Source: a virus
Virus record (IMG/VR): IMGVR_UViG_3300048793_000037
Coordinates: 1 to 48,799 of that record
DNA length: 48,799 nucleotides
Reading direction: 5' to 3' (one strand)
Below the pieces are notes generated by a model that made no database searches, was not told the origin of the DNA, and saw only the letters and a program-made list of their open reading frames with translations. The position numbers and the translations under genes were made by a program. This document shows, one piece after another, positions 1 to 48,799 of the stretch; positions within the stretch are counted from its first letter, which is position 1, and every line of letters starts with the position of its first letter.

Positions 1-87
1 TATCGGGGCGAGTGGATCCACGTTGCTGACCTGGCACCGGCGTACGTCGGTGCGATCGTGCTCCACGAAGACCAGTTCGCAAAGTAA
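1..87 (+). CDS. 3' end of the C39-like cysteine peptidase gene (continues from the other end of the circle)
   Basis: The first 87 bases encode 28 residues (starting YRGEWIHVADL) and a TAA stop. They are identical to the C-terminus of the peptidase encoded at 47707-48252. The reading frame is open from base 1, so this is a contig-edge fragment and not a separate gene. The complete copy lies at the right end of the window. Confidence 0.9.
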   Translation, partial: YRGEWIHVADLAPAYVGAIVLHEDQFAK

Positions 88-507
88 GGAGGACGCATGT
101 CACGAACCAGCGATCTCACAACGGCCATCGCCCAGGACATCAAGTACGCCCTGGGCCTCGTCAGCTTGGGCAAAGACCCGACGTTCTGGCTCGAGCGGGC
201 TGCGGGCTACGCCAGCGAGCTCGTCGGTGCCGACGTACCAGCGGCCGCACCCGCCGCGCCGACCCTGCTCCCACCTGCAGGCGGCGATCCGCTTCTTATT
301 CCGACCGAACCAGACGGCCAGATGGGCACGATCCTGGGCGGCAAGAAGGTCAGCAAGGCGGCCATCCTCGATGCCACCTCGATCGCGGCCGTGAACGCGG
401 GCAATCCGCCGCTGGCTGAGGCTGCACCGTACGCCGGTCAGGCGCTCAAGGAGACGCTCAACCAGGTCATCAGCTCGACCAGCGCCGCTGACGGCCGAGA
501 CATCGTA
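1..507. repeat. 507-base direct repeat, copy B of a tandem pair across the circle junction
   Basis: Positions 1-507 are repeated at 48166-48672, immediately before the circle junction, and the first 127 bases recur at 48673-48799. The unit starts inside the 3' part of the C39-like peptidase gene and ends inside the downstream 169-aa gene. It is 169 codons long, so the duplication stays in frame. It could be a real tandem duplication, joined direct terminal repeats of a linear genome, or an assembly effect. Confidence 0.95.
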
Positions 508-606
508 TTCAGTGTCTTCCACGACGGGGTCTGCGTCGCGGTTGTCCACGGCGACACGAGCACGGACACGGGTGCCCTGGCGCAGCAGTACGGACTGCCC
601 CAGTGA
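97..606 (+). CDS. Hypothetical 169-aa protein downstream of the lysin candidate
   Basis: I do not recognise the family. The ATG follows GGAGG at 88-92, close upstream. The N-terminal half is a mixed helical region, followed by an Ala/Pro-rich linker (about residues 45-65). After that comes a compact region containing LGGKKVSKAAILDATSIAAV and a C-terminal segment beginning FSVFHDGVCVAVVHG. No signal peptide or transmembrane segment is evident. It lies between the C39-like peptidase and two holin-like membrane genes, so a lysis or late-structural role is possible but unproven. A truncated, fused copy is present at 48262-48759. Confidence 0.75.
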   Translation: MSRTSDLTTAIAQDIKYALGLVSLGKDPTFWLERAAGYASELVGADVPAAAPAAPTLLPPAGGDPLLIPTEPDGQMGTILGGKKVSKAAILDATSIAAVNAGNPPLAEAAPYAGQALKETLNQVISSTSAADGRDIVFSVFHDGVCVAVVHGDTSTDTGALAQQYGLPQ

Positions 607-878
607 TCCTCGGACGGCCGGTCAATATGGCGGTCGCACTCATCGGCGGCATCTTCAACGTCTTGATCGCGTTCAACGTGGGCGGGTTCAACCCAACGGC
701 CGTCCAGATCGGCGTGGTCAACATCCTGATCCTGGCTGTGGTCGGCTTCGTCGCCTGGTCGCCGCCAACCCTCAATCCGGGCGACAAGATCAACGTCGTT
801 TCCCCAAGTCCAGCCCCGAATCAGGTCCAGGTCGTCGCGGTCAATCCGCCGGTTCCAACCCGCACGAAGGTGGCCTAA
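603..878 (+). CDS. Small two-TM membrane protein, holin candidate
   Basis: The 91-aa product starts at GTG 603, overlapping the preceding TGA by GTGA; ATG 627 is an alternative start giving 83 aa. Two hydrophobic segments are visible, around residues 9-26 (MAVALIGGIFNVLIAFNV) and 37-53 (IGVVNILILAVVGFVAW). A Pro/Val-rich hydrophilic tail follows, ending in TRTKVA. Size, two-helix topology and position one gene after the lysin candidate fit a class II-type holin. No diagnostic motif exists for holins, so the call rests on topology and context. Confidence 0.6.
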   Translation: MILGRPVNMAVALIGGIFNVLIAFNVGGFNPTAVQIGVVNILILAVVGFVAWSPPTLNPGDKINVVSPSPAPNQVQVVAVNPPVPTRTKVA

Positions 879-1246
879 TGAGCTTTGACCTGACCCACTT
901 GACCCTCTTGCAGCTCCTCGGGGTCCTGCTCGTCACTGCGGCGATCGATACCCTGAGCGGCATCTTCGGGGCGCTCGACGCCAAGCCGTCCACGTTCAGT
1001 TGGGGAGTCGTGGCGAACTTCCTCCAGACCCATGTGCTGGCTCGGGTGTTCCCGATCCTCGGACTCGGCTTCCTTGCCCAGACACTCGGGGTCGACCAAT
1101 CTGGAGCGGCGATCTGGGGCGCCGCATTGCTCGGCCTTGCTGCCTATATCGCAGAGACGGTCAGCTCGGTCAGCTCCAATGTCGGGGTTCCGAGTGTGCC
1201 TGTCGTCGCCAAACCTACGACTGCAACCACGCCTCCGGGCGCCTAA
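878..1246 (+). CDS. 122-aa three-TM membrane protein, second holin-like protein
   Basis: ATG 878 overlaps the previous TAA stop by one base. Three hydrophobic stretches are visible: LLQLLGVLLVTAAIDTLSGI, a central segment around VFPILGLGFLAQTL, and AAIWGAALLGLAAYIAETV. They are followed by a Val/Ser/Thr/Pro-rich tail. The topology resembles phage holins of roughly 100-140 aa. Tandem small membrane proteins after an endolysin are common in phage lysis cassettes, where one may be a holin and the other an antiholin or spanin-like helper. Which is which cannot be read from sequence. Confidence 0.6.
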   Translation: MSFDLTHLTLLQLLGVLLVTAAIDTLSGIFGALDAKPSTFSWGVVANFLQTHVLARVFPILGLGFLAQTLGVDQSGAAIWGAALLGLAAYIAETVSSVSSNVGVPSVPVVAKPTTATTPPGA

Positions 1247-1258
1247 ATCGGGGTCGCC

Positions 1259-1903
1259 ATGCCAATCAACGACCAGCAACTCGACGCCGCGATCCTCGGG
1301 GTCCTTGCTTCAAGCGAGGACGATGGCGATCGGCTTCTGCGCCTAGCGGTCCAAACACACCTCGAAGTCAGCGCAATGTGGGACGGCCTGGATGCCTTCG
1401 CGCTCGAGGTTGTGCCCACGCTCCGGGCCATCTACCGACGCATCGTTCCGCCACCGACGGGCGTCTGGTCAATCAACTCGCGTGGCACGCATTTCAGTGG
1501 GAGATCACCAATGGGCAGCTCGATCCAGGAAGGCTTCGGCATCGACGGCACGTTCCAGCCGACCGATGCACTCGGCGAGAACGACACCCAGGCGAAGGTC
1601 GCGTTCACGTCCGACAATCCGGCAGCGATTACCGTCGTTGACAACGGCGATGCGGCTGCACCCTTCGGCTTCAAGGCCGATGTCACCGCCGGCGCGACTG
1701 CCGGTCTGACGGGCAACGTCGTGGCCACCGTGACCGATCCGGACGGCGCCTCGGTGCCGGTTTCGTACGCGATCATCGTGCTCGCGGGCGATGCAACCGG
1801 CGGCACGTTCACCGCCGGCGCACAGCGCGCGACCGTCGCGGCTCCGGCAGCCGGGGCATCGCCGGCCAGCCCGGCATCGCCGGCCTCACCGGCCACCAGC
1901 TAG
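1259..1903 (+). CDS. 214-aa protein with Ig-like (Big-type) domain and low-complexity tail
   Basis: Residues about 1-65 form a helical N-terminal region (MPINDQQLDAAILGVLAS and onward). Residues about 95-175 look like a bacterial Ig-like beta domain, with alternating strands such as KVAFTSDNPAAITVVDNG and NVVATVTDPDG. The C-terminus is an Ala/Ser/Pro repeat (ASPASPASPAT). No clear Shine-Dalgarno precedes ATG 1259; the leader contains AAATCGGGGT at 1245-1254. Ig-like domains in phages usually decorate virions or bind cell-surface glycans. The position in the lysis/late region is compatible with a virion-associated protein, but function is unknown. Confidence 0.65.
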   Translation: MPINDQQLDAAILGVLASSEDDGDRLLRLAVQTHLEVSAMWDGLDAFALEVVPTLRAIYRRIVPPPTGVWSINSRGTHFSGRSPMGSSIQEGFGIDGTFQPTDALGENDTQAKVAFTSDNPAAITVVDNGDAAAPFGFKADVTAGATAGLTGNVVATVTDPDGASVPVSYAIIVLAGDATGGTFTAGAQRATVAAPAAGASPASPASPASPATS

Positions 1904-1939
1904 GCCCCAAATCGGGGTTGATGTAGAGGAGAGAACGAA

Positions 1940-2095
1940 ATGGCAGACCAGCCGTCAAATCCGGGCGACCGGGGTAACAACCCGGCTCCGACGGGCAATC
2001 CCGGCGACAAGGGCAATCAGGGCGACAAGGGCAACACCGGCGACAAGGGCACTCGGGGTCCGGCTGGCCCGGCTGCACCCGCCCCCAAGCAGTAA
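1940..2095 (+). CDS. 51-aa collagen-like mini-protein
   Basis: ATG 1940 follows the purine-rich AGAGGAGAG leader. The product is 51 aa: after MADQPSNPGDRGNN it is almost entirely Gly-X-Y-like, with repeats such as GNPGDKGNQGDKGNTGDKG, and ends PAGPAAPAPKQ. The Gly-Asp-Lys triplets favour collagen-like triple-helix association. It may trimerise or bind the larger collagen-like fibres encoded at 13458-15889. It is too short for most gene finders, but the ribosome site, the repeat and the stop at 2093-2095 support it. Confidence 0.6.
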   Translation: MADQPSNPGDRGNNPAPTGNPGDKGNQGDKGNTGDKGTRGPAGPAAPAPKQ

Positions 2096-2159
2096 CCAAT
2101 CGGGGCGATCTCGATGACGACTCGGGGTCGCCCCGGACCCATCCCAGAAGGAGCGGCAC

Positions 2160-2366
2160 ATGACTGAAGACCTCCGGCCACTCGACAACGCGCTCGATCG
2201 GCTGGGCTCGGACCTCGCCACAGGGGCAAAGGACGTCGACGCGAAGCTCGATCCCCAGCCTAACGTCGAGGATCTGACCGCCAAGGCGACCGCTGCCGAT
2301 GCCGCAGTCAACGCGATCGACGACAGTGCGAAGGCAACGCCGCAGCGCAGCCGCGGGCACGTCTAG
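2160..2366 (+). CDS. 68-aa acidic helical protein, unknown
   Basis: ATG 2160 has AAGGAG upstream. The product (MTEDLRPLDNALDRLGSDLA and onward) is predicted mostly helical and rich in Asp/Ala, with a possible short coiled coil through residues 10-55 and a basic end (TPQRSRGHV). No family is recognised. It sits between the collagen-like mini-gene and a Cys/His-rich small gene in the same direction. Confidence 0.55.
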   Translation: MTEDLRPLDNALDRLGSDLATGAKDVDAKLDPQPNVEDLTAKATAADAAVNAIDDSAKATPQRSRGHV

Positions 2367-2370
2367 CCTC

Positions 2371-2613
2371 GTGAGCACCTGGGGGTTGTTCGTGGTCGAC
2401 CCGGGCGTCGCGCCGCCTCGGTGCCCTCCGGCTGGACACCGGGAGACGCACGTGGCGCCCTGCGACGAGACAGGACTCCTGCTGCCGACGCACCTCCTGT
2501 ATGCGGGCTGCCCATGCCGGCCGGCGGTGGTTCGGGATGGCCCGCTGGACGACCCGATCTTCAGCCACATGGAGCCGACGCATCCGGGCGCCGACCAGGT
2601 GCTCGCGTCGTGA
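2371..2613 (+). CDS. 80-aa Cys/His-rich small protein
   Basis: GTG 2371 is the likely start, four bases after the preceding stop; an ATG at 2299 would overlap the upstream gene heavily. The product contains CPPAGHRETH, matching the Cys-x4-His-x3-His knuckle found elsewhere in this genome. A CPCRP motif and further His residues follow (HMEPTHPG). Zinc binding is inferred from the residue pattern only. Start and coding status are less certain than for longer genes. Confidence 0.5.
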   Translation: MSTWGLFVVDPGVAPPRCPPAGHRETHVAPCDETGLLLPTHLLYAGCPCRPAVVRDGPLDDPIFSHMEPTHPGADQVLAS

Positions 2614-2638
2614 GCAAGCGGCCGGTGCTCGGCTAGAT

Positions 2639-2992
2639 GTGGCCCTCCTCACGCCGTGCCTCGGCACTCTCAGCGAGCCTTGCGGCCGGCCATCGCCGCG
2701 TGGTGGCTGCCCGCGCCATCGACGTGAGCGCGAGCGCGCCCGCCACAACTCGGCCTATGACTCGGCCCAATATCGGCTCTTTCGGGGTCGATTACTCGCC
2801 GAGCACCGGGCCCGATTCGGGGCTTGGTGCCCAGGCGATGGGCCCGAGCATCCCGGCCATGCCAGCGACGACCTCACCCTTGACCATCCGGACGCGCTCG
2901 TGATGGGCGGCGCGCTGCTCGATCCGGCAAATGCTCGGGTGCTGTGCGGCGCTCGTAACTACGCGCTTGGCGGGCGGATCGGGACGCGCTGA
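2639..2992 (+). CDS. HNH-type endonuclease, small
   Basis: GTG 2639 gives about 117 aa; an upstream start is possible. The N-terminus has a zinc-binding pattern typical of phage HNH proteins (TPCLGTLSEPCGRPSPRGG, then CPRHR), followed by a basic helix. The core has LTLDHPDALVMGG, supplying the first catalytic His, then DPANARVLCGARN, the asparagine/zinc half of the beta-beta-alpha metal fold. HNH proteins of this size often nick DNA and commonly assist packaging or act as homing endonucleases. It overlaps the next gene by TGATG. The terminal Cys pair is reduced to one Cys, so activity is uncertain. Confidence 0.65.
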   Translation: MALLTPCLGTLSEPCGRPSPRGGCPRHRRERERARHNSAYDSAQYRLFRGRLLAEHRARFGAWCPGDGPEHPGHASDDLTLDHPDALVMGGALLDPANARVLCGARNYALGGRIGTR

Positions 2993-3252
2993 TGCCTGAC
3001 GTTCACTACCCCCATGGCTTTACCTGCTCCGAGTGTGGCCTGACCCATCCAGCGGGCCATTTCGAGGCGACCGATAGCTTCGCGCACGATCAGCGATGGC
3101 GCGCGGCCTACGATAGGTGGGCTTCTCGACCGGAGTCTCGACGGCCTCTGTCTCTGCCGCCCGACTCCACATTTGAGACAGACCTCCGGGCCGCACTGGA
3201 GGAAGCTCGGTGGCAGGCGTGGTGCGAGTACGCCGGTTGGCCGTGGTGCTAA
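2992..3252 (+). CDS. 86-aa CxxC-containing hypothetical protein
   Basis: ATG 2992 overlaps the HNH stop. The N-terminus has CSECGLTHPAGHFEA, a CxxC pair followed by two His residues, suggesting a metal site. The rest is Trp/Arg-rich and helical, ending in a CEYAGWPWC segment. It is the last rightward gene before the convergent leftward operon, and its stop overlaps the FtsK-like gene's stop by four bases. Family unknown. Confidence 0.55.
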   Translation: MPDVHYPHGFTCSECGLTHPAGHFEATDSFAHDQRWRAAYDRWASRPESRRPLSLPPDSTFETDLRAALEEARWQAWCEYAGWPWC

Positions 3253-4472
3253 TGGACGAACATCCCCACCACCGCCAGGAAGGCCCGCGCTCCGAGCCCC
3301 AGCTCAACGGGTGCCGTAGCCTTGCCGGCGAGGTTTGCAATGCGGTACGGGATCACCTCGGGCGCCGGACCCTGCGCCCGCCAGTGGTCGGCCAGGGCAT
3401 TGATCTCGCGGTCACTGACATAGACGCCTTGCAGCCGGATCGGATGCGGCGCCGTGGCGGGCTGATAGAGCATGTCGCCCCGACCGACGAGATCCTCCGC
3501 GCCGGCACTGTCGAGGATCGTCCGGGAGTCGACGTTGCTGGTCATGGCGAAGGCAATCCTCGCGGGAAAGTTGGCTTTGATCGTGCCGGTCACGACGTTG
3601 ACCGACGGGCGCTGAGTGGCGAGGATCAGGTGGATCCCGGTCGCCCGCGCCTTCTGGGCGAGCCTGGTCAAGGGCAGCTCGAGACCCTTGCCGCGCATGA
3701 CCAGATCGGCCAGCTCATCGACCACCACGACGATATAGGGCAGCCGCTCATGGCCGGCGTTGTAGGCCTCGAGGTTGCGCACCTCGGCGCCGGCGAGGAG
3801 GGCGTAGCGGCGCTCCATCTCGGCGACCAGCCAGCCAAGCGCGGCCTTGGCGTCGGCGGGTTCGGTGATGACCGGGCCGAGCAGCTGCGGGATGTCGTGG
3901 TAGGCCGCGAGCTCAACACGCTTCATGTCGACGAGCAGCAGGCGCAGCTCGGCCGGGCTTGTGCGCAGGAGCAGGCTGGACAGGATCGCGTTGACCATGA
4001 CCGACTTGCCGGAACCGGTCGCGCCCGCGATCAGCAGGTGAGGCATGCCCGCGAGATCGCCCGAGCGGATGATGCCCGCGACATCGGCCCCCAGCGGGAT
4101 CGTCAGGGTCGAGGCAGCAGGGCCGATGGCGGCTTGGCGCAGGGTAACGACGGCCGGGCGCGCGTTCGGGACCTCGATGCCGACCGCATGCCGTCCAGCA
4201 ATCGGAACCTCCACCCGGACGGAAGCCGCAGCGAGGGCCACGGCGAGATCCGGCGCGACCAGGCGGATCCTCGAGACCCGCGTACCTGGGGCCGGTTCGA
4301 TCTCGTAGCGGGTGACCACGGGCCCGACCTCGGCGCGCCTGACCGTCACCGGCAGGCCCAGCGCCTCGAGCGTGTCCGTGATCGTCACGAAGGCCGCGGC
4401 GATCCCATCGACGCCGCTAGCAGGCACGGCAGCGTCCAGCAGATCGAGCGGGGGCAGCGTCCAGGCGTTCAT
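3249..4472 (-). CDS. FtsK/SpoIIIE-type DNA translocase motor protein
   Basis: The 407-aa product has an N-terminal region resembling the FtsK alpha domain (residues about 35-110, RYEIEPAPGT and onward). A RecA-like beta domain follows, with Walker A GATGSGKS at 150-157 and Walker B IVVVVDELADL around 247-257. An ATQRPSVNVVTG stretch is typical of the family. It lacks the four-helix N-terminal membrane anchor and the C-terminal gamma winged helix of chromosomal FtsK; the short C-terminus (ARAFLAVVGMFV) is hydrophobic. FtsK motors pump double-stranded DNA as hexamers. In phages and actinobacterial mobile elements they are linked to DNA transfer, resolution or partitioning. It is the last gene of the leftward operon. 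Confidence 0.92.
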   Translation of the reverse strand: MNAWTLPPLDLLDAAVPASGVDGIAAAFVTITDTLEALGLPVTVRRAEVGPVVTRYEIEPAPGTRVSRIRLVAPDLAVALAAASVRVEVPIAGRHAVGIEVPNARPAVVTLRQAAIGPAASTLTIPLGADVAGIIRSGDLAGMPHLLIAGATGSGKSVMVNAILSSLLLRTSPAELRLLLVDMKRVELAAYHDIPQLLGPVITEPADAKAALGWLVAEMERRYALLAGAEVRNLEAYNAGHERLPYIVVVVDELADLVMRGKGLELPLTRLAQKARATGIHLILATQRPSVNVVTGTIKANFPARIAFAMTSNVDSRTILDSAGAEDLVGRGDMLYQPATAPHPIRLQGVYVSDREINALADHWRAQGPAPEVIPYRIANLAGKATAPVELGLGARAFLAVVGMFVH

Positions 4473-4475
4473 GGT

Positions 4476-4778
4476 TCAGCGCTGCCATTCGGCGCGGCCG
4501 AGCAGGCTGGACCGGAGCAGGTAGATATAGCGGGCGGAGCTCCAGGACTTGCGCCGGGCCTCGACCGTCCAGCGCATCCACGCGCCGACGTACTGGACGT
4601 GGACCTGATAGCCGTCGATCGCGTCGGCGGCCGCCGCGGCGTCCTCGCGGTACAGGAACGTCCGCACGCTCGTGACGGGCTCGGGTCCATCGGGCCCGAC
4701 CTTGTGGCCGATCGGGCGGCGCGTCCAGGTGCGGCCGTCGGCGTCGCGGGTGAAGTTGGGGCGGGTCTCGGTCGTCAT
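4476..4778 (-). CDS. 100-aa hypothetical protein
   Basis: The ATG at 4778 is preceded by GAGGAT, and the stop lies three bases before the FtsK-like start. The sequence (MTTETRPNFTRDADGRTWTR and onward) is basic and aromatic-rich, with a helical middle (REDAAAAADAIDG) and a C-terminal Arg/Ser/Tyr-rich segment. No membrane segment or known motif is evident. Tight linkage to the FtsK-like motor suggests joint function, but nothing more can be said. Confidence 0.65.
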   Translation of the reverse strand: MTTETRPNFTRDADGRTWTRRPIGHKVGPDGPEPVTSVRTFLYREDAAAAADAIDGYQVHVQYVGAWMRWTVEARRKSWSSARYIYLLRSSLLGRAEWQR

Positions 4779-4824
4779 CGTTCGGATCCTCTAGCTTCTC
4801 GATCGGCTCACAATCGGCCGGCCG

Positions 4825-4851
4825 CTGTAGAGGCGCACTCGGCCCCTACAG
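4825..4851. other. Intergenic hairpin between two leftward genes
   Basis: CTGTAGAGG (4825-4833) pairs with CCCCTACAG (4843-4851) except for one mismatch, leaving a 9-nt loop. It lies just after the stop of the 103-aa gene on the minus strand. It could slow transcription or stabilise an mRNA end; there is no T-run for a classical terminator. Confidence 0.5.
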
Positions 4852-4863
4852 TGGCGGGCGGAG
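4845..4863. repeat. Repeated intergenic element, copy 1
   Basis: CCTACAGTGGCGGGCGGAG here matches a 19-base stretch at 5832-5850 at 16 of 19 positions. Both copies lie just after the stop codon of a leftward gene, and this one overlaps the right arm of the hairpin at 4825-4851. Confidence 0.55.
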
Positions 4864-4865
4864 TG

Positions 4866-5177
4866 TCAATCCCAGTACGGCTCGCCGATGCGCGACGGGA
4901 CGCGGCCCTCGGCGCGGTCGACGTACTCGGTCCGGTAATCCAGGCCGGCAGGGATCGAAACGCCTTGCTGGTGCACCTTGTCCAGCCCGAGCGCAGTCCC
5001 GAGCGTCGCTCGGTCGATGTCGTTCAGGCAGCCATATTCGGTGCGCCGGGCCGGCGGCGCGCTAATCCGAATCCAGCCCCAGGACGTCCCGCGGCCGCCG
5101 GTGACGGACCAGGCGCGGCCGGTCCGCCGGCGCAGGGCCGAGCGGATCGCGGCGATGGCGGAATCTCGATCGGTCAT
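4866..5177 (-). CDS. 103-aa conserved hypothetical of actinobacterial mobile-element type
   Basis: The ATG at 5177 lies three bases after the DUF3560-like stop. The product has a Ser/Arg-rich start (IRSALRRRTGRAWSVTGGRG), then TSWGWIRISAPPARR and a C-terminal VHQQGVSIPAGLDYRTEYVD-type block. From memory, this arrangement occurs in uncharacterised proteins of Streptomyces-like elements and cyanobacteria, often beside DUF3560 proteins. No enzymatic motif is visible. Function is unknown; the operon context suggests a DNA-handling or plasmid-like role. Confidence 0.7.
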   Translation of the reverse strand: MTDRDSAIAAIRSALRRRTGRAWSVTGGRGTSWGWIRISAPPARRTEYGCLNDIDRATLGTALGLDKVHQQGVSIPAGLDYRTEYVDRAEGRVPSRIGEPYWD

Positions 5178-5180
5178 GGC

Positions 5181-5765
5181 TTAGGCTCCCTTCAGCGCGG
5201 CGAGCCGCTCGCGCTGCTTGCTGATGCTGCCGGACAGGTTCCCGGTCGCGTAGGCCGGGAACGCGCCGTCGGCCCGCAGCTGGTACGGGCAGTGGCGCGC
5301 GATACTGGCCAGATCGGCCCGCTGGCGGTCGTCCAGCAGCGCAAGGTCGCCGACGTGCTGGGCCGGATCGGCCTTGTGCGCCTTGCGAGCGCTCGCGTTG
5401 TAGGCGGTAATCCGGGCGCGTTCGGCCTCGAGTTCGGCGATCCGCTCGGCCAGGCGCGCGACGGCGTCCGGATCGTCGGAATAGATCGCGTGTCCGGCGG
5501 CCGCCTCGATGTTGTCGGCTCGCGAGCGCATGGCCGCGGCCTTGTCGGCGTGGTCTATCCCGGCGCGCATGCCGGCGTGGATCCGGTCCTGATCGCGCCG
5601 AGCTCGGCGCTCCGAATGGTGGCCGACGAGGATCGGCTGGCCGAACGGGATTCCATCCGCGATCGCATCGACCGCGGCGAAGCTCGCCGAGCTCCGGATC
5701 TCGCGCTTGTCGGCCCATCCGCGCAAGCGCTCGGCTCGAGCGGCTCGACGATCTCGATAGGTCAT
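5181..5765 (-). CDS. DUF3560-like protein
   Basis: The 194-aa product begins MTYRDRRAARAERLRGWADK, continues with the hallmark IPFGQPILVGHHSERRARRD, then HADKAAAMRSRADNIEAAAG. A long charged helix follows (DPDAVARLAERIAELEAERA and KAYNAS-like ITAYNASARK). These blocks match the DUF3560 family as I remember it; those proteins are found in plasmids and phages and are of unknown function. The ATG is preceded by AGGAGGATC. The His-His pair and basic character hint at nucleic-acid binding, which is inference. Confidence 0.85.
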   Translation of the reverse strand: MTYRDRRAARAERLRGWADKREIRSSASFAAVDAIADGIPFGQPILVGHHSERRARRDQDRIHAGMRAGIDHADKAAAMRSRADNIEAAAGHAIYSDDPDAVARLAERIAELEAERARITAYNASARKAHKADPAQHVGDLALLDDRQRADLASIARHCPYQLRADGAFPAYATGNLSGSISKQRERLAALKGA

Positions 5766-5831
5766 CTCGATGATCCTCCTGATACGGTGGTCGGTCGGTC
5801 GACCGGCCGCGGAGGACGCCGACTGCCGGCG

Positions 5832-5850
5832 CCTACCGTGGCGGGTGGAA
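5832..5850. repeat. Repeated intergenic element, copy 2
   Basis: This 19-base stretch (CCTACCGTGGCGGGTGGAA) is the partner of the element at 4845-4863. It lies directly after the stop of the 714-aa gene on the minus strand, between it and the DUF3560-like gene. The shared position after stops suggests a functional intergenic element or a spread repeat. Confidence 0.55.
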
Positions 5851-5852
5851 CG

Positions 5853-7997
5853 CTAGACGGCCGCCAGGACGGCCGACCGCGCGCCGGCGGCGCAGTCGGG
5901 CCGCTTGACGCGATGCCACTCGGCGCCGGCACCGGATTGGCGGAACGTCTGCCCGCATCGGGCGCACGTCGGCCGGCTGGACGGCTGGACAACGGTCAGG
6001 ACGGGCGCCAGGACGGCCGGAGCGGGCGCCAGGGCAAGGTAAGCGGCGATCTGCTCGGCGCGGTACTGCGCCTCAACCTCGGCGCGCTGCTCTGGCGTTC
6101 CGATGTCCGGCCGTATCCACTGGTACGGCGCCAGGATGAGACCGGCCGGAACGTCCAGGACGGCCGGAGCGGGCTGGACGGCCTCGGGCTCGACTACGGG
6201 CGCCAGGACGGCCGGAGCGGGCTCGGGCGCCGTGTCGGGATAGCGGTGCGCGCCGTCGTGGCCATCGAGTCCGGCATTGCACCGGATGGGCGGGACGCCG
6301 TTCGTGTGCAGGTAGAAGTAGCAGGGCTGGACGGTCGGATAGTGGTGCGCGCCCTTGTGACCGATGGGGCCTGCATCGCACGCTTCATCGCCTACGGTGT
6401 ACAGGCAAGGCTGGACGGGCTCGTCGATTGCCTCGAGCTCGACTACGGGCTCGTGGTGCACGTAGACGGCATGTGGGCCCGGATGGCCGGTCGTGCCAGC
6501 CGTGCACTGGCTCGAGCCGATGGTAACGGCGCAAGCGTTCCAGGCCTCGACCGGCGCGTCCAGGACCGGCGCGACGGGCTCCGGCTCGGCGATGGGCGCC
6601 GGAGCGTCCAGGACCGGCGCCGGCACGATGTCAACGTGCCGGTACTCGGCGACCGTGGTACCGCTAACGATGACCGCGACGGCCTCGGGCTCGGCGACTA
6701 CGGGCGCGCCGACCGCGTGCATGCGACAAGCGGCCGCCGGCGTGCAATCTCCGCGCCGGTAGTCGACCGAACAGTCTCGGCCGGTGCGCGCGACGGGCGC
6801 GCCGGCCGGCTGGACGGGCGCAAGCGGGCCCGAGACCGGGATACCGTCAACGTACGTAGTCGCGCTGATATCGCGCGCCAGCTGGTACCCGTAGTCGTAT
6901 GGCGCGCCACAGATGACGCATGCGAGCCCCGGATACCAGTCCTGACCGCGTACGGTCGGCTGGTAGTCATGGGCGCACGGCTCGGCGACCACGTCCAGGA
7001 CGGGCGCCGGTGCATCGGCCGATGCGATCGGGCCCGATGCGGCCATAGCGGCCGCGGCCAGGTCGACCGTGGCATAGGTGTCAGTCTCGTACATCGACGC
7101 GTACGAGACTGGCCACCATTCTCGGCCGGCTCGTCGACCGTCCGTCATCACTGGGCGCGACAATGGCGCCCGGCAGACGCTCGAGCCGACGGTATAGACC
7201 TCGCAGAGACCGCCCTCGAGCGTCCAGGTATAGCCGAGATGCCCGGCCGAGCGCTCGGGCTCGGGCTGGACGTTCTGGACCGGCTCGGGCGCCTGTGCGA
7301 CGGTCAGGTCGACCACGTCCGCGCGGAGGACGGGCCGCAGGATGCCAATCCGGTCGAGCTCGCGACGTCGCGACGCGCGAATCGCGGGCGACGCCTTGCG
7401 AACCTTGACGGGCGCGACTACGGGCGCCGGATCGACGATGTATCCCGGGCTGGCCGGACCGGTGCAATACGTGCCGGCGCCGGCATTGTCGGCCGTGGCA
7501 GTTTCGAGCGGGCCCGCGGCGATGTACCGGATTCCGGCCGAGTCAGGAGCAGTCAACGCGCGACTACGGGCGCCGTTCTGCTTGCGAGCGTAGAGCTCGG
7601 CCGACATCCGCGCGACTGCTGCCCGGTCCTCGGCGGAGCGCTCGGGCGCGGGCCCGCCCATCCCGTGCAGGTGGATGGGATAGGACGAGCCACAGAAGGC
7701 CGTATTAGCCTTCCGGCATACCGGCTGGACGACTGGCGCGCCGTTCTGGTAGTCGATGGGAATCTCCCAGCGCGCATGCGATCCGTCAGCCGGCCGAGCC
7801 GCGGAGCGCTCGAGCTCGAGCGTATGGTGCTCGGCGGCCGCTGCTACCAGATGGTCGGCAAACGCGCGCATATCCTCCGCGCGCCCGGGCTCATCGTCGA
7901 TGCAAAGCCAGCCGTTCGAGGGGTAGGCGTGCGGGACGTGCGTGGTGCATGGTGCGTGCTTCGCGCCGGTGGGCATCTTGTGGTAGGTGGTGGCCAT
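5853..7997 (-). CDS. 714-aa multi-knuckle Cys/His protein with Ala/Pro/Val linkers
   Basis: ATG 7997 is chosen over the one at 8042 because GGAGGA lies 8 nt upstream and the upstream residues overlap the promoter. The N-terminal ~200 residues contain scattered Cys/His. The middle has degenerate Cys pairs. Residues roughly 430-600 carry three clear knuckles: CTAGTTGHPGPH, CDAGPIGHKGAH and CNAGLDGHDGAH, each with an upstream Cys. The C-terminus has CARCGQTFRQSG and EWHRVKRPDC, a zinc-finger-like end. Linkers are rich in APVLDAP- and EPEP-type segments. Multiple metal knuckles on flexible linkers suggest a scaffold binding nucleic acid or protein. It is the first gene of the leftward operon. No homologous family is recognised. 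Confidence 0.8.
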   Translation of the reverse strand: MATTYHKMPTGAKHAPCTTHVPHAYPSNGWLCIDDEPGRAEDMRAFADHLVAAAAEHHTLELERSAARPADGSHARWEIPIDYQNGAPVVQPVCRKANTAFCGSSYPIHLHGMGGPAPERSAEDRAAVARMSAELYARKQNGARSRALTAPDSAGIRYIAAGPLETATADNAGAGTYCTGPASPGYIVDPAPVVAPVKVRKASPAIRASRRRELDRIGILRPVLRADVVDLTVAQAPEPVQNVQPEPERSAGHLGYTWTLEGGLCEVYTVGSSVCRAPLSRPVMTDGRRAGREWWPVSYASMYETDTYATVDLAAAAMAASGPIASADAPAPVLDVVAEPCAHDYQPTVRGQDWYPGLACVICGAPYDYGYQLARDISATTYVDGIPVSGPLAPVQPAGAPVARTGRDCSVDYRRGDCTPAAACRMHAVGAPVVAEPEAVAVIVSGTTVAEYRHVDIVPAPVLDAPAPIAEPEPVAPVLDAPVEAWNACAVTIGSSQCTAGTTGHPGPHAVYVHHEPVVELEAIDEPVQPCLYTVGDEACDAGPIGHKGAHHYPTVQPCYFYLHTNGVPPIRCNAGLDGHDGAHRYPDTAPEPAPAVLAPVVEPEAVQPAPAVLDVPAGLILAPYQWIRPDIGTPEQRAEVEAQYRAEQIAAYLALAPAPAVLAPVLTVVQPSSRPTCARCGQTFRQSGAGAEWHRVKRPDCAAGARSAVLAAV

Positions 7998-8033
7998 GGG
8001 TGGTCCTCCGTGTGGTGCGAACGTAGTGATACC

Positions 8034-8062
8034 ACCATACACCTGCCAGGACCACTGTCAAG
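8034..8062 (-). promoter_or_regulatory. Sigma-70-type promoter for the leftward operon
   Basis: On the minus strand TTGACA (8062-8057) is followed after 17 bases by TATGGT (8039-8034). This places the start near 8027, about 30 nt before ATG 7997 with its own GGAGGA site. The -35 is a perfect consensus. Confidence 0.75.
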
Positions 8063-8091
8063 AGGTTATCAGGAGAACCCCGGCCGAGTCT

Positions 8092-8322
8092 CTAAGTCTT
8101 GTGTATACCCGTCGGCCGGGGAGTCTCGAGCCAGGTCGCCACGTCGGGCCAGGAATACAGAGCGCCCATCGCAAGCACGACCACGGGCGCCGGGAAGTCC
8201 GGATGACGCATGCGCCATTGGTGCACCGTGGTCCTGCTCACGCGCGCACGTTGTGCGAGCTCATGCGCGCCCACCAGGTCGGACGACAGGAGCGCGCGAG
8301 GCGTACGGAGAGCATCGGTCAT
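8092..8322 (-). CDS. AlpA/MerR-like helix-turn-helix regulator
   Basis: The 76-aa product starts at ATG 8322. A winged HTH is visible: SDLVGAHELAQRARVSRTTV then HQWRMRHPDFPAPV, followed by the wing (GALYSWPDVATWLE). This order of recognition helix, PxFP-like turn and W-x-x-xDVxxWL resembles the AlpA/Xis-type DNA-binding fold. Such proteins act as excisionase-like factors or transcription regulators. It has its own promoter (8358-8330) with the start next to the ATG, so the mRNA is probably leaderless. It lies upstream of the leftward operon and divergent from the packaging genes, and is therefore well placed to control both. Confidence 0.8.
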   Translation of the reverse strand: MTDALRTPRALLSSDLVGAHELAQRARVSRTTVHQWRMRHPDFPAPVVVLAMGALYSWPDVATWLETPRPTGIHKT

Positions 8323-8329
8323 GTCAGGG

Positions 8330-8358
8330 AGTCTACACCGGGGGGGGAGGCTTGTCAA
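8330..8358 (-). promoter_or_regulatory. Consensus promoter with probable leaderless transcript
   Basis: Minus-strand TTGACA (8358-8353), a 17-base spacer and TAGACT (8335-8330) put +1 at about 8323, directly next to ATG 8322. No Shine-Dalgarno fits between them, so translation is probably leaderless. Confidence 0.75.
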
Positions 8359-8429
8359 CGTGCTTGCGCGCCTCCGCCCAGCACCCTCGGCTACCCCGCA
8401 ACGATTGTGTACGGGACTGGGGTCATCCA

Positions 8430-9008
8430 GTGAAAATCTGCACGAAATGCAGCCGGTCATTCACCTCGCGCCGTCATTGGTGCCACCCGTTGAGGGCACA
8501 GCCGGCCTCTTGCGCAGGCTGCGGTGGATCGATGCCGGCCCGGGCGCCAAGAGCCAATCCGCGAAAATGGTGCAGCGACCGGTGCGCCCAGGCGGGGTTC
8601 CGGAGAAAGCAGCCGGGATATCGAAACTGGCAACCCGTCCCTGATCGCTGCTCGGAATGTTTACAGCCGATGGAGTCTCGAAAGAAGAGCGGCGGGCGTC
8701 CACAGATCTATTGCTCGCGAGCCTGCAACAACCGGGCCAAGGCCCGTTCTTATCAGGCGCGATCGCGGGCCGCCGTGCGGGGGACGCCCTATACACGGGC
8801 CGAGATTGCCAGGCGCGATGGTGGCGAATGTCATCTGTGTGGGTTGCGGGTCGATCTTTCACTGAGCGGGCATCATCAAATGGGTCCAACCATCGACCAC
8901 GTCATCCCGCTATCTCTCGGGGGCGTCGATGGCGCCGAGAACGTCGCCCTGGCGCATTGGATCTGCAATGCCCGCCGCGGGGCCCGACCAATCGAGGTGG
9001 CAGCCTGA
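8430..9008 (+). CDS. Zinc-rich HNH endonuclease next to the terminase
   Basis: GTG 8430 gives 192 aa; the frame stays open further upstream, so an earlier start cannot be excluded. The N-terminal half has several Cys pairs (CTKCSRSF, CAGCGGS, CSDRC, CSECLQP, CSRAC), indicating at least two zinc ribbons. The C-terminal HNH core has CHLCGLRVDLS, then GPTIDHVIPLSLGGVDGAEN, with the catalytic His in IDHV and the Asn in GAEN, then ALAHWICNARRG. HNH proteins beside terminase genes are needed for genome packaging in several cos-type phages. It overlaps the small terminase start by TGATG, supporting such a role. Confidence 0.85.
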   Translation: MKICTKCSRSFTSRRHWCHPLRAQPASCAGCGGSMPARAPRANPRKWCSDRCAQAGFRRKQPGYRNWQPVPDRCSECLQPMESRKKSGGRPQIYCSRACNNRAKARSYQARSRAAVRGTPYTRAEIARRDGGECHLCGLRVDLSLSGHHQMGPTIDHVIPLSLGGVDGAENVALAHWICNARRGARPIEVAA

Positions 9009-9424
9009 TGGCCGGCCGCGGGCCAGCTCCGAAAGTCGTCCGGCGCCGTCGGAACACCCCGGCTCGAGGGGAGTGGCAACCAGCTCCGGGCGCTGGATGG
9101 CGCTTCGGCGAGCCTCCTCCTCCTCCAACGCGGCTCCTGACAACGACCCGGGCAGTTTGGAACGGCTGGTTTCATGGTTGGTGGGCATCAAACTGGACGC
9201 CTGAATATCTAAGCCAGATCATCATCGCCATCCGGCTCTACGACGAGTTCCTCCGGGGGGATTCCCGAGTCGCCACCGAACTCCGACAAGCAATGGATGG
9301 CATCGGTGTCACTTGGCGAGGTCAGCAAGATCGGCGCTGGGCGCCGCCCAAGGCCGACGAGCAGGCTCCTGCCGCGGTTGCCTCGGGTAGCCAGTACGCC
9401 GGACTGCGGGTGGTCGGGCAATGA
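9008..9424 (+). CDS. terS: Terminase small subunit (candidate)
   Basis: The 138-aa product opens with MAGRGPAPKVVRRRRNTPAR, the basic leader typical of small-terminase proteins of high-GC phages. A Pro-rich turn and a helical region (TTTRAVWNGWFHGWWASNW and IIIAIRLYDEFLRGD) follow. It overlaps the large terminase by ATGA and the HNH gene by TGATG. Small terminases bind the packaging site and recruit the motor. Evidence is the leader, size and position; the internal sequence is divergent. Confidence 0.8.
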   Translation: MAGRGPAPKVVRRRRNTPARGEWQPAPGAGWRFGEPPPPPTRLLTTTRAVWNGWFHGWWASNWTPEYLSQIIIAIRLYDEFLRGDSRVATELRQAMDGIGVTWRGQQDRRWAPPKADEQAPAAVASGSQYAGLRVVGQ

Positions 9425-11064
9425 CCCTCGCCCTCGCTCCCCGGGCTACCGTCCGCCACCGCACGCGGGGCTGGCGTGGGCCGACCGAAGCGCGACCGTT
9501 CCCGAGCCTCGGCTGGGCGATCCTCGACTGGACCTACGCCTATCTGCCCAGTCCAGCGGATGAGAAGAAGCCGCTGATCTACACCGATGAGCAGGCTCGC
9601 CGGATCGTGCGCTGGTACGAGGTCGATCCGGTCACCTGCGAGTTCCCCTGGCTGCGGCTGGTCCTCGAGGAGGCCAAGGGCTACGGCAAGAGCCCGTTCG
9701 CAGGGTCGCTCGACATCATCGACTTCGTTGGTCCTGCCTGCTTCGACGGCTGGGATGCCGATGGTGAGCCGGTTGGGGTGCCGTGGGGCACGGGGGAACG
9801 TCCGACGCCCTGGATCCAGGTCGCCGCGGTCAGCGAGGACCAGACCGAAAACACGTACGGAGCGATGTATTCGCTGCTCGCGGCCAATGATGGCCGGGCC
9901 GCCGATGAGCTGCGGATCGATCTCGGGCGGACACGTCTGTACCTGCGCGATCGCCCCGGCCGCCTCGAGCCGGTGACGGCCTCGGCGGGTTCACGCGAAG
10001 GCCAGCGCCTCACCAAGGTCACCGCCGACGAGACATGGCTATGGAACCCGCGCAACGGCGGTACGAAGCTCATTCGCACCCTCCGCCGCAACGTCGCCAA
10101 GATGGGCGGTCGGAGCGTCGAGACGACGAACGCGCCGATTCTCGGCGAGCGCTCCGTGGCGGAGCAGTCCGACCCCGACCGCCCCGATCCGGGCGTCCTC
10201 CACTATGCCCGCCGGCCTCCGGTCGAGCCCGATCCGAACTGGCCCGACGAACGACTTCTGGTGACGCTGCGGACCATCTACGACGACGCGCCATGGAGCG
10301 ACCCGCCCCGTCTTCTGCGCGAGATGCGCGATCCGGCGACGCCCTGGGAGGACGCGCTCCAGTTCTGGTTCAACATCCGCACCTCGGGCGCCGGGCGAGC
10401 GGTCGACCCGCGGCTGTGGGATGCTCGCAAGGCAACCGTCGAGGTCCCGGCGAAAGCCCGGATCGGCATCGGCTTCGACGGCTCGATCAGCCAGGATGCG
10501 ACGGTCATCCGGGCCTGCACCCCCGACGGCTATAGCTTCAAGATCGCCGAATGGGAGCGTCCGGTCGGGCCTGAGCTCGCCCGCTGGCTGGCCGAGCACA
10601 GGGGCGAAACCGACTGGTCGGTCACGCGCTCCGAAGTCCACCAGGCGGTGGCCGAGACGTTCGCCACCTACGACGTCGGTCTGATGCTGTGCGACACGCC
10701 TCGCTGGTACACCGAGATCGAGAGCTGGGCGACGCTCTACGGCGCCGAAGTCGTGCTCGCCTTTGACACGAACAAGGCATTCCGCTTCGCGCCCGCGGTT
10801 GATCGCTGGCTGACTGGGTTGCGCGAGGGCACTCACACCCACGACGGTGATCCGCTGGTCGACCGGCACGTGAAGGCAGCCCACCTGCGCAAGGTCCGCC
10901 TCGCCGATCAGGAGGAGGACGGCCGGACCAAGTACGTGCTGGTCAAGGGCGACGACCACGGCCGGATCGACGGCGCGGTGGCAGATGTGCTCGCCTATCA
11001 GGCCGCGATGACCCTCCCCGAGCCCGTCGAGACGATGGGCCCGCCACTGTTCGCATTCCGATGA
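9421..11064 (+). CDS. terL: Terminase large subunit
   Basis: The 547-aa product has an ATPase domain with a Walker A-like EEAKGYGKS (Lys90-Ser91) and Walker B/catalytic acid in TADETWLW (Asp203-Glu204). A nuclease domain follows with IGIGFDGSISQDATVI (Asp353, Asp359), a second acidic strand (LMLCDTPRW) and a final DGAVADVLAYQAA. These are the hallmarks of phage DNA-packaging motors that cut concatemers and pump DNA into proheads. Length is normal. It is coupled by ATGA overlaps on both sides. Confidence 0.95.
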   Translation: MTLALAPRATVRHRTRGWRGPTEARPFPSLGWAILDWTYAYLPSPADEKKPLIYTDEQARRIVRWYEVDPVTCEFPWLRLVLEEAKGYGKSPFAGSLDIIDFVGPACFDGWDADGEPVGVPWGTGERPTPWIQVAAVSEDQTENTYGAMYSLLAANDGRAADELRIDLGRTRLYLRDRPGRLEPVTASAGSREGQRLTKVTADETWLWNPRNGGTKLIRTLRRNVAKMGGRSVETTNAPILGERSVAEQSDPDRPDPGVLHYARRPPVEPDPNWPDERLLVTLRTIYDDAPWSDPPRLLREMRDPATPWEDALQFWFNIRTSGAGRAVDPRLWDARKATVEVPAKARIGIGFDGSISQDATVIRACTPDGYSFKIAEWERPVGPELARWLAEHRGETDWSVTRSEVHQAVAETFATYDVGLMLCDTPRWYTEIESWATLYGAEVVLAFDTNKAFRFAPAVDRWLTGLREGTHTHDGDPLVDRHVKAAHLRKVRLADQEEDGRTKYVLVKGDDHGRIDGAVADVLAYQAAMTLPEPVETMGPPLFAFR

Positions 11065-11186
11065 GCAAACTTCTCATCTTCAAGAGATGGCATTCCTGCC
11101 AGGTCTGCCATGGAATCGGCCAGCATGGTGATTGGTGCCACTGGTGGATGCGCGTCCGCGAGCAGTTCGCATGGCTTTGGCGATGA
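11061..11186 (+). CDS. 41-aa Cys/His/Trp-rich mini-protein after terL
   Basis: ATG 11061 overlaps the terL stop (ATGA) and its TGA overlaps the next ATG. The product, beginning MSKLLIFKRWHSCQVCHGIG and ending FAWLWR, has Cys at 13, 16 and 26 with His at 11, 17, 22 and 27, a plausible single zinc site. Double stop-start coupling between two real genes argues that it is translated. No family is recognised. Confidence 0.6.
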   Translation: MSKLLIFKRWHSCQVCHGIGQHGDWCHWWMRVREQFAWLWR

Positions 11187-11413
11187 CTCCGTTGACCGCC
11201 TCGACGCTGCCGCCGGAGAGCCGTCTGCGCCTTGCGCTTCTGGCGCCACTCCGCGCTCTCGCGGGCCTCAATGCGTTCGAGCGTGTCTTCTACGGTGGGA
11301 TCGTGCTCCTTGGACTCGGTCTCGCGCTGATCTGGCCGCCGCTCGGGCTCATCGTGCCCGGCGCCGCGCTGACTCTCGTGGCATTCATCCTGCAACTGGT
11401 GAGGAAAGCCTGA
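11183..11413 (+). CDS. 76-aa two-TM membrane protein between terL and portal
   Basis: ATG 11183 overlaps the preceding stop (ATGA), and the gene's TGA overlaps the portal ATG. Two hydrophobic segments are visible (FYGGIVLLGLGLALIWPPLG and LIVPGAALTLVAFILQLV). The hairpin topology resembles phage holins, but the location between packaging genes is not a lysis cassette. It may be a small membrane accessory of unknown role. Confidence 0.65.
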   Translation: MTPLTASTLPPESRLRLALLAPLRALAGLNAFERVFYGGIVLLGLGLALIWPPLGLIVPGAALTLVAFILQLVRKA

Positions 11414-13461
11414 TGGGCGCTCTCGCACAACTGACTCGTCCCCGCGGAGAGATGGTTCGCTCGGCACCTCCGGGCAACACGATCAGTCTCGATGACTGGG
11501 CGGCGCTTCTTGAATCCAACGGCTTGCTCTTCACCCAGACCCTCCAGGGCAAGATCGAGCAGATCGAGAACAGCTTCCCAGGCTTCATCAGCGCGGCCTA
11601 CAAGAGCAACACGGCGGTGTACGCGCTCGAGATGGTCCGCTTCCTGCTCTTCTCCGAGGCCCGTTTCCAGTTCCAGCGGCTCGAGAACGGCCGACCGACC
11701 GACCTGTTCAGCACATCCGAACTGGCGATTCTGGAGACTCCCTGGCCGAACGGCACGACCGGTGACCTCCTCTCGCGCTTGCTGCTGTACTCCGACTTCG
11801 CGGGCAACGCCTATGCCGTCCGCCGGATGGGCCGGATGGGCCGGATGGGCCGGCTGGCCAAGCCAGTCATCAAACTGCCGCGTCCAGATTGGATGTGGAT
11901 CGTCATTGGCACGAACAGCAGCGACTTCACGCCTGACATGGAAGCAGGCTCCGACCCCTGGGACATTGACGCCGAGATCATCGGCTACCAGTACCACCCA
12001 GGCGGCATCGGCTACGGGACGCCGATCAACCTGTTGCCTGAGACGGTCGCCCACTACGCCCCGATCCCGGATCCGCTGGCGCGCTACCGGGGCATGAGCT
12101 GGATGACCCCGGTCATCCGCGAGATCGAAGCCGATAGCTCCGCGACCGCGCACAAACTGTCCTTCTTTAGGAATGGCGCGACGGTCAACAGCGTCGTCAC
12201 GGTCAACAACCCGATGATTAAGAGCGCCGACGACATGAGCACCTGGATCGACCTGTTCGAGGCCGAACACAAGGGCGCCACGAATGCGTATCGGACGCTG
12301 TACCTCGCCAATGGCGCCGACATGAAGCCGGTCGGAAGCAACATGCAGCAGATGGATTTCAGCAAAACGCAAGGGGCCGGCGAGTCGCGCCTTGCTGCGG
12401 CGGCAGGAGTTCCGGCGGCGATCGTGGGCTTTTCCGAGGGCCTCTCGGGTAGCTCGCTCAACGCCGGCAACTACCAAGCGGCCAAGCGCCGGCTGGCTGA
12501 CGGAACGATGCGGCCGTTATGGCGAAACGTCGCGGGCTCGCTGGCCACGATCATCAACGTCCCCGGCGGTGCCCGTCTGTGGTACGACGATCGAGATATC
12601 CCGTTCCTGGCTGAGGACAAGAAGGATCGGGCCGAGATCTTCAACCTGAAGGCGACCGGGGTCCGGACTCTCTTCGACGCCGGGTACAAGGTCGATGCAA
12701 TCATCCTCGCGGCCGACAATGATGACCTTGCGCTACTGGTCGGCCAGCACACGGGACTCTTCAGTGTCCAAACCCAAGCCCCAGGCGGCATGAAGATGCC
12801 TCTGGGCGAGGTTCCGCCCGAGACTCCGGTCGAGGGTCCTGGCACGAAGCCCGTCGAGATCCCGACCGGCGACACCTCCACCAAACCCGTCACCGGGACC
12901 GAGGGCGGCGGCTCGCAGCCATCCACAAAGCCCATCACCGGGCGTCCGGTGCGCTCGGAATCCAGCATCGACGAGCAGTTCCGCTGCTCCGGCGTCCTCG
13001 CTTCGGGGCGGCGCTGCAACCACCTGCTCGCTGAATCATCGCCGCCGGGCCTCCGGATCACCTGTCGCTGTGGCACGCTCAACGAGATCGAACGGTTGAG
13101 CGAAGCTCGGTATCTCGAACGAGCAGAGCTCGTTGCTCCTGCCGAGCCGGCCGTCCAGATCATCCGGATCGAGCCAAGCGCGGTGCCTGACATCGACATC
13201 GCCGCGATCGTCGAGGCGGCTCGCTCCCCTGCCCCGGACTTCGGTCCGTTGATCGAGGCACTCCGGGCAAACCAGCCCGACCCGCCGATCGTGCGTTTCG
13301 AGGAAGGTGCGATCCACGTCGAGGTCCACGCTCCTGAACCCGCGTCGGTGACGATCGCCGAGGGTGCCTTCCGGGTCGAGGCACCCGATCGCACGGGTCC
13401 CGAGGTTGTTGAACTTGACTGGGATGACGACGGGCATGTCATCGGAGTGCGGACGAAGTGA
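11413..13461 (+). CDS. Portal protein with C-terminal zinc-ribbon extension
   Basis: The 682-aa product begins [20 protein letters not shown]. Residues about 30-470 form a HK97-type portal core, including [20 protein letters not shown], the helical [14 protein letters not shown] stretch and [20 protein letters not shown]. An acidic Thr/Pro linker follows. A Cys4 region ([16 protein letters not shown], then [12 protein letters not shown]) resembles Com-type zinc ribbons, and the last ~130 residues contain repeats of the [10 protein letters not shown] kind. The portal is the dodecameric DNA gateway in the capsid vertex. Three 9-bp repeats encode [10 protein letters not shown] near residue 140. 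The extension is unusual and may bind DNA or other head proteins. Confidence 0.92.
11823..11849 (+). repeat. 9-bp tandem repeat in the portal gene
   Basis: CCGGATGGG occurs three times in a row, followed by a diverged partial copy, encoding Arg-Met-Gly repeats. Copy-number change would alter the portal by whole Arg-Met-Gly triplets without changing frame. Confidence 0.85.
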
Positions 13462-14744
13462 CCCTGGCCGAGTCGGTCGCTGCCGCGGCGATCGCACAGC
13501 CACGCCCGGGTCCCGAAGGGCCAATCGGTCCAGAGGGTCCGGGTGGGCGCGACGGCGGTGACGGACCGCAAGGGCCGCAGGGCGATATCGGCCCGATGGG
13601 ACCGGAGGGTCCGACCGGTCCGCAGGGCGAGCAGGGGCCCGAAGGTCCGGCCGGGATCGATGGAACGCCCGGCGGCCCGCGCGGCCTTCAAGGCATCGCG
13701 GGGCTCGAGGGGCCGATCGGACCAGCGGGTGATGTCGGGCCCAAGGGTGACACCGGACCGATTGGCCCAACTGGACCGACCGGAGTCACTGGACCACAGG
13801 GGATCATGGGCGCCGGTGGTCCGAAGGGCACCGATGGCCGCGACGGCGTTGATGGAGCATCTGGACCGAAGGGCCCTACCGGCGCGACCGGTCCGCGTGG
13901 CCTGGACGGTCAACTCATCGGCGGTGGCGGCGGCGGTGGCGTAGCGGTCGACAACTCCGGCGTGGCCGTCAATGGCGGCAAGGTCGTCGGTGAGATCGAC
14001 TTTTCCACCGGCCTATCCGCAGTTCAGAGCGGCGCCAAGGTCGTCGTCACGGCATCCGGGGGTGGTGGCGGTGGCGCCATCTCCGTCACCGACGGCAGCA
14101 CCACCGTCAACCCAGCCACGACGCTCACCCTACCGGCAGGCTCGGTCACCGATGGCGGCGGCGGGGATGCGGTCGTGGCGATCCCGGCGTCTGGCGTGGT
14201 CGTCAGTCCCACCGTCGCAGGGCAGACCGACGTACAGGCGGCGCTGACGGTTGAGCAGGCCGAGATCGTCTCGATCGGCCTTGTCACGGCGAGGGTAACG
14301 CAGACAGACGGCCAGACCCTCACCGATGTGGACTTCGACATCGGGTCGCAGTGGACTGAGCCGCTCATTCACTACGACATCGAATACCTTGCTCTCACGG
14401 CGACCCGCACAGTGACGCTGCCCGATACGAATATCGTCAGCTTTACAAACTCGGCCCTGTTTTCGTTCACCGACTTTGCGGGTGATTGCTCGGCGACGAT
14501 ACGGCTCAAGATCGTCTGCGCCGGTAGCGACGTCATCATCAACGCCGGCGCTGGCCCCGCTCCAGCGACCGAATATGACCTAGTGACGCCCTACGCCACG
14601 CTGCTCATGCGGATCGTGGCGGCGGGCTTCTGGGAAATCTTGGCGTTCGGCGCTCATCAGGCAGCCTACGTCAACCCGCTCACCGCCACGCCTGAGCAGA
14701 TCGTCAACGCGCTGATTGCGTCCGGTCGAATGGCTGCGGCATGA
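13458..14744 (+). CDS. Collagen-like fibre protein 1
   Basis: GTG 13458 overlaps the portal stop (GTGA). Residues about 17-155 are uninterrupted Gly-X-Y triplets ([20 protein letters not shown] and onward), predicted to form a collagen-like triple helix. Next is a Gly-rich hinge ([12 protein letters not shown]). The C-terminal ~250 residues are beta-rich and may hold a trimeric head domain ([20 protein letters not shown], then [13 protein letters not shown]). Such proteins are virion fibres or capsid decorations. It lies before a second collagen-like gene and a glycosyltransferase, so the threonines may be glycosylation sites; that is inference. Confidence 0.85.
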
Positions 14745-15889
14745 CACAACGCCAGCCGCTGTTCGTCGATGATGGCTCCGGCCACCAAGGTTTCGCCGCG
14801 CTCATTACGGCTGACCTGCCGGTTGGTGTTGTCGGGCCAACCGGTCCGACCGGGGCGACCGGAGCCACTGGTGTAACTGGCCCTACTGGTCCTATCGGCG
14901 TCAACTGGAAGGGCGCCTGGTCGGGTGCCACGACCTACGTGGCCAACGACGCCGTCTCCCTGGCCGGCTCGAGCTACATCTGCATCCTCGGTCACACGAA
15001 CCACACGCCGCCAAACGTGACGTATTGGAATGACCTGGCCGACGTCGGCGCCACCGGACCGACAGGGGTGACGGGTGGAACCGGAGCGGCCGGAGCCGTT
15101 GGAGCAACAGGCCCGACAGGGGTGACAGGCTCGGCCGGTGCGGTCGGCGCAACGGGACCCACTGGCGTCACCGGTGGAGTCGGAGCGACGGGCGTCACTG
15201 GCGGGGCCGGTGCCGTTGGCCCGACGGGGGTAACGGGACCAACTGGTCCGACTGGGGTCACCGGAGGTACTGGGGCCGTAGGTCCGACCGGTCCAACCGG
15301 AGTCACTGGTGGCGTGGGAGCAACCGGTCCTACGGGTGCCACGGGAACCGCTGCGCCATCGTCAGGCTTCACGGCGGGTGACTACTATATGCCAGCCGCA
15401 TCCGCTCTAGCATCGAACGCGCCACCATTGAGCGCCCTGTTAGTCGCTCCATTTCTCGTCGGAGAGACCGCTACCTTCAATATCATCGGTTGCGAGGTGA
15501 CCGCGTTCGCGACCGCGGGTGGCGTGGTCCGCTTGGGCATCTACGCCGACAATGGTCATGGCCGTCCCGGTGCGCTCGTGCTCGATGCTGGGACTGTCAT
15601 CTCGACCACACCCAACCAAAACCGTGAGATCATCATAAGCAAGCAACTCACCGCCGGTATCTATTGGCTGGCACTCGATTCGCAGGTGGTCGTCGCATCA
15701 TTCCGTGCGATGAACCCGAACATCCCGCCGATCAATGTGGGAACCGTTGGCATCGCCCCGGTGAATGCTCACTCTAATGCTTACTACAAGAGCAGCGTCA
15801 CCGGCGCGTTCCCCGACCCCTACGGCACACCGTCCGGCATCGCGGCCACCTGTGCGCGCGTCTACCTCCGCTGCAACTCGGTCCCATAG
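14741..15889 (+). CDS. Collagen-like fibre protein 2 with carbohydrate-binding-like module
   Basis: ATG 14741 overlaps the previous stop (ATGA). A short Gly-X-Thr segment ([20 protein letters not shown]) is followed by [20 protein letters not shown] and [14 protein letters not shown], which resembles the small Trp/Tyr-rich ChiC/CBM5-12-type modules of phage tail proteins. A long Gly-X-Thr/Val tract (about residues 105-205) and a beta-rich C-terminal domain ending [10 protein letters not shown] follow. It probably forms a trimeric receptor-binding fibre. Thr at the Y position is dominant, as in bacterial collagen-like proteins known to be glycosylated. Confidence 0.85.
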
Positions 15890-15914
15890 TGGCTAGCTAC
15901 GCCGTCGTGGTTTC

Positions 15915-17036
15915 ATGACGCTTCATCTCGTCGCGCCTTCGCCGCACTCCGAGACGACGCGCGCCTTCGACGTGGACGCCTTCGCCGCTAAGTGCCGCCG
16001 ATTGGGCTCGATGCTGACGGCGCAGGGTGAGCGGGTCGTGCTCTACGGCGGTCCGGCTAACGAGAGCGTCGTATATGACTTCGTGCCACTCGTGACGCGC
16101 GACGAACAGCGCGGCTGGTTCGGTGACTTCGACCCGATGCGCGACGTGTTCAACGCCTTTGACAATCATCATCCGGCCTGGCAGGCGTTCAACACGCGGG
16201 CCATCGCTGCCATCCGCGAGCGAGCCGAGCCGGGCGACATCCTGGGCTTGACGATGGGTCTCTCCCACAAGCCGATCGCCGACGCGCTGCCGGAGTTGCT
16301 AGCGGTCGAGATGGGCATCGGGTACTCAGGCGTGTTCGCGCCGTACCGCGTGTTCGAGTCCTATGCCTGGATGCACTTTCTCGCCGGCCGCGAACCATCA
16401 GACGATGTGCGCTACTTCGATACCGTGATCGGGAATGCCTACGACGCCGACGAGTTCCCGGCAGGTACGGGTTCGGGCGGTTACCACCTTTTCATGGGCC
16501 GGTTCACAGCTCGCAAGGGCATCGAGATCGCGGTGGAGGCGACGAAACGGCTGGGCGTGAGGCTCGTTATCGCCGGACCGGGCGAGGACCCAGAGGTATC
16601 CGCGTGGCTGGCCCAGAACGATGGGCATGTCGAGCGCGTCGGCAGCGTGACCGGGCCGGAGCGGGCAACCCTCATGGGCGAGGCGACCGCGCTCTGGGCG
16701 CCGACGATCTACCTCGAACCGTTCGGCTCGGTCGTGACCGAGGCCATGACGACGGGCACGCCGGTCATCACGACCGACTGGGGCGCCTTCACCGAGACGG
16801 TGGCCAATGGGGTCAGCGGGTTCCGCTGCCGGACGCTCGTTGAGTTCGTCGAGGCCGGACGCGCTGTGGAGACGCTCGACCGGACAGGCATCCGCGCCTA
16901 CGCCTTGAGCCGCTACAGCACAGCCGTGGTGGGGCCGCAGTACGGCGCCTACCTCGCCAAGCTGCGCACGCTCCGCGGCGACGGCTGGTACACGGAGGCT
17001 GAGTCGGACTTGACGCGCGTTCCTGTTCCTGCCTAG
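15915..17036 (+). CDS. GT4-family glycosyltransferase
   Basis: The 373-aa product has a GT-B fold pattern: N-terminal HLVAPSPHSETTRAFDVDAF, central FMGRFTARKGIEIAVEATKR, then RLVIAGPGEDPEV and the retaining E-x7-E signature (Glu268...Glu276 in EPFGSVVTEAM). GT4 enzymes transfer sugars from nucleotide-sugar donors with retention. It sits between two collagen-like fibre genes and the prohead protease, in the same operon. Probable targets are virion fibres or capsid, but cell-wall glycans are also possible. The start at ATG 15915 has no strong ribosome site. Confidence 0.88.
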   Translation: MTLHLVAPSPHSETTRAFDVDAFAAKCRRLGSMLTAQGERVVLYGGPANESVVYDFVPLVTRDEQRGWFGDFDPMRDVFNAFDNHHPAWQAFNTRAIAAIRERAEPGDILGLTMGLSHKPIADALPELLAVEMGIGYSGVFAPYRVFESYAWMHFLAGREPSDDVRYFDTVIGNAYDADEFPAGTGSGGYHLFMGRFTARKGIEIAVEATKRLGVRLVIAGPGEDPEVSAWLAQNDGHVERVGSVTGPERATLMGEATALWAPTIYLEPFGSVVTEAMTTGTPVITTDWGAFTETVANGVSGFRCRTLVEFVEAGRAVETLDRTGIRAYALSRYSTAVVGPQYGAYLAKLRTLRGDGWYTEAESDLTRVPVPA

Positions 17037-17127
17037 ACTCAGGACCAATCGAATACCGCTCCGACCATCGTTGGTTCATCCACCGGTCGGCGAGCGCTGA
17101 AGTTCTCAAACTGTGGGCCTTCGTGCC

Positions 17128-17143
17128 CCGCGATATTTCGCGG
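17128..17143 (+). other. Small hairpin upstream of the protease ribosome site
   Basis: CCGCGA and TCGCGG pair around a TATT loop, ending six bases before GGAGG (17150-17154). It may tune translation or mRNA stability of the protease-capsid genes. The rest of the 127-nt gap (17037-17163) shows no clear promoter. Confidence 0.4.
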
Positions 17144-17163
17144 TGCATTGGAGGTCCTTTCTC

Positions 17164-18453
17164 ATGGCCCAGGGATCAATCGGCGGGGTTCCAATCGAGA
17201 ACCTCCCGGACTCGTCGTTCGCCTACGTCGAGCCCGACCCCGCAGACGACGAGTCCAAAGAGACGCCGGACGTCGAGAGCACAGAAAAAACGCCCGCCCG
17301 GCTGCGTCACTTCCCGATCCGTGACGCGCGAGGTAAGGCCGATGAGGCCCATGTCCGCGACGCACTGAGCCGGTTGCCGGGCAACCAGTTCGAGGCCAAG
17401 GCCCGGCCCAAGGTCGAGGCGGCGGCGAGGGAACTGGGTATCGGAGCCCCGGCTGCCCGGTCGGTCATGGAGATGCCCGGCACGGTCCCCGCGATGGTCG
17501 ACCACCTCGAAGCGGCGGCGCCCGATGGCCATGGAGTCAAGGACGAAGGGCATTCCGCAATGCCGCTGCCGACCCTCCAGAAGGACCACCACCTCCTCCA
17601 CAGTGCCGGGTTCCAGACCCACAGCCACCCGGGCAGTTCATTCGGTCGGTCGGAAGCGACGCTCGAGGATCTGCCGCGCGAGGATCTCGTGCGCGCCCTG
17701 CCGCCGTTCCTCACCTACTCCGATGGTGAGGCTGTGCGATCGATCGATCTGCTGCCGAGTCAGGGCCCGACGACGCCCCAGGGCACGCTGTACGGCCGTT
17801 TCGCGGTCTTCGACACCTGGACCGAGGTTCGCTCGTCGCGCGAGGGCCACTTCATGGAGCGCACCGGCGAAGGCGCGTTCCGCAAGACCCTGGCCGAGAA
17901 GCGGCCGCCGATCATCTTCAACCATGGCTGGGATCCCCAGCTCGGTCTCAAACCGATCGCGCCGACGGACGACATCGGGACGGACCAGCGTGGTGGCTAC
18001 TACCGCGGTGCGTTGCTCGATGGGGTGCCACCCCTGGTCGTGTCGGGTCTGCGCGCCGGGCTCTATGGCTCTTCGTTTCGCTTCTCCATGACCAAGCCGC
18101 CGGAGGTGAGCGCCCGACCACGCTCATCGGACTACAACCCCAAGGGCCTGCCCGAGATCACCCTGCGCGAGGCGGCGATCAAGGAGGTGGGCCCGGGCAT
18201 GTTCCCGGTCTACGCCGGAACGAGCGCAACCGTTCGTTCGGAGACCGACGACTTCCTGCTCAATCGCTTCGACGATCCGGAGCTCTACGCGTTCATTGCA
18301 CGGCGTGCCGCTGCACTCCCCCATGACGAAGCCGGGGAAACCCACTCCGCCGAGGTGAGCCGCTCAAGCCCGCAGGCAGACGTCCCAGCTCGATTCCGCT
18401 CGCGTGACGAGTGGCTCGACTACCTCAAGGCCAAGGAGCACAAATGGACATGA
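17164..18453 (+). CDS. HK97-type prohead protease with long N-terminal extension
   Basis: ATG 17164 follows GGAGG by nine bases. The 429-aa product has an N-terminal ~200-residue extension; its HFPIRDARGKADEAHVRDAL then RLPGNQFEAK pattern is a known phage add-on domain. The U35-like protease core begins near residue 205 (GTLYGRFAVFDTWTEVRSSR), with the candidate catalytic His254 in IFNHGWDP and Ser in GLYGSSFRFSM (Ser303/304). The enzyme cleaves scaffold and capsid N-termini during prohead maturation. It overlaps the capsid gene by ten bases. It is longer than a typical ~200-230-aa protease because of the extension. Confidence 0.92.
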   Translation: MAQGSIGGVPIENLPDSSFAYVEPDPADDESKETPDVESTEKTPARLRHFPIRDARGKADEAHVRDALSRLPGNQFEAKARPKVEAAARELGIGAPAARSVMEMPGTVPAMVDHLEAAAPDGHGVKDEGHSAMPLPTLQKDHHLLHSAGFQTHSHPGSSFGRSEATLEDLPREDLVRALPPFLTYSDGEAVRSIDLLPSQGPTTPQGTLYGRFAVFDTWTEVRSSREGHFMERTGEGAFRKTLAEKRPPIIFNHGWDPQLGLKPIAPTDDIGTDQRGGYYRGALLDGVPPLVVSGLRAGLYGSSFRFSMTKPPEVSARPRSSDYNPKGLPEITLREAAIKEVGPGMFPVYAGTSATVRSETDDFLLNRFDDPELYAFIARRAAALPHDEAGETHSAEVSRSSPQADVPARFRSRDEWLDYLKAKEHKWT

Positions 18454-19934
18454 CGGATCTCGACGCGTTTAGGAGCGTCGAGGAATACGCGACCTACCAG
18501 ACCAATGTCAAGGCTCGGACCAAGGAACTCGACGCCCAGTACGTCGGGCAGCCGTTCCCCGAGGCAGTCCGCAGTGAGTGGGCCACGCTCAACGACATCG
18601 ACACCGAGATCAACGCCCGGGTGACCGAGCTGAAGTCTCGACTCGGCCGGATCAGCGAACTGGCCAAGAACGATGCGCACGTCGAGCGCAGCGAGCAGCC
18701 GCGCGAGCGTGCCGGCTCGAGCATCTCAGGCTCCCGGGTGCCCGAGGACATCTACGCCCTCGACCAGTACCGGAGCCTCAGCAACTCCGAGGAGGGGATG
18801 GGCCAGTCGCTCATCGATGGCGCCCTCAAGGCGATCGATCGGGCCATCTTCCCGCACGAGCGGGCCGACCAGGACAAGACCCGTTCGGATCTGGTCAAGC
18901 TCTTCACGAAGGTGGACGATCCAGCGAAGCTCGCCCGCCATATCCTCGCGACCGGCTCCCCGGTCTACGGCCGAGCCGTCTTGAAGTACGCCGGTCAGCG
19001 TGACCTGTACCCCGAGGAGCAGCGAGCCCTCGGTGGCCAGGTCCGAGCCCAGACGTTGGGCACCGACACCTCGGGCGGCTATGCCGTTCCATTTCAGTTG
19101 GATCCGACGTTGATCCTCACCAGCGATGGTCAGGTCAACCCGCTTCGCCAGATCTCTCGCGTCGAGCGGATCACCGGCAAGGCATGGGAGGGCGTGACCT
19201 CGGCTGGGGTCAACGCTCACTACGCGGGATCCGATGAGCTGCATGAAGCTGCCGAGACCGACCTCGCCCTGGCGCAGCCGACCGTCACGACCGTGCTGGC
19301 CGATGTGTTCATCCCTTTCAGCATCACGTTGGAGCTGGCATGGGGAGCGCTCCAGGCCGACCTGGCGATGGTGATCCAGGATGCCAAGGACCGCCTCGAG
19401 GCGGACAAGTTCATCACCGGCACCGGAGTCGGTGAGCCCCACGGGCTCGTCCGGACCCTGAGCCCTTCGATGAACGTGTTCACCGGCGGATCGTTCGGCG
19501 TCGAGGACATCTTCAATCTCGAGACCAGCGACAACGGCCTGCCGCCCCGCTTCCGGCCCCGCGGTTCATACCTCGGCAACAAGGCGGTCTTCAACGCCAT
19601 CCGGATGATGTCGGTTGGCACGGTCGGCCAGGGGTCGGTGTGGGTTCCCGGCATCGCCGGCGATCGCCCGCCAACCCTCAACGGCTACAACGCCTACGAA
19701 GACTCGGGCATGGATGCCAACCTTGCCGCGGGCAACGACATCCTCGTCCTGGGTGACTTCAACTACTTCCTGATCGCAGACCGCATCGGTCTCACGATCG
19801 AGGTGGTGCCCCACGTGTTCGGCCCCAACCAGAGGCCCACGAACCAGAGGGGCGTGTACGCCTATTGGATGAACAACACCCTCATCCTCTCGGACAACGC
19901 GTTCCGCAAGCTCCGCACAGGCACCGGCAGCTAG
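18444..19934 (+). CDS. Major capsid protein, HK97 fold
   Basis: ATG 18444 has AAGGAG upstream. The 496-aa product has a helical N-terminal delta/scaffold region (residues ~1-185, with charged helices such as TLNDIDTEINARVTELKSRL). The HK97-fold core follows with TDTSGGYAVPFQLDPTLI, then LAQPTVTTVLADVFIPFSIT, a P-loop region FITGTGVGEPHGLV and terminal DRIGLTIEVVPHVFG and VYAYWMNNTLI. Position after the protease is canonical. A strong terminator-like hairpin follows immediately, as is common after highly expressed capsid genes. Confidence 0.96.
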   Translation: MDMTDLDAFRSVEEYATYQTNVKARTKELDAQYVGQPFPEAVRSEWATLNDIDTEINARVTELKSRLGRISELAKNDAHVERSEQPRERAGSSISGSRVPEDIYALDQYRSLSNSEEGMGQSLIDGALKAIDRAIFPHERADQDKTRSDLVKLFTKVDDPAKLARHILATGSPVYGRAVLKYAGQRDLYPEEQRALGGQVRAQTLGTDTSGGYAVPFQLDPTLILTSDGQVNPLRQISRVERITGKAWEGVTSAGVNAHYAGSDELHEAAETDLALAQPTVTTVLADVFIPFSITLELAWGALQADLAMVIQDAKDRLEADKFITGTGVGEPHGLVRTLSPSMNVFTGGSFGVEDIFNLETSDNGLPPRFRPRGSYLGNKAVFNAIRMMSVGTVGQGSVWVPGIAGDRPPTLNGYNAYEDSGMDANLAAGNDILVLGDFNYFLIADRIGLTIEVVPHVFGPNQRPTNQRGVYAYWMNNTLILSDNAFRKLRTGTGS

Positions 19935-19957
19935 CCCGATCTAGCCGTTCATCCAAC

Positions 19958-19992
19958 AAGGCGCCCGAGTTCGACAAGGGCTCGGGCGCCTT
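19958..19992 (+). terminator. Perfect 12-bp hairpin after the capsid gene
   Basis: AAGGCGCCCGAG (19958-19969) pairs perfectly with CTCGGGCGCCTT (19981-19992) around an 11-nt loop. It starts 23 bases after the capsid stop. The trailing T-run is weak, so it may be a partial terminator or an mRNA 3' stabiliser. Confidence 0.75.
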
Positions 19993-20010
19993 AGTTCACG
20001 GAGGCAATCC

Positions 20011-20253
20011 ATGGCCAAGCGGTCAACCCCCGAAATCCTGGCGGCCAAGAGTTCGTTCTGGACGACGCGCCACGGCGACCAGGTTCTCGTCAACGAGCGC
20101 GACATGGGCTACGTGACCGACCCGCTGGTCATCGCCAACCCGAAGATGTTCGTGCCGCTCCCCATCCGCTTCGCCGAAGGGGCCGAGGCTGAGGAGGTTT
20201 TGCTCCCTCACGCTGTTGAGCCCAAGTTCAAGGTGGAGCGCGTCCGGGCATGA
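20011..20253 (+). CDS. 80-aa hypothetical head protein
   Basis: ATG 20011 is preceded by CGGAGG. The product (MAKRSTPEILAAKSSFWTTR and onward) contains a beta-like GDQVLVNERDMGYVTDPLVI region and an acidic patch. Its location directly after the capsid gene is where many phages encode decoration or head-stabilising proteins, but no family is recognised. Confidence 0.65.
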   Translation: MAKRSTPEILAAKSSFWTTRHGDQVLVNERDMGYVTDPLVIANPKMFVPLPIRFAEGAEAEEVLLPHAVEPKFKVERVRA

Positions 20254-20256
20254 AGA

Positions 20257-20351
20257 AGCCCTTATCAGACCTCCGGAGCGACGGCACTATTTCAGCCGTT
20301 AGGCCCGGATCGGTAACAGACCCGGTTCCATCCGGAGGCCTGATAAGGGCT
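20257..20351. other. 21-bp inverted repeat enclosing inner hairpin: candidate structured RNA or MITE-like element
   Basis: Arms at 20257-20277 and 20331-20351 pair over 21 bases with one mismatch (A versus C at the 13th position). The 53-nt interior holds a hairpin GACGGC/GCCGTT (20280-20285 with 20295-20300) and a weaker second one near 20307-20329, giving a possible three-way junction. It fills the gap between the 80-aa gene and the connector gene. It is too elaborate for a simple terminator and has no T-run. It could be an ncRNA, an RNA processing site or a mobile palindrome. Confidence 0.75.
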
Positions 20352-20380
20352 CGCCCGGAGTATACCGAGCGGAGTCAAGC

Positions 20381-21055
20381 ATGAGCCTGCTCTCACTCGA
20401 GGAGTTCCGGGCGCGCGTCACGACGTCACTCTCAGACGCCGGGATCACCTCTGCCCTCGAGTCGGCCGAGGAGGAGATCCTCGACTACGCCGGACCGCCC
20501 GGAGACGTGACCGAGCATTTCGCCGGCGGCCACAACCAGGTCATGCTCGGCAAGCGCGCCTCGATGATCGTGCGCGCATCCGAGTACGTCGGGATGCTGC
20601 GCTTCGACCTCGACCACGAGGACTACGAACTGTCTGCCTCGGGGAACGTGGTCCGGCGCTTGATCGGCGGCCCAAACCCATGTCGCTACTGGCGCCCGAA
20701 CAACTATCCCGAAACGCTGTACCCAGCGTCGAGCCTGTTCGCGTCTGGCTCGTTCCCGGTGCTCTCGGTCCTCTCGGTCGAGGGCTACGTGGAGATCGTC
20801 TATGAGCCCTACTCGGGCATCGGGCTGCGCAAGGCCGTCCAGGCCGAGCTCGTCGCGCTCGATCTCGGGATCACCAACCCAGGTGCCCGGACGTCGGAGC
20901 GGATCGGTGAGTGGACGGAGACGTTCAACGCGAACTCGACGCCACTGACGGCCAACGGCCGACGGCTCGATGCGCTGGCCCGGCTCAATCCTCCGACCCT
21001 CGTCTACTGGTCCGGTAGCGGTCGCTCAGCGGTGCCTGGGCCGCGCGGCTCGTGA
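20381..21055 (+). CDS. Head-tail connector (HK97 gp6-like adaptor)
   Basis: The 224-aa product starts MSLLSLEEFRARVTTSLSDA and has a helical region (ALESAEEEILDYAGPP), typical of phage connector proteins that form the ring beneath the portal. The middle contains hydrophobic strands (FPVLSVLSVEGYVEIVYEPY), and the C-terminal half continues helical (LRKAVQAELVALDLG). Placement downstream of the capsid gene fits. It overlaps the next small gene by GTGA. Confidence 0.75.
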   Translation: MSLLSLEEFRARVTTSLSDAGITSALESAEEEILDYAGPPGDVTEHFAGGHNQVMLGKRASMIVRASEYVGMLRFDLDHEDYELSASGNVVRRLIGGPNPCRYWRPNNYPETLYPASSLFASGSFPVLSVLSVEGYVEIVYEPYSGIGLRKAVQAELVALDLGITNPGARTSERIGEWTETFNANSTPLTANGRRLDALARLNPPTLVYWSGSGRSAVPGPRGS

Positions 21056-21186
21056 CGATCTACCTGCGCGATCTGTTCAGTCACCTCGACGGTGATGACC
21101 TGTACCTGCCCGACCTGCTCTTCACTATCGCCGTGCTTGTCCTCGGCGTCCTGATCGGCTGGGGACTTTGTGCATGGGCTTCGTAG
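21052..21186 (+). CDS. 44-aa single-TM mini-protein
   Basis: GTG 21052 overlaps the connector stop (GTGA). The product is 44 aa, with an amphipathic start (VTIYLRDLFSHLDGDDLYLP) and one transmembrane helix (LLFTIAVLVLGVLIGWGLC). It directly precedes a glycosyltransferase and may be a membrane anchor or partner. It is too short for routine annotation, but the overlap and TM pattern support it. Confidence 0.55.
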   Translation: MTIYLRDLFSHLDGDDLYLPDLLFTIAVLVLGVLIGWGLCAWAS

Positions 21187-21187
21187 C

Positions 21188-21937
21188 GTGACGATCGCGG
21201 TCTCCATGGGCTTCTACGGCGCCGGCGATCTCGTCGGGCGGGCGGTGCGCTCCGTCCTCGCCCAGACCTACGGCGATGTCCGCGTCATCGTGATCGGCGA
21301 CGGCGAGAACCCGCCGCTCTCTGGCGTCGGCGATACAAGACTCGAGGTCTACAACCTGCCCGCGAACCGGGGCGCCTACTTCGCGCTCCAGCTCGCCCTG
21401 CTGGCGTCGCCCTATCCATGGTTCGCGCCGTTCGGTGCCGATGACTGGGCCGAGCCCGACCACCTAGAGCGCCTAGCGGCCGTCGCTGCGAGAACGCAGG
21501 CCGAGTCCATCTCGACGGGCGCCGTCTTCACCAATAGCGGCGAGGTTCACCTCGGGCTGTACGAGGTCGGGCTCTTCGCGCGCAGCCGGATGGTCGCGAT
21601 CGGTGGCTACAACCCCGCTGAACGGATCGGCCAGGACACGCTGATGATGCAGCTGATGCGGATCACGGGGCCCGTTGCCGCGACGGAGGTGCCCACGTAC
21701 CACCGGGTCAGGCGCCCGGGCACGCTCACGACTTCAGCCGAGACGGGCTTTGGCTCGGTCGCCCGGGCTGAGATGCGCGCTCGCAATCGGGCCGTGTTCG
21801 CGCACTGCTCGCAGCTTCGCGAGCCAGCGTCGATCAAGGCGTATCGCGAGTCCCTCGTGCCGCCGACGCTTGCCGCCGAGCTGGCTGAGCACGTCGAACG
21901 ACTCTCGGCACTTCTGGGCGCGAGGGCGGCTGCGTGA
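21188..21937 (+). CDS. GT2-family glycosyltransferase
   Basis: GTG 21188 gives 249 aa; GTG 21170 is an alternative. The GT-A pattern is clear: TIAVSMGFYGAGDLVGRAVR (the repeated-substrate strand), VLAQTYGDVRVIVIGDGE, then PYPWFAPFGADDWAEPDHLE with an acidic DD metal/nucleotide motif (about residues 85-86), and VAIGGYNP followed by QDTLMMQLM. GT2 enzymes are inverting transferases. It begins a three-gene sugar-modification block within the head genes, overlapping the next gene by GTGA. Confidence 0.88.
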   Translation: MTIAVSMGFYGAGDLVGRAVRSVLAQTYGDVRVIVIGDGENPPLSGVGDTRLEVYNLPANRGAYFALQLALLASPYPWFAPFGADDWAEPDHLERLAAVAARTQAESISTGAVFTNSGEVHLGLYEVGLFARSRMVAIGGYNPAERIGQDTLMMQLMRITGPVAATEVPTYHRVRRPGTLTTSAETGFGSVARAEMRARNRAVFAHCSQLREPASIKAYRESLVPPTLAAELAEHVERLSALLGARAAA

Positions 21938-22155
21938 TCGTGGTTATCGTCGGGTTCCTCCTCCTATCGGTCGGCTTCGTCATCGGTGTGGCCGCCGGCG
22001 GACGTCGGCAGCGAGAGCTGGACATGCTGCTGCTGGACGGCCTGCTGACCGCAGCGAACGCAGTCGAGCGGCGCACTCCGCCGGATAGCCTGCCGACCTT
22101 TGGTCAGCAGCTGTCAACCAGGGGCGCCCCGCCGCCTCCGCGTGACCCCGCATGA
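21934..22155 (+). CDS. 73-aa N-terminal TM protein
   Basis: GTG 21934 overlaps the GT2 stop. The N-terminus is a hydrophobic helix (MIVVIVGFLLLSVGFVIGVA), followed by a charged helix and a Pro-rich tail (GAPPPPRDPA). The stop overlaps the next ATG. A membrane-tethering role for the glycosyltransferases is possible but not shown. Confidence 0.6.
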   Translation: MIVVIVGFLLLSVGFVIGVAAGGRRQRELDMLLLDGLLTAANAVERRTPPDSLPTFGQQLSTRGAPPPPRDPA

Positions 22156-23729
22156 GGATCTTCCAGGCGACTTCTGGGGCGGATACTGCCGGCATTTCAG
22201 TCGCGATCAAGCGTGCCTTCGCCCGCCACGCGCCCGACTGGCCGATGGACAGCATGATCTCGGGCGGCAACTACATCGCCTATCCGGTCGATGTGCCCTG
22301 GTCGCAGCGCGATCTCCAGCGGCTCTACGACGGCGCGGACGTGGTTCACATCCACAACACGCTCCACATCCACAACTGGTACGACGGCGGCCAGCGCAAG
22401 CCCTCCGTGCTCCATCACCACGGGATGCACTCGCTCGCGCAGTTCCGCCAGATCGCCGCTGATGCCCGAGCCGCGAAGATCAGCCAGGTCGGTTCGACCC
22501 TTGACCTGTGCCTGTTGGAGCCCGACCTCGAATGGCTGCCGGCGCCGGCGAACCTTCCGGAACTGCGCGGGATCCGGAGCAACCTCTACCGACCATCCAA
22601 GGTGGTCCGGATCGGACATGCGCCGACGAACCGTTCGATCAAAGGCTCGGACGCATTCGAGCGGGCCATTGTCCAGCTGAAGGCCGAGGGACTGCCGGTC
22701 GAGGGCGTCGTGATCGAACGGACGACGTGGGCTGACTGCCTCGCGCGCAAGGCGAACGTGGACATCCTCTTCGACCAGCCGGTGCTTGGCTATGGCAGCA
22801 ACGCGATCGAAGCCTGGGCGATGGGCATCCCGGTCGTGTCAGGCGTCGCCGATCCGGTGATCCGCAAGGGCATGATCGCGCGCTGGGACCGCCTGCCGTT
22901 CTACGAGGCGAACGAGGCAACGCTGGTTGACGGTCTACGGGCGATGCTCGATCCAGCCCTGCGCGAGGAGTACGCAGCGATCGGGACGGCGCACGTCGAA
23001 CGCTGGCACGACGAGCGGGTGACCGTGGACTTGCTCAAGCGGATGTACGCCTACGCCGCTTCAGCGCCCTCGGTCGCCGGCGGTTCGGCCAAGCGGGTCA
23101 GGCAAGCGCCAGCCCCGGTGGTCTACGAGCCGGTCGCCTACTGGCAGGACGCCGGACGCAATCCCGGGGCGCGCGATAGCGAGGCCAACTTCGTCCACAC
23201 GGACGCGTTCGCCCGCCAGGAGGAGCAGCTCATGGCGCTCCTCGAGGTACGTGACTTCGCCTCGATCCTCGAGGTCGGCTGCGGCTGGGGCCGGATCACG
23301 AAGCTCGTCCATGACCGCTGGCCCGACAAGCCATACCACGCCATCGACCTCTCGGGTGAGGCAATCGCATCGGCTCGGCGGAAGGTCACCGGAGTCACGT
23401 TCGACGAGACGACGATCCAGGACTTCGAGGCCGACCGCACGTGGGACCTCGTGCTCGCGGTCGAGGCACTGATGCACGTCAAGCCCGACGAGATCGAGGC
23501 GGTCATCGCGAAGCTGCTCGCGCTCTCGACGCGCTGCGTCGTGAGCCTCGATTGGTCCGCCTCGCTGGGCAACGCCCCGATCGCGCCTTGGAACTTCCGC
23601 CACGACTACGAGGCGATGTACGGGGAACGCCTGGTCAAGACGGAACCGATCGGGCTCCAGTCGATCTACGTGGCCAAGGTCTCGAACCGGCCGGCGGCCC
23701 GCAAGGTGCGAGAGTTGGTGCCAGCGTGA
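22152..23729 (+). CDS. Glycosyltransferase-methyltransferase fusion
   Basis: The 525-aa product has two parts. Residues ~1-300 look like a GT-B transferase: ADVVHIHNTLHIHNWYDGGQ, PSVLHHHGMHS, then FDQPVLGYGSNAIEAWAMGI and PVVSGVADPVI, the usual C-terminal donor-site region. Residues ~325-510 are a class I SAM-dependent methyltransferase: motif I ILEVGCGWGRIT (about 372-383) and an acidic post-strand in YHAIDLSGEAI. The fusion probably transfers a sugar and then methylates it or a neighbouring group, giving a capped glycan. It is joined by ATGA and GTGA overlaps to its neighbours. Confidence 0.9.
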   Translation: MRIFQATSGADTAGISVAIKRAFARHAPDWPMDSMISGGNYIAYPVDVPWSQRDLQRLYDGADVVHIHNTLHIHNWYDGGQRKPSVLHHHGMHSLAQFRQIAADARAAKISQVGSTLDLCLLEPDLEWLPAPANLPELRGIRSNLYRPSKVVRIGHAPTNRSIKGSDAFERAIVQLKAEGLPVEGVVIERTTWADCLARKANVDILFDQPVLGYGSNAIEAWAMGIPVVSGVADPVIRKGMIARWDRLPFYEANEATLVDGLRAMLDPALREEYAAIGTAHVERWHDERVTVDLLKRMYAYAASAPSVAGGSAKRVRQAPAPVVYEPVAYWQDAGRNPGARDSEANFVHTDAFARQEEQLMALLEVRDFASILEVGCGWGRITKLVHDRWPDKPYHAIDLSGEAIASARRKVTGVTFDETTIQDFEADRTWDLVLAVEALMHVKPDEIEAVIAKLLALSTRCVVSLDWSASLGNAPIAPWNFRHDYEAMYGERLVKTEPIGLQSIYVAKVSNRPAARKVRELVPA

Positions 23730-24802
23730 AACTCGACATGCTCGGAGAGGAAATCCAGTTCGTTGACCATCTGGCACCGATCTGGCTGGCGCTTCCGGTC
23801 GAGTCACGGGGTCGGTTTATGACCCACTTCACATACCTCACGTACGCGCGCTCGCTGGGTATCGACGCGACGACAGCGACTCGGGACGGTGGAGAGGCGA
23901 TCCTCGTCGCGTCTCTGGGTGACATGCGTCGGGCACAGGCGATGGGCTTTACTCGGATCGCCCGGATTGAACATGGCATCGGCCAGAGTTACGCCGGTGA
24001 CACTTCGCACCCAATGGCGACGCACGCGTCGTACGCGGGCGGTGAGGGAGCCCGGATGGTCGGGCTCTTCCTCGTGCCCAACGAGCACTCGGCCAAGCGC
24101 TGGCAGAGCGCCTACCCGAATGCCCGAGTCGAGATCGTCGGTTGCCCCAAGCTCGACAACCCCCCGGCCTACGAACCCTCCAATCCGCCGATCGTGGGGA
24201 TCAGCTTCCACTGGAACTGGCACATCCTGCCCGAGACTCGGAGCGCCTTCGAGCAGTACCGGACTGCGGTCGTGGCGCTGAGTAAGACGCACACCGTCCT
24301 AGGTCACGCCCACCCCAAGGCTGCGCCGCTCGTGTCGCGCTGGTTCGCGCGCGAGGGGATTCCCTACGCCGAGCACTTCAGTGAGATCGCCGCGAAGGCC
24401 GCCGTGTTCGTGGCCGACAACACGAGCTCGCTCTACGAGTTCGCCGCTCTGGGACGCCCGGTCGTGGTCCTGAACGTGCCGACGGTGCCCGGGCAGCCCG
24501 GCTACCGGCGCGAGGTGGAGCAGGGTCTTCGCTTCTGGGCGGCGTCGGGCGTCGGCGTGAACTGCGAGACGCCCAGGGACCTGACTGCCTCAGTCGATCG
24601 AGCCCTGGCTGATCCACCGGAGCAGCAGGCGGCTCGTGAGGCGGCGCTCGATATCGTGTATGCCTACCGGACCGGAGCAGCAGACCGCGCGGCCGGCGCG
24701 CTGCTCGACTGGCTCGCGCAACAGAGCGAGCCTCGCGCGCTTGCCGCCGTTGGAGCGATGAGCCCCAACGAGCGCGTCGAAGCCTACCGGGCGGCCGTCT
24801 GA
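23726..24802 (+). CDS. TagB/SpsB-like CDP-glycerol glycerophosphotransferase-family protein
   Basis: GTG 23726 overlaps the previous stop. The 358-aa product has IEHGIGQSYAGDTSHP (His83 near the nucleotide site), VPNEHSAKRWQSAYPN, VEIVGCPKLD, KTHTVLGHAHPKAAPLV and the signature FVADNTSSLYEFAALGRP, as in CDP-glycerol:poly(glycerophosphate) transferases of teichoic-acid synthesis. It may attach a glycerol-phosphate or related group to a phage glycan or to host wall polymer. The family is also found among general polysaccharide-modifying GT-B enzymes, so the donor is unknown. Confidence 0.85.
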   Translation: MKLDMLGEEIQFVDHLAPIWLALPVESRGRFMTHFTYLTYARSLGIDATTATRDGGEAILVASLGDMRRAQAMGFTRIARIEHGIGQSYAGDTSHPMATHASYAGGEGARMVGLFLVPNEHSAKRWQSAYPNARVEIVGCPKLDNPPAYEPSNPPIVGISFHWNWHILPETRSAFEQYRTAVVALSKTHTVLGHAHPKAAPLVSRWFAREGIPYAEHFSEIAAKAAVFVADNTSSLYEFAALGRPVVVLNVPTVPGQPGYRREVEQGLRFWAASGVGVNCETPRDLTASVDRALADPPEQQAAREAALDIVYAYRTGAADRAAGALLDWLAQQSEPRALAAVGAMSPNERVEAYRAAV

Positions 24803-25164
24803 TGCCGATCGCGGACCGCTACGTTCATGCGCTCGTCCTCCAGCGTGGGACGTACGCAACGCCCGATCGGACCGGCCACGCGGCGCTCGAGTATCTCCCG
24901 GAGAACTTCGTCCCCTTCATGGGCAACATGCAGGAGCGAACCGGGGTCGAGGTGCTTGGGCCCGCGCTGGGCGGGACGATCGTGGCCGATGCGATCTGCT
25001 TCGCAGCCCTCGGGCTCCAGGCGGCCGAGAAGGACCGGATCGCCAAGGCCGATGTCATGTACGACGTGGTGTACGCGAAGGCGTTCGACTTTGGCTCAGA
25101 GAATGACCACGCCGAGATCCTGTGCCGCTCCGTCCGCTCCGGGCAGTCGGAGCCTGGCTCGTGA
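24802..25164 (+). CDS. Head closure / head-tail adaptor protein
   Basis: The 120-aa product starts MPIADRYVHALVLQRGTYAT and shows the beta-barrel-like order of SPP1 gp16-type head-closure proteins: an N-terminal strand with the target motif TPDRTGHAALEYLPE, then a hydrophobic core and DVVYAKAFDFG near the end. Size and position two to three genes before the tail terminator fit. It overlaps the preceding gene by TGATG and the next by GTGA. Confidence 0.7.
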   Translation: MPIADRYVHALVLQRGTYATPDRTGHAALEYLPENFVPFMGNMQERTGVEVLGPALGGTIVADAICFAALGLQAAEKDRIAKADVMYDVVYAKAFDFGSENDHAEILCRSVRSGQSEPGS

Positions 25165-25583
25165 CCGGCGACGAGGTTACTCAGGTGGCGGCGAACCTTG
25201 GTCTCGAGCTTGAGATCGCCAGTCGGATGTCTCCGACGGGTGCCTTGTTCGTCGTGTCGGTAGCACGGGCGCCCGAAGCGGGCTCCTGGTCGATGGTCCC
25301 GACCGAGATCGCCGCGGCCAAGGACATTGATGAGGCGATCAGCCGCGCGAAGACGGCGCTCGATCGGATGCAGCCGCGGCTATCGAAGCAGCTCGCCCAG
25401 ATCCCCGAGCCGATCGAGGACGAGCACATTGTCCAGATGACTGCCGGCGTGTCCAGCGATGGCGTCGTGACGATCCTGCGAGTCGAGCGCGACGGCACGG
25501 TGCGCCTGGCGGCTGAGGACATCGAAGCGATCGCCGAGGCGATCTACCGGCGACTACAACCCGAGGCTTGGCATGACGCTTGA
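25161..25583 (+). CDS. 140-aa hypothetical protein in the head-tail region
   Basis: GTG 25161 overlaps the previous stop (GTGA). The product contains a beta-rich first half (LELEIASRMSPTGALFVVSV), a helix (DIDEAISRAKTALDRMQPRL) and a final RVERDGTVRLAAEDIEAIAE helix ending LQPEAWHDA. The last bases fall in a 23-bp direct repeat. No family is recognised. Confidence 0.65.
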   Translation: MTGDEVTQVAANLGLELEIASRMSPTGALFVVSVARAPEAGSWSMVPTEIAAAKDIDEAISRAKTALDRMQPRLSKQLAQIPEPIEDEHIVQMTAGVSSDGVVTILRVERDGTVRLAAEDIEAIAEAIYRRLQPEAWHDA

Positions 25584-25595
25584 TCGTCAGTCGCC
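25573..25595. repeat. 23-bp direct repeat, copy 1, flanking a reversed small gene
   Basis: Matches 25852-25874 except for one base; both share CTTGATCGTCAGTCGCC. This copy covers the stop of the rightward 140-aa gene. The pair brackets the 66-aa leftward gene, suggesting it entered by duplication or repeat-mediated recombination. Confidence 0.85.
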
Positions 25596-25611
25596 GGCGT
25601 CACCCGCCTGG

Positions 25612-25812
25612 CTACCACTGCTTCCAAGACTGGTGAGGTTCTTCGCCGAGCGTGTAGTCAGCGTTCGATCGGCAGAAGAGCGCCCAGCCCCAAAAGAGCG
25701 CGGCGGGCTCCCACGACCATCCGGCCAGAACGCCGGTGGCCGCTATGTTGCCACCCCACGTGAGCAGGACAGCCACAAAACGCCAGTGTCGTTTGGCAAT
25801 CCCGAGCGTCAT
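25612..25812 (-). CDS. 66-aa leftward membrane protein (moron candidate)
   Basis: The ATG at 25812 has AAGGAGG eight bases upstream on the minus strand. The product contains two possible hydrophobic segments (FVAVLLTWGGNIAATGVLAG and WEPAALFWGWALFC) and ends EEPHQSWKQW. It runs against the structural operon and is bracketed by 23-bp repeats. Such reversed inserts are typical moron genes expressed separately. Function unknown. Confidence 0.65.
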   Translation of the reverse strand: MTLGIAKRHWRFVAVLLTWGGNIAATGVLAGWSWEPAALFWGWALFCRSNADYTLGEEPHQSWKQW

Positions 25813-25851
25813 TTACTTCCCCTCCTTCGGCACAGGACGGCTGCGCTCGCG

Positions 25852-25874
25852 ATGACTCTTGATCGTCAGTCGCC
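25852..25874. repeat. 23-bp direct repeat, copy 2
   Basis: One-mismatch partner of 25573-25595. This copy covers the stop region of the leftward 100-aa gene (stop at 25866-25868). Confidence 0.85.
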
Positions 25875-26168
25875 AAGCGGACTAGGTCGGGGGGTCATCT
25901 CGATGATGCCCACGGCGCGAAACGACATGTCGGTGGTGCCCAGAACCGCATACCTGCCGAGCGGCGAGAAGCCCTCGGGGTCCTTGTTGTCGTCAAAGAG
26001 GGTGAGGTCGGCCCAGTGGAAGACAAAGCTGCCCTGGAGACATTGGGGAACGCGGACCTCGAGCGGCTCTCCAGTTACCGGTCGCACGGTGATGACGACC
26101 TCCGCAGGCCCCCAATCCACGGTTGTTTGGTGCTCATACCTCTCGGTCCGCGTGCGGTCCATCGTCAT
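25866..26168 (-). CDS. 100-aa leftward beta-rich protein (moron candidate)
   Basis: The ATG at 26168 is chosen because TCCTCC (26174-26179) gives GGAGGA five bases upstream on the minus strand. The product begins MTMDRTRTERYEHQTTVDWG and has alternating strands (PAEVVITVRPVTGEPLEVRV, then FVFHWADLTLFDDN). No family is recognised. It is transcribed against the tail genes and pairs with the 66-aa gene as a small cassette. Confidence 0.7.
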   Translation of the reverse strand: MTMDRTRTERYEHQTTVDWGPAEVVITVRPVTGEPLEVRVPQCLQGSFVFHWADLTLFDDNKDPEGFSPLGRYAVLGTTDMSFRAVGIIEMTPRPSPLGD

Positions 26169-26285
26169 GGCAGTCCTCCAGACAGGTAGCCCCGCCTCCC
26201 GGTTCTGGCGGTCGGCGGGGCATGAAGAAGCGGCTCCAGAACAGCCGACGCGGGCAGTGTACGCCATCGCGCAAGGGGTTTCGGT

Positions 26286-26708
26286 ATGACCCTCGATCCC
26301 GAGCCGATCCTGTTCGTGCAGGCGCTCCTCGAGCACCTGGCGCCCGCCACTGCGATCGAGGACGTGGCCGTCAGGGTCGGGCGGCTCGAAGCGGCCGATG
26401 CCCCGCCGGTGATCCTCCTGGAGAACTCGGGCGACCTGCGCAGTCGGAACCTGCCTGTCTTCTTCCCGGCTCGCGTCTCGGTCACCGCCTACGGACGGAC
26501 CGAAGACGAGGCGACGCTGATCTATCGGGTCGTGAGCAACCTGCTCCATAAGCGGGGCCCGACCCGCCTTGGGGATGTCGCCATGTGGCGCGCCTTCGAT
26601 GAAACGGGAATGCAGCCACGGGAGGACCCACATACGTTCTGGTCAGCGCGCTTTGGAGTGATGGCCATCTATATGCCCGACGTGGCACTCAGCACACCCG
26701 GAAGTTGA
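26286..26708 (+). CDS. Tail terminator protein
   Basis: The 140-aa product starts MTLDPEPILFVQALLEHLAP and follows the pattern of small tail-terminator proteins: an N-terminal helix and strands (PVFFPARVSVTAYGRTEDEA), then a helix LIYRVVSNLLHKRGP and final strands (ARFGVMAIYMPDVA). These proteins cap the tail tube. Its position just before the major tail protein is canonical. It begins just after the reversed cassette. Confidence 0.75.
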   Translation: MTLDPEPILFVQALLEHLAPATAIEDVAVRVGRLEAADAPPVILLENSGDLRSRNLPVFFPARVSVTAYGRTEDEATLIYRVVSNLLHKRGPTRLGDVAMWRAFDETGMQPREDPHTFWSARFGVMAIYMPDVALSTPGS

Positions 26709-26727
26709 AAGAGAAGGAGATTTAGCC

Positions 26728-27237
26728 TTGACGACCGTAATCGACCCGACCGAGCTCTTCTTCGGTGCTCCGGTAAGTTTGACTGTTGGAGGCGTCGAAG
26801 TCGGCGGCACCGTTGACATCCCCAAGATCGTTATCACCCCGACGATCTACACCCCGGACTTCCAAAATGCCGCGGGTCCGATCAAGGACACCGACATCAT
26901 CACCAAGATCCTGGTAGCGGCCGACGTGACCGTCAACCAGTTCGTTGCGGCCAAGATCGCCTGGGCGATGGCCGGCTCGGTCACGGTCGGCGAGACCACG
27001 ACCTGGTCGGGTGGACGCATTCCCTCGACCGCCTACAAGGACGTCATCATGGTCGGTGTCGGACTCGACGGCCGCGAGATGACCTTCACGGTCAAGGACG
27101 CGATCGCCAACGGACCGCTCGAGATCGACCTCGGCAACACGGCAATCGCTGGGCTCAAGATCCATTTCGAGGGCCGCTTCGGAAGCACGACGCCGATGCT
27201 GGCGCCGTTCACCCTGGTCTTCTCCGGCGGGTCGTAA
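26728..27237 (+). CDS. Major tail (tube) protein
   Basis: The start is a TTG at 26728 with GAGAAGGAG eight bases upstream; no suitable ATG or GTG is nearby. The 169-aa product is beta-rich (FFGAPVSLTVGGVEVGGTVD, then VITPTIYTPDFQNAAGPIKD) with a conserved tube-like core (TEIITKILVAAD-like segment, PLEIDLGNTAIAGLKIHFEG). The position between tail terminator and chaperone supports a tube subunit. High expression would be expected; the rare start with strong Shine-Dalgarno is notable. Confidence 0.8.
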   Translation: MTTVIDPTELFFGAPVSLTVGGVEVGGTVDIPKIVITPTIYTPDFQNAAGPIKDTDIITKILVAADVTVNQFVAAKIAWAMAGSVTVGETTTWSGGRIPSTAYKDVIMVGVGLDGREMTFTVKDAIANGPLEIDLGNTAIAGLKIHFEGRFGSTTPMLAPFTLVFSGGS

Positions 27238-27240
27238 GCC

Positions 27241-27777
27241 GTGGTCGACGTCGCACGCAACGGGAGAAGCGAAACCGAGATCATCACTCGGGCGGGGATC
27301 CCTGTGGCCATGGGGGACGCGACCTACTGGTTGCGTCCCCTCACGATCGATGGGGCCGAGGAGTGGGAGGGCCAGATCAAGGATGTCCTGCGAGCCATGT
27401 GGGGCAAGCTCGGGGGCGCAACGGGCGGCGTCGAAGGGATCATGGGCCTGTACCGCCAGTCGGTCGACGCGGAACTCGACGCGCTCTACGCCTATGACGT
27501 GCTCGGCGGCAAGCCGGTGCTCCCAGACCGCGTCGCGCTGCGCATGGTCGCCAGCCGAGACGATGTCGACGAGGCTCTCCGAAAGCTGGTGAAACACGAG
27601 TTCCCTTTGCTCAAAGGGATGGACTTCCTGAGCACCTGGGTGCCGGAGAAGGCTCGGGAGATCATCACGACGCACCTGATCCAGCTCCTCCCGGACTCTC
27701 CGACGGGGCCATCTACGAACGGTTCCTCCACGAGCACCCCGCGTACCAAGACCCCGCGTCGATCACCGCGACGCTGA
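27241..27777 (+). CDS. Tail assembly chaperone, short form (gpG-like)
   Basis: GTG 27241 gives 178 aa: MVDVARNGRSETEIITRAGI, a central helical region (GLYRQSVDAELDALYAYDVL) and LVKHEFPLLKGMDFLSTWVP. The frame-0 tail after residue ~155 is low-complexity (SPTGPSTNGSSTSTPRTK), typical of out-of-frame sequence. The -1 frame is coding from about 27705. Tail chaperones are usually made as short and frameshifted long forms that bind the tape measure. Confidence 0.8.
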   Translation: MVDVARNGRSETEIITRAGIPVAMGDATYWLRPLTIDGAEEWEGQIKDVLRAMWGKLGGATGGVEGIMGLYRQSVDAELDALYAYDVLGGKPVLPDRVALRMVASRDDVDEALRKLVKHEFPLLKGMDFLSTWVPEKAREIITTHLIQLLPDSPTGPSTNGSSTSTPRTKTPRRSPRR

Positions 27778-28049
27778 CGCGGGAGCTATTCGAGTTGCTG
27801 ACCGGCAAGATGTACGAACGACTCGCCGCAGATCGACACGACCTGACCATGGTCGTCGCCAGTGGCGTCGGCATCGGCATGGGCGGCGAGGCGGCCTACC
27901 GTGCCTGGGTCGCTGCGCAGGCTCCGCGTCCCGCGATCAACTCCGAGGGTGCCGACCGCCAGCGGGCCGCGATCGGGCGACTCCAGAACCTCCTGGCCCA
28001 TCAGCCCAATCAAGCCCTGCGTGACGCGATCCGGATGAAGCCCGACTGA
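27241..28049 (+). CDS. Tail assembly chaperone, predicted -1 frameshift product (gpGT-like)
   Basis: In the -1 frame, sequence from 27705 reads IYERFLHEHPAYQDPASITA then LTRELFELLTGKMYERLAAD and runs through to the stop at 28047-28049. It is clearly protein-coding but has no start before ATG 27795. The slip site is most likely the GGGG at 27705-27708, where frame-0 GGG (27706-27708) can re-pair at 27705-27707. The fusion would be about 269 aa. Confidence 0.75.
27705..27708 (+). other. Probable programmed -1 frameshift site in the tail chaperone
   Basis: A run of four G (context GACGGGGCC) lies exactly where the frame-0 sequence loses and the -1 frame gains coding character. It is not a textbook X-XXY-YYZ heptamer, so the exact slip codon is inferred. 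Confidence 0.6.
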
Positions 28050-28525
28050 TGGCGAACGAGTGGGTTCCAAATCCAGCCGGCGAGCAGGCGCTCCTCAATG
28101 GCCTCGCTGCGGGTTTCAGCGCGTTCGCTGATCTTGTGGTCCAGCGCGTGAAGGACGTTGAGCGGGGCCTCGAGCGCTACCACTTCCAGAGTGCGAAGCA
28201 CCAGAGTTCGATCCACTACGTCGACACGATCGTCCAGGCGACCTACCTCAATGGCACGCTCGTTGACGGGATCGACGTGGCGGGTGCAGCAGGCTCGACC
28301 GGCGAGATTCACTCGTGGGTCTACACGAGTTCGTTCCTGGGGCACATGCTCGAGCTGACCGGGGCCGTGCCACATGAGATCCCGATCCCAGTCGGTCCGG
28401 GCGTGTTCATCATCGTCGACCACCCGGGCTTCAGCCGGCGACCGCATTTCGTGCCCGGGCTGTTCATGGCCGCGGCCGAAGCGGGCGCGACGATCCGGGG
28501 CAAGATGAACGTGGGTAAGGTCTGA
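28049..28525 (+). CDS. HK97 gp10-like tail-completion/neck protein, placed after the chaperone
   Basis: The 158-aa product starts MANEWVPNPAGEQALLNGLA and ends with the family-like DHPGFSRRPHFVPGLFMAAA. The HPGF..RPHFVPG block is the hallmark of HK97-gp10-type proteins that bridge head and tail. In most siphoviruses this gene precedes the tail terminator; here it follows the chaperone and overlaps the tape-measure start (TGATG). Confidence 0.75.
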   Translation: MANEWVPNPAGEQALLNGLAAGFSAFADLVVQRVKDVERGLERYHFQSAKHQSSIHYVDTIVQATYLNGTLVDGIDVAGAAGSTGEIHSWVYTSSFLGHMLELTGAVPHEIPIPVGPGVFIIVDHPGFSRRPHFVPGLFMAAAEAGATIRGKMNVGKV

Positions 28526-31131
28526 TGGCCAGCGGCACGAAGATCGCCGACGCCTACGTCGCGCTAGCGATGGACCTGACGGCCTATCGCCAAGGGCTCG
28601 CCCAGGCGAAGACCGAGGCCACGAGTCTCACTGGTCAGATCAAGTCGGCAATGGGAGGCGGCCAGGGGCTCTTCACGAGCACCGGCATGTCCCCATTCAC
28701 CTCCGGCATCGCAAATATGGTCGCGCAGCTCAAGAGTGGTACGCCCGCCCTTCAAGCATTCCGTTCCAACCTGCCCGGGATCGCCAATGACCTCAAAAGC
28801 CTTACGGTCTCGGGCTTGTCGAACTCGCTCAGTGCCCTCGGGGGCGTCGGGACTAGGGTGTTCAATGGCCTGAAATCGCTCGGCGCCAGCGTGGTCAAGG
28901 GTTTGGCCGTGGGCTTCGGGATCACGGCGTTCCTGGGCATCGAACAGGTCGTGTCCAAGCTCGCGCAGCTCATCCCAGACCTCATCAGCAAGGGACAGTC
29001 CTACGCCGAGACCGTCCACGCACTCACCCTTGAAACGGGTGCGAACTCGGTGGCGGCGAGCCAGAACCTCGCGATCTACCAGTTCTTCGGTGGCACGGCG
29101 GACCAGTTCGAGACGCAGCTCGTCCGACTGGCGGCCCGTCTCCAGACGAACACGGCGACCCTCAACGCCTACGGTGTCGCCACCAAGGACGCCGCCGGCA
29201 ACAACCTCAACCAGATCCAGATCCTCACGAACCTGCGCGAGGTCTTCAGCAAGCTCGGCGACGACCAGAGTAAGACCGCGCTTCTGTTCAAGCTCTTCGG
29301 CCAGCGCGGGGCTCAGGCATTCGAGCCGCTGATCCACTTCATCGGCTTGACGGACGCCCAATACAGCGCTCTCGTCGCCCATGTCACGGCTCAGGGCCTC
29401 GTCCTCACTGCGAATCAGACCGTGATCGCTGACGCGTTCGCCCGCGCCCAGAACAACGTCCAGAACGCGATCACCGGCCTCGCCACGTCGCTCTTCACCG
29501 CGTTCGGTCCGGCCATCACCTCGTTTTTCGACAATCTCGCCCAGACGATCACGAACGACTCTGCCCAGATCGTGAGCACCCTGGGTTGGATCGGCTCGAC
29601 CATCCTCGGGTTTGTCGGAGAGTTGGTTGGGATCAGCCCGAACCTGAACACCTTTTCGACGGGGTTCAGCCGGATCGACGAGGCGGGCAACAACGCGGCC
29701 CTGACCCTTGTAAACGCTACCCTCGCGCTCCAGAAGTTCGACGCGACGGCAAAGACGGCAAAGGCATCGACGGCTGGCGTGACAAGCGGATTGAGCGCCA
29801 TGACCAGCGCGGTCGATAAGCAAATCGCTGCCCTCACGAAACTCGGGACCGCCCAGGACAAGGTCTACAACGAAGCCATCGCCGATCTCAACAAGCAGCT
29901 CGACGCGCAGACGAAGGTGATCGATGCCACCGAGGCCGCCGCGGCCAAGGCAACCGCCGATGCGGCGCTAGCGAAGACCCTGTTCGATGCGCAGGCGCAG
30001 CTCCGAGCCGACACCCTCGCCAACAAGACCGGCGTCACCTCGGCGGCAGAGCTCAACGACATCGTGGCCATTGCTGCTGCAAGCAAGGCGATCACCGACG
30101 CCCAGGTCCTGAACGCCGACAACGTGCGCAAGGCCCAGATTCAAGCGGTCAAGGATTACATCACCAGCATCAACGACATCGTCACGACCTCGACCAACAA
30201 GGCCACCGCGACCGCCGATCTCCTGGCTCGCCAGAAGACCCTCCAAGCCGGTGGGCCCGCTGCCCCGGGTTCGGATCAGGCGATCGAGTTAGCCGCCGTT
30301 CTCGCTGCCGAGAAACTCGTCCGCGACCAAGCGGCCAATGCCGTGAAGCTCTCTGCGCTCGACGCCAAAAAGGCCGAGCTCGCGGCGGAGACGTCGGCCG
30401 TCAAATCGGCTGTGGTCAATCAGAGCGCGATCACCCGAGCCGGACTGGTCCAGCAGGTCGCCGACGCCAAGAAAGCCCTCGCCACGGAGCAGGCGGCGTT
30501 CGCTGCTAACAACCGCAAGCAGTTGGACGGCATCAACACCGTCACCGCTGCGATTGCTCCTGGACCGGGTAGCATGGCCGCGGCGTTCGAGACGGCACGC
30601 GTGAACGGGATCGCGGCGGCCAAGAGCTTCAAGGACGCGCTCCAGGGCGTGCTCGACGTGCTCACGGGGATCTGGATCATGTTGACCAACATCAGCAACG
30701 GCACCGGGCCCCTCACGTCGCTCCTCAATCTGCTCAACAACACGATCCACGAGTTGAACTCGATCTCGAACCCAGATGTCATCGGGTTCCTCCGTAGCTT
30801 CTTCATGCTTCCGCCGCTCCCATCGGACCGCGTCAATGCCCCCGTTCAGCCCGGTCGTGGAGCGGGGGTACAGGGCAATCCTCCGCTCGTTCCGCCCGGT
30901 CATGCCTCTGGACTCTGGGACTCGCCTAATGACCACCTGGCCTTCATCCACAAGCGCGAGATGGTCCTGCCGGCTCCGGTTGCCAGCGCCGTCCGGCTCT
31001 TCTCCGCGCCGCAGGTGCCAGTTACGGTCGGCGGCGGTTCCTCCGGTCAGCCAGCGATCATCCGGATCGAAGTGGGCGGCAACAAGCTCGTGGACTACAT
31101 CGACCAGCAACTCCGCTTCCGACGCCGGTAA
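28525..31131 (+). CDS. Tape measure protein
   Basis: The 868-aa product begins MASGTKIADAYVALAMDLTA and is mainly helical. It has hydrophobic domains (GLSNSLSALGGVGTRVFNGL; FDNLAQTITNDSAQIVSTLG), long Ala/Lys/Asp coiled coils (TKVIDATEAAAAKATADAAL) and a C-terminal GHASGLWDSPNDHLAFIHKR, a tape-measure-like motif. It sets tail length and helps DNA entry. The position after the chaperone is canonical. Confidence 0.95.
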   Translation: MASGTKIADAYVALAMDLTAYRQGLAQAKTEATSLTGQIKSAMGGGQGLFTSTGMSPFTSGIANMVAQLKSGTPALQAFRSNLPGIANDLKSLTVSGLSNSLSALGGVGTRVFNGLKSLGASVVKGLAVGFGITAFLGIEQVVSKLAQLIPDLISKGQSYAETVHALTLETGANSVAASQNLAIYQFFGGTADQFETQLVRLAARLQTNTATLNAYGVATKDAAGNNLNQIQILTNLREVFSKLGDDQSKTALLFKLFGQRGAQAFEPLIHFIGLTDAQYSALVAHVTAQGLVLTANQTVIADAFARAQNNVQNAITGLATSLFTAFGPAITSFFDNLAQTITNDSAQIVSTLGWIGSTILGFVGELVGISPNLNTFSTGFSRIDEAGNNAALTLVNATLALQKFDATAKTAKASTAGVTSGLSAMTSAVDKQIAALTKLGTAQDKVYNEAIADLNKQLDAQTKVIDATEAAAAKATADAALAKTLFDAQAQLRADTLANKTGVTSAAELNDIVAIAAASKAITDAQVLNADNVRKAQIQAVKDYITSINDIVTTSTNKATATADLLARQKTLQAGGPAAPGSDQAIELAAVLAAEKLVRDQAANAVKLSALDAKKAELAAETSAVKSAVVNQSAITRAGLVQQVADAKKALATEQAAFAANNRKQLDGINTVTAAIAPGPGSMAAAFETARVNGIAAAKSFKDALQGVLDVLTGIWIMLTNISNGTGPLTSLLNLLNNTIHELNSISNPDVIGFLRSFFMLPPLPSDRVNAPVQPGRGAGVQGNPPLVPPGHASGLWDSPNDHLAFIHKREMVLPAPVASAVRLFSAPQVPVTVGGGSSGQPAIIRIEVGGNKLVDYIDQQLRFRRR

Positions 31132-31146
31132 CAAGGAGACTTCCCC

Positions 31147-31599
31147 GTGGCTGTGACCGAACATCCCTACGATTTCTACCTTGAGCACATCGCCGACTTC
31201 GGGCACAGCCTCATTGATGGCAACCTGAAGGTGATGCTGCTCTCGGGCGCCTATACCCCCGACCGGGTGGCTGACCAGTTCATCGACGACATCAGCGCGC
31301 ACGAGTGTGTCGACTCGACCGGCAGCTATGCCGCGGGCGGCTTGGCCCTCGGAACGCCGGTGGTCGGGGTGGATGCCAGCCACTTTGGCTATGTGGACGC
31401 CGTCGATCCGGCGTGGACGGGTTGCACGATCCCCGACGTCAGCTTTGCCGTCGTCTACTACGACACGGGTGTACCGACCACCTCGGCGCTCGTGGGCTAT
31501 TGGGATCTCGGCGGTTCGACGCCGCTCGCTGCCCAGGACTTCGGCTTGATCCTGACCGCGCCCGGACTCGGAGCAGCCATCCAGTACGCAGCAGGCTAA
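31147..31599 (+). CDS. Tail protein, 150 aa
   Basis: GTG 31147 (AAGGAG upstream) starts MAVTEHPYDFYLEHIADFGH. The sequence then resembles phage minor tail proteins: KVMLLSGAYTPDRVADQFID, a beta segment (PDVSFAVVYYDTGVPTTSAL) and VGYWDLGGSTPLAAQDFGLI. This DxGS...F-type domain is frequent in proteins next to tape measure genes of Actinobacteria phages. It probably forms part of the tail tip. Confidence 0.65.
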   Translation: MAVTEHPYDFYLEHIADFGHSLIDGNLKVMLLSGAYTPDRVADQFIDDISAHECVDSTGSYAAGGLALGTPVVGVDASHFGYVDAVDPAWTGCTIPDVSFAVVYYDTGVPTTSALVGYWDLGGSTPLAAQDFGLILTAPGLGAAIQYAAG

Positions 31600-31622
31600 C
31601 GGGTCCCTCGAGGGGACCGCCC

Positions 31623-33452
31623 ATGATTTCCGTCCCGCCGATCGTCGTCACGGTCTCGCTGCCGATTCCGTTTCCGACGCCGCCGGTAATGATCGGTGTA
31701 CCGCCGATCGTCGTCGATGTCCGACTGCCCGTTCCCTTGTCGAGCTTGGTGCAGCTCTACGTGCCTCCGATCGTGATCGTCACGCGAGCCCTGTCGGCGG
31801 CGCGCCTGCGCAACCTGTTCCGGGGACAGTGCATCGGGGTCAGCGTTGATCAGCAGGGCGACGATTGCATCATCACCCTCGATCTCGAGGACTACAACCG
31901 ACTGCCGCCGCTCATCAACGTCGGAGCGCCGAGCGGCTTCTCTGGTGACCTCCCCCAGGCGGATGGGACCGTTATCTTGCTCGACCCACGGGGCGCATTG
32001 ACCGGAGCGACACAGGCATTCAAGACGTTCTCGGCCGGCGGCTACTGGCCGGACCTCTCACCGAAACTCGACCTTGTCAGTGGCTTCCTCGCACCTGAAG
32101 TGCCCGGGAGCCCGCTGATCGATGAGTCGGTCGCGCTGACCGATCTCAAGTCGTTCGTGGACGACCAGGCGCCGCGCGTCTCGGGTGCCTTGCGCTGGTG
32201 GCTCACCCCACCAGAGTTTGGCGACGGCCTTGTCCTCATGTGGGTCGACTACCTCGATCCAGTTGAGACAGCCCTGCTCCCGGCACCGTTTGACATCGAC
32301 AACGACGCCCCGAACTGGACCACGAGCCTGCTGCCGATCAAGCTCGGGCCGTTTGTGTGGAACTGGGCGAACGTCCGGGGCTCGGTCTACGTCCGAGGCG
32401 GCACGCCGGCACCGGCGGGCTCAGGCTGGGCAACTGGCGTGGGCAGTTCGCCATGGGGTGACGCCTACATCAATGCGCCTGGCTCGATCACCGCCCTCGA
32501 TGCCGCAGAGATCGGCCTGTGGCACCAGAACCGCGACTTCATCGAACAGATGACAAGCTCGGCCATCCTGCCGGGATCCCTGGGTCCGACGACGTTCATC
32601 GGCTGGCGGATCGGGCAGACCACTCACGTCACCAGCGCGGTCCATTCGCGGCTCGCCGGCGCCAGCCACCAACTGGCGGCCCGGCCGACGGTCGTCCAGA
32701 AGGTCACTGGGCGGATGGTCAGCCCTGCGGGTGGCTTGGGGATCGCGATTGATGGGGTGCCCCTGACGTTGCCCTTCGAGTGGATGAGCCTGACGTTCGA
32801 GTCAATCCTAGGCTCCGGTGGAACCGCGGCCTCGGCTTCGGCTGGCAAGGCCACCGTCGTCCTCCACCTCCTGGGCGAAGCGGGACCGCCCGGCCCTCCG
32901 AGTGCTCCGTCGGGACTCATTGCCATTGCCGGCGATGGCTTCGTCGATCTGTCTTGGGACGCGGTCCCCGAGGGAGGCCCCGGACTCACGATCGCCCAGC
33001 TCGCCGACGTCTGGATCACGCTCAACGACCTCGATCCGGCGGACTTCGAGTGGAACCTCGAGATCGGAGACGTTCCCGCTGGCCTCCTGAGCCGCGAGTT
33101 CGCCAAGCTCGCCGCGACCGTCGCCGCACCACCGGTAACCTACCGCTTCACTGTGGGGGTCAAGGACCCCGACGGCGTGAAGGCGGGCGGTTCGTCCCAG
33201 GTATCAGCTCAGATCGGGACCGGGGCCGAGTCACCGGTAGCGTTGCCGGGGGTGCCGATGGAGTGGGTGCTCCTCCAGTTCACCGACGCCGCCCAGACGA
33301 GCCCGGGCGCCCTCCTTGAGCTCATCGATGCCACAGGCACGACGGATTCGGGTGGTCGGGTGTTCACCACCCTCCAGGAGGTTTCGGGAAGTAGCCCGCT
33401 GCCCGCGAACTACAACTGGGAGGTTGTCGCCGTGGCGCTCCCGGTGGCATGA
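31623..33452 (+). CDS. Minor tail/tail-tip protein with FN3-like domain
   Basis: The 609-aa product begins with three VPPIVV-type repeats (MISVPPIVVTVSLPIPFPTP, MIGVPPIVVDVRLPVPLSS, YVPPIVIVTRA). A beta-rich body contains DQQGDDCIITLDLEDYNRLP and GGYWPDLSPKLDLVSGF. A fibronectin type III-like domain begins near residue 420 (PSAPSGLIAIAGDGFVDLSW). A similar FN3 stretch occurs in the 45972-46460 product. It overlaps the next gene by ATGA. It is probably a baseplate or tail-tip protein. Confidence 0.75.
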   Translation: MISVPPIVVTVSLPIPFPTPPVMIGVPPIVVDVRLPVPLSSLVQLYVPPIVIVTRALSAARLRNLFRGQCIGVSVDQQGDDCIITLDLEDYNRLPPLINVGAPSGFSGDLPQADGTVILLDPRGALTGATQAFKTFSAGGYWPDLSPKLDLVSGFLAPEVPGSPLIDESVALTDLKSFVDDQAPRVSGALRWWLTPPEFGDGLVLMWVDYLDPVETALLPAPFDIDNDAPNWTTSLLPIKLGPFVWNWANVRGSVYVRGGTPAPAGSGWATGVGSSPWGDAYINAPGSITALDAAEIGLWHQNRDFIEQMTSSAILPGSLGPTTFIGWRIGQTTHVTSAVHSRLAGASHQLAARPTVVQKVTGRMVSPAGGLGIAIDGVPLTLPFEWMSLTFESILGSGGTAASASAGKATVVLHLLGEAGPPGPPSAPSGLIAIAGDGFVDLSWDAVPEGGPGLTIAQLADVWITLNDLDPADFEWNLEIGDVPAGLLSREFAKLAATVAAPPVTYRFTVGVKDPDGVKAGGSSQVSAQIGTGAESPVALPGVPMEWVLLQFTDAAQTSPGALLELIDATGTTDSGGRVFTTLQEVSGSSPLPANYNWEVVAVALPVA

Positions 33453-34207
33453 GCTTTCTCATCAAGGGCCGCTCCCTCGTGTTCCGCCAGACGACCGGGG
33501 TCGGGCCCGTAGCGGAAGTCGATGGCGGAGGGACGCCGGTCGTCTTGACCCCGCATCTCATCAGCGGGCGCTCAGAAATCTTCCGCCAAGCCTCGGGGAT
33601 CGATCCCGCCGCGGAGGTGGACGGTTTCTTGTCGCCGGTCGTGATCGGGCCTCACCTCATCGCTGGCAAGGGCCAAATCTACCGCGTTCCGCCTGGGAGC
33701 GGGTGCGATGTCGGCCTCTATGACTCGTGGTCGATCTACCTGAACTGCGCTTCAGGTCCCGGGTCCCCGAGTATCTATGAGGGCGACTACTCTCCGCTCA
33801 CCATTCCTCCGTTCATCCAGGTCACTGCCCAAGGTGCAGACTTCGGCATCATGGGCGTCCAGGCTCGCACGTACCTCTCGGGCCCTCTCACATTCCCAAT
33901 GACGCCCACCCTGACGATCACCGACACGAACATTACGATGACGGTCCAGGGCCACTCCGTGACGGCCTCCTACGCGGCCGGAACACCGGGTCCCGTCCCG
34001 CCGCCTGACTTCGCCACGGCGGCCTACGAAGTTTCGGTGACCACCGAGTTCCTCCCCCCATGCGGGGTGAGCTACGAGAACGTCATCGGCAATGCGACGA
34101 ACTTCGGTGGCGGCGGTCCGATCTCCGGCACGGGGGGGACCAGTTACCCGGGGCCGTGGACTGGTCCGTTTGTCGGCCAAGCGACTTTCCTCGAACCCCA
34201 TGCTTGA
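33449..34207 (+). CDS. Tail protein with three internal repeats
   Basis: The 252-aa product overlaps the previous stop (ATGA). Residues ~1-85 are three similar blocks (IKGRSLVFRQTTGVGPVAEV, ISGRSEIFRQASGIDPAAEV, IAGKGQIYRVPPGSG), each a beta hairpin-like unit. The remainder is beta-rich (FPMTPTLTITDTNITMTVQG) with a Gly-rich C-terminus. It is probably a fibre or tail-tip protein. The next gene is reversed. Confidence 0.7.
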   Translation: MSFLIKGRSLVFRQTTGVGPVAEVDGGGTPVVLTPHLISGRSEIFRQASGIDPAAEVDGFLSPVVIGPHLIAGKGQIYRVPPGSGCDVGLYDSWSIYLNCASGPGSPSIYEGDYSPLTIPPFIQVTAQGADFGIMGVQARTYLSGPLTFPMTPTLTITDTNITMTVQGHSVTASYAAGTPGPVPPPDFATAAYEVSVTTEFLPPCGVSYENVIGNATNFGGGGPISGTGGTSYPGPWTGPFVGQATFLEPHA

Positions 34208-34219
34208 AATGTGCCTCTT

Positions 34220-34624
34220 TCAGCGCGCCGTCAGCGTCAACGACCAGCGACAGCTTCCCTGGACCTGAAGGTAGAACGTCCCAGGACCGCCGACGTGATA
34301 GGCCCACGTCTCGCCCGAGGCTGGGTCACCCGACGACCCGTACGTCCCGCCGAGCGATCGAGAAAAGTTCGCATTGGTCGGAGATTCGAGGTATGCGCCG
34401 AACACGCAGCCGGGCACCCCCTTCCACGCTGAGATGTAGGTGTCGCCGGACAGGGTGAACGGGGCTGTATTAATGTCGTTGTCGCCAGTGAATGCCGCGA
34501 TCTCTGGCGACGCGACGACCGCCGACGGCGCCGGGCTCCGGGTTGGTATAACAGTCGACGAGCTCACCACGGGTCCGGCGCAGGCGGCCAAGAGGATCGC
34601 GGCTCCGAGGATCAGGGCTTTCAT
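34220..34624 (-). CDS. Leftward lipoprotein (moron, possible superinfection exclusion)
   Basis: The start is the ATG at 34624 (134 aa), giving a lipoprotein signal MKALILGAAILLAACAGPVV with lipobox LAAC. The body has a beta-sandwich-like domain ending TYGSSGDPASGETWAYHV then TFYLQVQGSCRWSLTL, with paired Cys. An ATG at 34657 would spoil the signal peptide. Prophage-encoded surface lipoproteins often block superinfection. The gene is reversed relative to its neighbours and ends 13 bases from the tail gene. Confidence 0.75.
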   Translation of the reverse strand: MKALILGAAILLAACAGPVVSSSTVIPTRSPAPSAVVASPEIAAFTGDNDINTAPFTLSGDTYISAWKGVPGCVFGAYLESPTNANFSRSLGGTYGSSGDPASGETWAYHVGGPGTFYLQVQGSCRWSLTLTAR

Positions 34625-34644
34625 GCTGGGACCGTACACCCGGC

Positions 34645-34667
34645 TGTCAAGAGACACGGACTTGACA
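34645..34667. promoter_or_regulatory. Inverted repeat operator candidate TGTCAAG-N9-CTTGACA
   Basis: Perfect 7-bp arms (34645-34651 and 34661-34667) put TTGACA hexamers on both strands between the leftward lipoprotein and the rightward regulator genes. One arm is the -35 of the rightward promoter. It could be a repressor binding site, for example for the XRE protein at 35004. Confidence 0.65.
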
Positions 34668-34691
34668 GTACACCGGACCGTCCCCTACCCT
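34662..34691 (+). promoter_or_regulatory. Early rightward promoter, probable leaderless start
   Basis: TTGACA (34662-34667), an 18-base spacer and TACCCT (34686-34691) place +1 near 34698, immediately before ATG 34699. The geometry matches the promoter at 8358-8330. Confidence 0.65.
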
Positions 34692-34709
34692 ACCAGACAT
34701 GACATCAGG
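34691..34709. repeat. 19-bp direct repeat at a gene start, copy 1
   Basis: TACCAGACATGACATCAGG spans the ATG of the 102-aa gene and recurs exactly at 34996-35014, across the ATG of the XRE-like gene. Both proteins therefore begin MTSG. Confidence 0.9.
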
Positions 34710-35007
34710 TTGGTTCAACAGGCCCTACGCCAGGTGCGGGATCTACGATCCGGAGTCCGGCGAGTCGTGCCTTCTGGGACCGGCCCACCCCGGCTTCCAC
34801 AAGACTAACCACCATGCGTGGCCGAATGAGCGAGACACCCTCGATTGGGCCGCGATCGGCCGGGACATCCTGCTCGGCAGGACCGTCCCCTTCTACTCTG
34901 CCCGCGAACTCGACTACGCCATCGAAGCGGCCGGCGGCTGGGCCAACGCGAAACGTATTCGCGACGCCTTCCTCGACTCCAGCGCGGAACGCGCGTACCA
35001 GACATGA
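34699..35007 (+). CDS. 102-aa knuckle protein upstream of the XRE regulator
   Basis: ATG 34699 follows a promoter directly, without a Shine-Dalgarno. The N-terminus (MTSGWFNRPYARCGIYDPES) leads into CLLGPAHPGFHK, a Cys-x5-His-x3-His knuckle with an upstream Cys at 13. The rest is helical (LDYAIEAAGGWANAKRIRDA). It overlaps the HTH gene by ATGA. It may be a zinc-dependent DNA- or protein-binding early protein. Confidence 0.7.
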   Translation: MTSGWFNRPYARCGIYDPESGESCLLGPAHPGFHKTNHHAWPNERDTLDWAAIGRDILLGRTVPFYSARELDYAIEAAGGWANAKRIRDAFLDSSAERAYQT

Positions 35008-35014
35008 CATCAGG
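34996..35014. repeat. 19-bp direct repeat at a gene start, copy 2
   Basis: Exact second copy of the 34691-34709 element, over the ATG of the XRE-like gene. It may be a repeated operator or a relic of duplication. Confidence 0.9.
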
Positions 35015-35195
35015 CGACACGCTCCGGGATCTGCGGATCAAGCTCGGTCTCACCCAGCAGCAGGTTGCCGATCGCGCTGGGTGGAAGAACCGGGCGATGG
35101 TCAGCCAGCTCGAGAAGCGCTCCGAAGTTCCGCCCGGCTCCGAGAGCCGATACGTCAAGGCCCTGTCCATTGAGCCTGATAAAACGCCGGGTTGA
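35004..35195 (+). CDS. XRE/Cro-like helix-turn-helix protein
   Basis: ATG 35004 overlaps the previous stop (ATGA). The 63-aa product has LRDLRIKLGLTQQQVADRAG then NRAMVSQLEKR, a classical XRE HTH with LTQQQVA as the first helix and a short C-terminal tail. Its size is that of Cro-like or minimal repressors. It could bind the TTGACA palindrome just upstream. It lies in the early region before recombination genes. Confidence 0.85.
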   Translation: MTSGDTLRDLRIKLGLTQQQVADRAGWKNRAMVSQLEKRSEVPPGSESRYVKALSIEPDKTPG

Positions 35196-35221
35196 CAGTC
35201 CGGTGCGGTTAGGGGTAGTTT
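35192..35221 (+). promoter_or_regulatory. Promoter candidate before the recombination genes
   Basis: TTGACA (35192-35197), 18 bases, then TAGTTT (35216-35221). The -35 overlaps the stop of the XRE gene. Transcripts would start near 35228 and carry a ~110-nt leader. Confidence 0.55.
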
Positions 35222-35244
35222 AGCAACACACGCGGCAGTTGCTA
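35221..35244 (+). other. Leader hairpin downstream of the early promoter
   Basis: TAGCAAC (35221-35227) pairs with GTTGCTA (35238-35244) around a 10-nt loop. It overlaps the -10 and probable +1 region, so it may be an operator on DNA rather than an RNA hairpin. Nothing further is recognisable between 35245 and 35338. Confidence 0.45.
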
Positions 35245-35338
35245 CCGAGAACGTAAGTTGTGTCGCGTTGGTAGAGAGGCGTGGACTCTAGTGCAGTCCC
35301 TCACGACCGACAGTCGGGACTTCCGAGTCGCTTCGGTT

Positions 35339-35491
35339 ATGTCTCGTTCCGCCGACGAAATCTGGCGCGACTACGCCGCAGCCGAGCGCCGCGCCGACCG
35401 CTCCCGTGAACGTGGTGACCGTGCCGGCGAGCTGATTGCCTCCGGGCAAGCCGCGCACTGGTTCGCCGAGTGGCTGGCGACGTCGCTGTGA
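35339..35491 (+). CDS. 50-aa charged helical protein
   Basis: ATG 35339 gives MSRSADEIWRDYAAAERRAD then SRERGDRAGELIASGQAAHW, a strongly charged helix. Its stop overlaps the next GTG. Small helical proteins of this type are common in phage early regions. Function unknown. Confidence 0.55.
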   Translation: MSRSADEIWRDYAAAERRADRSRERGDRAGELIASGQAAHWFAEWLATSL

Positions 35492-35631
35492 ACCTGCTCG
35501 CAGCGATCTTTCTAATCACCGGCGCGACCGCGGCGCTGACGCTCCTCGGCCTAGCGCTGATGGTTGCCCTCGACGGTTGGGACGCGCGGCGAGACGCGCG
35601 GCGTAGAAACCAAGCCCGACGCGTTCGATGA
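35488..35631 (+). CDS. 47-aa single-TM mini-protein
   Basis: GTG 35488 overlaps the preceding stop. A hydrophobic segment (LLAAIFLITGATAALTLLGL) is followed by a strongly basic tail (DARRDARRRNQARRVR). The stop overlaps the YqaJ ATG. It could be a membrane-associated early protein. Evidence is the double overlap and hydrophobic pattern. Confidence 0.5.
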   Translation: MNLLAAIFLITGATAALTLLGLALMVALDGWDARRDARRRNQARRVR

Positions 35632-36653
35632 CCGCGCTCGCAACGCCCTATGTCCAAGGGACTGAGGCTTGGCTCGAGGCGCGGCTCGACGGGATCGGCT
35701 CCAGCGACGCTCCGGTGATCGCTGGCGAACGCGGCTCGATCATCGAACTCTGGGCACTCAAGACACGCCAACTTGAGCCCGAGCCACCGGACCCCGACCT
35801 CGCCCGGCTCTTTGAGTGGGGCCATCGGCTTGAGCCCGTGATCGCCGCCTGGTACAGCGATGCGACGGAGCGTCCTCTCCGCCGCGTGAACCGGATGCTC
35901 GTCCATCCACGGTTCCCCTGGGCCTTCGCTTCGCTCGATCGCGTCTCGGCGCGCAAGGGCGAGCGCCGGATCGTCGAGATCAAGACGAACCGCTGGGGCT
36001 GGGCCGGCGACGAGGCCGTGCCGGGCGCGGTCCAGGCCCAGGTGCAACATCAGATGTGGGTCGCCGGTTACGACGTGGCCGATGTCGTGGTCCTGACCGG
36101 CGGCTCGGAGCCGCAGATCGTCGAAGTCCCCCGCGACGACGAGTACATCGACAACCTGACGTACGTCGAAGCGAACTTCTGGGGCCACGTCACGAGTAAG
36201 ACGACGCCCAAGGCCGACGGCTCGGAGAACACCCGCCGGGCGCTCGCTCGGATGCACCCGCGTGACGACGGGACGTGGCTGGTAGCTACGCGAGAACTGG
36301 TCGAGCTCGGCCGGCAACTCCGCGATGCACGCCTCGCCAAGAAGGAGGCGGAGGGCGCCGAGGGCACGGTCGCGAATGCGATCCTGGCAATCGTCAGGGA
36401 GGCCAGTGGGATTGAGGGAGTCCTGAGCCTCAAGCGCACGAAGGACTCCGTCGTCACCCGGATCAACTGGCCGGCCGTGGCGTCTGGCTACCGGGCGCTC
36501 CTCGACGACATCGCCGGTGTCGGGTGTCAGCACCTCACTCAGGCAGAGCGCGAGCGCGCGCTCCCGAGCCTCGATGCCGTCGAGGCCGTCCACACCCAAT
36601 CCGAGACCGCGGAGGGCTATAGGTCCATCCGCCTGTTGAAGGAGAGCACATGA
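35628..36653 (+). CDS. YqaJ-type exonuclease
   Basis: The 341-aa product shows the lambda-exonuclease/YqaJ pattern: TEAWLEARLDGIGSSDAPVI, then FEWGHRLEPVIAAWY (Glu69), WAFASLDRVS (Asp104), and RRIVEIKTNRWGWAG (Glu117-x-Lys119), with QAQVQHQMWVAG downstream. These are the PD-(D/E)XK catalytic residues of 5'-3' exonucleases that produce 3' single-stranded tails. It overlaps the RecT gene by ATGA, forming a two-gene single-strand annealing system for recombination-dependent replication. Confidence 0.92.
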   Translation: MTALATPYVQGTEAWLEARLDGIGSSDAPVIAGERGSIIELWALKTRQLEPEPPDPDLARLFEWGHRLEPVIAAWYSDATERPLRRVNRMLVHPRFPWAFASLDRVSARKGERRIVEIKTNRWGWAGDEAVPGAVQAQVQHQMWVAGYDVADVVVLTGGSEPQIVEVPRDDEYIDNLTYVEANFWGHVTSKTTPKADGSENTRRALARMHPRDDGTWLVATRELVELGRQLRDARLAKKEAEGAEGTVANAILAIVREASGIEGVLSLKRTKDSVVTRINWPAVASGYRALLDDIAGVGCQHLTQAERERALPSLDAVEAVHTQSETAEGYRSIRLLKEST

Positions 36654-37552
36654 CTACCGATACCCGGATTGCCACGACGAGCGCGGTCGATCCACAGATC
36701 ACGGGAGCCATGGCCGTGTTCGACCGGCTGGCACCGCTCAAGAGCGCACTCGGCATCGACAAGTTGACCGAGCCCGAGCTCCAACTGTTCGCGATGGTCG
36801 CGTACCAGACCGGGCTCGACCCATTCACGAAGCAGATTTACGCGATCAAGCGTGGCGGCAAGGTGACCCACCAGACCGGGATTGACGGCTACCGAACCGT
36901 GGCCGAGTCAAAGACGGGCCAGTACGCCGGATCAGATGAGGCGACCTACGAGGAATGCACCTGCGGCGAGAAAGACTCGCCCGTCCAGCATCCGGCTGTC
37001 GCCCGCGTCACGGTCCATCGGATCCTGCCCGGCGGTCATGTCGTCGATCAGGTCGGCGTCGCCCGCTGGCACGAACTCAAGCCGAACCACACGAAGCGCG
37101 ACTACGGCTACGACGACGACATGTGGTGGCGGATGCCGTTCAACCAGCTCGCCAAGTGCGCTGAGGCCAACGGCTTGCGCAAGGCGTTCCCGCGGGTGCT
37201 GGGCGGCATCTACATCGAAGAGGAGATGCAGCAGGCGGGGCCCGGTGAGAACCCGGCGCTGGTGGCTGCGGCGGCGCAGCCAACGGCCCGCGAGCGGATG
37301 GCAGCGCGCCGCGAGGCGGTCGAGCAGACGGACCCGGTCGTGGTTATCGAAGCGGGGCGCGCTGAGACCGCCGTCGACCCGGTCACGGTCGAGAACAGCC
37401 AGACGCCGGCAGAGGCGCTTTCGTGTGGCGACGTGGCCGGCGATGGGATCTCGGCCGGCGAGGTCTGCGGCCGGATGGCTGGCCATCCAGGCGTGCACAA
37501 AAACTCCGCCGCATCCGCCTCCTGGCCCCGCACGGCGGCCGAGGCGAAGTAA
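36650..37552 (+). CDS. recT: RecT/Bet-type single-strand annealing protein with C-terminal knuckle
   Basis: The 300-aa product has MAVFDRLAPLKSALGIDKLT, LQLFAMVAYQTGLDPFTKQI, YAIKRGGKVTHQTGIDGYRT and WWRMPFNQLAKCAEANGLRK, matching Redbeta/RecT annealases. The C-terminal ~50 residues add CGDVAGDGISAGEVCGRMAG then HPGVHK, the same Cys-x5-His-x3-His knuckle as in other proteins here. RecT anneals complementary strands with the YqaJ exonuclease. The knuckle is unusual for the family and may recruit a partner such as SSB. Confidence 0.93.
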   Translation: MTTDTRIATTSAVDPQITGAMAVFDRLAPLKSALGIDKLTEPELQLFAMVAYQTGLDPFTKQIYAIKRGGKVTHQTGIDGYRTVAESKTGQYAGSDEATYEECTCGEKDSPVQHPAVARVTVHRILPGGHVVDQVGVARWHELKPNHTKRDYGYDDDMWWRMPFNQLAKCAEANGLRKAFPRVLGGIYIEEEMQQAGPGENPALVAAAAQPTARERMAARREAVEQTDPVVVIEAGRAETAVDPVTVENSQTPAEALSCGDVAGDGISAGEVCGRMAGHPGVHKNSAASASWPRTAAEAK

Positions 37553-37583
37553 CCCGCCCGATCGGGGCACCAGGAGGACGCAA

Positions 37584-38033
37584 ATGGCAGTCGAGACGAA
37601 GGTCACAAACACGCGTGCCGCGCAGCGGTCGGCCTTGATCGAGGAGATCGCCGTCGCGCTCAAGGCGCTAGCCGTCCCGATCGAAGGCGGTCCGCTCGAC
37701 GGGATCGAGGTCGTCAGCCTCGGCAGCGTCAAGGAGGCGCTGCTCGAGGTCGGACAGGCCGAGTTGCCGCGTCTGAGTGAGACGAAGGCTAAGGCGAGCT
37801 CGCGGGCGCACATCTGCGGGCAACTGTCCCTCGGCGTCGATCCAGTGGAGGGTCAGGACTCATTCAAGCTCGAGGACATCACCGGCGGCGCGACCGAGCC
37901 CGCTGACGGCGAGGACGCGGACGTTGCCACCGAGGAGACGACCTCGGTCGAGATGTGCCCGCATCCAAAGTGCCTGCTCCCTGCGGAACACCGTGGTCGG
38001 CACGAGATCCTCAAGGACGGCGACGAGGCGTGA
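37584..38033 (+). CDS. 149-aa protein with C-terminal knuckle
   Basis: ATG 37584 follows AGGAGG. The N-terminus is helical (QRSALIEEIAVALKALAVPI), and the C-terminus has CPHPKCLLPAEHRGRHE, two Cys then His-x3-His. Its place after RecT suggests an annealing or SSB-like partner, but it lacks an OB-fold signature. It overlaps the next small gene by GTGA. Confidence 0.7.
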   Translation: MAVETKVTNTRAAQRSALIEEIAVALKALAVPIEGGPLDGIEVVSLGSVKEALLEVGQAELPRLSETKAKASSRAHICGQLSLGVDPVEGQDSFKLEDITGGATEPADGEDADVATEETTSVEMCPHPKCLLPAEHRGRHEILKDGDEA

Positions 38034-38152
38034 GGCACCGCCGGACTGGGCTACCCAAAGAGAAGAGCCAGCCGTGGTGCCGGACGTGCGGGAGGCAGGT
38101 GCTCGCGACGGTCGAGGGCCTCTGCCAGCGGTGCCGGAAGGCTGCACGGTGA
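38030..38152 (+). CDS. 40-aa zinc-ribbon mini-protein
   Basis: GTG 38030 overlaps the previous stop. The C-terminal half has CRTCGRQVLATVEGLCQRC, a compact CxxC...CxxC zinc ribbon. The N-terminus is basic. Mini zinc ribbons often bind nucleic acid or act as protein adaptors. The next gene begins in its stop. Confidence 0.6.
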   Translation: MRHRRTGLPKEKSQPWCRTCGRQVLATVEGLCQRCRKAAR

Positions 38153-38369
38153 TGGACCGCGGCCCGAACATGATGCACACAGAGGAGTCATGCCCTTACC
38201 GCGCCGATGCCGAACATTGGCGAGCAGCCGAGGCTGAGGGTCACGTCGTCAGTGCGAGTTCAACGAATATCTCGCCGCCGGCTGCCCGGATGTGTACCCG
38301 GGCCGCTATTCGATGGGCCGAAAGACTGACGGGACCTGGGTATATGCCGCCATTGAGCGCACGTCCTGA
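38152..38369 (+). pseudogene. Small gene with probable frameshift
   Basis: ATG 38152 reads MDRGPNMMHTEESCPYRADA then EHWRAAEAEGHVV, after which the frame degrades. A second open frame, -1 relative to the first and starting after a TGA at 38235, reads CEFNEYLAAGCPDVYPGRYS then GRKTDGTWVYAAIERTS and ends at 38369. The two halves look like one protein joined by a -1 shift between about 38235 and 38253. It could be a sequencing error, a broken gene or programmed frameshifting. Confidence 0.5.
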
Positions 38370-38758
38370 TGGACCGCGCCACAACCGCAGTCCTAGCACG
38401 TCTCCGGCGCGGCCCGGCTTCGACCGTCGAGCTGCAAGCCGAGCTGTACGCGACGCACGTAGCAAAACAGATTTTCGACCTCAGGGCGGCCAACTACAAC
38501 ATCACGACGATACGGCTGCGGAACGGGACGGCGCTCTATCAGCTCGTCAGTGAGCCGGAACCTCGGACTCAGGGAACGGCGGGATTGGTCCCGGCATCTC
38601 TAATGGTTTCGGTACGAATGGGGCCGGACGTTCCGGTGGGAGCCGTTCAGGGCAAGCCGGCCCGCGATACGCCTCGTGCGGCTCCCTCCCGAGCGCCCGT
38701 CCCGCAGTTTGGCGATCCGGCTCTCCTGCCCGAGATGCGGCCGAAGGGGCGGCGATGA
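38369..38758 (+). CDS. 129-aa winged-helix-like DNA-binding protein
   Basis: ATG 38369 overlaps the previous stop (TGATG). Residues 1-55 (ATTAVLARLRRGPASTVELQ, then YATHVAKQIFDLRAANYNIT) look like a winged helix. Residues ~60-129 are Pro/Arg-rich and less convincing; a CPRCGRR-type zinc motif is readable in another frame near 38730, so the 3' half may contain a frame error. Function unknown; transcriptional or replication role possible. Confidence 0.6.
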   Translation: MDRATTAVLARLRRGPASTVELQAELYATHVAKQIFDLRAANYNITTIRLRNGTALYQLVSEPEPRTQGTAGLVPASLMVSVRMGPDVPVGAVQGKPARDTPRAAPSRAPVPQFGDPALLPEMRPKGRR

Positions 38759-38768
38759 GGAGGAAGCG

Positions 38769-39053
38769 ATGAGCGAGCTCAACTGTGAGTGGGCGGTCCG
38801 AGGCGAACACTGCGGCGAGCCGACAGCCAGAGTATCGACGAGAGCGGACACCAAACGCCCCATTCCTACATGTGAGACCCACGAAGCCCGTGCCCGCCGA
38901 TACGGCTTCGCGGTTGTTCGCGCCCAGACGTGGACCCGTCCATGCGCCTGCGGGCTCGATATCCGGGCACCGCGTGACGAGCCCCGAGATTGGGTTCAGG
39001 CCCACAACCAGACCTGGCAGCACATGGCGTGGCGCGGACGGAACGGGCTGTGA
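38769..39053 (+). CDS. 94-aa Cys-rich protein
   Basis: ATG 38769 follows GAGGAGGAAG. The product has CEWAVRGEHCGEPTARVSTR, a later CETHEARARRYGF and CACGLDIR, giving at least two metal sites. It resembles small zinc proteins of phage early regions. It lies just before the replication-initiator-like gene. Confidence 0.65.
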   Translation: MSELNCEWAVRGEHCGEPTARVSTRADTKRPIPTCETHEARARRYGFAVVRAQTWTRPCACGLDIRAPRDEPRDWVQAHNQTWQHMAWRGRNGL

Positions 39054-39057
39054 GCTA

Positions 39058-39876
39058 ATGCCCCGCCGTACAGCCTCCGCGTTCTTTCTCGGGGATACCG
39101 CGTTTCTCTCCGACCCAAAGTTCCGTGCACTCGCCCGACGACTTCCGGACCCCGATGCGTTCAACTCAGCGGTGGGCGCCTATTGGATTGCCCTAGCAGC
39201 AGCCCGTCGCAACGGCAGCCCAATACTCGATGCTCCGACAGAGACGGACTCAAAGTACATCGTTGACCTTGAGGCGGTCGGTCTGTTGACATCTAGCGGG
39301 TTCCGACCTGACCCATTCGAGGAATGGAAGCCGTTATCACCGCAACAGGTCCAGGCTGGCAAGGCGCGAGCTGCGGCTGCCAAGAGGACACCGCTGGGTA
39401 CGTTCTCCAGCGACACCAGCGCGCTGGATACGCTGGACCAGCGCGTCCAGCCTTCAACTCCCCTCCCCTCTAATCAAATCTCTACGACGGAGGGAGAGAG
39501 TCTGAGAGAGGGAGGCGAATGGGATGAACCCGAAGGCGAGGCGCTGACTTGGCTCGTCAAGCATGGCTGTGACGTACGCCCGGGCAACGGCTACCACCGC
39601 AAGCTCATCACGGCCATCGAGGTTCACGGCTCCAACGCCCTCATCGGAATGTTCGACCGGCTGGAACACGCCGGAGTCAAGCACGGCGACACCAAGGGCT
39701 ACCTGTTCGGAGCCATTGACGCGCTGAACCCTCGGGTGAACCTCAAGGATCTCGAGGCCGAGGACCGGGCCACCGAACGGGACACCGCTCGAGCCAACCG
39801 ACAGAAGCTCACCCCACTTCAGGAAGAAATGAAGGCAGCCTCGGCGGCTTACTACGCCGAAAAGGACTCGGCATGA
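39058..39876 (+). CDS. Replication-initiator / replisome-organizer-like protein
   Basis: The 272-aa product starts MPRRTASAFFLGDTAFLSDP. Residues 1-90 match the winged-helix N-terminus of phage replication organisers (DPKFRALARRLPDPDAFNSA, then YWIALAAARRNG). A Ser/Thr linker and a helical C-terminal region follow (EALTWLVKHGCDVRPGNGYH, GMFDRLEHAGVKHGDTKGYL), ending KLTPLQEEMKAASAAYYAEK. Such proteins bind the origin and load the host helicase. No helicase or polymerase is visible in this genome, so this is the best replication candidate. It overlaps the next gene by ATGA. Confidence 0.7.
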   Translation: MPRRTASAFFLGDTAFLSDPKFRALARRLPDPDAFNSAVGAYWIALAAARRNGSPILDAPTETDSKYIVDLEAVGLLTSSGFRPDPFEEWKPLSPQQVQAGKARAAAAKRTPLGTFSSDTSALDTLDQRVQPSTPLPSNQISTTEGESLREGGEWDEPEGEALTWLVKHGCDVRPGNGYHRKLITAIEVHGSNALIGMFDRLEHAGVKHGDTKGYLFGAIDALNPRVNLKDLEAEDRATERDTARANRQKLTPLQEEMKAASAAYYAEKDSA

Positions 39877-40139
39877 GCACCGTCTATCTGGACGACGTCT
39901 TGGACGAAATCAGTGAGGAGGGCGACCGAGCCCGAGCTAAGTTCGGCGACCAGCTCAACCTAAGCGATCCCGAGTGGCTCGCCATCCTGGTCGAGGAGGT
40001 CGGAGAGGCCGCCAACGTCCTGAACGAGCGCTCGCTCGACTCCACGCGCAAGGATCCGCTCGGCATCGGGTTCAGCCTGACCGAACGCCGGGAACAACTC
40101 CGGGGCGAGGTCATCCAGGTAGCGGCCGTCGCGGCCTGA
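39873..40139 (+). CDS. MazG-like nucleotide pyrophosphohydrolase, short form
   Basis: The 88-aa product has FGDQLNLSDPEWLAILVEEV then GEAANVLNE and RREQLRGEVIQVAAVAA, the EEVGEA...EVIQVAAVA pattern of phage MazG-like enzymes that hydrolyse nucleotides such as dNTPs or ppGpp. The protein ends right after the last motif; relatives usually continue a few residues further. It overlaps the next gene by TGATG. Confidence 0.8.
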   Translation: MSTVYLDDVLDEISEEGDRARAKFGDQLNLSDPEWLAILVEEVGEAANVLNERSLDSTRKDPLGIGFSLTERREQLRGEVIQVAAVAA

Positions 40140-40900
40140 TGGCTCCGCGTTATCGACTCACGCGCATGAAGTCCGGCCAGCTCACCCGCCACAACCCGAT
40201 CCGCCGCCGACCAGGGCCAGCGCCGAGGCCAGTGGCCGACAGGTTTTGGAGGCTCGTTTCCAAGAGCGACGAATGCTGGACATGGACGGGTGTCTTCGAT
40301 CGCGGTGGGTATGGTCAGTTTGGGGGCCACGGAGCACACCGGGTGGCTTATGAACTCTCCGTTGGGCCGATCCCCGAGGGGCTCACCATCGACCACCTAT
40401 GTCGAAATACCCGGTGCGTCAACCCGGCCCATCTAGAGCCGGTGACATTGCGCGAGAACATCCTGCGCGGCTCAGGATCGGCCCCGGTCTTTGCCAAGAG
40501 AACGCGATGCGCTCGGGGACACACCTTTGCGGGCGCTAACCTAGCTATTCGACCTGATGGTGCTCGGCGTTGTAGGGCTTGTGAGAACGAGCGTGGCCGA
40601 CGGCGCAATGCCCGCCGCGACCCGGTGTCGCCGGAGTTGCGCCTCCAAGTCTTCGAGCGGGACGGGGGACGGTGCATGGCTCCGAGTCTGGGCGGCCGGT
40701 GGGAGGACTGCTGGGGCCGACTCACACTGGAGCACGTCAAGGATGAGCTGCGGGCCGCCGTCCGGGCACCGAGCGACATGGGCCACCTCATCACGTTGTG
40801 CCAGGGTCACACGGAGCCCGGAGCCAAGGCCGGGTTCCAGTGGAACACCAACGCCGAGAACCGGATTTTGGTGCGGGCCTACTTGGAGGAAGTGTCGTGA
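40139..40900 (+). CDS. Double HNH-domain protein
   Basis: The 253-aa product has two nuclease modules. Residues ~35-110 form an HNH_3-type domain (CWTWTGVFDRGGYGQFGGHG, then GLTIDHLCRNTRCVNPAHLE). A zinc motif (CARGHTFAGANLAIRPDGA, CRACENERG) follows. Residues ~165-250 form a second HNH (FERDGGRCMAPSLGG, LTLEHVKDEL, then MGHLITLCQGHTEPGAKAG). The tandem arrangement looks like fusion of a homing-type and a resident endonuclease. Confidence 0.85.
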   Translation: MAPRYRLTRMKSGQLTRHNPIRRRPGPAPRPVADRFWRLVSKSDECWTWTGVFDRGGYGQFGGHGAHRVAYELSVGPIPEGLTIDHLCRNTRCVNPAHLEPVTLRENILRGSGSAPVFAKRTRCARGHTFAGANLAIRPDGARRCRACENERGRRRNARRDPVSPELRLQVFERDGGRCMAPSLGGRWEDCWGRLTLEHVKDELRAAVRAPSDMGHLITLCQGHTEPGAKAGFQWNTNAENRILVRAYLEEVS

Positions 40901-41127
40901 GCGAACCAATCGTCACCGGCTATCGAGAGCCATCCGCTGGCCATACCGCGTTGGTCGAATGGAGTCAGCCCGGCGGTCCGATCAGCTACCAGCCCGGCAC
41001 CGTTACCGTCCAAGAGGATGGCGGCGTCCTTATTGAAGGCTGGACCGCGACGAACGCTGATCTCGGCGAGCTTGCCGTGTTTGCCCGCGAATGGGCGATC
41101 GAGAAGTTGCGGTCGGCTGCGCCGTGA
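40897..41127 (+). CDS. 76-aa beta-rich hypothetical protein
   Basis: GTG 40897 overlaps the HNH stop. The sequence (SEPIVTGYREPSAGHTALVE, then GTVTVQEDGGVLIEGWTATN) suggests a small beta protein with a C-terminal helix (FAREWAIEKLRS). The next gene begins in its stop (GTGA). Family unknown. Confidence 0.6.
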   Translation: MSEPIVTGYREPSAGHTALVEWSQPGGPISYQPGTVTVQEDGGVLIEGWTATNADLGELAVFAREWAIEKLRSAAP

Positions 41128-41516
41128 GCCGGCTGGAGGAGATCGCGGCGCGGGTGGCGGCTACTACGCCGGGGCCGTGGAAGCATGGGCCTCTCTGGTG
41201 GGAAGTCTGGTCACAGAGGCCGGACGGTTCGATGGACGAGCGCGTGGCCGAGACGCCGACCGTCTCGGACCTCGAACATACGGGTGCCGTCAGTCGTCGT
41301 GACGCCCACGAACCCGACGCCGCCTTCATCGCCGCAGCTCGTGACGACGTGCCGTTCCTGCTGGCTGAGATTGAGCGCCGGGACGAGTTGTTGCAGGTGA
41401 TCTACCTCGGCGTGTCGGTCGGCTGTCTATCCGAAGACCTCATGGAGGCCGTTGAGCAGTTCATCAATCCGCGACTTGACGCCCTTCTGGGCCTCACCCG
41501 AGGTCGTTCCCGGTGA
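41124..41516 (+). CDS. Ead/Ea22-like early protein
   Basis: The 130-aa product has RLEEIAARVAATTPGPWKHG and AAFIAAARDDVPFLLAEIER, the hallmark of the Ead/Ea22-like phage early proteins (a leading helix, PGPW motif, then DAAFIAAARxDVPxLLAEIERR). They are found in many temperate phages; function is poorly defined. It overlaps the next gene by GTGA. Confidence 0.75.
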   Translation: MSRLEEIAARVAATTPGPWKHGPLWWEVWSQRPDGSMDERVAETPTVSDLEHTGAVSRRDAHEPDAAFIAAARDDVPFLLAEIERRDELLQVIYLGVSVGCLSEDLMEAVEQFINPRLDALLGLTRGRSR

Positions 41517-41827
41517 GTGAGGCCGAAGATTTGCTCGGATTTCAGTTGAAGGCCGTCGGTGTGATGTTCGACCGGGAATGTCGCTTCGATCCATCACGTC
41601 GTTGGCGGGCCGACTTCGTGATCCCATCGATGCACAAGTCGCCCCTCCTCATCGAGATCGATGGCGGAACCTGGACCGGCGGACGCCACGTCACCGGCTC
41701 GGGCCACGCCTCGGACGCCGAGAAGCGCAACGCCGCTGTTCTCCTGGGGTATCGGCCGCTGACCTTTTCCCCGGCCCAGGTGGAGAGCGGCGAAGCGCTG
41801 CAGACGATTGAGAAAGCACTGGCATGA
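41513..41827 (+). CDS. Vsr/DUF559-like PD-(D/E)XK nuclease
   Basis: The 104-aa product has FDRECRFDPSRRWRADFVIP, SPLLIEIDGGTWTGGRHVTG, then EKRNAAVLLGYRPLTFSPAQ. An acidic Asp in RADF, Glu/Asp in LIEIDGG and a later LxFSPAQV strand resemble the minimal PD-(D/E)XK fold of Vsr-like proteins. It may resolve branched DNA from YqaJ/RecT recombination or nick DNA. It is coupled by GTGA and ATGA overlaps. Confidence 0.75.
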   Translation: MSEAEDLLGFQLKAVGVMFDRECRFDPSRRWRADFVIPSMHKSPLLIEIDGGTWTGGRHVTGSGHASDAEKRNAAVLLGYRPLTFSPAQVESGEALQTIEKALA

Positions 41828-42021
41828 AGCCCGGCGATAACGCATCAGTCGAGGCGTTGCGGATGGCCGTGGCCCGGATCGCGGCGCTGGAAGGGGCGCT
41901 CCGACTTCATAACCTGACGCCAACGGGCAAGGTTCGGAAGTGTCTGCCGGGCTGTATCGCCTGCGCTCTCCTCCGCCCGGAGCAGAACAGCTACCTCATC
42001 GATCAGGACTTTGACGAATGA
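41824..42021 (+). CDS. 65-aa hypothetical protein
   Basis: ATG 41824 overlaps the previous stop. A helix (VEALRMAVARIAALEGALRL) is followed by KCLPGCIACALL, with three Cys and a possible metal site, and the acidic end DQDFDE. Its stop overlaps the next ATG. Family unknown. Confidence 0.6.
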   Translation: MKPGDNASVEALRMAVARIAALEGALRLHNLTPTGKVRKCLPGCIACALLRPEQNSYLIDQDFDE

Positions 42022-42593
42022 CGCGCACCGTTACCGTCCTCCTCGTCGGGCTGGCCCTGGTCCTGCTCTTGGTCCTGCTCGCGAGCCTCTCCGCGCCCCG
42101 CGTCAAGAGCACGTCGTGGCACGCATATCGTCCGGTGCCGGCGGCGCTATCTTCACGGTGGCCGGACGGGGTAGCTCAGCCGGTAGAGCGTCGCGTTGAA
42201 AGCCCGAAGGTCCTCGGTTCGATCCCGAGCCCCGTCACCACCGCCCGCCCTCACCCTACCGGCGGCTTGATCCCGCCGTTTCTGGGCTTCCGAGGACTGG
42301 CCGGGATAAGTACCTGGTATGAGTACCACTCGGGGCAGGCTGCCGCCGCCAGGACGTTGCGGGAGGCGATCGGGCCTAACTGGCGCGGGGCGACGGTACG
42401 TGTCTGCCATGGCGCCCGGTGCCTGTCGCTGGTCCTGACTGACTATGAGTCAAGCCAACTCCCCGGTCGTTTGATCGACCTCGATGCGGCAGACTTCCAA
42501 CGGCTCTGCGGACCGCTTTCCCTCGGTGTGTGTGCGGTCGAGGTCGCCCGCGCCGCTCTCGTTCATCCCGACAGCACAGGGGCCCGAGAGTGA
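42018..42593 (+). CDS. Membrane-anchored RlpA-like (DPBB) protein; frame runs through a tRNA gene
   Basis: ATG 42018 gives 191 aa. The N-terminus is a hydrophobic anchor (TVTVLLVGLALVLLLVLLAS). Codons ~50-75 are the tRNA-Phe gene translated in frame. The C-terminal ~95 residues (ISTWYEYHSGQAAAARTLRE, then WRGATVRVCHGARCLSLVLT and LIDLDAADFQRLCG) match the double-psi beta-barrel of RlpA-like proteins, which act on or bind peptidoglycan. A TTG start near 42264, after the tRNA, is an alternative for the domain alone. It ends PDSTGARE. Confidence 0.65.
   Translation: MTRTVTVLLVGLALVLLLVLLASLSAPRVKSTSWHAYRPVPAALSSRWPDGVAQPVERRVESPKVLGSIPSPVTTARPHPTGGLIPPFLGFRGLAGISTWYEYHSGQAAAARTLREAIGPNWRGATVRVCHGARCLSLVLTDYESSQLPGRLIDLDAADFQRLCGPLSLGVCAVEVARAALVHPDSTGARE
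42165..42240 (+). tRNA. tRNA-Phe (anticodon GAA), with encoded CCA
   Basis: Acceptor GACGGGG (42165-42171) pairs with CCCCGTC (42230-42236), followed by A and CCA. D-stem GCTC/GAGC, anticodon loop TTGAAAG with GAA, and T-arm CTCGG-TTCGATC-CCGAG are all in place. The anticodon stem has one C-C mismatch. No other tRNA was found in the window. Confidence 0.92.
42567..42593 (+). repeat. Gene-junction repeat encoding PDSTGARE, copy 1
   Basis: 27 bases ending in the stop of the RlpA-like gene and overlapping the next GTG. The protein tail PDSTGARE and the GTGA coupling are shared with copies at 42806 and, more diverged, 43108. A further partial copy lies at 42724-42737. Confidence 0.9.
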
Positions 42594-42832
42594 ACGAGCG
42601 CAAGGAAACCCGCGTTCCGGCTCGTGACTCGGGCCTGCCGGGCATACCGACCGAGGCGCAGGACCGCATCCGAGTGCTCGAGGCGTATATCAAGCGCGTC
42701 TGCCTCCATCCTGCCCACGCGCAGCCCGACAGCACACCGGAGACGTGTGCGCACGGCGTCCCGATCGCCAAGCGGCGGTTCTGCGGTCCCTGCAACGCCA
42801 TCGCCCCCGACAGCACAGGAGCCCGAGAGTGA
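42590..42832 (+). CDS. 80-aa Cys-rich small protein
   Basis: GTG 42590 overlaps the previous stop. The N-terminal region is helical (EAQDRIRVLEAYIKRVCLHP). The second half has CAHGVPIAKRRFCGPCNAIA, with four Cys/His in a zinc-ribbon-like pattern. It ends PDSTGARE, like its neighbour. Function unknown; the tail is encoded by the junction repeat. Confidence 0.6.
   Translation: MNERKETRVPARDSGLPGIPTEAQDRIRVLEAYIKRVCLHPAHAQPDSTPETCAHGVPIAKRRFCGPCNAIAPDSTGARE
42806..42832 (+). repeat. Gene-junction repeat encoding PDSTGARE, copy 2
   Basis: Differs from copy 1 by one base over 27. It again spans the end of one gene and the GTGA start of the next. Confidence 0.9.
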
Positions 42833-43137
42833 GCCATAAGCGGTTCGGTTTCAACCCTGATTGGGTCGTTCATCCCGGCGAGACGTTGCACGAATGGCGA
42901 GAGAAGAACCACTTGCCAGTCATGGCTGCGGCAAGTAGTTGCGGCAGGATGTCTCGCGAACTCTACGAAGGGATCGAGGCTGGGACGGTGCCGATCACTG
43001 CCGACATCGCCAAGGGCCTCGAATGGGGAACGCATATTCCAGCAACGCTCTGGCTGAACCTCGAACGCATCTTCCGGGCCGGACTTGCTCAGGGCAAGAC
43101 GTGGCATCCCGACAGCACAGGAGCCAGAGAGGCATGA
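42829..43137 (+). CDS. HigA/VapA-like XRE protein without a visible toxin
   Basis: GTG 42829 gives 102 aa: NPDWVVHPGETLHEWREKNH, AAASSCGRMSRELYEGIEAG, TVPITADIAKGLEWGTHIPA and LWLNLERIFRAGLAQGKTW. The PGETL...PIT...LWLNLE pattern matches HigA-type antitoxins. No HigB-like toxin is encoded nearby, so it may be an orphan anti-toxin decoy or a regulator. It ends with the PDSTGARE-like tail plus Ala. Confidence 0.8.
   Translation: MSHKRFGFNPDWVVHPGETLHEWREKNHLPVMAAASSCGRMSRELYEGIEAGTVPITADIAKGLEWGTHIPATLWLNLERIFRAGLAQGKTWHPDSTGAREA
43108..43137 (+). repeat. Gene-junction repeat encoding PDSTGAREA, diverged copy 3
   Basis: The first ~14 bases match the other copies exactly; the last part has changes, so coupling is ATGA rather than GTGA. 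The tail reads PDSTGAREA. Confidence 0.85.
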
Positions 43138-43385
43138 CACCGGACCTGACGGCACGAGGGAAGTTGGTCATTCTCATTGACGATGGCGGCTTTGAGTGGG
43201 AGGACGTTCACGCGGCTCTCGACGCCATCGAGGGCGCCGCCGTCGCAGAGGAGCGCAAGAGGCTGCGGGCGGCCATTCTCGGCGCTGGCATGTTCGAGTC
43301 CTGCGGTGGGGAGGGTTGTACCGAGGAACGTAACGATGAGCTCGGCTTCATCCTCGCCCTCATCGACCCGGAGTCACCCCGATGA
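43134..43385 (+). CDS. 83-aa hypothetical protein
   Basis: ATG 43134 overlaps the previous stop (ATGA). The product has a beta-strand then helix (GKLVILIDDGGFEWEDVHAA, LDAIEGAAVAEERKRLRAAI) and CGGEGCTEERNDELGFILAL with two Cys. Family unknown. The next gene starts in its stop. Confidence 0.6.
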   Translation: MTPDLTARGKLVILIDDGGFEWEDVHAALDAIEGAAVAEERKRLRAAILGAGMFESCGGEGCTEERNDELGFILALIDPESPR

Positions 43386-43849
43386 CGCCCGCCGAAGTGC
43401 TGGCCCGGCCCCAGAACCTTGCGCAGATCGAGCAGCGCAACGCCGAATGGCTGGCCGAGACGCCGGGCGGACCGCCATGGACGGAGCGACAGCGTGGTGA
43501 GGGGTTCTTTCAGGCGGGCTACGACCGCTACGTCCTGCTCGCTGCCCTCCAAGAGGCGCAGGAGCGGGTGGCGCGGCTGGAGGCGGTGTACGGGGCAGCC
43601 GTGGCGTTCGTGGACTCCGGCGTACTTGTCCATCGAAACTTCTGGCCGCTGACTCAGGCACTCCATGCGGCTGTCGAAGCGGCTGACCGTCACTTCCAGC
43701 CAGCCGAGCAGGAGCGCGGTCACTTCGACTTAGATCGACAGGGCAAGCCTTTCGTGCGTCACGAACTGCCACCCGCCGCCCTCGCCCAGCCAGCCGGTGA
43801 GCCGCCCACGGGTTACGACGAAACGGATCTTCGGGACATCAACCGATGA
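43382..43849 (+). CDS. 155-aa hypothetical protein
   Basis: ATG 43382 overlaps the previous stop. The product has helical segments (LARPQNLAQIEQRNAEWLAE, then LLAALQEAQERVARLEAVYG) and a Pro-rich C-terminus (ELPPAALAQPAGEPPTGYDE). A coiled coil is likely in the middle. No family is recognised. Confidence 0.65.
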   Translation: MTPAEVLARPQNLAQIEQRNAEWLAETPGGPPWTERQRGEGFFQAGYDRYVLLAALQEAQERVARLEAVYGAAVAFVDSGVLVHRNFWPLTQALHAAVEAADRHFQPAEQERGHFDLDRQGKPFVRHELPPAALAQPAGEPPTGYDETDLRDINR

Positions 43850-44037
43850 CCGGCAGCGACCGCGGCGCAAAGGCGCTGGCTGAACGGGAGGCCGCGTATT
43901 GGGGCTGGGCTCCCGAGTTCATCGATGAGGAGACGATGGACGAAATGCGAGCCATCCTCGGCAGCACCGGCCTGTTCATTCCGGACGTGCTGAAACTCCG
44001 CGAATACCTCCGGTCCAATCTGGTTCGACGGCGATGA
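43846..44037 (+). CDS. 63-aa hypothetical protein
   Basis: ATG 43846 overlaps the previous stop. Sequence: acidic helices (ALAEREAAYWGWAPEFIDEE) and a C-terminal DVLKLREYLRSNLVRRR. No motif is recognised. Confidence 0.6.
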   Translation: MTGSDRGAKALAEREAAYWGWAPEFIDEETMDEMRAILGSTGLFIPDVLKLREYLRSNLVRRR

Positions 44038-44047
44038 GCACGGCACG

Positions 44048-44128
44048 GTGACAATGCCCATCTCGGGCCTCCTCGATGAGATCGTGGAGATCCTCGAATA
44101 CGCCGCCGGCGACCACGTCACCCCGTGA
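44048..44128 (+). CDS. 26-aa mini-protein
   Basis: GTG 44048 encodes an acidic amphipathic helix (SGLLDEIVEILEYAAGDHVT), and its stop overlaps the next GTG. The gap fits a translated gene in this overlapping chain, but a 26-codon product is uncertain. Confidence 0.35.
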   Translation: MTMPISGLLDEIVEILEYAAGDHVTP

Positions 44129-44190
44129 CCCGCATGGCCCTACTCGCCTTCCTCGCCCTTGGCTCGGCATTTTTGGCTAGTCCCTCGTGA
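44125..44190 (+). CDS. 21-aa hydrophobic mini-protein
   Basis: GTG 44125 overlaps the preceding stop. The product is a single hydrophobic helix (MALLAFLALGSAFLA) and its stop overlaps the next GTG. It may be a short membrane peptide or a leader that couples translation. Confidence 0.35.
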   Translation: MTRMALLAFLALGSAFLASPS

Positions 44191-44378
44191 TAAAGATCAG
44201 GTTCCCAAAGCGCGACGCTGAGCTCGGTCGTCACCGCGTCGACGTGATCCCGGATGGCCGGGACGCGCTTGTCGTCTGGCATGACCAGTTCGGTACGACC
44301 CACATGGCCGCGTTCGGATCGTGGGCGAAGCGTCAGAACGCGATTGAGGCGGCACTCCGGCCGGTACTGGACTCGTGA
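44187..44378 (+). CDS. 63-aa basic protein
   Basis: GTG 44187 overlaps the previous stop. Basic N-terminus (IKIRFPKRDAELGRHRVDVI), beta strands and a helix (AFGSWAKRQNAIEAALRPVL). The next gene begins in its stop. Family unknown. Confidence 0.6.
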   Translation: MIKIRFPKRDAELGRHRVDVIPDGRDALVVWHDQFGTTHMAAFGSWAKRQNAIEAALRPVLDS

Positions 44379-44611
44379 AGCGCCCGAAGGTCGAGGTCAC
44401 CTGGCAGGATGCCACCACGTTCCTGGGTCCGTGGGATGACCTCGATGCCGTGCTTAAGGATCGGGCGCCGGTACTCGTTCACTCAGTCGGCTACGTCCTG
44501 GCCGACGATCGGCGCTTCCTCGTCCTCGCCCGGAGCATCCACGGAAGCAGAGTCGGCGGGGTGGCGATCATTCCGAAGCGGGCGATCGTGAAGCGGCGGC
44601 GGCTGCGGTGA
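44375..44611 (+). CDS. 78-aa basic beta-rich protein
   Basis: GTG 44375 overlaps the previous stop. The product has VEVTWQDATTFLGPWDDLDA, then LADDRRFLVLARSIHGSRVG and a very basic end (AIVKRRRLR). It may bind nucleic acid. No family is recognised. Confidence 0.6.
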   Translation: MKRPKVEVTWQDATTFLGPWDDLDAVLKDRAPVLVHSVGYVLADDRRFLVLARSIHGSRVGGVAIIPKRAIVKRRRLR

Positions 44612-44892
44612 GAGGCCGCGCCCGAGTACTTCCGCCGACGGAGCACTCCAAGCCGGGTGATCCGCTGTTCACGCAGGTTCCGACCGATGCCGTCCGGCAG
44701 ATGGAGTCGGAGATCGTTCGGCTCCGGGCGCGGCTCGCGGCCATCGCCGCCCATAAGCCGAGTCATCCGATCATCCCGATGACGATGGGCAAGGACCACG
44801 TCTGTGCCGTGTGCTTCCGGTTTGTGTACGAGAACGGCGATTATCGTGGCGGCCGGTTCCGCCATGAGGACGACGAGGAACGGCGCCGATGA
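44608..44892 (+). CDS. 94-aa protein with CxxC motif
   Basis: GTG 44608 overlaps the previous stop. The product has a coiled-coil-like helix (DAVRQMESEIVRLRARLAAI) and a C-terminal CAVCFRFVYENGDYRGG then HEDDEE, with a CxxC pair and His. The next gene overlaps by ATGA. Function unknown. Confidence 0.6.
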   Translation: MRGRARVLPPTEHSKPGDPLFTQVPTDAVRQMESEIVRLRARLAAIAAHKPSHPIIPMTMGKDHVCAVCFRFVYENGDYRGGRFRHEDDEERRR

Positions 44893-45074
44893 CCCGCGCC
44901 TACACGAAATCCAGCGCTCGCTGGGACGAGAACCACGACCGCTGGGAGGCCAAGCGCCGCGAACGCCGCGCTTTGTGGCACGAGTTTTTGCCGGACAAGC
45001 GCGTCGGGTTTGATGGCTGTCGGGTTTGCGGCAAGGACTGGGAAGCTCAGGAGCACACGCCGGTCGGCTATTAG
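44889..45074 (+). CDS. 61-aa protein with CxxC motif
   Basis: ATG 44889 overlaps the previous stop. A highly charged helix (SSARWDENHDRWEAKRRERR) is followed by CRVCGKDWEAQEH, a small zinc site. It closes the early small-gene chain and is followed by a promoter region. Confidence 0.6.
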   Translation: MTRAYTKSSARWDENHDRWEAKRRERRALWHEFLPDKRVGFDGCRVCGKDWEAQEHTPVGY

Positions 45075-45083
45075 GCCCGAGCC

Positions 45084-45111
45084 TTGACGAGTAGCTGCTG
45101 GCAGCTACGCT
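45084..45111 (+). promoter_or_regulatory. Promoter with palindromic operator between -35 and -10
   Basis: TTGACG (45084-45089), 16 bases, TACGCT (45106-45111). The spacer contains a palindrome GTAGCTGC-TG-GCAGCTAC (45091-45108) that overlaps the -10. It precedes the late tailspike/lysis gene string and could be a repressor or activator site. The rest of 45112-45249 is leader, with the hairpin below. Confidence 0.65.
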
Positions 45112-45197
45112 GACTCACTGTGACGATCCGGTTATCTCGCTCCGTGCTTCTTAGGGGCACTTCGGGCACGCTGCGAAGGGATCGGACAGAGGCAACC

Positions 45198-45232
45198 AGC
45201 GGCGCCGGACGCGCGTTTCCACCGGCGCCGCT
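45198..45232 (+). other. 11-bp perfect hairpin in the leader
   Basis: AGCGGCGCCGG (45198-45208) pairs with CCGGCGCCGCT (45222-45232) around a 13-nt loop, 17 bases before GTG 45250. No T-run follows, so it may be an attenuator-like or mRNA-protecting hairpin. Confidence 0.6.
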
Positions 45233-45249
45233 CCGCCTCATTTGCTGAT

Positions 45250-45480
45250 GTGCCTACCCTCAGCGACCTCAGCAGCGTCATCGTCGGGCCCGGCGGCGCG
45301 CTCGCTCTGGCGCTCCTCATCATCCTTGCCCTCGGTCGGGGCTGGTTGGTCCCGGGCTTCATCTACACCGAACTGTCACTGCGACACGATAAGGCTCTGG
45401 CCGGCCTTGAGGCCTCGACCGCCTCGATCGATCGCCTGACCGATGAGATCCGCAGCGCTCGCCCACGGACTCGCGCCTGA
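45250..45480 (+). CDS. 76-aa single-TM protein
   Basis: GTG 45250 starts the product MPTLSDLSSVIVGPGGALAL. A hydrophobic helix (ALALALLIILALGRGWLV) is followed by a helical cytoplasmic-like tail (ALAGLEASTASIDRLTDEIR). The order of a TM and a coiled-coil tail resembles phage spanin- or holin-like accessory proteins. Function unknown. Confidence 0.6.
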   Translation: MPTLSDLSSVIVGPGGALALALLIILALGRGWLVPGFIYTELSLRHDKALAGLEASTASIDRLTDEIRSARPRTRA

Positions 45481-45481
45481 C

Positions 45482-45673
45482 ATGCCCACCTGGCTGTACG
45501 GCGCGCTCGTCAGGTTGACTCGGGGTTGGTATGACCCGGCTCGGGCAGAGCGTCAGGACAAGCGGACGAACGGCGCTGTGGATCACGCCGCAGAGAGTCG
45601 AGACCGGGCCAGTGCGGCCATCGAGTCCTATCGCCGGGACGACGCCGAGCAGCGCCGGACGCCGCGGCATTGA
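45482..45673 (+). CDS. 63-aa charged protein
   Basis: ATG 45482 is just after the previous stop. The product (MPTWLYGALVRLTRGWYDPA then RAERQDKRTNGAVDHAAESR) is basic and helical. Its stop overlaps the TTG of the next gene. Function unknown. Confidence 0.55.
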   Translation: MPTWLYGALVRLTRGWYDPARAERQDKRTNGAVDHAAESRDRASAAIESYRRDDAEQRRTPRH

Positions 45674-45975
45674 GCCCGATCGACCTACTTGCCGTGCTGA
45701 TCGTCGCGCTGGTGCCGTTCAACTTCGCCGTGGCGATCTACCTCGGCGTGTTGAATAGGCGCCGGCCAGGGATCGCCACACTTCAGAGCCGAGCGTTCAC
45801 CCAGATCGTCCTTGCTGCATGTTCAGCCGTGGGCGGCTTTTTCGGGCTTTCCGTCCTGCTCGGCCTCCAGGTCTGGCCCAACGTCGCGACTGTTCTGCTG
45901 GCTATCGTGGGCATCGGGGTCTCATTGCCGGCGGCTAACTGGACCATCGTCTATCTGCGTGGTGGTATCCGGTGA
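45670..45975 (+). CDS. 101-aa three-TM membrane protein
   Basis: A TTG start at 45670 overlaps the previous stop. Three hydrophobic segments are visible (LLAVLIVALVPFNFAVAIYL; FTQIVLAACSAVGGFFGLSV; NVATVLLAIVGIGVSLPAAN). It could be another holin-like or transport protein, placed before the tailspike genes. The TTG start is unusual but supported by the overlap. Confidence 0.6.
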   Translation: MSPIDLLAVLIVALVPFNFAVAIYLGVLNRRRPGIATLQSRAFTQIVLAACSAVGGFFGLSVLLGLQVWPNVATVLLAIVGIGVSLPAANWTIVYLRGGIR

Positions 45976-46460
45976 CCACCCAGCAGATCACGCTCACCGC
46001 ACCCGTCCCGGCCGGTGGCACGATCATCGTGCCCAAAGCGCTCGCGGACGGCGACGTATTGACCGCGACCGTCCATGTGCCGGTGGTCGTCAACCCGTTG
46101 GTAATCAGCAAGATCGTGGTTACACCGACGACCACCGGTGCGCAGGTCGCTTGGCACGTGTCCGAATATGCGACCGGCCAGCTCCAGTACGGACTCACGG
46201 CGGCCTACGGGACGTATAGCCCCAAGGAAACGAGCTTCAACTACCAGGATCACGTCCAGCACATCGCCGGCATGCCATCTGGCAAGCTCGTCCACTTCCG
46301 GATCCTGGCGGCCGATGCCGCAGGCAACCAGGCAACGAGTCCGGATCAGACATTCACTACGCTTGGTGGCGTCGTTGCACCGCCGCCAGCTCCGACCAAC
46401 CTCAAGGCTGTCGCCGGCGACGGCTATGTGGACCTGAGCTGGAACGCGGTGGCCGGATGA
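45972..46460 (+). CDS. FN3-containing protein, 5' half of a split FN3 domain
   Basis: GTG 45972 overlaps the previous stop. The 162-aa product has a beta domain (VISKIVVTPTTTGAQVAWHV; HIAGMPSGKLVHFRILAADA) and, at its C-terminus, APTNLKAVAGDGYVDLSWNA, the first strands of a second FN3 domain that ends abruptly at AVAG. The remaining strands are encoded in the -1 frame by the next gene (TTYDVYHDATLVASGLTATT). It may be translated as a separate protein or through frameshifting. Confidence 0.75.
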   Translation: MTTQQITLTAPVPAGGTIIVPKALADGDVLTATVHVPVVVNPLVISKIVVTPTTTGAQVAWHVSEYATGQLQYGLTAAYGTYSPKETSFNYQDHVQHIAGMPSGKLVHFRILAADAAGNQATSPDQTFTTLGGVVAPPPAPTNLKAVAGDGYVDLSWNAVAG

Positions 46461-47710
46461 CCACCTACGACGTCTATCACGACGCCACCCTCGTCGCCTC
46501 GGGCCTCACCGCGACGACGTATCGAATCCTGGGCCCGAACGGCACACCGATCTCCGGCTCTGTGAGCGCGGTTACCGCGGGCGGGGAGGGTCCGAAAGCG
46601 GGTCCGGCCGTTGCCACGCCGACTGCGCCAGTTGGCGGCGGTGGAGGCGGCCCGGGTCCGGGTCTCGGTGGTGCTGGCCCTCGGGCCGCGCCGAGCACGC
46701 CTAGCGGGATCACGGTGCCGAGCAACCTCGACTCGGCCGGGTCAGCCGCGCTCCAGGACTGGGTAAGCGCTCAGTCAAATGGCTCGACGTTGATCTTCCC
46801 TTCGGGTGCGGTCTTTCAGCAGGAAGCCTTCGGGATCGACTTGTCGGGCAAGAGCAACATGACCCTGTGGGGCTATGGCGCCACGCTCCACAACTACGGC
46901 GGTGGTTCCAACATTCGCAGCTCGGCCATCTTCGCCGGCTGGGGGTCGCCCAACGCCTTGAATAACAAGGTCTTGGGCTTCGCGATCAAGGGTGGCAACC
47001 CCAATGGTGCGACACACTCGTGCTACACCGTCGGTCAAGAGAGCGCGATGGGCCTTTGGCTCGCAAGGGGTTCCACTGGCTGGGAGGTTGCCGACAACAC
47101 GATCACCGACCAATGGGGGCTCGGCTTCTATATCGGTGATGATGCCTCCGGAATATACTGCCAGAACCTCAACTTCCAGCACAACGCGATTGCTCGGACA
47201 GGTCTGTCAGGTCTCAATGTCCGGAATGGCATCGGCCTCACCTTCGCCGACAACCTCATGTACGATCTTGGGGGTAGTGCCTTCGACATGGAGGACGCCC
47301 TTGGCAGTGAGACGATCCACTCGATCTACTTCCTGCGTAATGTCATCAACCGTTGGTGCTGGGACGGCGGCAGCCCTCACGCCATCGCCTTCGACGGTAA
47401 CGGCGGCGACTTCAGCGACATTCGGGTACAGAACACCACCTTCCTGGGTGGCTCGAATGGCACATACCCCAAGAGCTATTCTGACGGGGTTATCTCGGCC
47501 TGGGGTCCCACCACGGCCAAGAGCAACTTCCTCATCGACGCCAATGACTTCAGCGCCATCATGGCCAGCCTTCCGTCGGGGAGTTGGGCTACACGCTTCA
47601 ATGGTGTCGCTGGCCTGACGATCACCAACAACAACGCCCCTGGCGCGGGCGAGCTCGCCCACAAGGTCTCATGCACCTCGGTCACCCAGACCGGCAATAA
47701 TCCAGCATGA
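46457..47710 (+). CDS. Beta-helix tailspike / depolymerase-like protein
   Basis: ATG 46457 overlaps the previous stop (ATGA). The N-terminal ~50 residues complete an FN3 domain (MTTYDVYHDATLVASGLTAT). A Gly/Pro-rich linker follows. Residues ~95-415 show the coil pattern of right-handed parallel beta-helices (SGLNVRNGIGLTFADNLMYD; LRNVINRWCWDGGSPHAIAF; GDFSDIRVQNTTFLG; FLIDANDFSAIM). Such proteins are usually tailspikes that bind or degrade surface polysaccharide. It lies directly before the cysteine peptidase. Confidence 0.82.
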   Translation: MTTYDVYHDATLVASGLTATTYRILGPNGTPISGSVSAVTAGGEGPKAGPAVATPTAPVGGGGGGPGPGLGGAGPRAAPSTPSGITVPSNLDSAGSAALQDWVSAQSNGSTLIFPSGAVFQQEAFGIDLSGKSNMTLWGYGATLHNYGGGSNIRSSAIFAGWGSPNALNNKVLGFAIKGGNPNGATHSCYTVGQESAMGLWLARGSTGWEVADNTITDQWGLGFYIGDDASGIYCQNLNFQHNAIARTGLSGLNVRNGIGLTFADNLMYDLGGSAFDMEDALGSETIHSIYFLRNVINRWCWDGGSPHAIAFDGNGGDFSDIRVQNTTFLGGSNGTYPKSYSDGVISAWGPTTAKSNFLIDANDFSAIMASLPSGSWATRFNGVAGLTITNNNAPGAGELAHKVSCTSVTQTGNNPA

Positions 47711-48252
47711 GCCACTTCCTGCCCCGCTACATCACCGAGCGGATCGGGCCGCCACCGTGGGACGACTGTGTGTTGTGCTCGGGGCTCATGCTTGCCAACA
47801 AGGCCAGCCACAACGCCAAGCCGGCCACGCCGGCCGAGGTCCTGGCGCTGCGGGCGGCGTCGCTCGCATCGCCCCACGGCAACGTCACCTTCCCGCAGCT
47901 CGCCCATGCCTATCTCACGCGCTACGGCTGGCACGTCTCGCTGGCGAGCCCGACCACGGCCGAGGCGCTCTATGCAGGACTGCTCGACGGTTCCGGTGCG
48001 ATCGTCGTCTTGAACATGGGCAAGATGCCGGTCCATTTCCGGCGCTTCGATCCGACCTTCGTCCTCACGCACGCCTGCTACGTCCAGATCAGCGACGGAG
48101 CGGCGGCGACCGACCACGGCGCGTTCTGGCTCGTCAACCCGATGGCACCAAAGCTAGTCCCAGCGTATCGGGGCGAGTGGATCCACGTTGCTGACCTGGC
48201 ACCGGCGTACGTCGGTGCGATCGTGCTCCACGAAGACCAGTTCGCAAAGTAA
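47707..48252 (+). CDS. C39-like cysteine peptidase (candidate endolysin)
   Basis: The 181-aa product has a Cys-rich start (WDDCVLCSGLMLANKASHN; Cys21 or Cys24 as nucleophile), LTRYGWHVSLASPTTAEALY, THACYVQISDG (His122) and WLVNPMAPK (Asn144), the Cys-His-Asn/Asp order of C39-type papain-like peptidases. In phages such enzymes can cut peptidoglycan cross-links. The gene follows the tailspike and precedes holin-like genes, which supports a lysin role. The stop is repeated at 85-87 through the circle. Confidence 0.75.
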   Translation: MSHFLPRYITERIGPPPWDDCVLCSGLMLANKASHNAKPATPAEVLALRAASLASPHGNVTFPQLAHAYLTRYGWHVSLASPTTAEALYAGLLDGSGAIVVLNMGKMPVHFRRFDPTFVLTHACYVQISDGAAATDHGAFWLVNPMAPKLVPAYRGEWIHVADLAPAYVGAIVLHEDQFAK

Positions 48253-48672
48253 GGAGGACGCATGTCACGAACCAGCGATCTCACAACGGCCATCGCCCAG
48301 GACATCAAGTACGCCCTGGGCCTCGTCAGCTTGGGCAAAGACCCGACGTTCTGGCTCGAGCGGGCTGCGGGCTACGCCAGCGAGCTCGTCGGTGCCGACG
48401 TACCAGCGGCCGCACCCGCCGCGCCGACCCTGCTCCCACCTGCAGGCGGCGATCCGCTTCTTATTCCGACCGAACCAGACGGCCAGATGGGCACGATCCT
48501 GGGCGGCAAGAAGGTCAGCAAGGCGGCCATCCTCGATGCCACCTCGATCGCGGCCGTGAACGCGGGCAATCCGCCGCTGGCTGAGGCTGCACCGTACGCC
48601 GGTCAGGCGCTCAAGGAGACGCTCAACCAGGTCATCAGCTCGACCAGCGCCGCTGACGGCCGAGACATCGTA
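48166..48672. repeat. 507-base direct repeat, copy A
   Basis: Copy of positions 1-507. The junction at 48672/48673 joins the middle of the 169-aa gene back to the middle of the peptidase gene. Confidence 0.95.
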
Positions 48673-48759
48673 TATCGGGGCGAGTGGATCCACGTTGCTG
48701 ACCTGGCACCGGCGTACGTCGGTGCGATCGTGCTCCACGAAGACCAGTTCGCAAAGTAA
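48262..48759 (+). CDS. Chimeric copy: first ~136 aa of the 169-aa protein fused to the peptidase C-terminus
   Basis: The first ~136 codons match 97-504 and then read IVYRGEWIHVADLAP, the peptidase tail, ending at the TAA at 48757-48759. The fusion is in frame because the repeat is 507 bases. It is real only if the tandem duplication is real; otherwise it is an assembly product. Confidence 0.6.
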   Translation: MSRTSDLTTAIAQDIKYALGLVSLGKDPTFWLERAAGYASELVGADVPAAAPAAPTLLPPAGGDPLLIPTEPDGQMGTILGGKKVSKAAILDATSIAAVNAGNPPLAEAAPYAGQALKETLNQVISSTSAADGRDIVYRGEWIHVADLAPAYVGAIVLHEDQFAK

Positions 48760-48799
48760 GGAGGACGCATGTCACGAACCAGCGATCTCACAACGGCCA
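48673..48799. repeat. 127-base terminal overlap with the left end
   Basis: Positions 48673-48799 equal 1-127. The length equals a common maximum k-mer size, so this is probably the assembler's circle overlap and not biology. It includes the start of a further partial copy of the 169-aa gene (from 48769). Confidence 0.85.

Follow-up and report, generated by a model that had tools for sequence, protein, structure and literature searches.

An HxGxH Cys/His finger on RecT and other viral proteins as a candidate zinc-binding accessory module

A virus record of 48.8 kb from IMG/VR carries six copies of a short Cys/His finger, and one of them lies at the C-terminus of its RecT protein. Below, the window means this whole stretch of 48,799 nucleotides. 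The terminase large subunit encoded in the window is similar to its counterparts in Streptomyces, Mycobacterium and Gordonia phages. Judged from its sequence, the HxGxH finger is most plausibly a CCHH zinc-binding accessory module, so far undescribed, which passes from one protein to another. Most likely it is a small autonomous metal module that serves RecT as a docking tail; we put the probability of this reading at about 0.6.

The HxGxH motif and its carriers in the window

All six copies follow the layout C-x(3-18)-C-x(5,6)-H-x-G-x-H, by which we define the HxGxH finger, and in the window they take the form C-x(4-14)-C-x(5-6)-H-x-G-x-H. The 34699 gene, RecT and the 37584 gene have one copy each, and the 714-aa ORF has three. 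The spacer between the two Cys residues is 4–14 residues long, mostly 8–13. The spacer from the second Cys to the first His is x5 in the single copies (CLLGPAHPGFH in the 34699 gene, CGRMAGHPGVH in the RecT tail and CLLPAEHRGRH in the 37584 gene) and x6 in the three copies of the 714-aa ORF. Since Gly is found in the HxGxH of all six copies, it belongs to the motif. The first-pass annotation had described the layout as Cys-x(4-6)-His-x3-His with an upstream Cys in every peptide that it listed. Its "x3" misses the Gly: the copies read C-x(4-14)-C-x5-H-x-G-x-H, or with x6 in place of x5 in the 714-aa ORF. The upstream Cys is present in the six copies and absent from CPPAGHRETH of the 2371 gene. 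This peptide was excluded from the finger set because it has neither the Gly nor the upstream Cys, and it is best read as a chance Cys/His frame.

Table 1. Features of the window discussed in the text
Feature	Coordinates	Strand	Basis
CPPAGHRETH of the 2371 gene, non-member	2422..2451 (Cys codon at 2422)	+	motif comparison
714-aa ORF rich in Cys/His motifs	ATG 7997 to stop 5853	-	motif; best coding frame
19-bp direct repeat, copy 1, TACCAGACATGACATCAGG, over the 34699 gene start codon	34691..34709	+	repeat search
102-aa protein, N-terminal finger CGIYDPESGESCLLGPAHPGFH at 34735-34800, then HHAW	34699..35007	+	motif; best coding frame of six
19-bp direct repeat, copy 2, over the 34699 stop and the HTH gene start	34996..35014	+	repeat search
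Small HTH (XRE-type) protein overlapping the 34699 gene end	35004..35195	+	PF13560 4e-7
RecE/YqaJ-type exonuclease, without finger, directly upstream of RecT	35628..36653	+	PF09588 E=1.9e-25; phrog_434 1.1e-64
RecT, 300 aa, C-terminal finger CGDVAGDGISAGEVCGRMAGHPGVH at 37424-37498	36650..37552	+	PF03837; phrog_2780
149-aa protein, function unknown, finger CPHPKCLLPAEHRGRH at 37956-38003 at its end	37584..38033	+	motif; coding signal

In each of the genes that carry the finger (Table 1), the gene's own frame is the best coding frame. A sequence resembling a ribosome-binding site precedes RecT, the 37584 gene and the 714-aa ORF; it is GGAGG upstream of the 37584 gene, which has a strong coding signal, and upstream of ATG 7997 of the 714-aa ORF. 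This ORF would encode 729 aa if started at an upstream GTG. Its three x6 fingers stand in tandem (6533-6471, 6407-6345 and 6323-6246), and it has further Cys/His clusters (CVICG; C-x8-C-x5-C-x2-H; CARCG...H...C). A search of viral contigs, reaching close relatives only, detected none for the 34699, 37584 and 714-aa proteins. The 34699 gene is placed exactly between the two 19-bp direct repeats. The repeats are perfect, lie 305 bp apart and have no further copy in the window (0.01 expected by chance), and the repeat was not found in other viral contigs. It is possible that these flanking repeats mark the route by which the 34699 gene was gained.

The occurrence of the finger in the window is not random. 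The first-pass annotation had proposed one Cys/His module in several proteins, including the RecT tail, and had set background frequency as the check on it. The module held up, lying far over background: the full layout was observed 6 times, and 2000 residue shuffles of the 497 six-frame ORFs gave a mean of 0.15 and a maximum of 3. Four permuted layouts (reversed, C/H-swapped and Gly-moved among them) gave 0 matches each in the window. It is true that the loose layout C-x4-6-H-x3-H is fairly common at random (14 observed against 4.1 by chance in shuffled window ORFs), and that part of the matches in our wider scans sit in frames without a coding look. Nevertheless, the shuffles, the permuted layouts and the conservation of the finger in RecT relatives refute a chance origin of the six copies in Cys/His-rich reading frames of GC-rich DNA, which we regard as extremely improbable.

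The RecT protein and its tail

The gene at 36650..37552 is assigned to the RecT/Red-beta single-strand annealing proteins from its domain match (PF03837 E=3.1e-20, 73 bits with a cut-off of 24; phrog_2780 8.4e-38) and from the adjacent exonuclease. A Trp stands 9 residues after its finger, CGDVAGDGISAGEVCGRMAGHPGVH. Close relatives of this RecT were found in four contigs; the protein is the same in two of them (L004/L005). The finger is conserved in three of these contigs. The L002 RecT is 62% identical and ends with CGWRVETKVGLVDCTLAEMHEGQH; the L004/L005 RecT is 54% identical and ends with CGNPSPYGDGESCGLPSSHRGLH. The C, C, H, G and H are kept in both tails, and the linkers before them have diverged. 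The RecT of the fourth contig (L003), 65% identical in the core, ends with a different Cys/His arrangement, CPKGHGPMAVSNWGGWWCRTKDCKEK. Because the same position of RecT holds either the finger or another Cys/His ribbon, the tail slot appears to be exchangeable, and it is probably a holder of exchangeable metal modules. No Cys/His tail was found in more distant RecT relatives. Thus, the finger is dispensable for RecT function in general.

By eye, the L003 tail looks like a topoisomerase-type zinc ribbon. The gene that directly precedes RecE in L002 (L002:8581-9018) joins a weak HTH-like region and a finger in one protein; in the window, the 34699 gene and the small HTH gene are separate and overlap. 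The HTH-finger fusion of L002 and the ribbon-like tail of L003 fit DNA binding equally well.

Occurrence in other viruses and bacteria and comparison with known modules

Scanning of viral contigs with CxxPxGHxGxH gave at least 120 stretches, with 125 matches listed. Among the matches listed, an upstream Cys lay no more than 18 residues away in 82%, and 69% had in addition a coding-like codon composition. A decoy pattern, in which the second Gly is shifted by one codon, gave 47% and 33% in viral contigs; these values are not fully clean, as part of the PxGHxxGH matches may be genuine variants. A narrower complete scan with CxxPAGHDGxH found 45 viral contigs, and the upstream Cys was present in 37 of the 46 matches. 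From 96 fingers we derive the consensus C-[GP]-x(4-17)-C-x-[LR]-P-x-G-H-[DE]-G-x-H, and a Trp often follows 6–11 residues further on. The Pro of this consensus and, for most fingers, its C-x5-H spacing were imposed by the search pattern. In these 96 fingers the C, C, H, G and H are invariant by selection, and the mean column identity is 18%. Extra nearby fingers obtained with a looser pattern, in which x4 or x5 was allowed, were all C-x5-H, and the x6 spacing of the 714-aa copies is rare in other fingers.

The finger is spread over proteins that are otherwise unrelated, and it often lies no more than about 30 residues from the C-terminus. In the scan of bacterial genomes, it forms the last residues of a Fic protein (L143; PDB 7cb8, E=8.5e-32) and is borne by a terminase large subunit (L240; 6z6d, E=9.6e-32). 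Two more proteins with a terminal finger (L169 and L180) were called Fic by eye from the HPFxDGNGR motif. Three finger-bearing proteins (L164, L174 and L242) look like P-loop ATPases by eye, a reading that the PDB search did not confirm. Further carriers belong to the TauD, methyltransferase, HNH and DNA polymerase families. Three other phage genomes (G009, G010 and G013) have three or four fingers each, in neighbouring genes. The motif is not abundant in our sample of 60 Actinomycetota genomes: the strict DNA pattern had 3 matches, and the reversed control, which is not codon-matched, was not taken as a rate. Nine actinophage genomes (463 kb), picked by terminase or RecT similarity and blind to the motif, contained 3 matches, of which one, in Gordonia phage Ewald (L377), is convincing. 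The only match in five other phage genomes is spurious.

No zinc-finger family of Pfam or NCBIfam matched the fingers or the full-length carriers at E up to 5. In PHROGs, the finger was touched mostly by scattered families of unknown function. The finger of Gordonia phage Ailee matched positions 270-307 of phrog_21374 (E=5e-11) and phrog_33110 (6e-4), and the window RecT tail matched the same two families weakly (0.0056 and 0.019). Both contain the finger inside their profiles and are of unknown function; they are particular phage protein families, not a domain model, and do not cover the finger set. A finger profile found no solved relative among PDB sequences; the only match, an AP-lyase chain (5u6z, E=2.2), was taken as chance. 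A search of the open literature for the motif letters and the named phage fingers found nothing relevant.

The classical C2H2 finger has the layout C-x2-4-C-x12-H-x3-5-H, and the CCHC zinc knuckle has the layout C-x2-C-x4-H-x4-C. Both place their four Cys/His ligands close together in the sequence, as the HxGxH finger does, and in the C2H2 finger, as here, the last two His can be three residues apart. However, the layout C-x(4-17)-C-x5-H-x-G-x-H is not that of a C2H2 finger, and its long C-C spacer and two terminal His set it apart from the CCHC knuckle. Topoisomerase-type zinc ribbons and Zf-GRF are likewise small C-terminal Cys/His modules of DNA-metabolism proteins, but they differ from the HxGxH finger in ligand pattern, which is C4 or CHCC.

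Possible roles of the finger

The four invariant Cys/His ligands, the fixed C-x5-H-x3-H half and the variable loop lead us to infer a small zinc site. A single zinc ion is most likely coordinated by all four ligands, the Cys pair and the His pair; HxGxH would build a fixed knuckle together with the second Cys, and a loop of variable length would be closed by the first Cys. AlphaFold models were of low confidence (mean pLDDT 51 for the RecT-tail finger modelled with 95 other fingers, and 57 for a short finger modelled with 47 others). The module apparently moves among unrelated proteins. It often forms their C-terminal unit, preceded by a linker that is acidic or of low complexity, and some copies stand in tandem. 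In RecT, it most likely acts as a docking tail through which the annealing protein reaches a partner; lambda Red-beta uses its C-terminal domain in this way. That domain, also carried on a RecT/Red-beta annealing protein and used for docking, binds the exonuclease and host SSB, and DNA binding does not depend on it (PMC8303780). It is a three-helix bundle and, unlike the window RecT tail, has no Cys/His finger layout. We suggest docking to a protein and not to DNA with less confidence than zinc binding. With a mean net charge of -0.6 and D/E at 32% of the two variable positions within HxGxH, the fingers are slightly acidic, which mildly favours protein docking over nucleic-acid binding.

It is possible, although we would not expect it, that the finger is instead a small nucleic-acid-binding module that adds affinity for ssDNA, dsDNA or RNA to RecT, HTH, terminase and HNH proteins. 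The RecT, terminase, HTH-like, HNH and DNA polymerase carriers act on DNA, and the L003 RecT has its ribbon-like Cys/His tail at the same place. The acidic charge of the fingers argues against such a role, as does the known chemistry of the Fic and TauD-type carriers, which is not on DNA. The zinc could also be purely structural, so that the finger caps or stabilises disordered ends and has no partner. This would agree with the frequent position close to the C-terminus, with the very variable spacer and with the lack of conserved surface residues besides the ligands, Gly, Pro and Trp. The unrelated carriers and the tandem arrays suggest selection beyond end-capping, and we consider a purely structural finger unlikely.

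The first-pass annotation had further proposed that the motif is a common tag recruiting early proteins to one partner, possibly the 714-aa protein. Six copies in one genome are exceptional, and since genomes with several fingers in neighbouring genes exist elsewhere, a shared partner keeps some probability. However, many other phages bear the same finger, as do bacterial Fic, terminase and ATPase-like proteins, the carriers vary from genome to genome, and other finger-bearing genomes have no detectable homologue of the 714-aa protein. Because the finger is widespread and no close relatives of the 714-aa protein were detected in viral contigs, this protein is unlikely to be a general partner, and the assembly of early proteins on one hub of the phage is very improbable. 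It is also improbable that phages and bacteria add the finger as a common targeting tail to proteins such as RecT, terminase, Fic and ATPases in order to direct them to one conserved host factor, where finger-rich phages would concentrate their own proteins.

This short finger recurs in many phages and in some bacterial proteins, on a recombinase, a terminase and Fic enzymes, yet it has no Pfam or NCBIfam model. A domain model for the finger would tie together part of the phage "hypothetical protein" pool. RecT proteins serve genome engineering, where pairing with the host SSB limits the usable hosts, and the RecT tail offers a testable role for the finger.

Minus-strand block and repeat-bounded finger gene

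The genes at 3249-8042 lie on the minus strand, and the majority of the window genes run in the opposite direction. This block is perhaps a plasmid-like module inside a siphovirus-type genome. The 305-bp unit between the two copies of the 19-bp repeat corresponds exactly to the 34699 gene, which encodes a putative zinc-binding CCHH finger. It looks like a gained cassette or a duplicated start region.

Features of the minus-strand block and of the 34699 region
Feature	Position	Strand	Remark
FtsK/SpoIIIE ATPase	within 3249-8042	minus	PF01580, PF17854
DUF3560 protein	within 3249-8042	minus	PF12083
714-aa ORF	within 3249-8042	minus	Cys/His-rich
19-bp direct repeat, perfect, two copies	34691-34709 and 34996-35014		one copy at the start codon of the 34699 finger gene, the other at that of the HTH gene that follows it

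Bacterial carriers of the finger and other Cys/His motifs

The same finger forms the C-terminal end of the bacterial Fic proteins at loci L143 (assigned by PDB match), L169 and L180 (both by eye), as exemplified by CGAWLPRAGRSCHLPRGHRGQHR at the stop codon. In the bacterial-genome scan, the finger CGAESDEGVFCRVPGGHEGSH recurred on one conserved protein (L139, L170, L245, L246, L249 and L251; Amycolatopsis is the source of L139 and L170).

The RecT relative of viral contig L003 (L003:10001-10909) has a different Cys/His ribbon, CPKGHGPMAVSNWGGWWCRTKDCKEK, at the tail position of the finger. A CCCH layout resembling the finger (CEWAVRGEHCGEP...CETH) was observed in a 94-aa protein at 38769-39053, and a near-miss finger, CGAWMVRVKERCARRPRHGTPH, in viral contig L002 (L002:11503-11871).

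Ends of the record

The window ends (1-634 versus 48166-48799) are similar but non-identical over approximately 0.6 kb. The genome in this record is therefore probably circular or terminally redundant, with a degree of variation.
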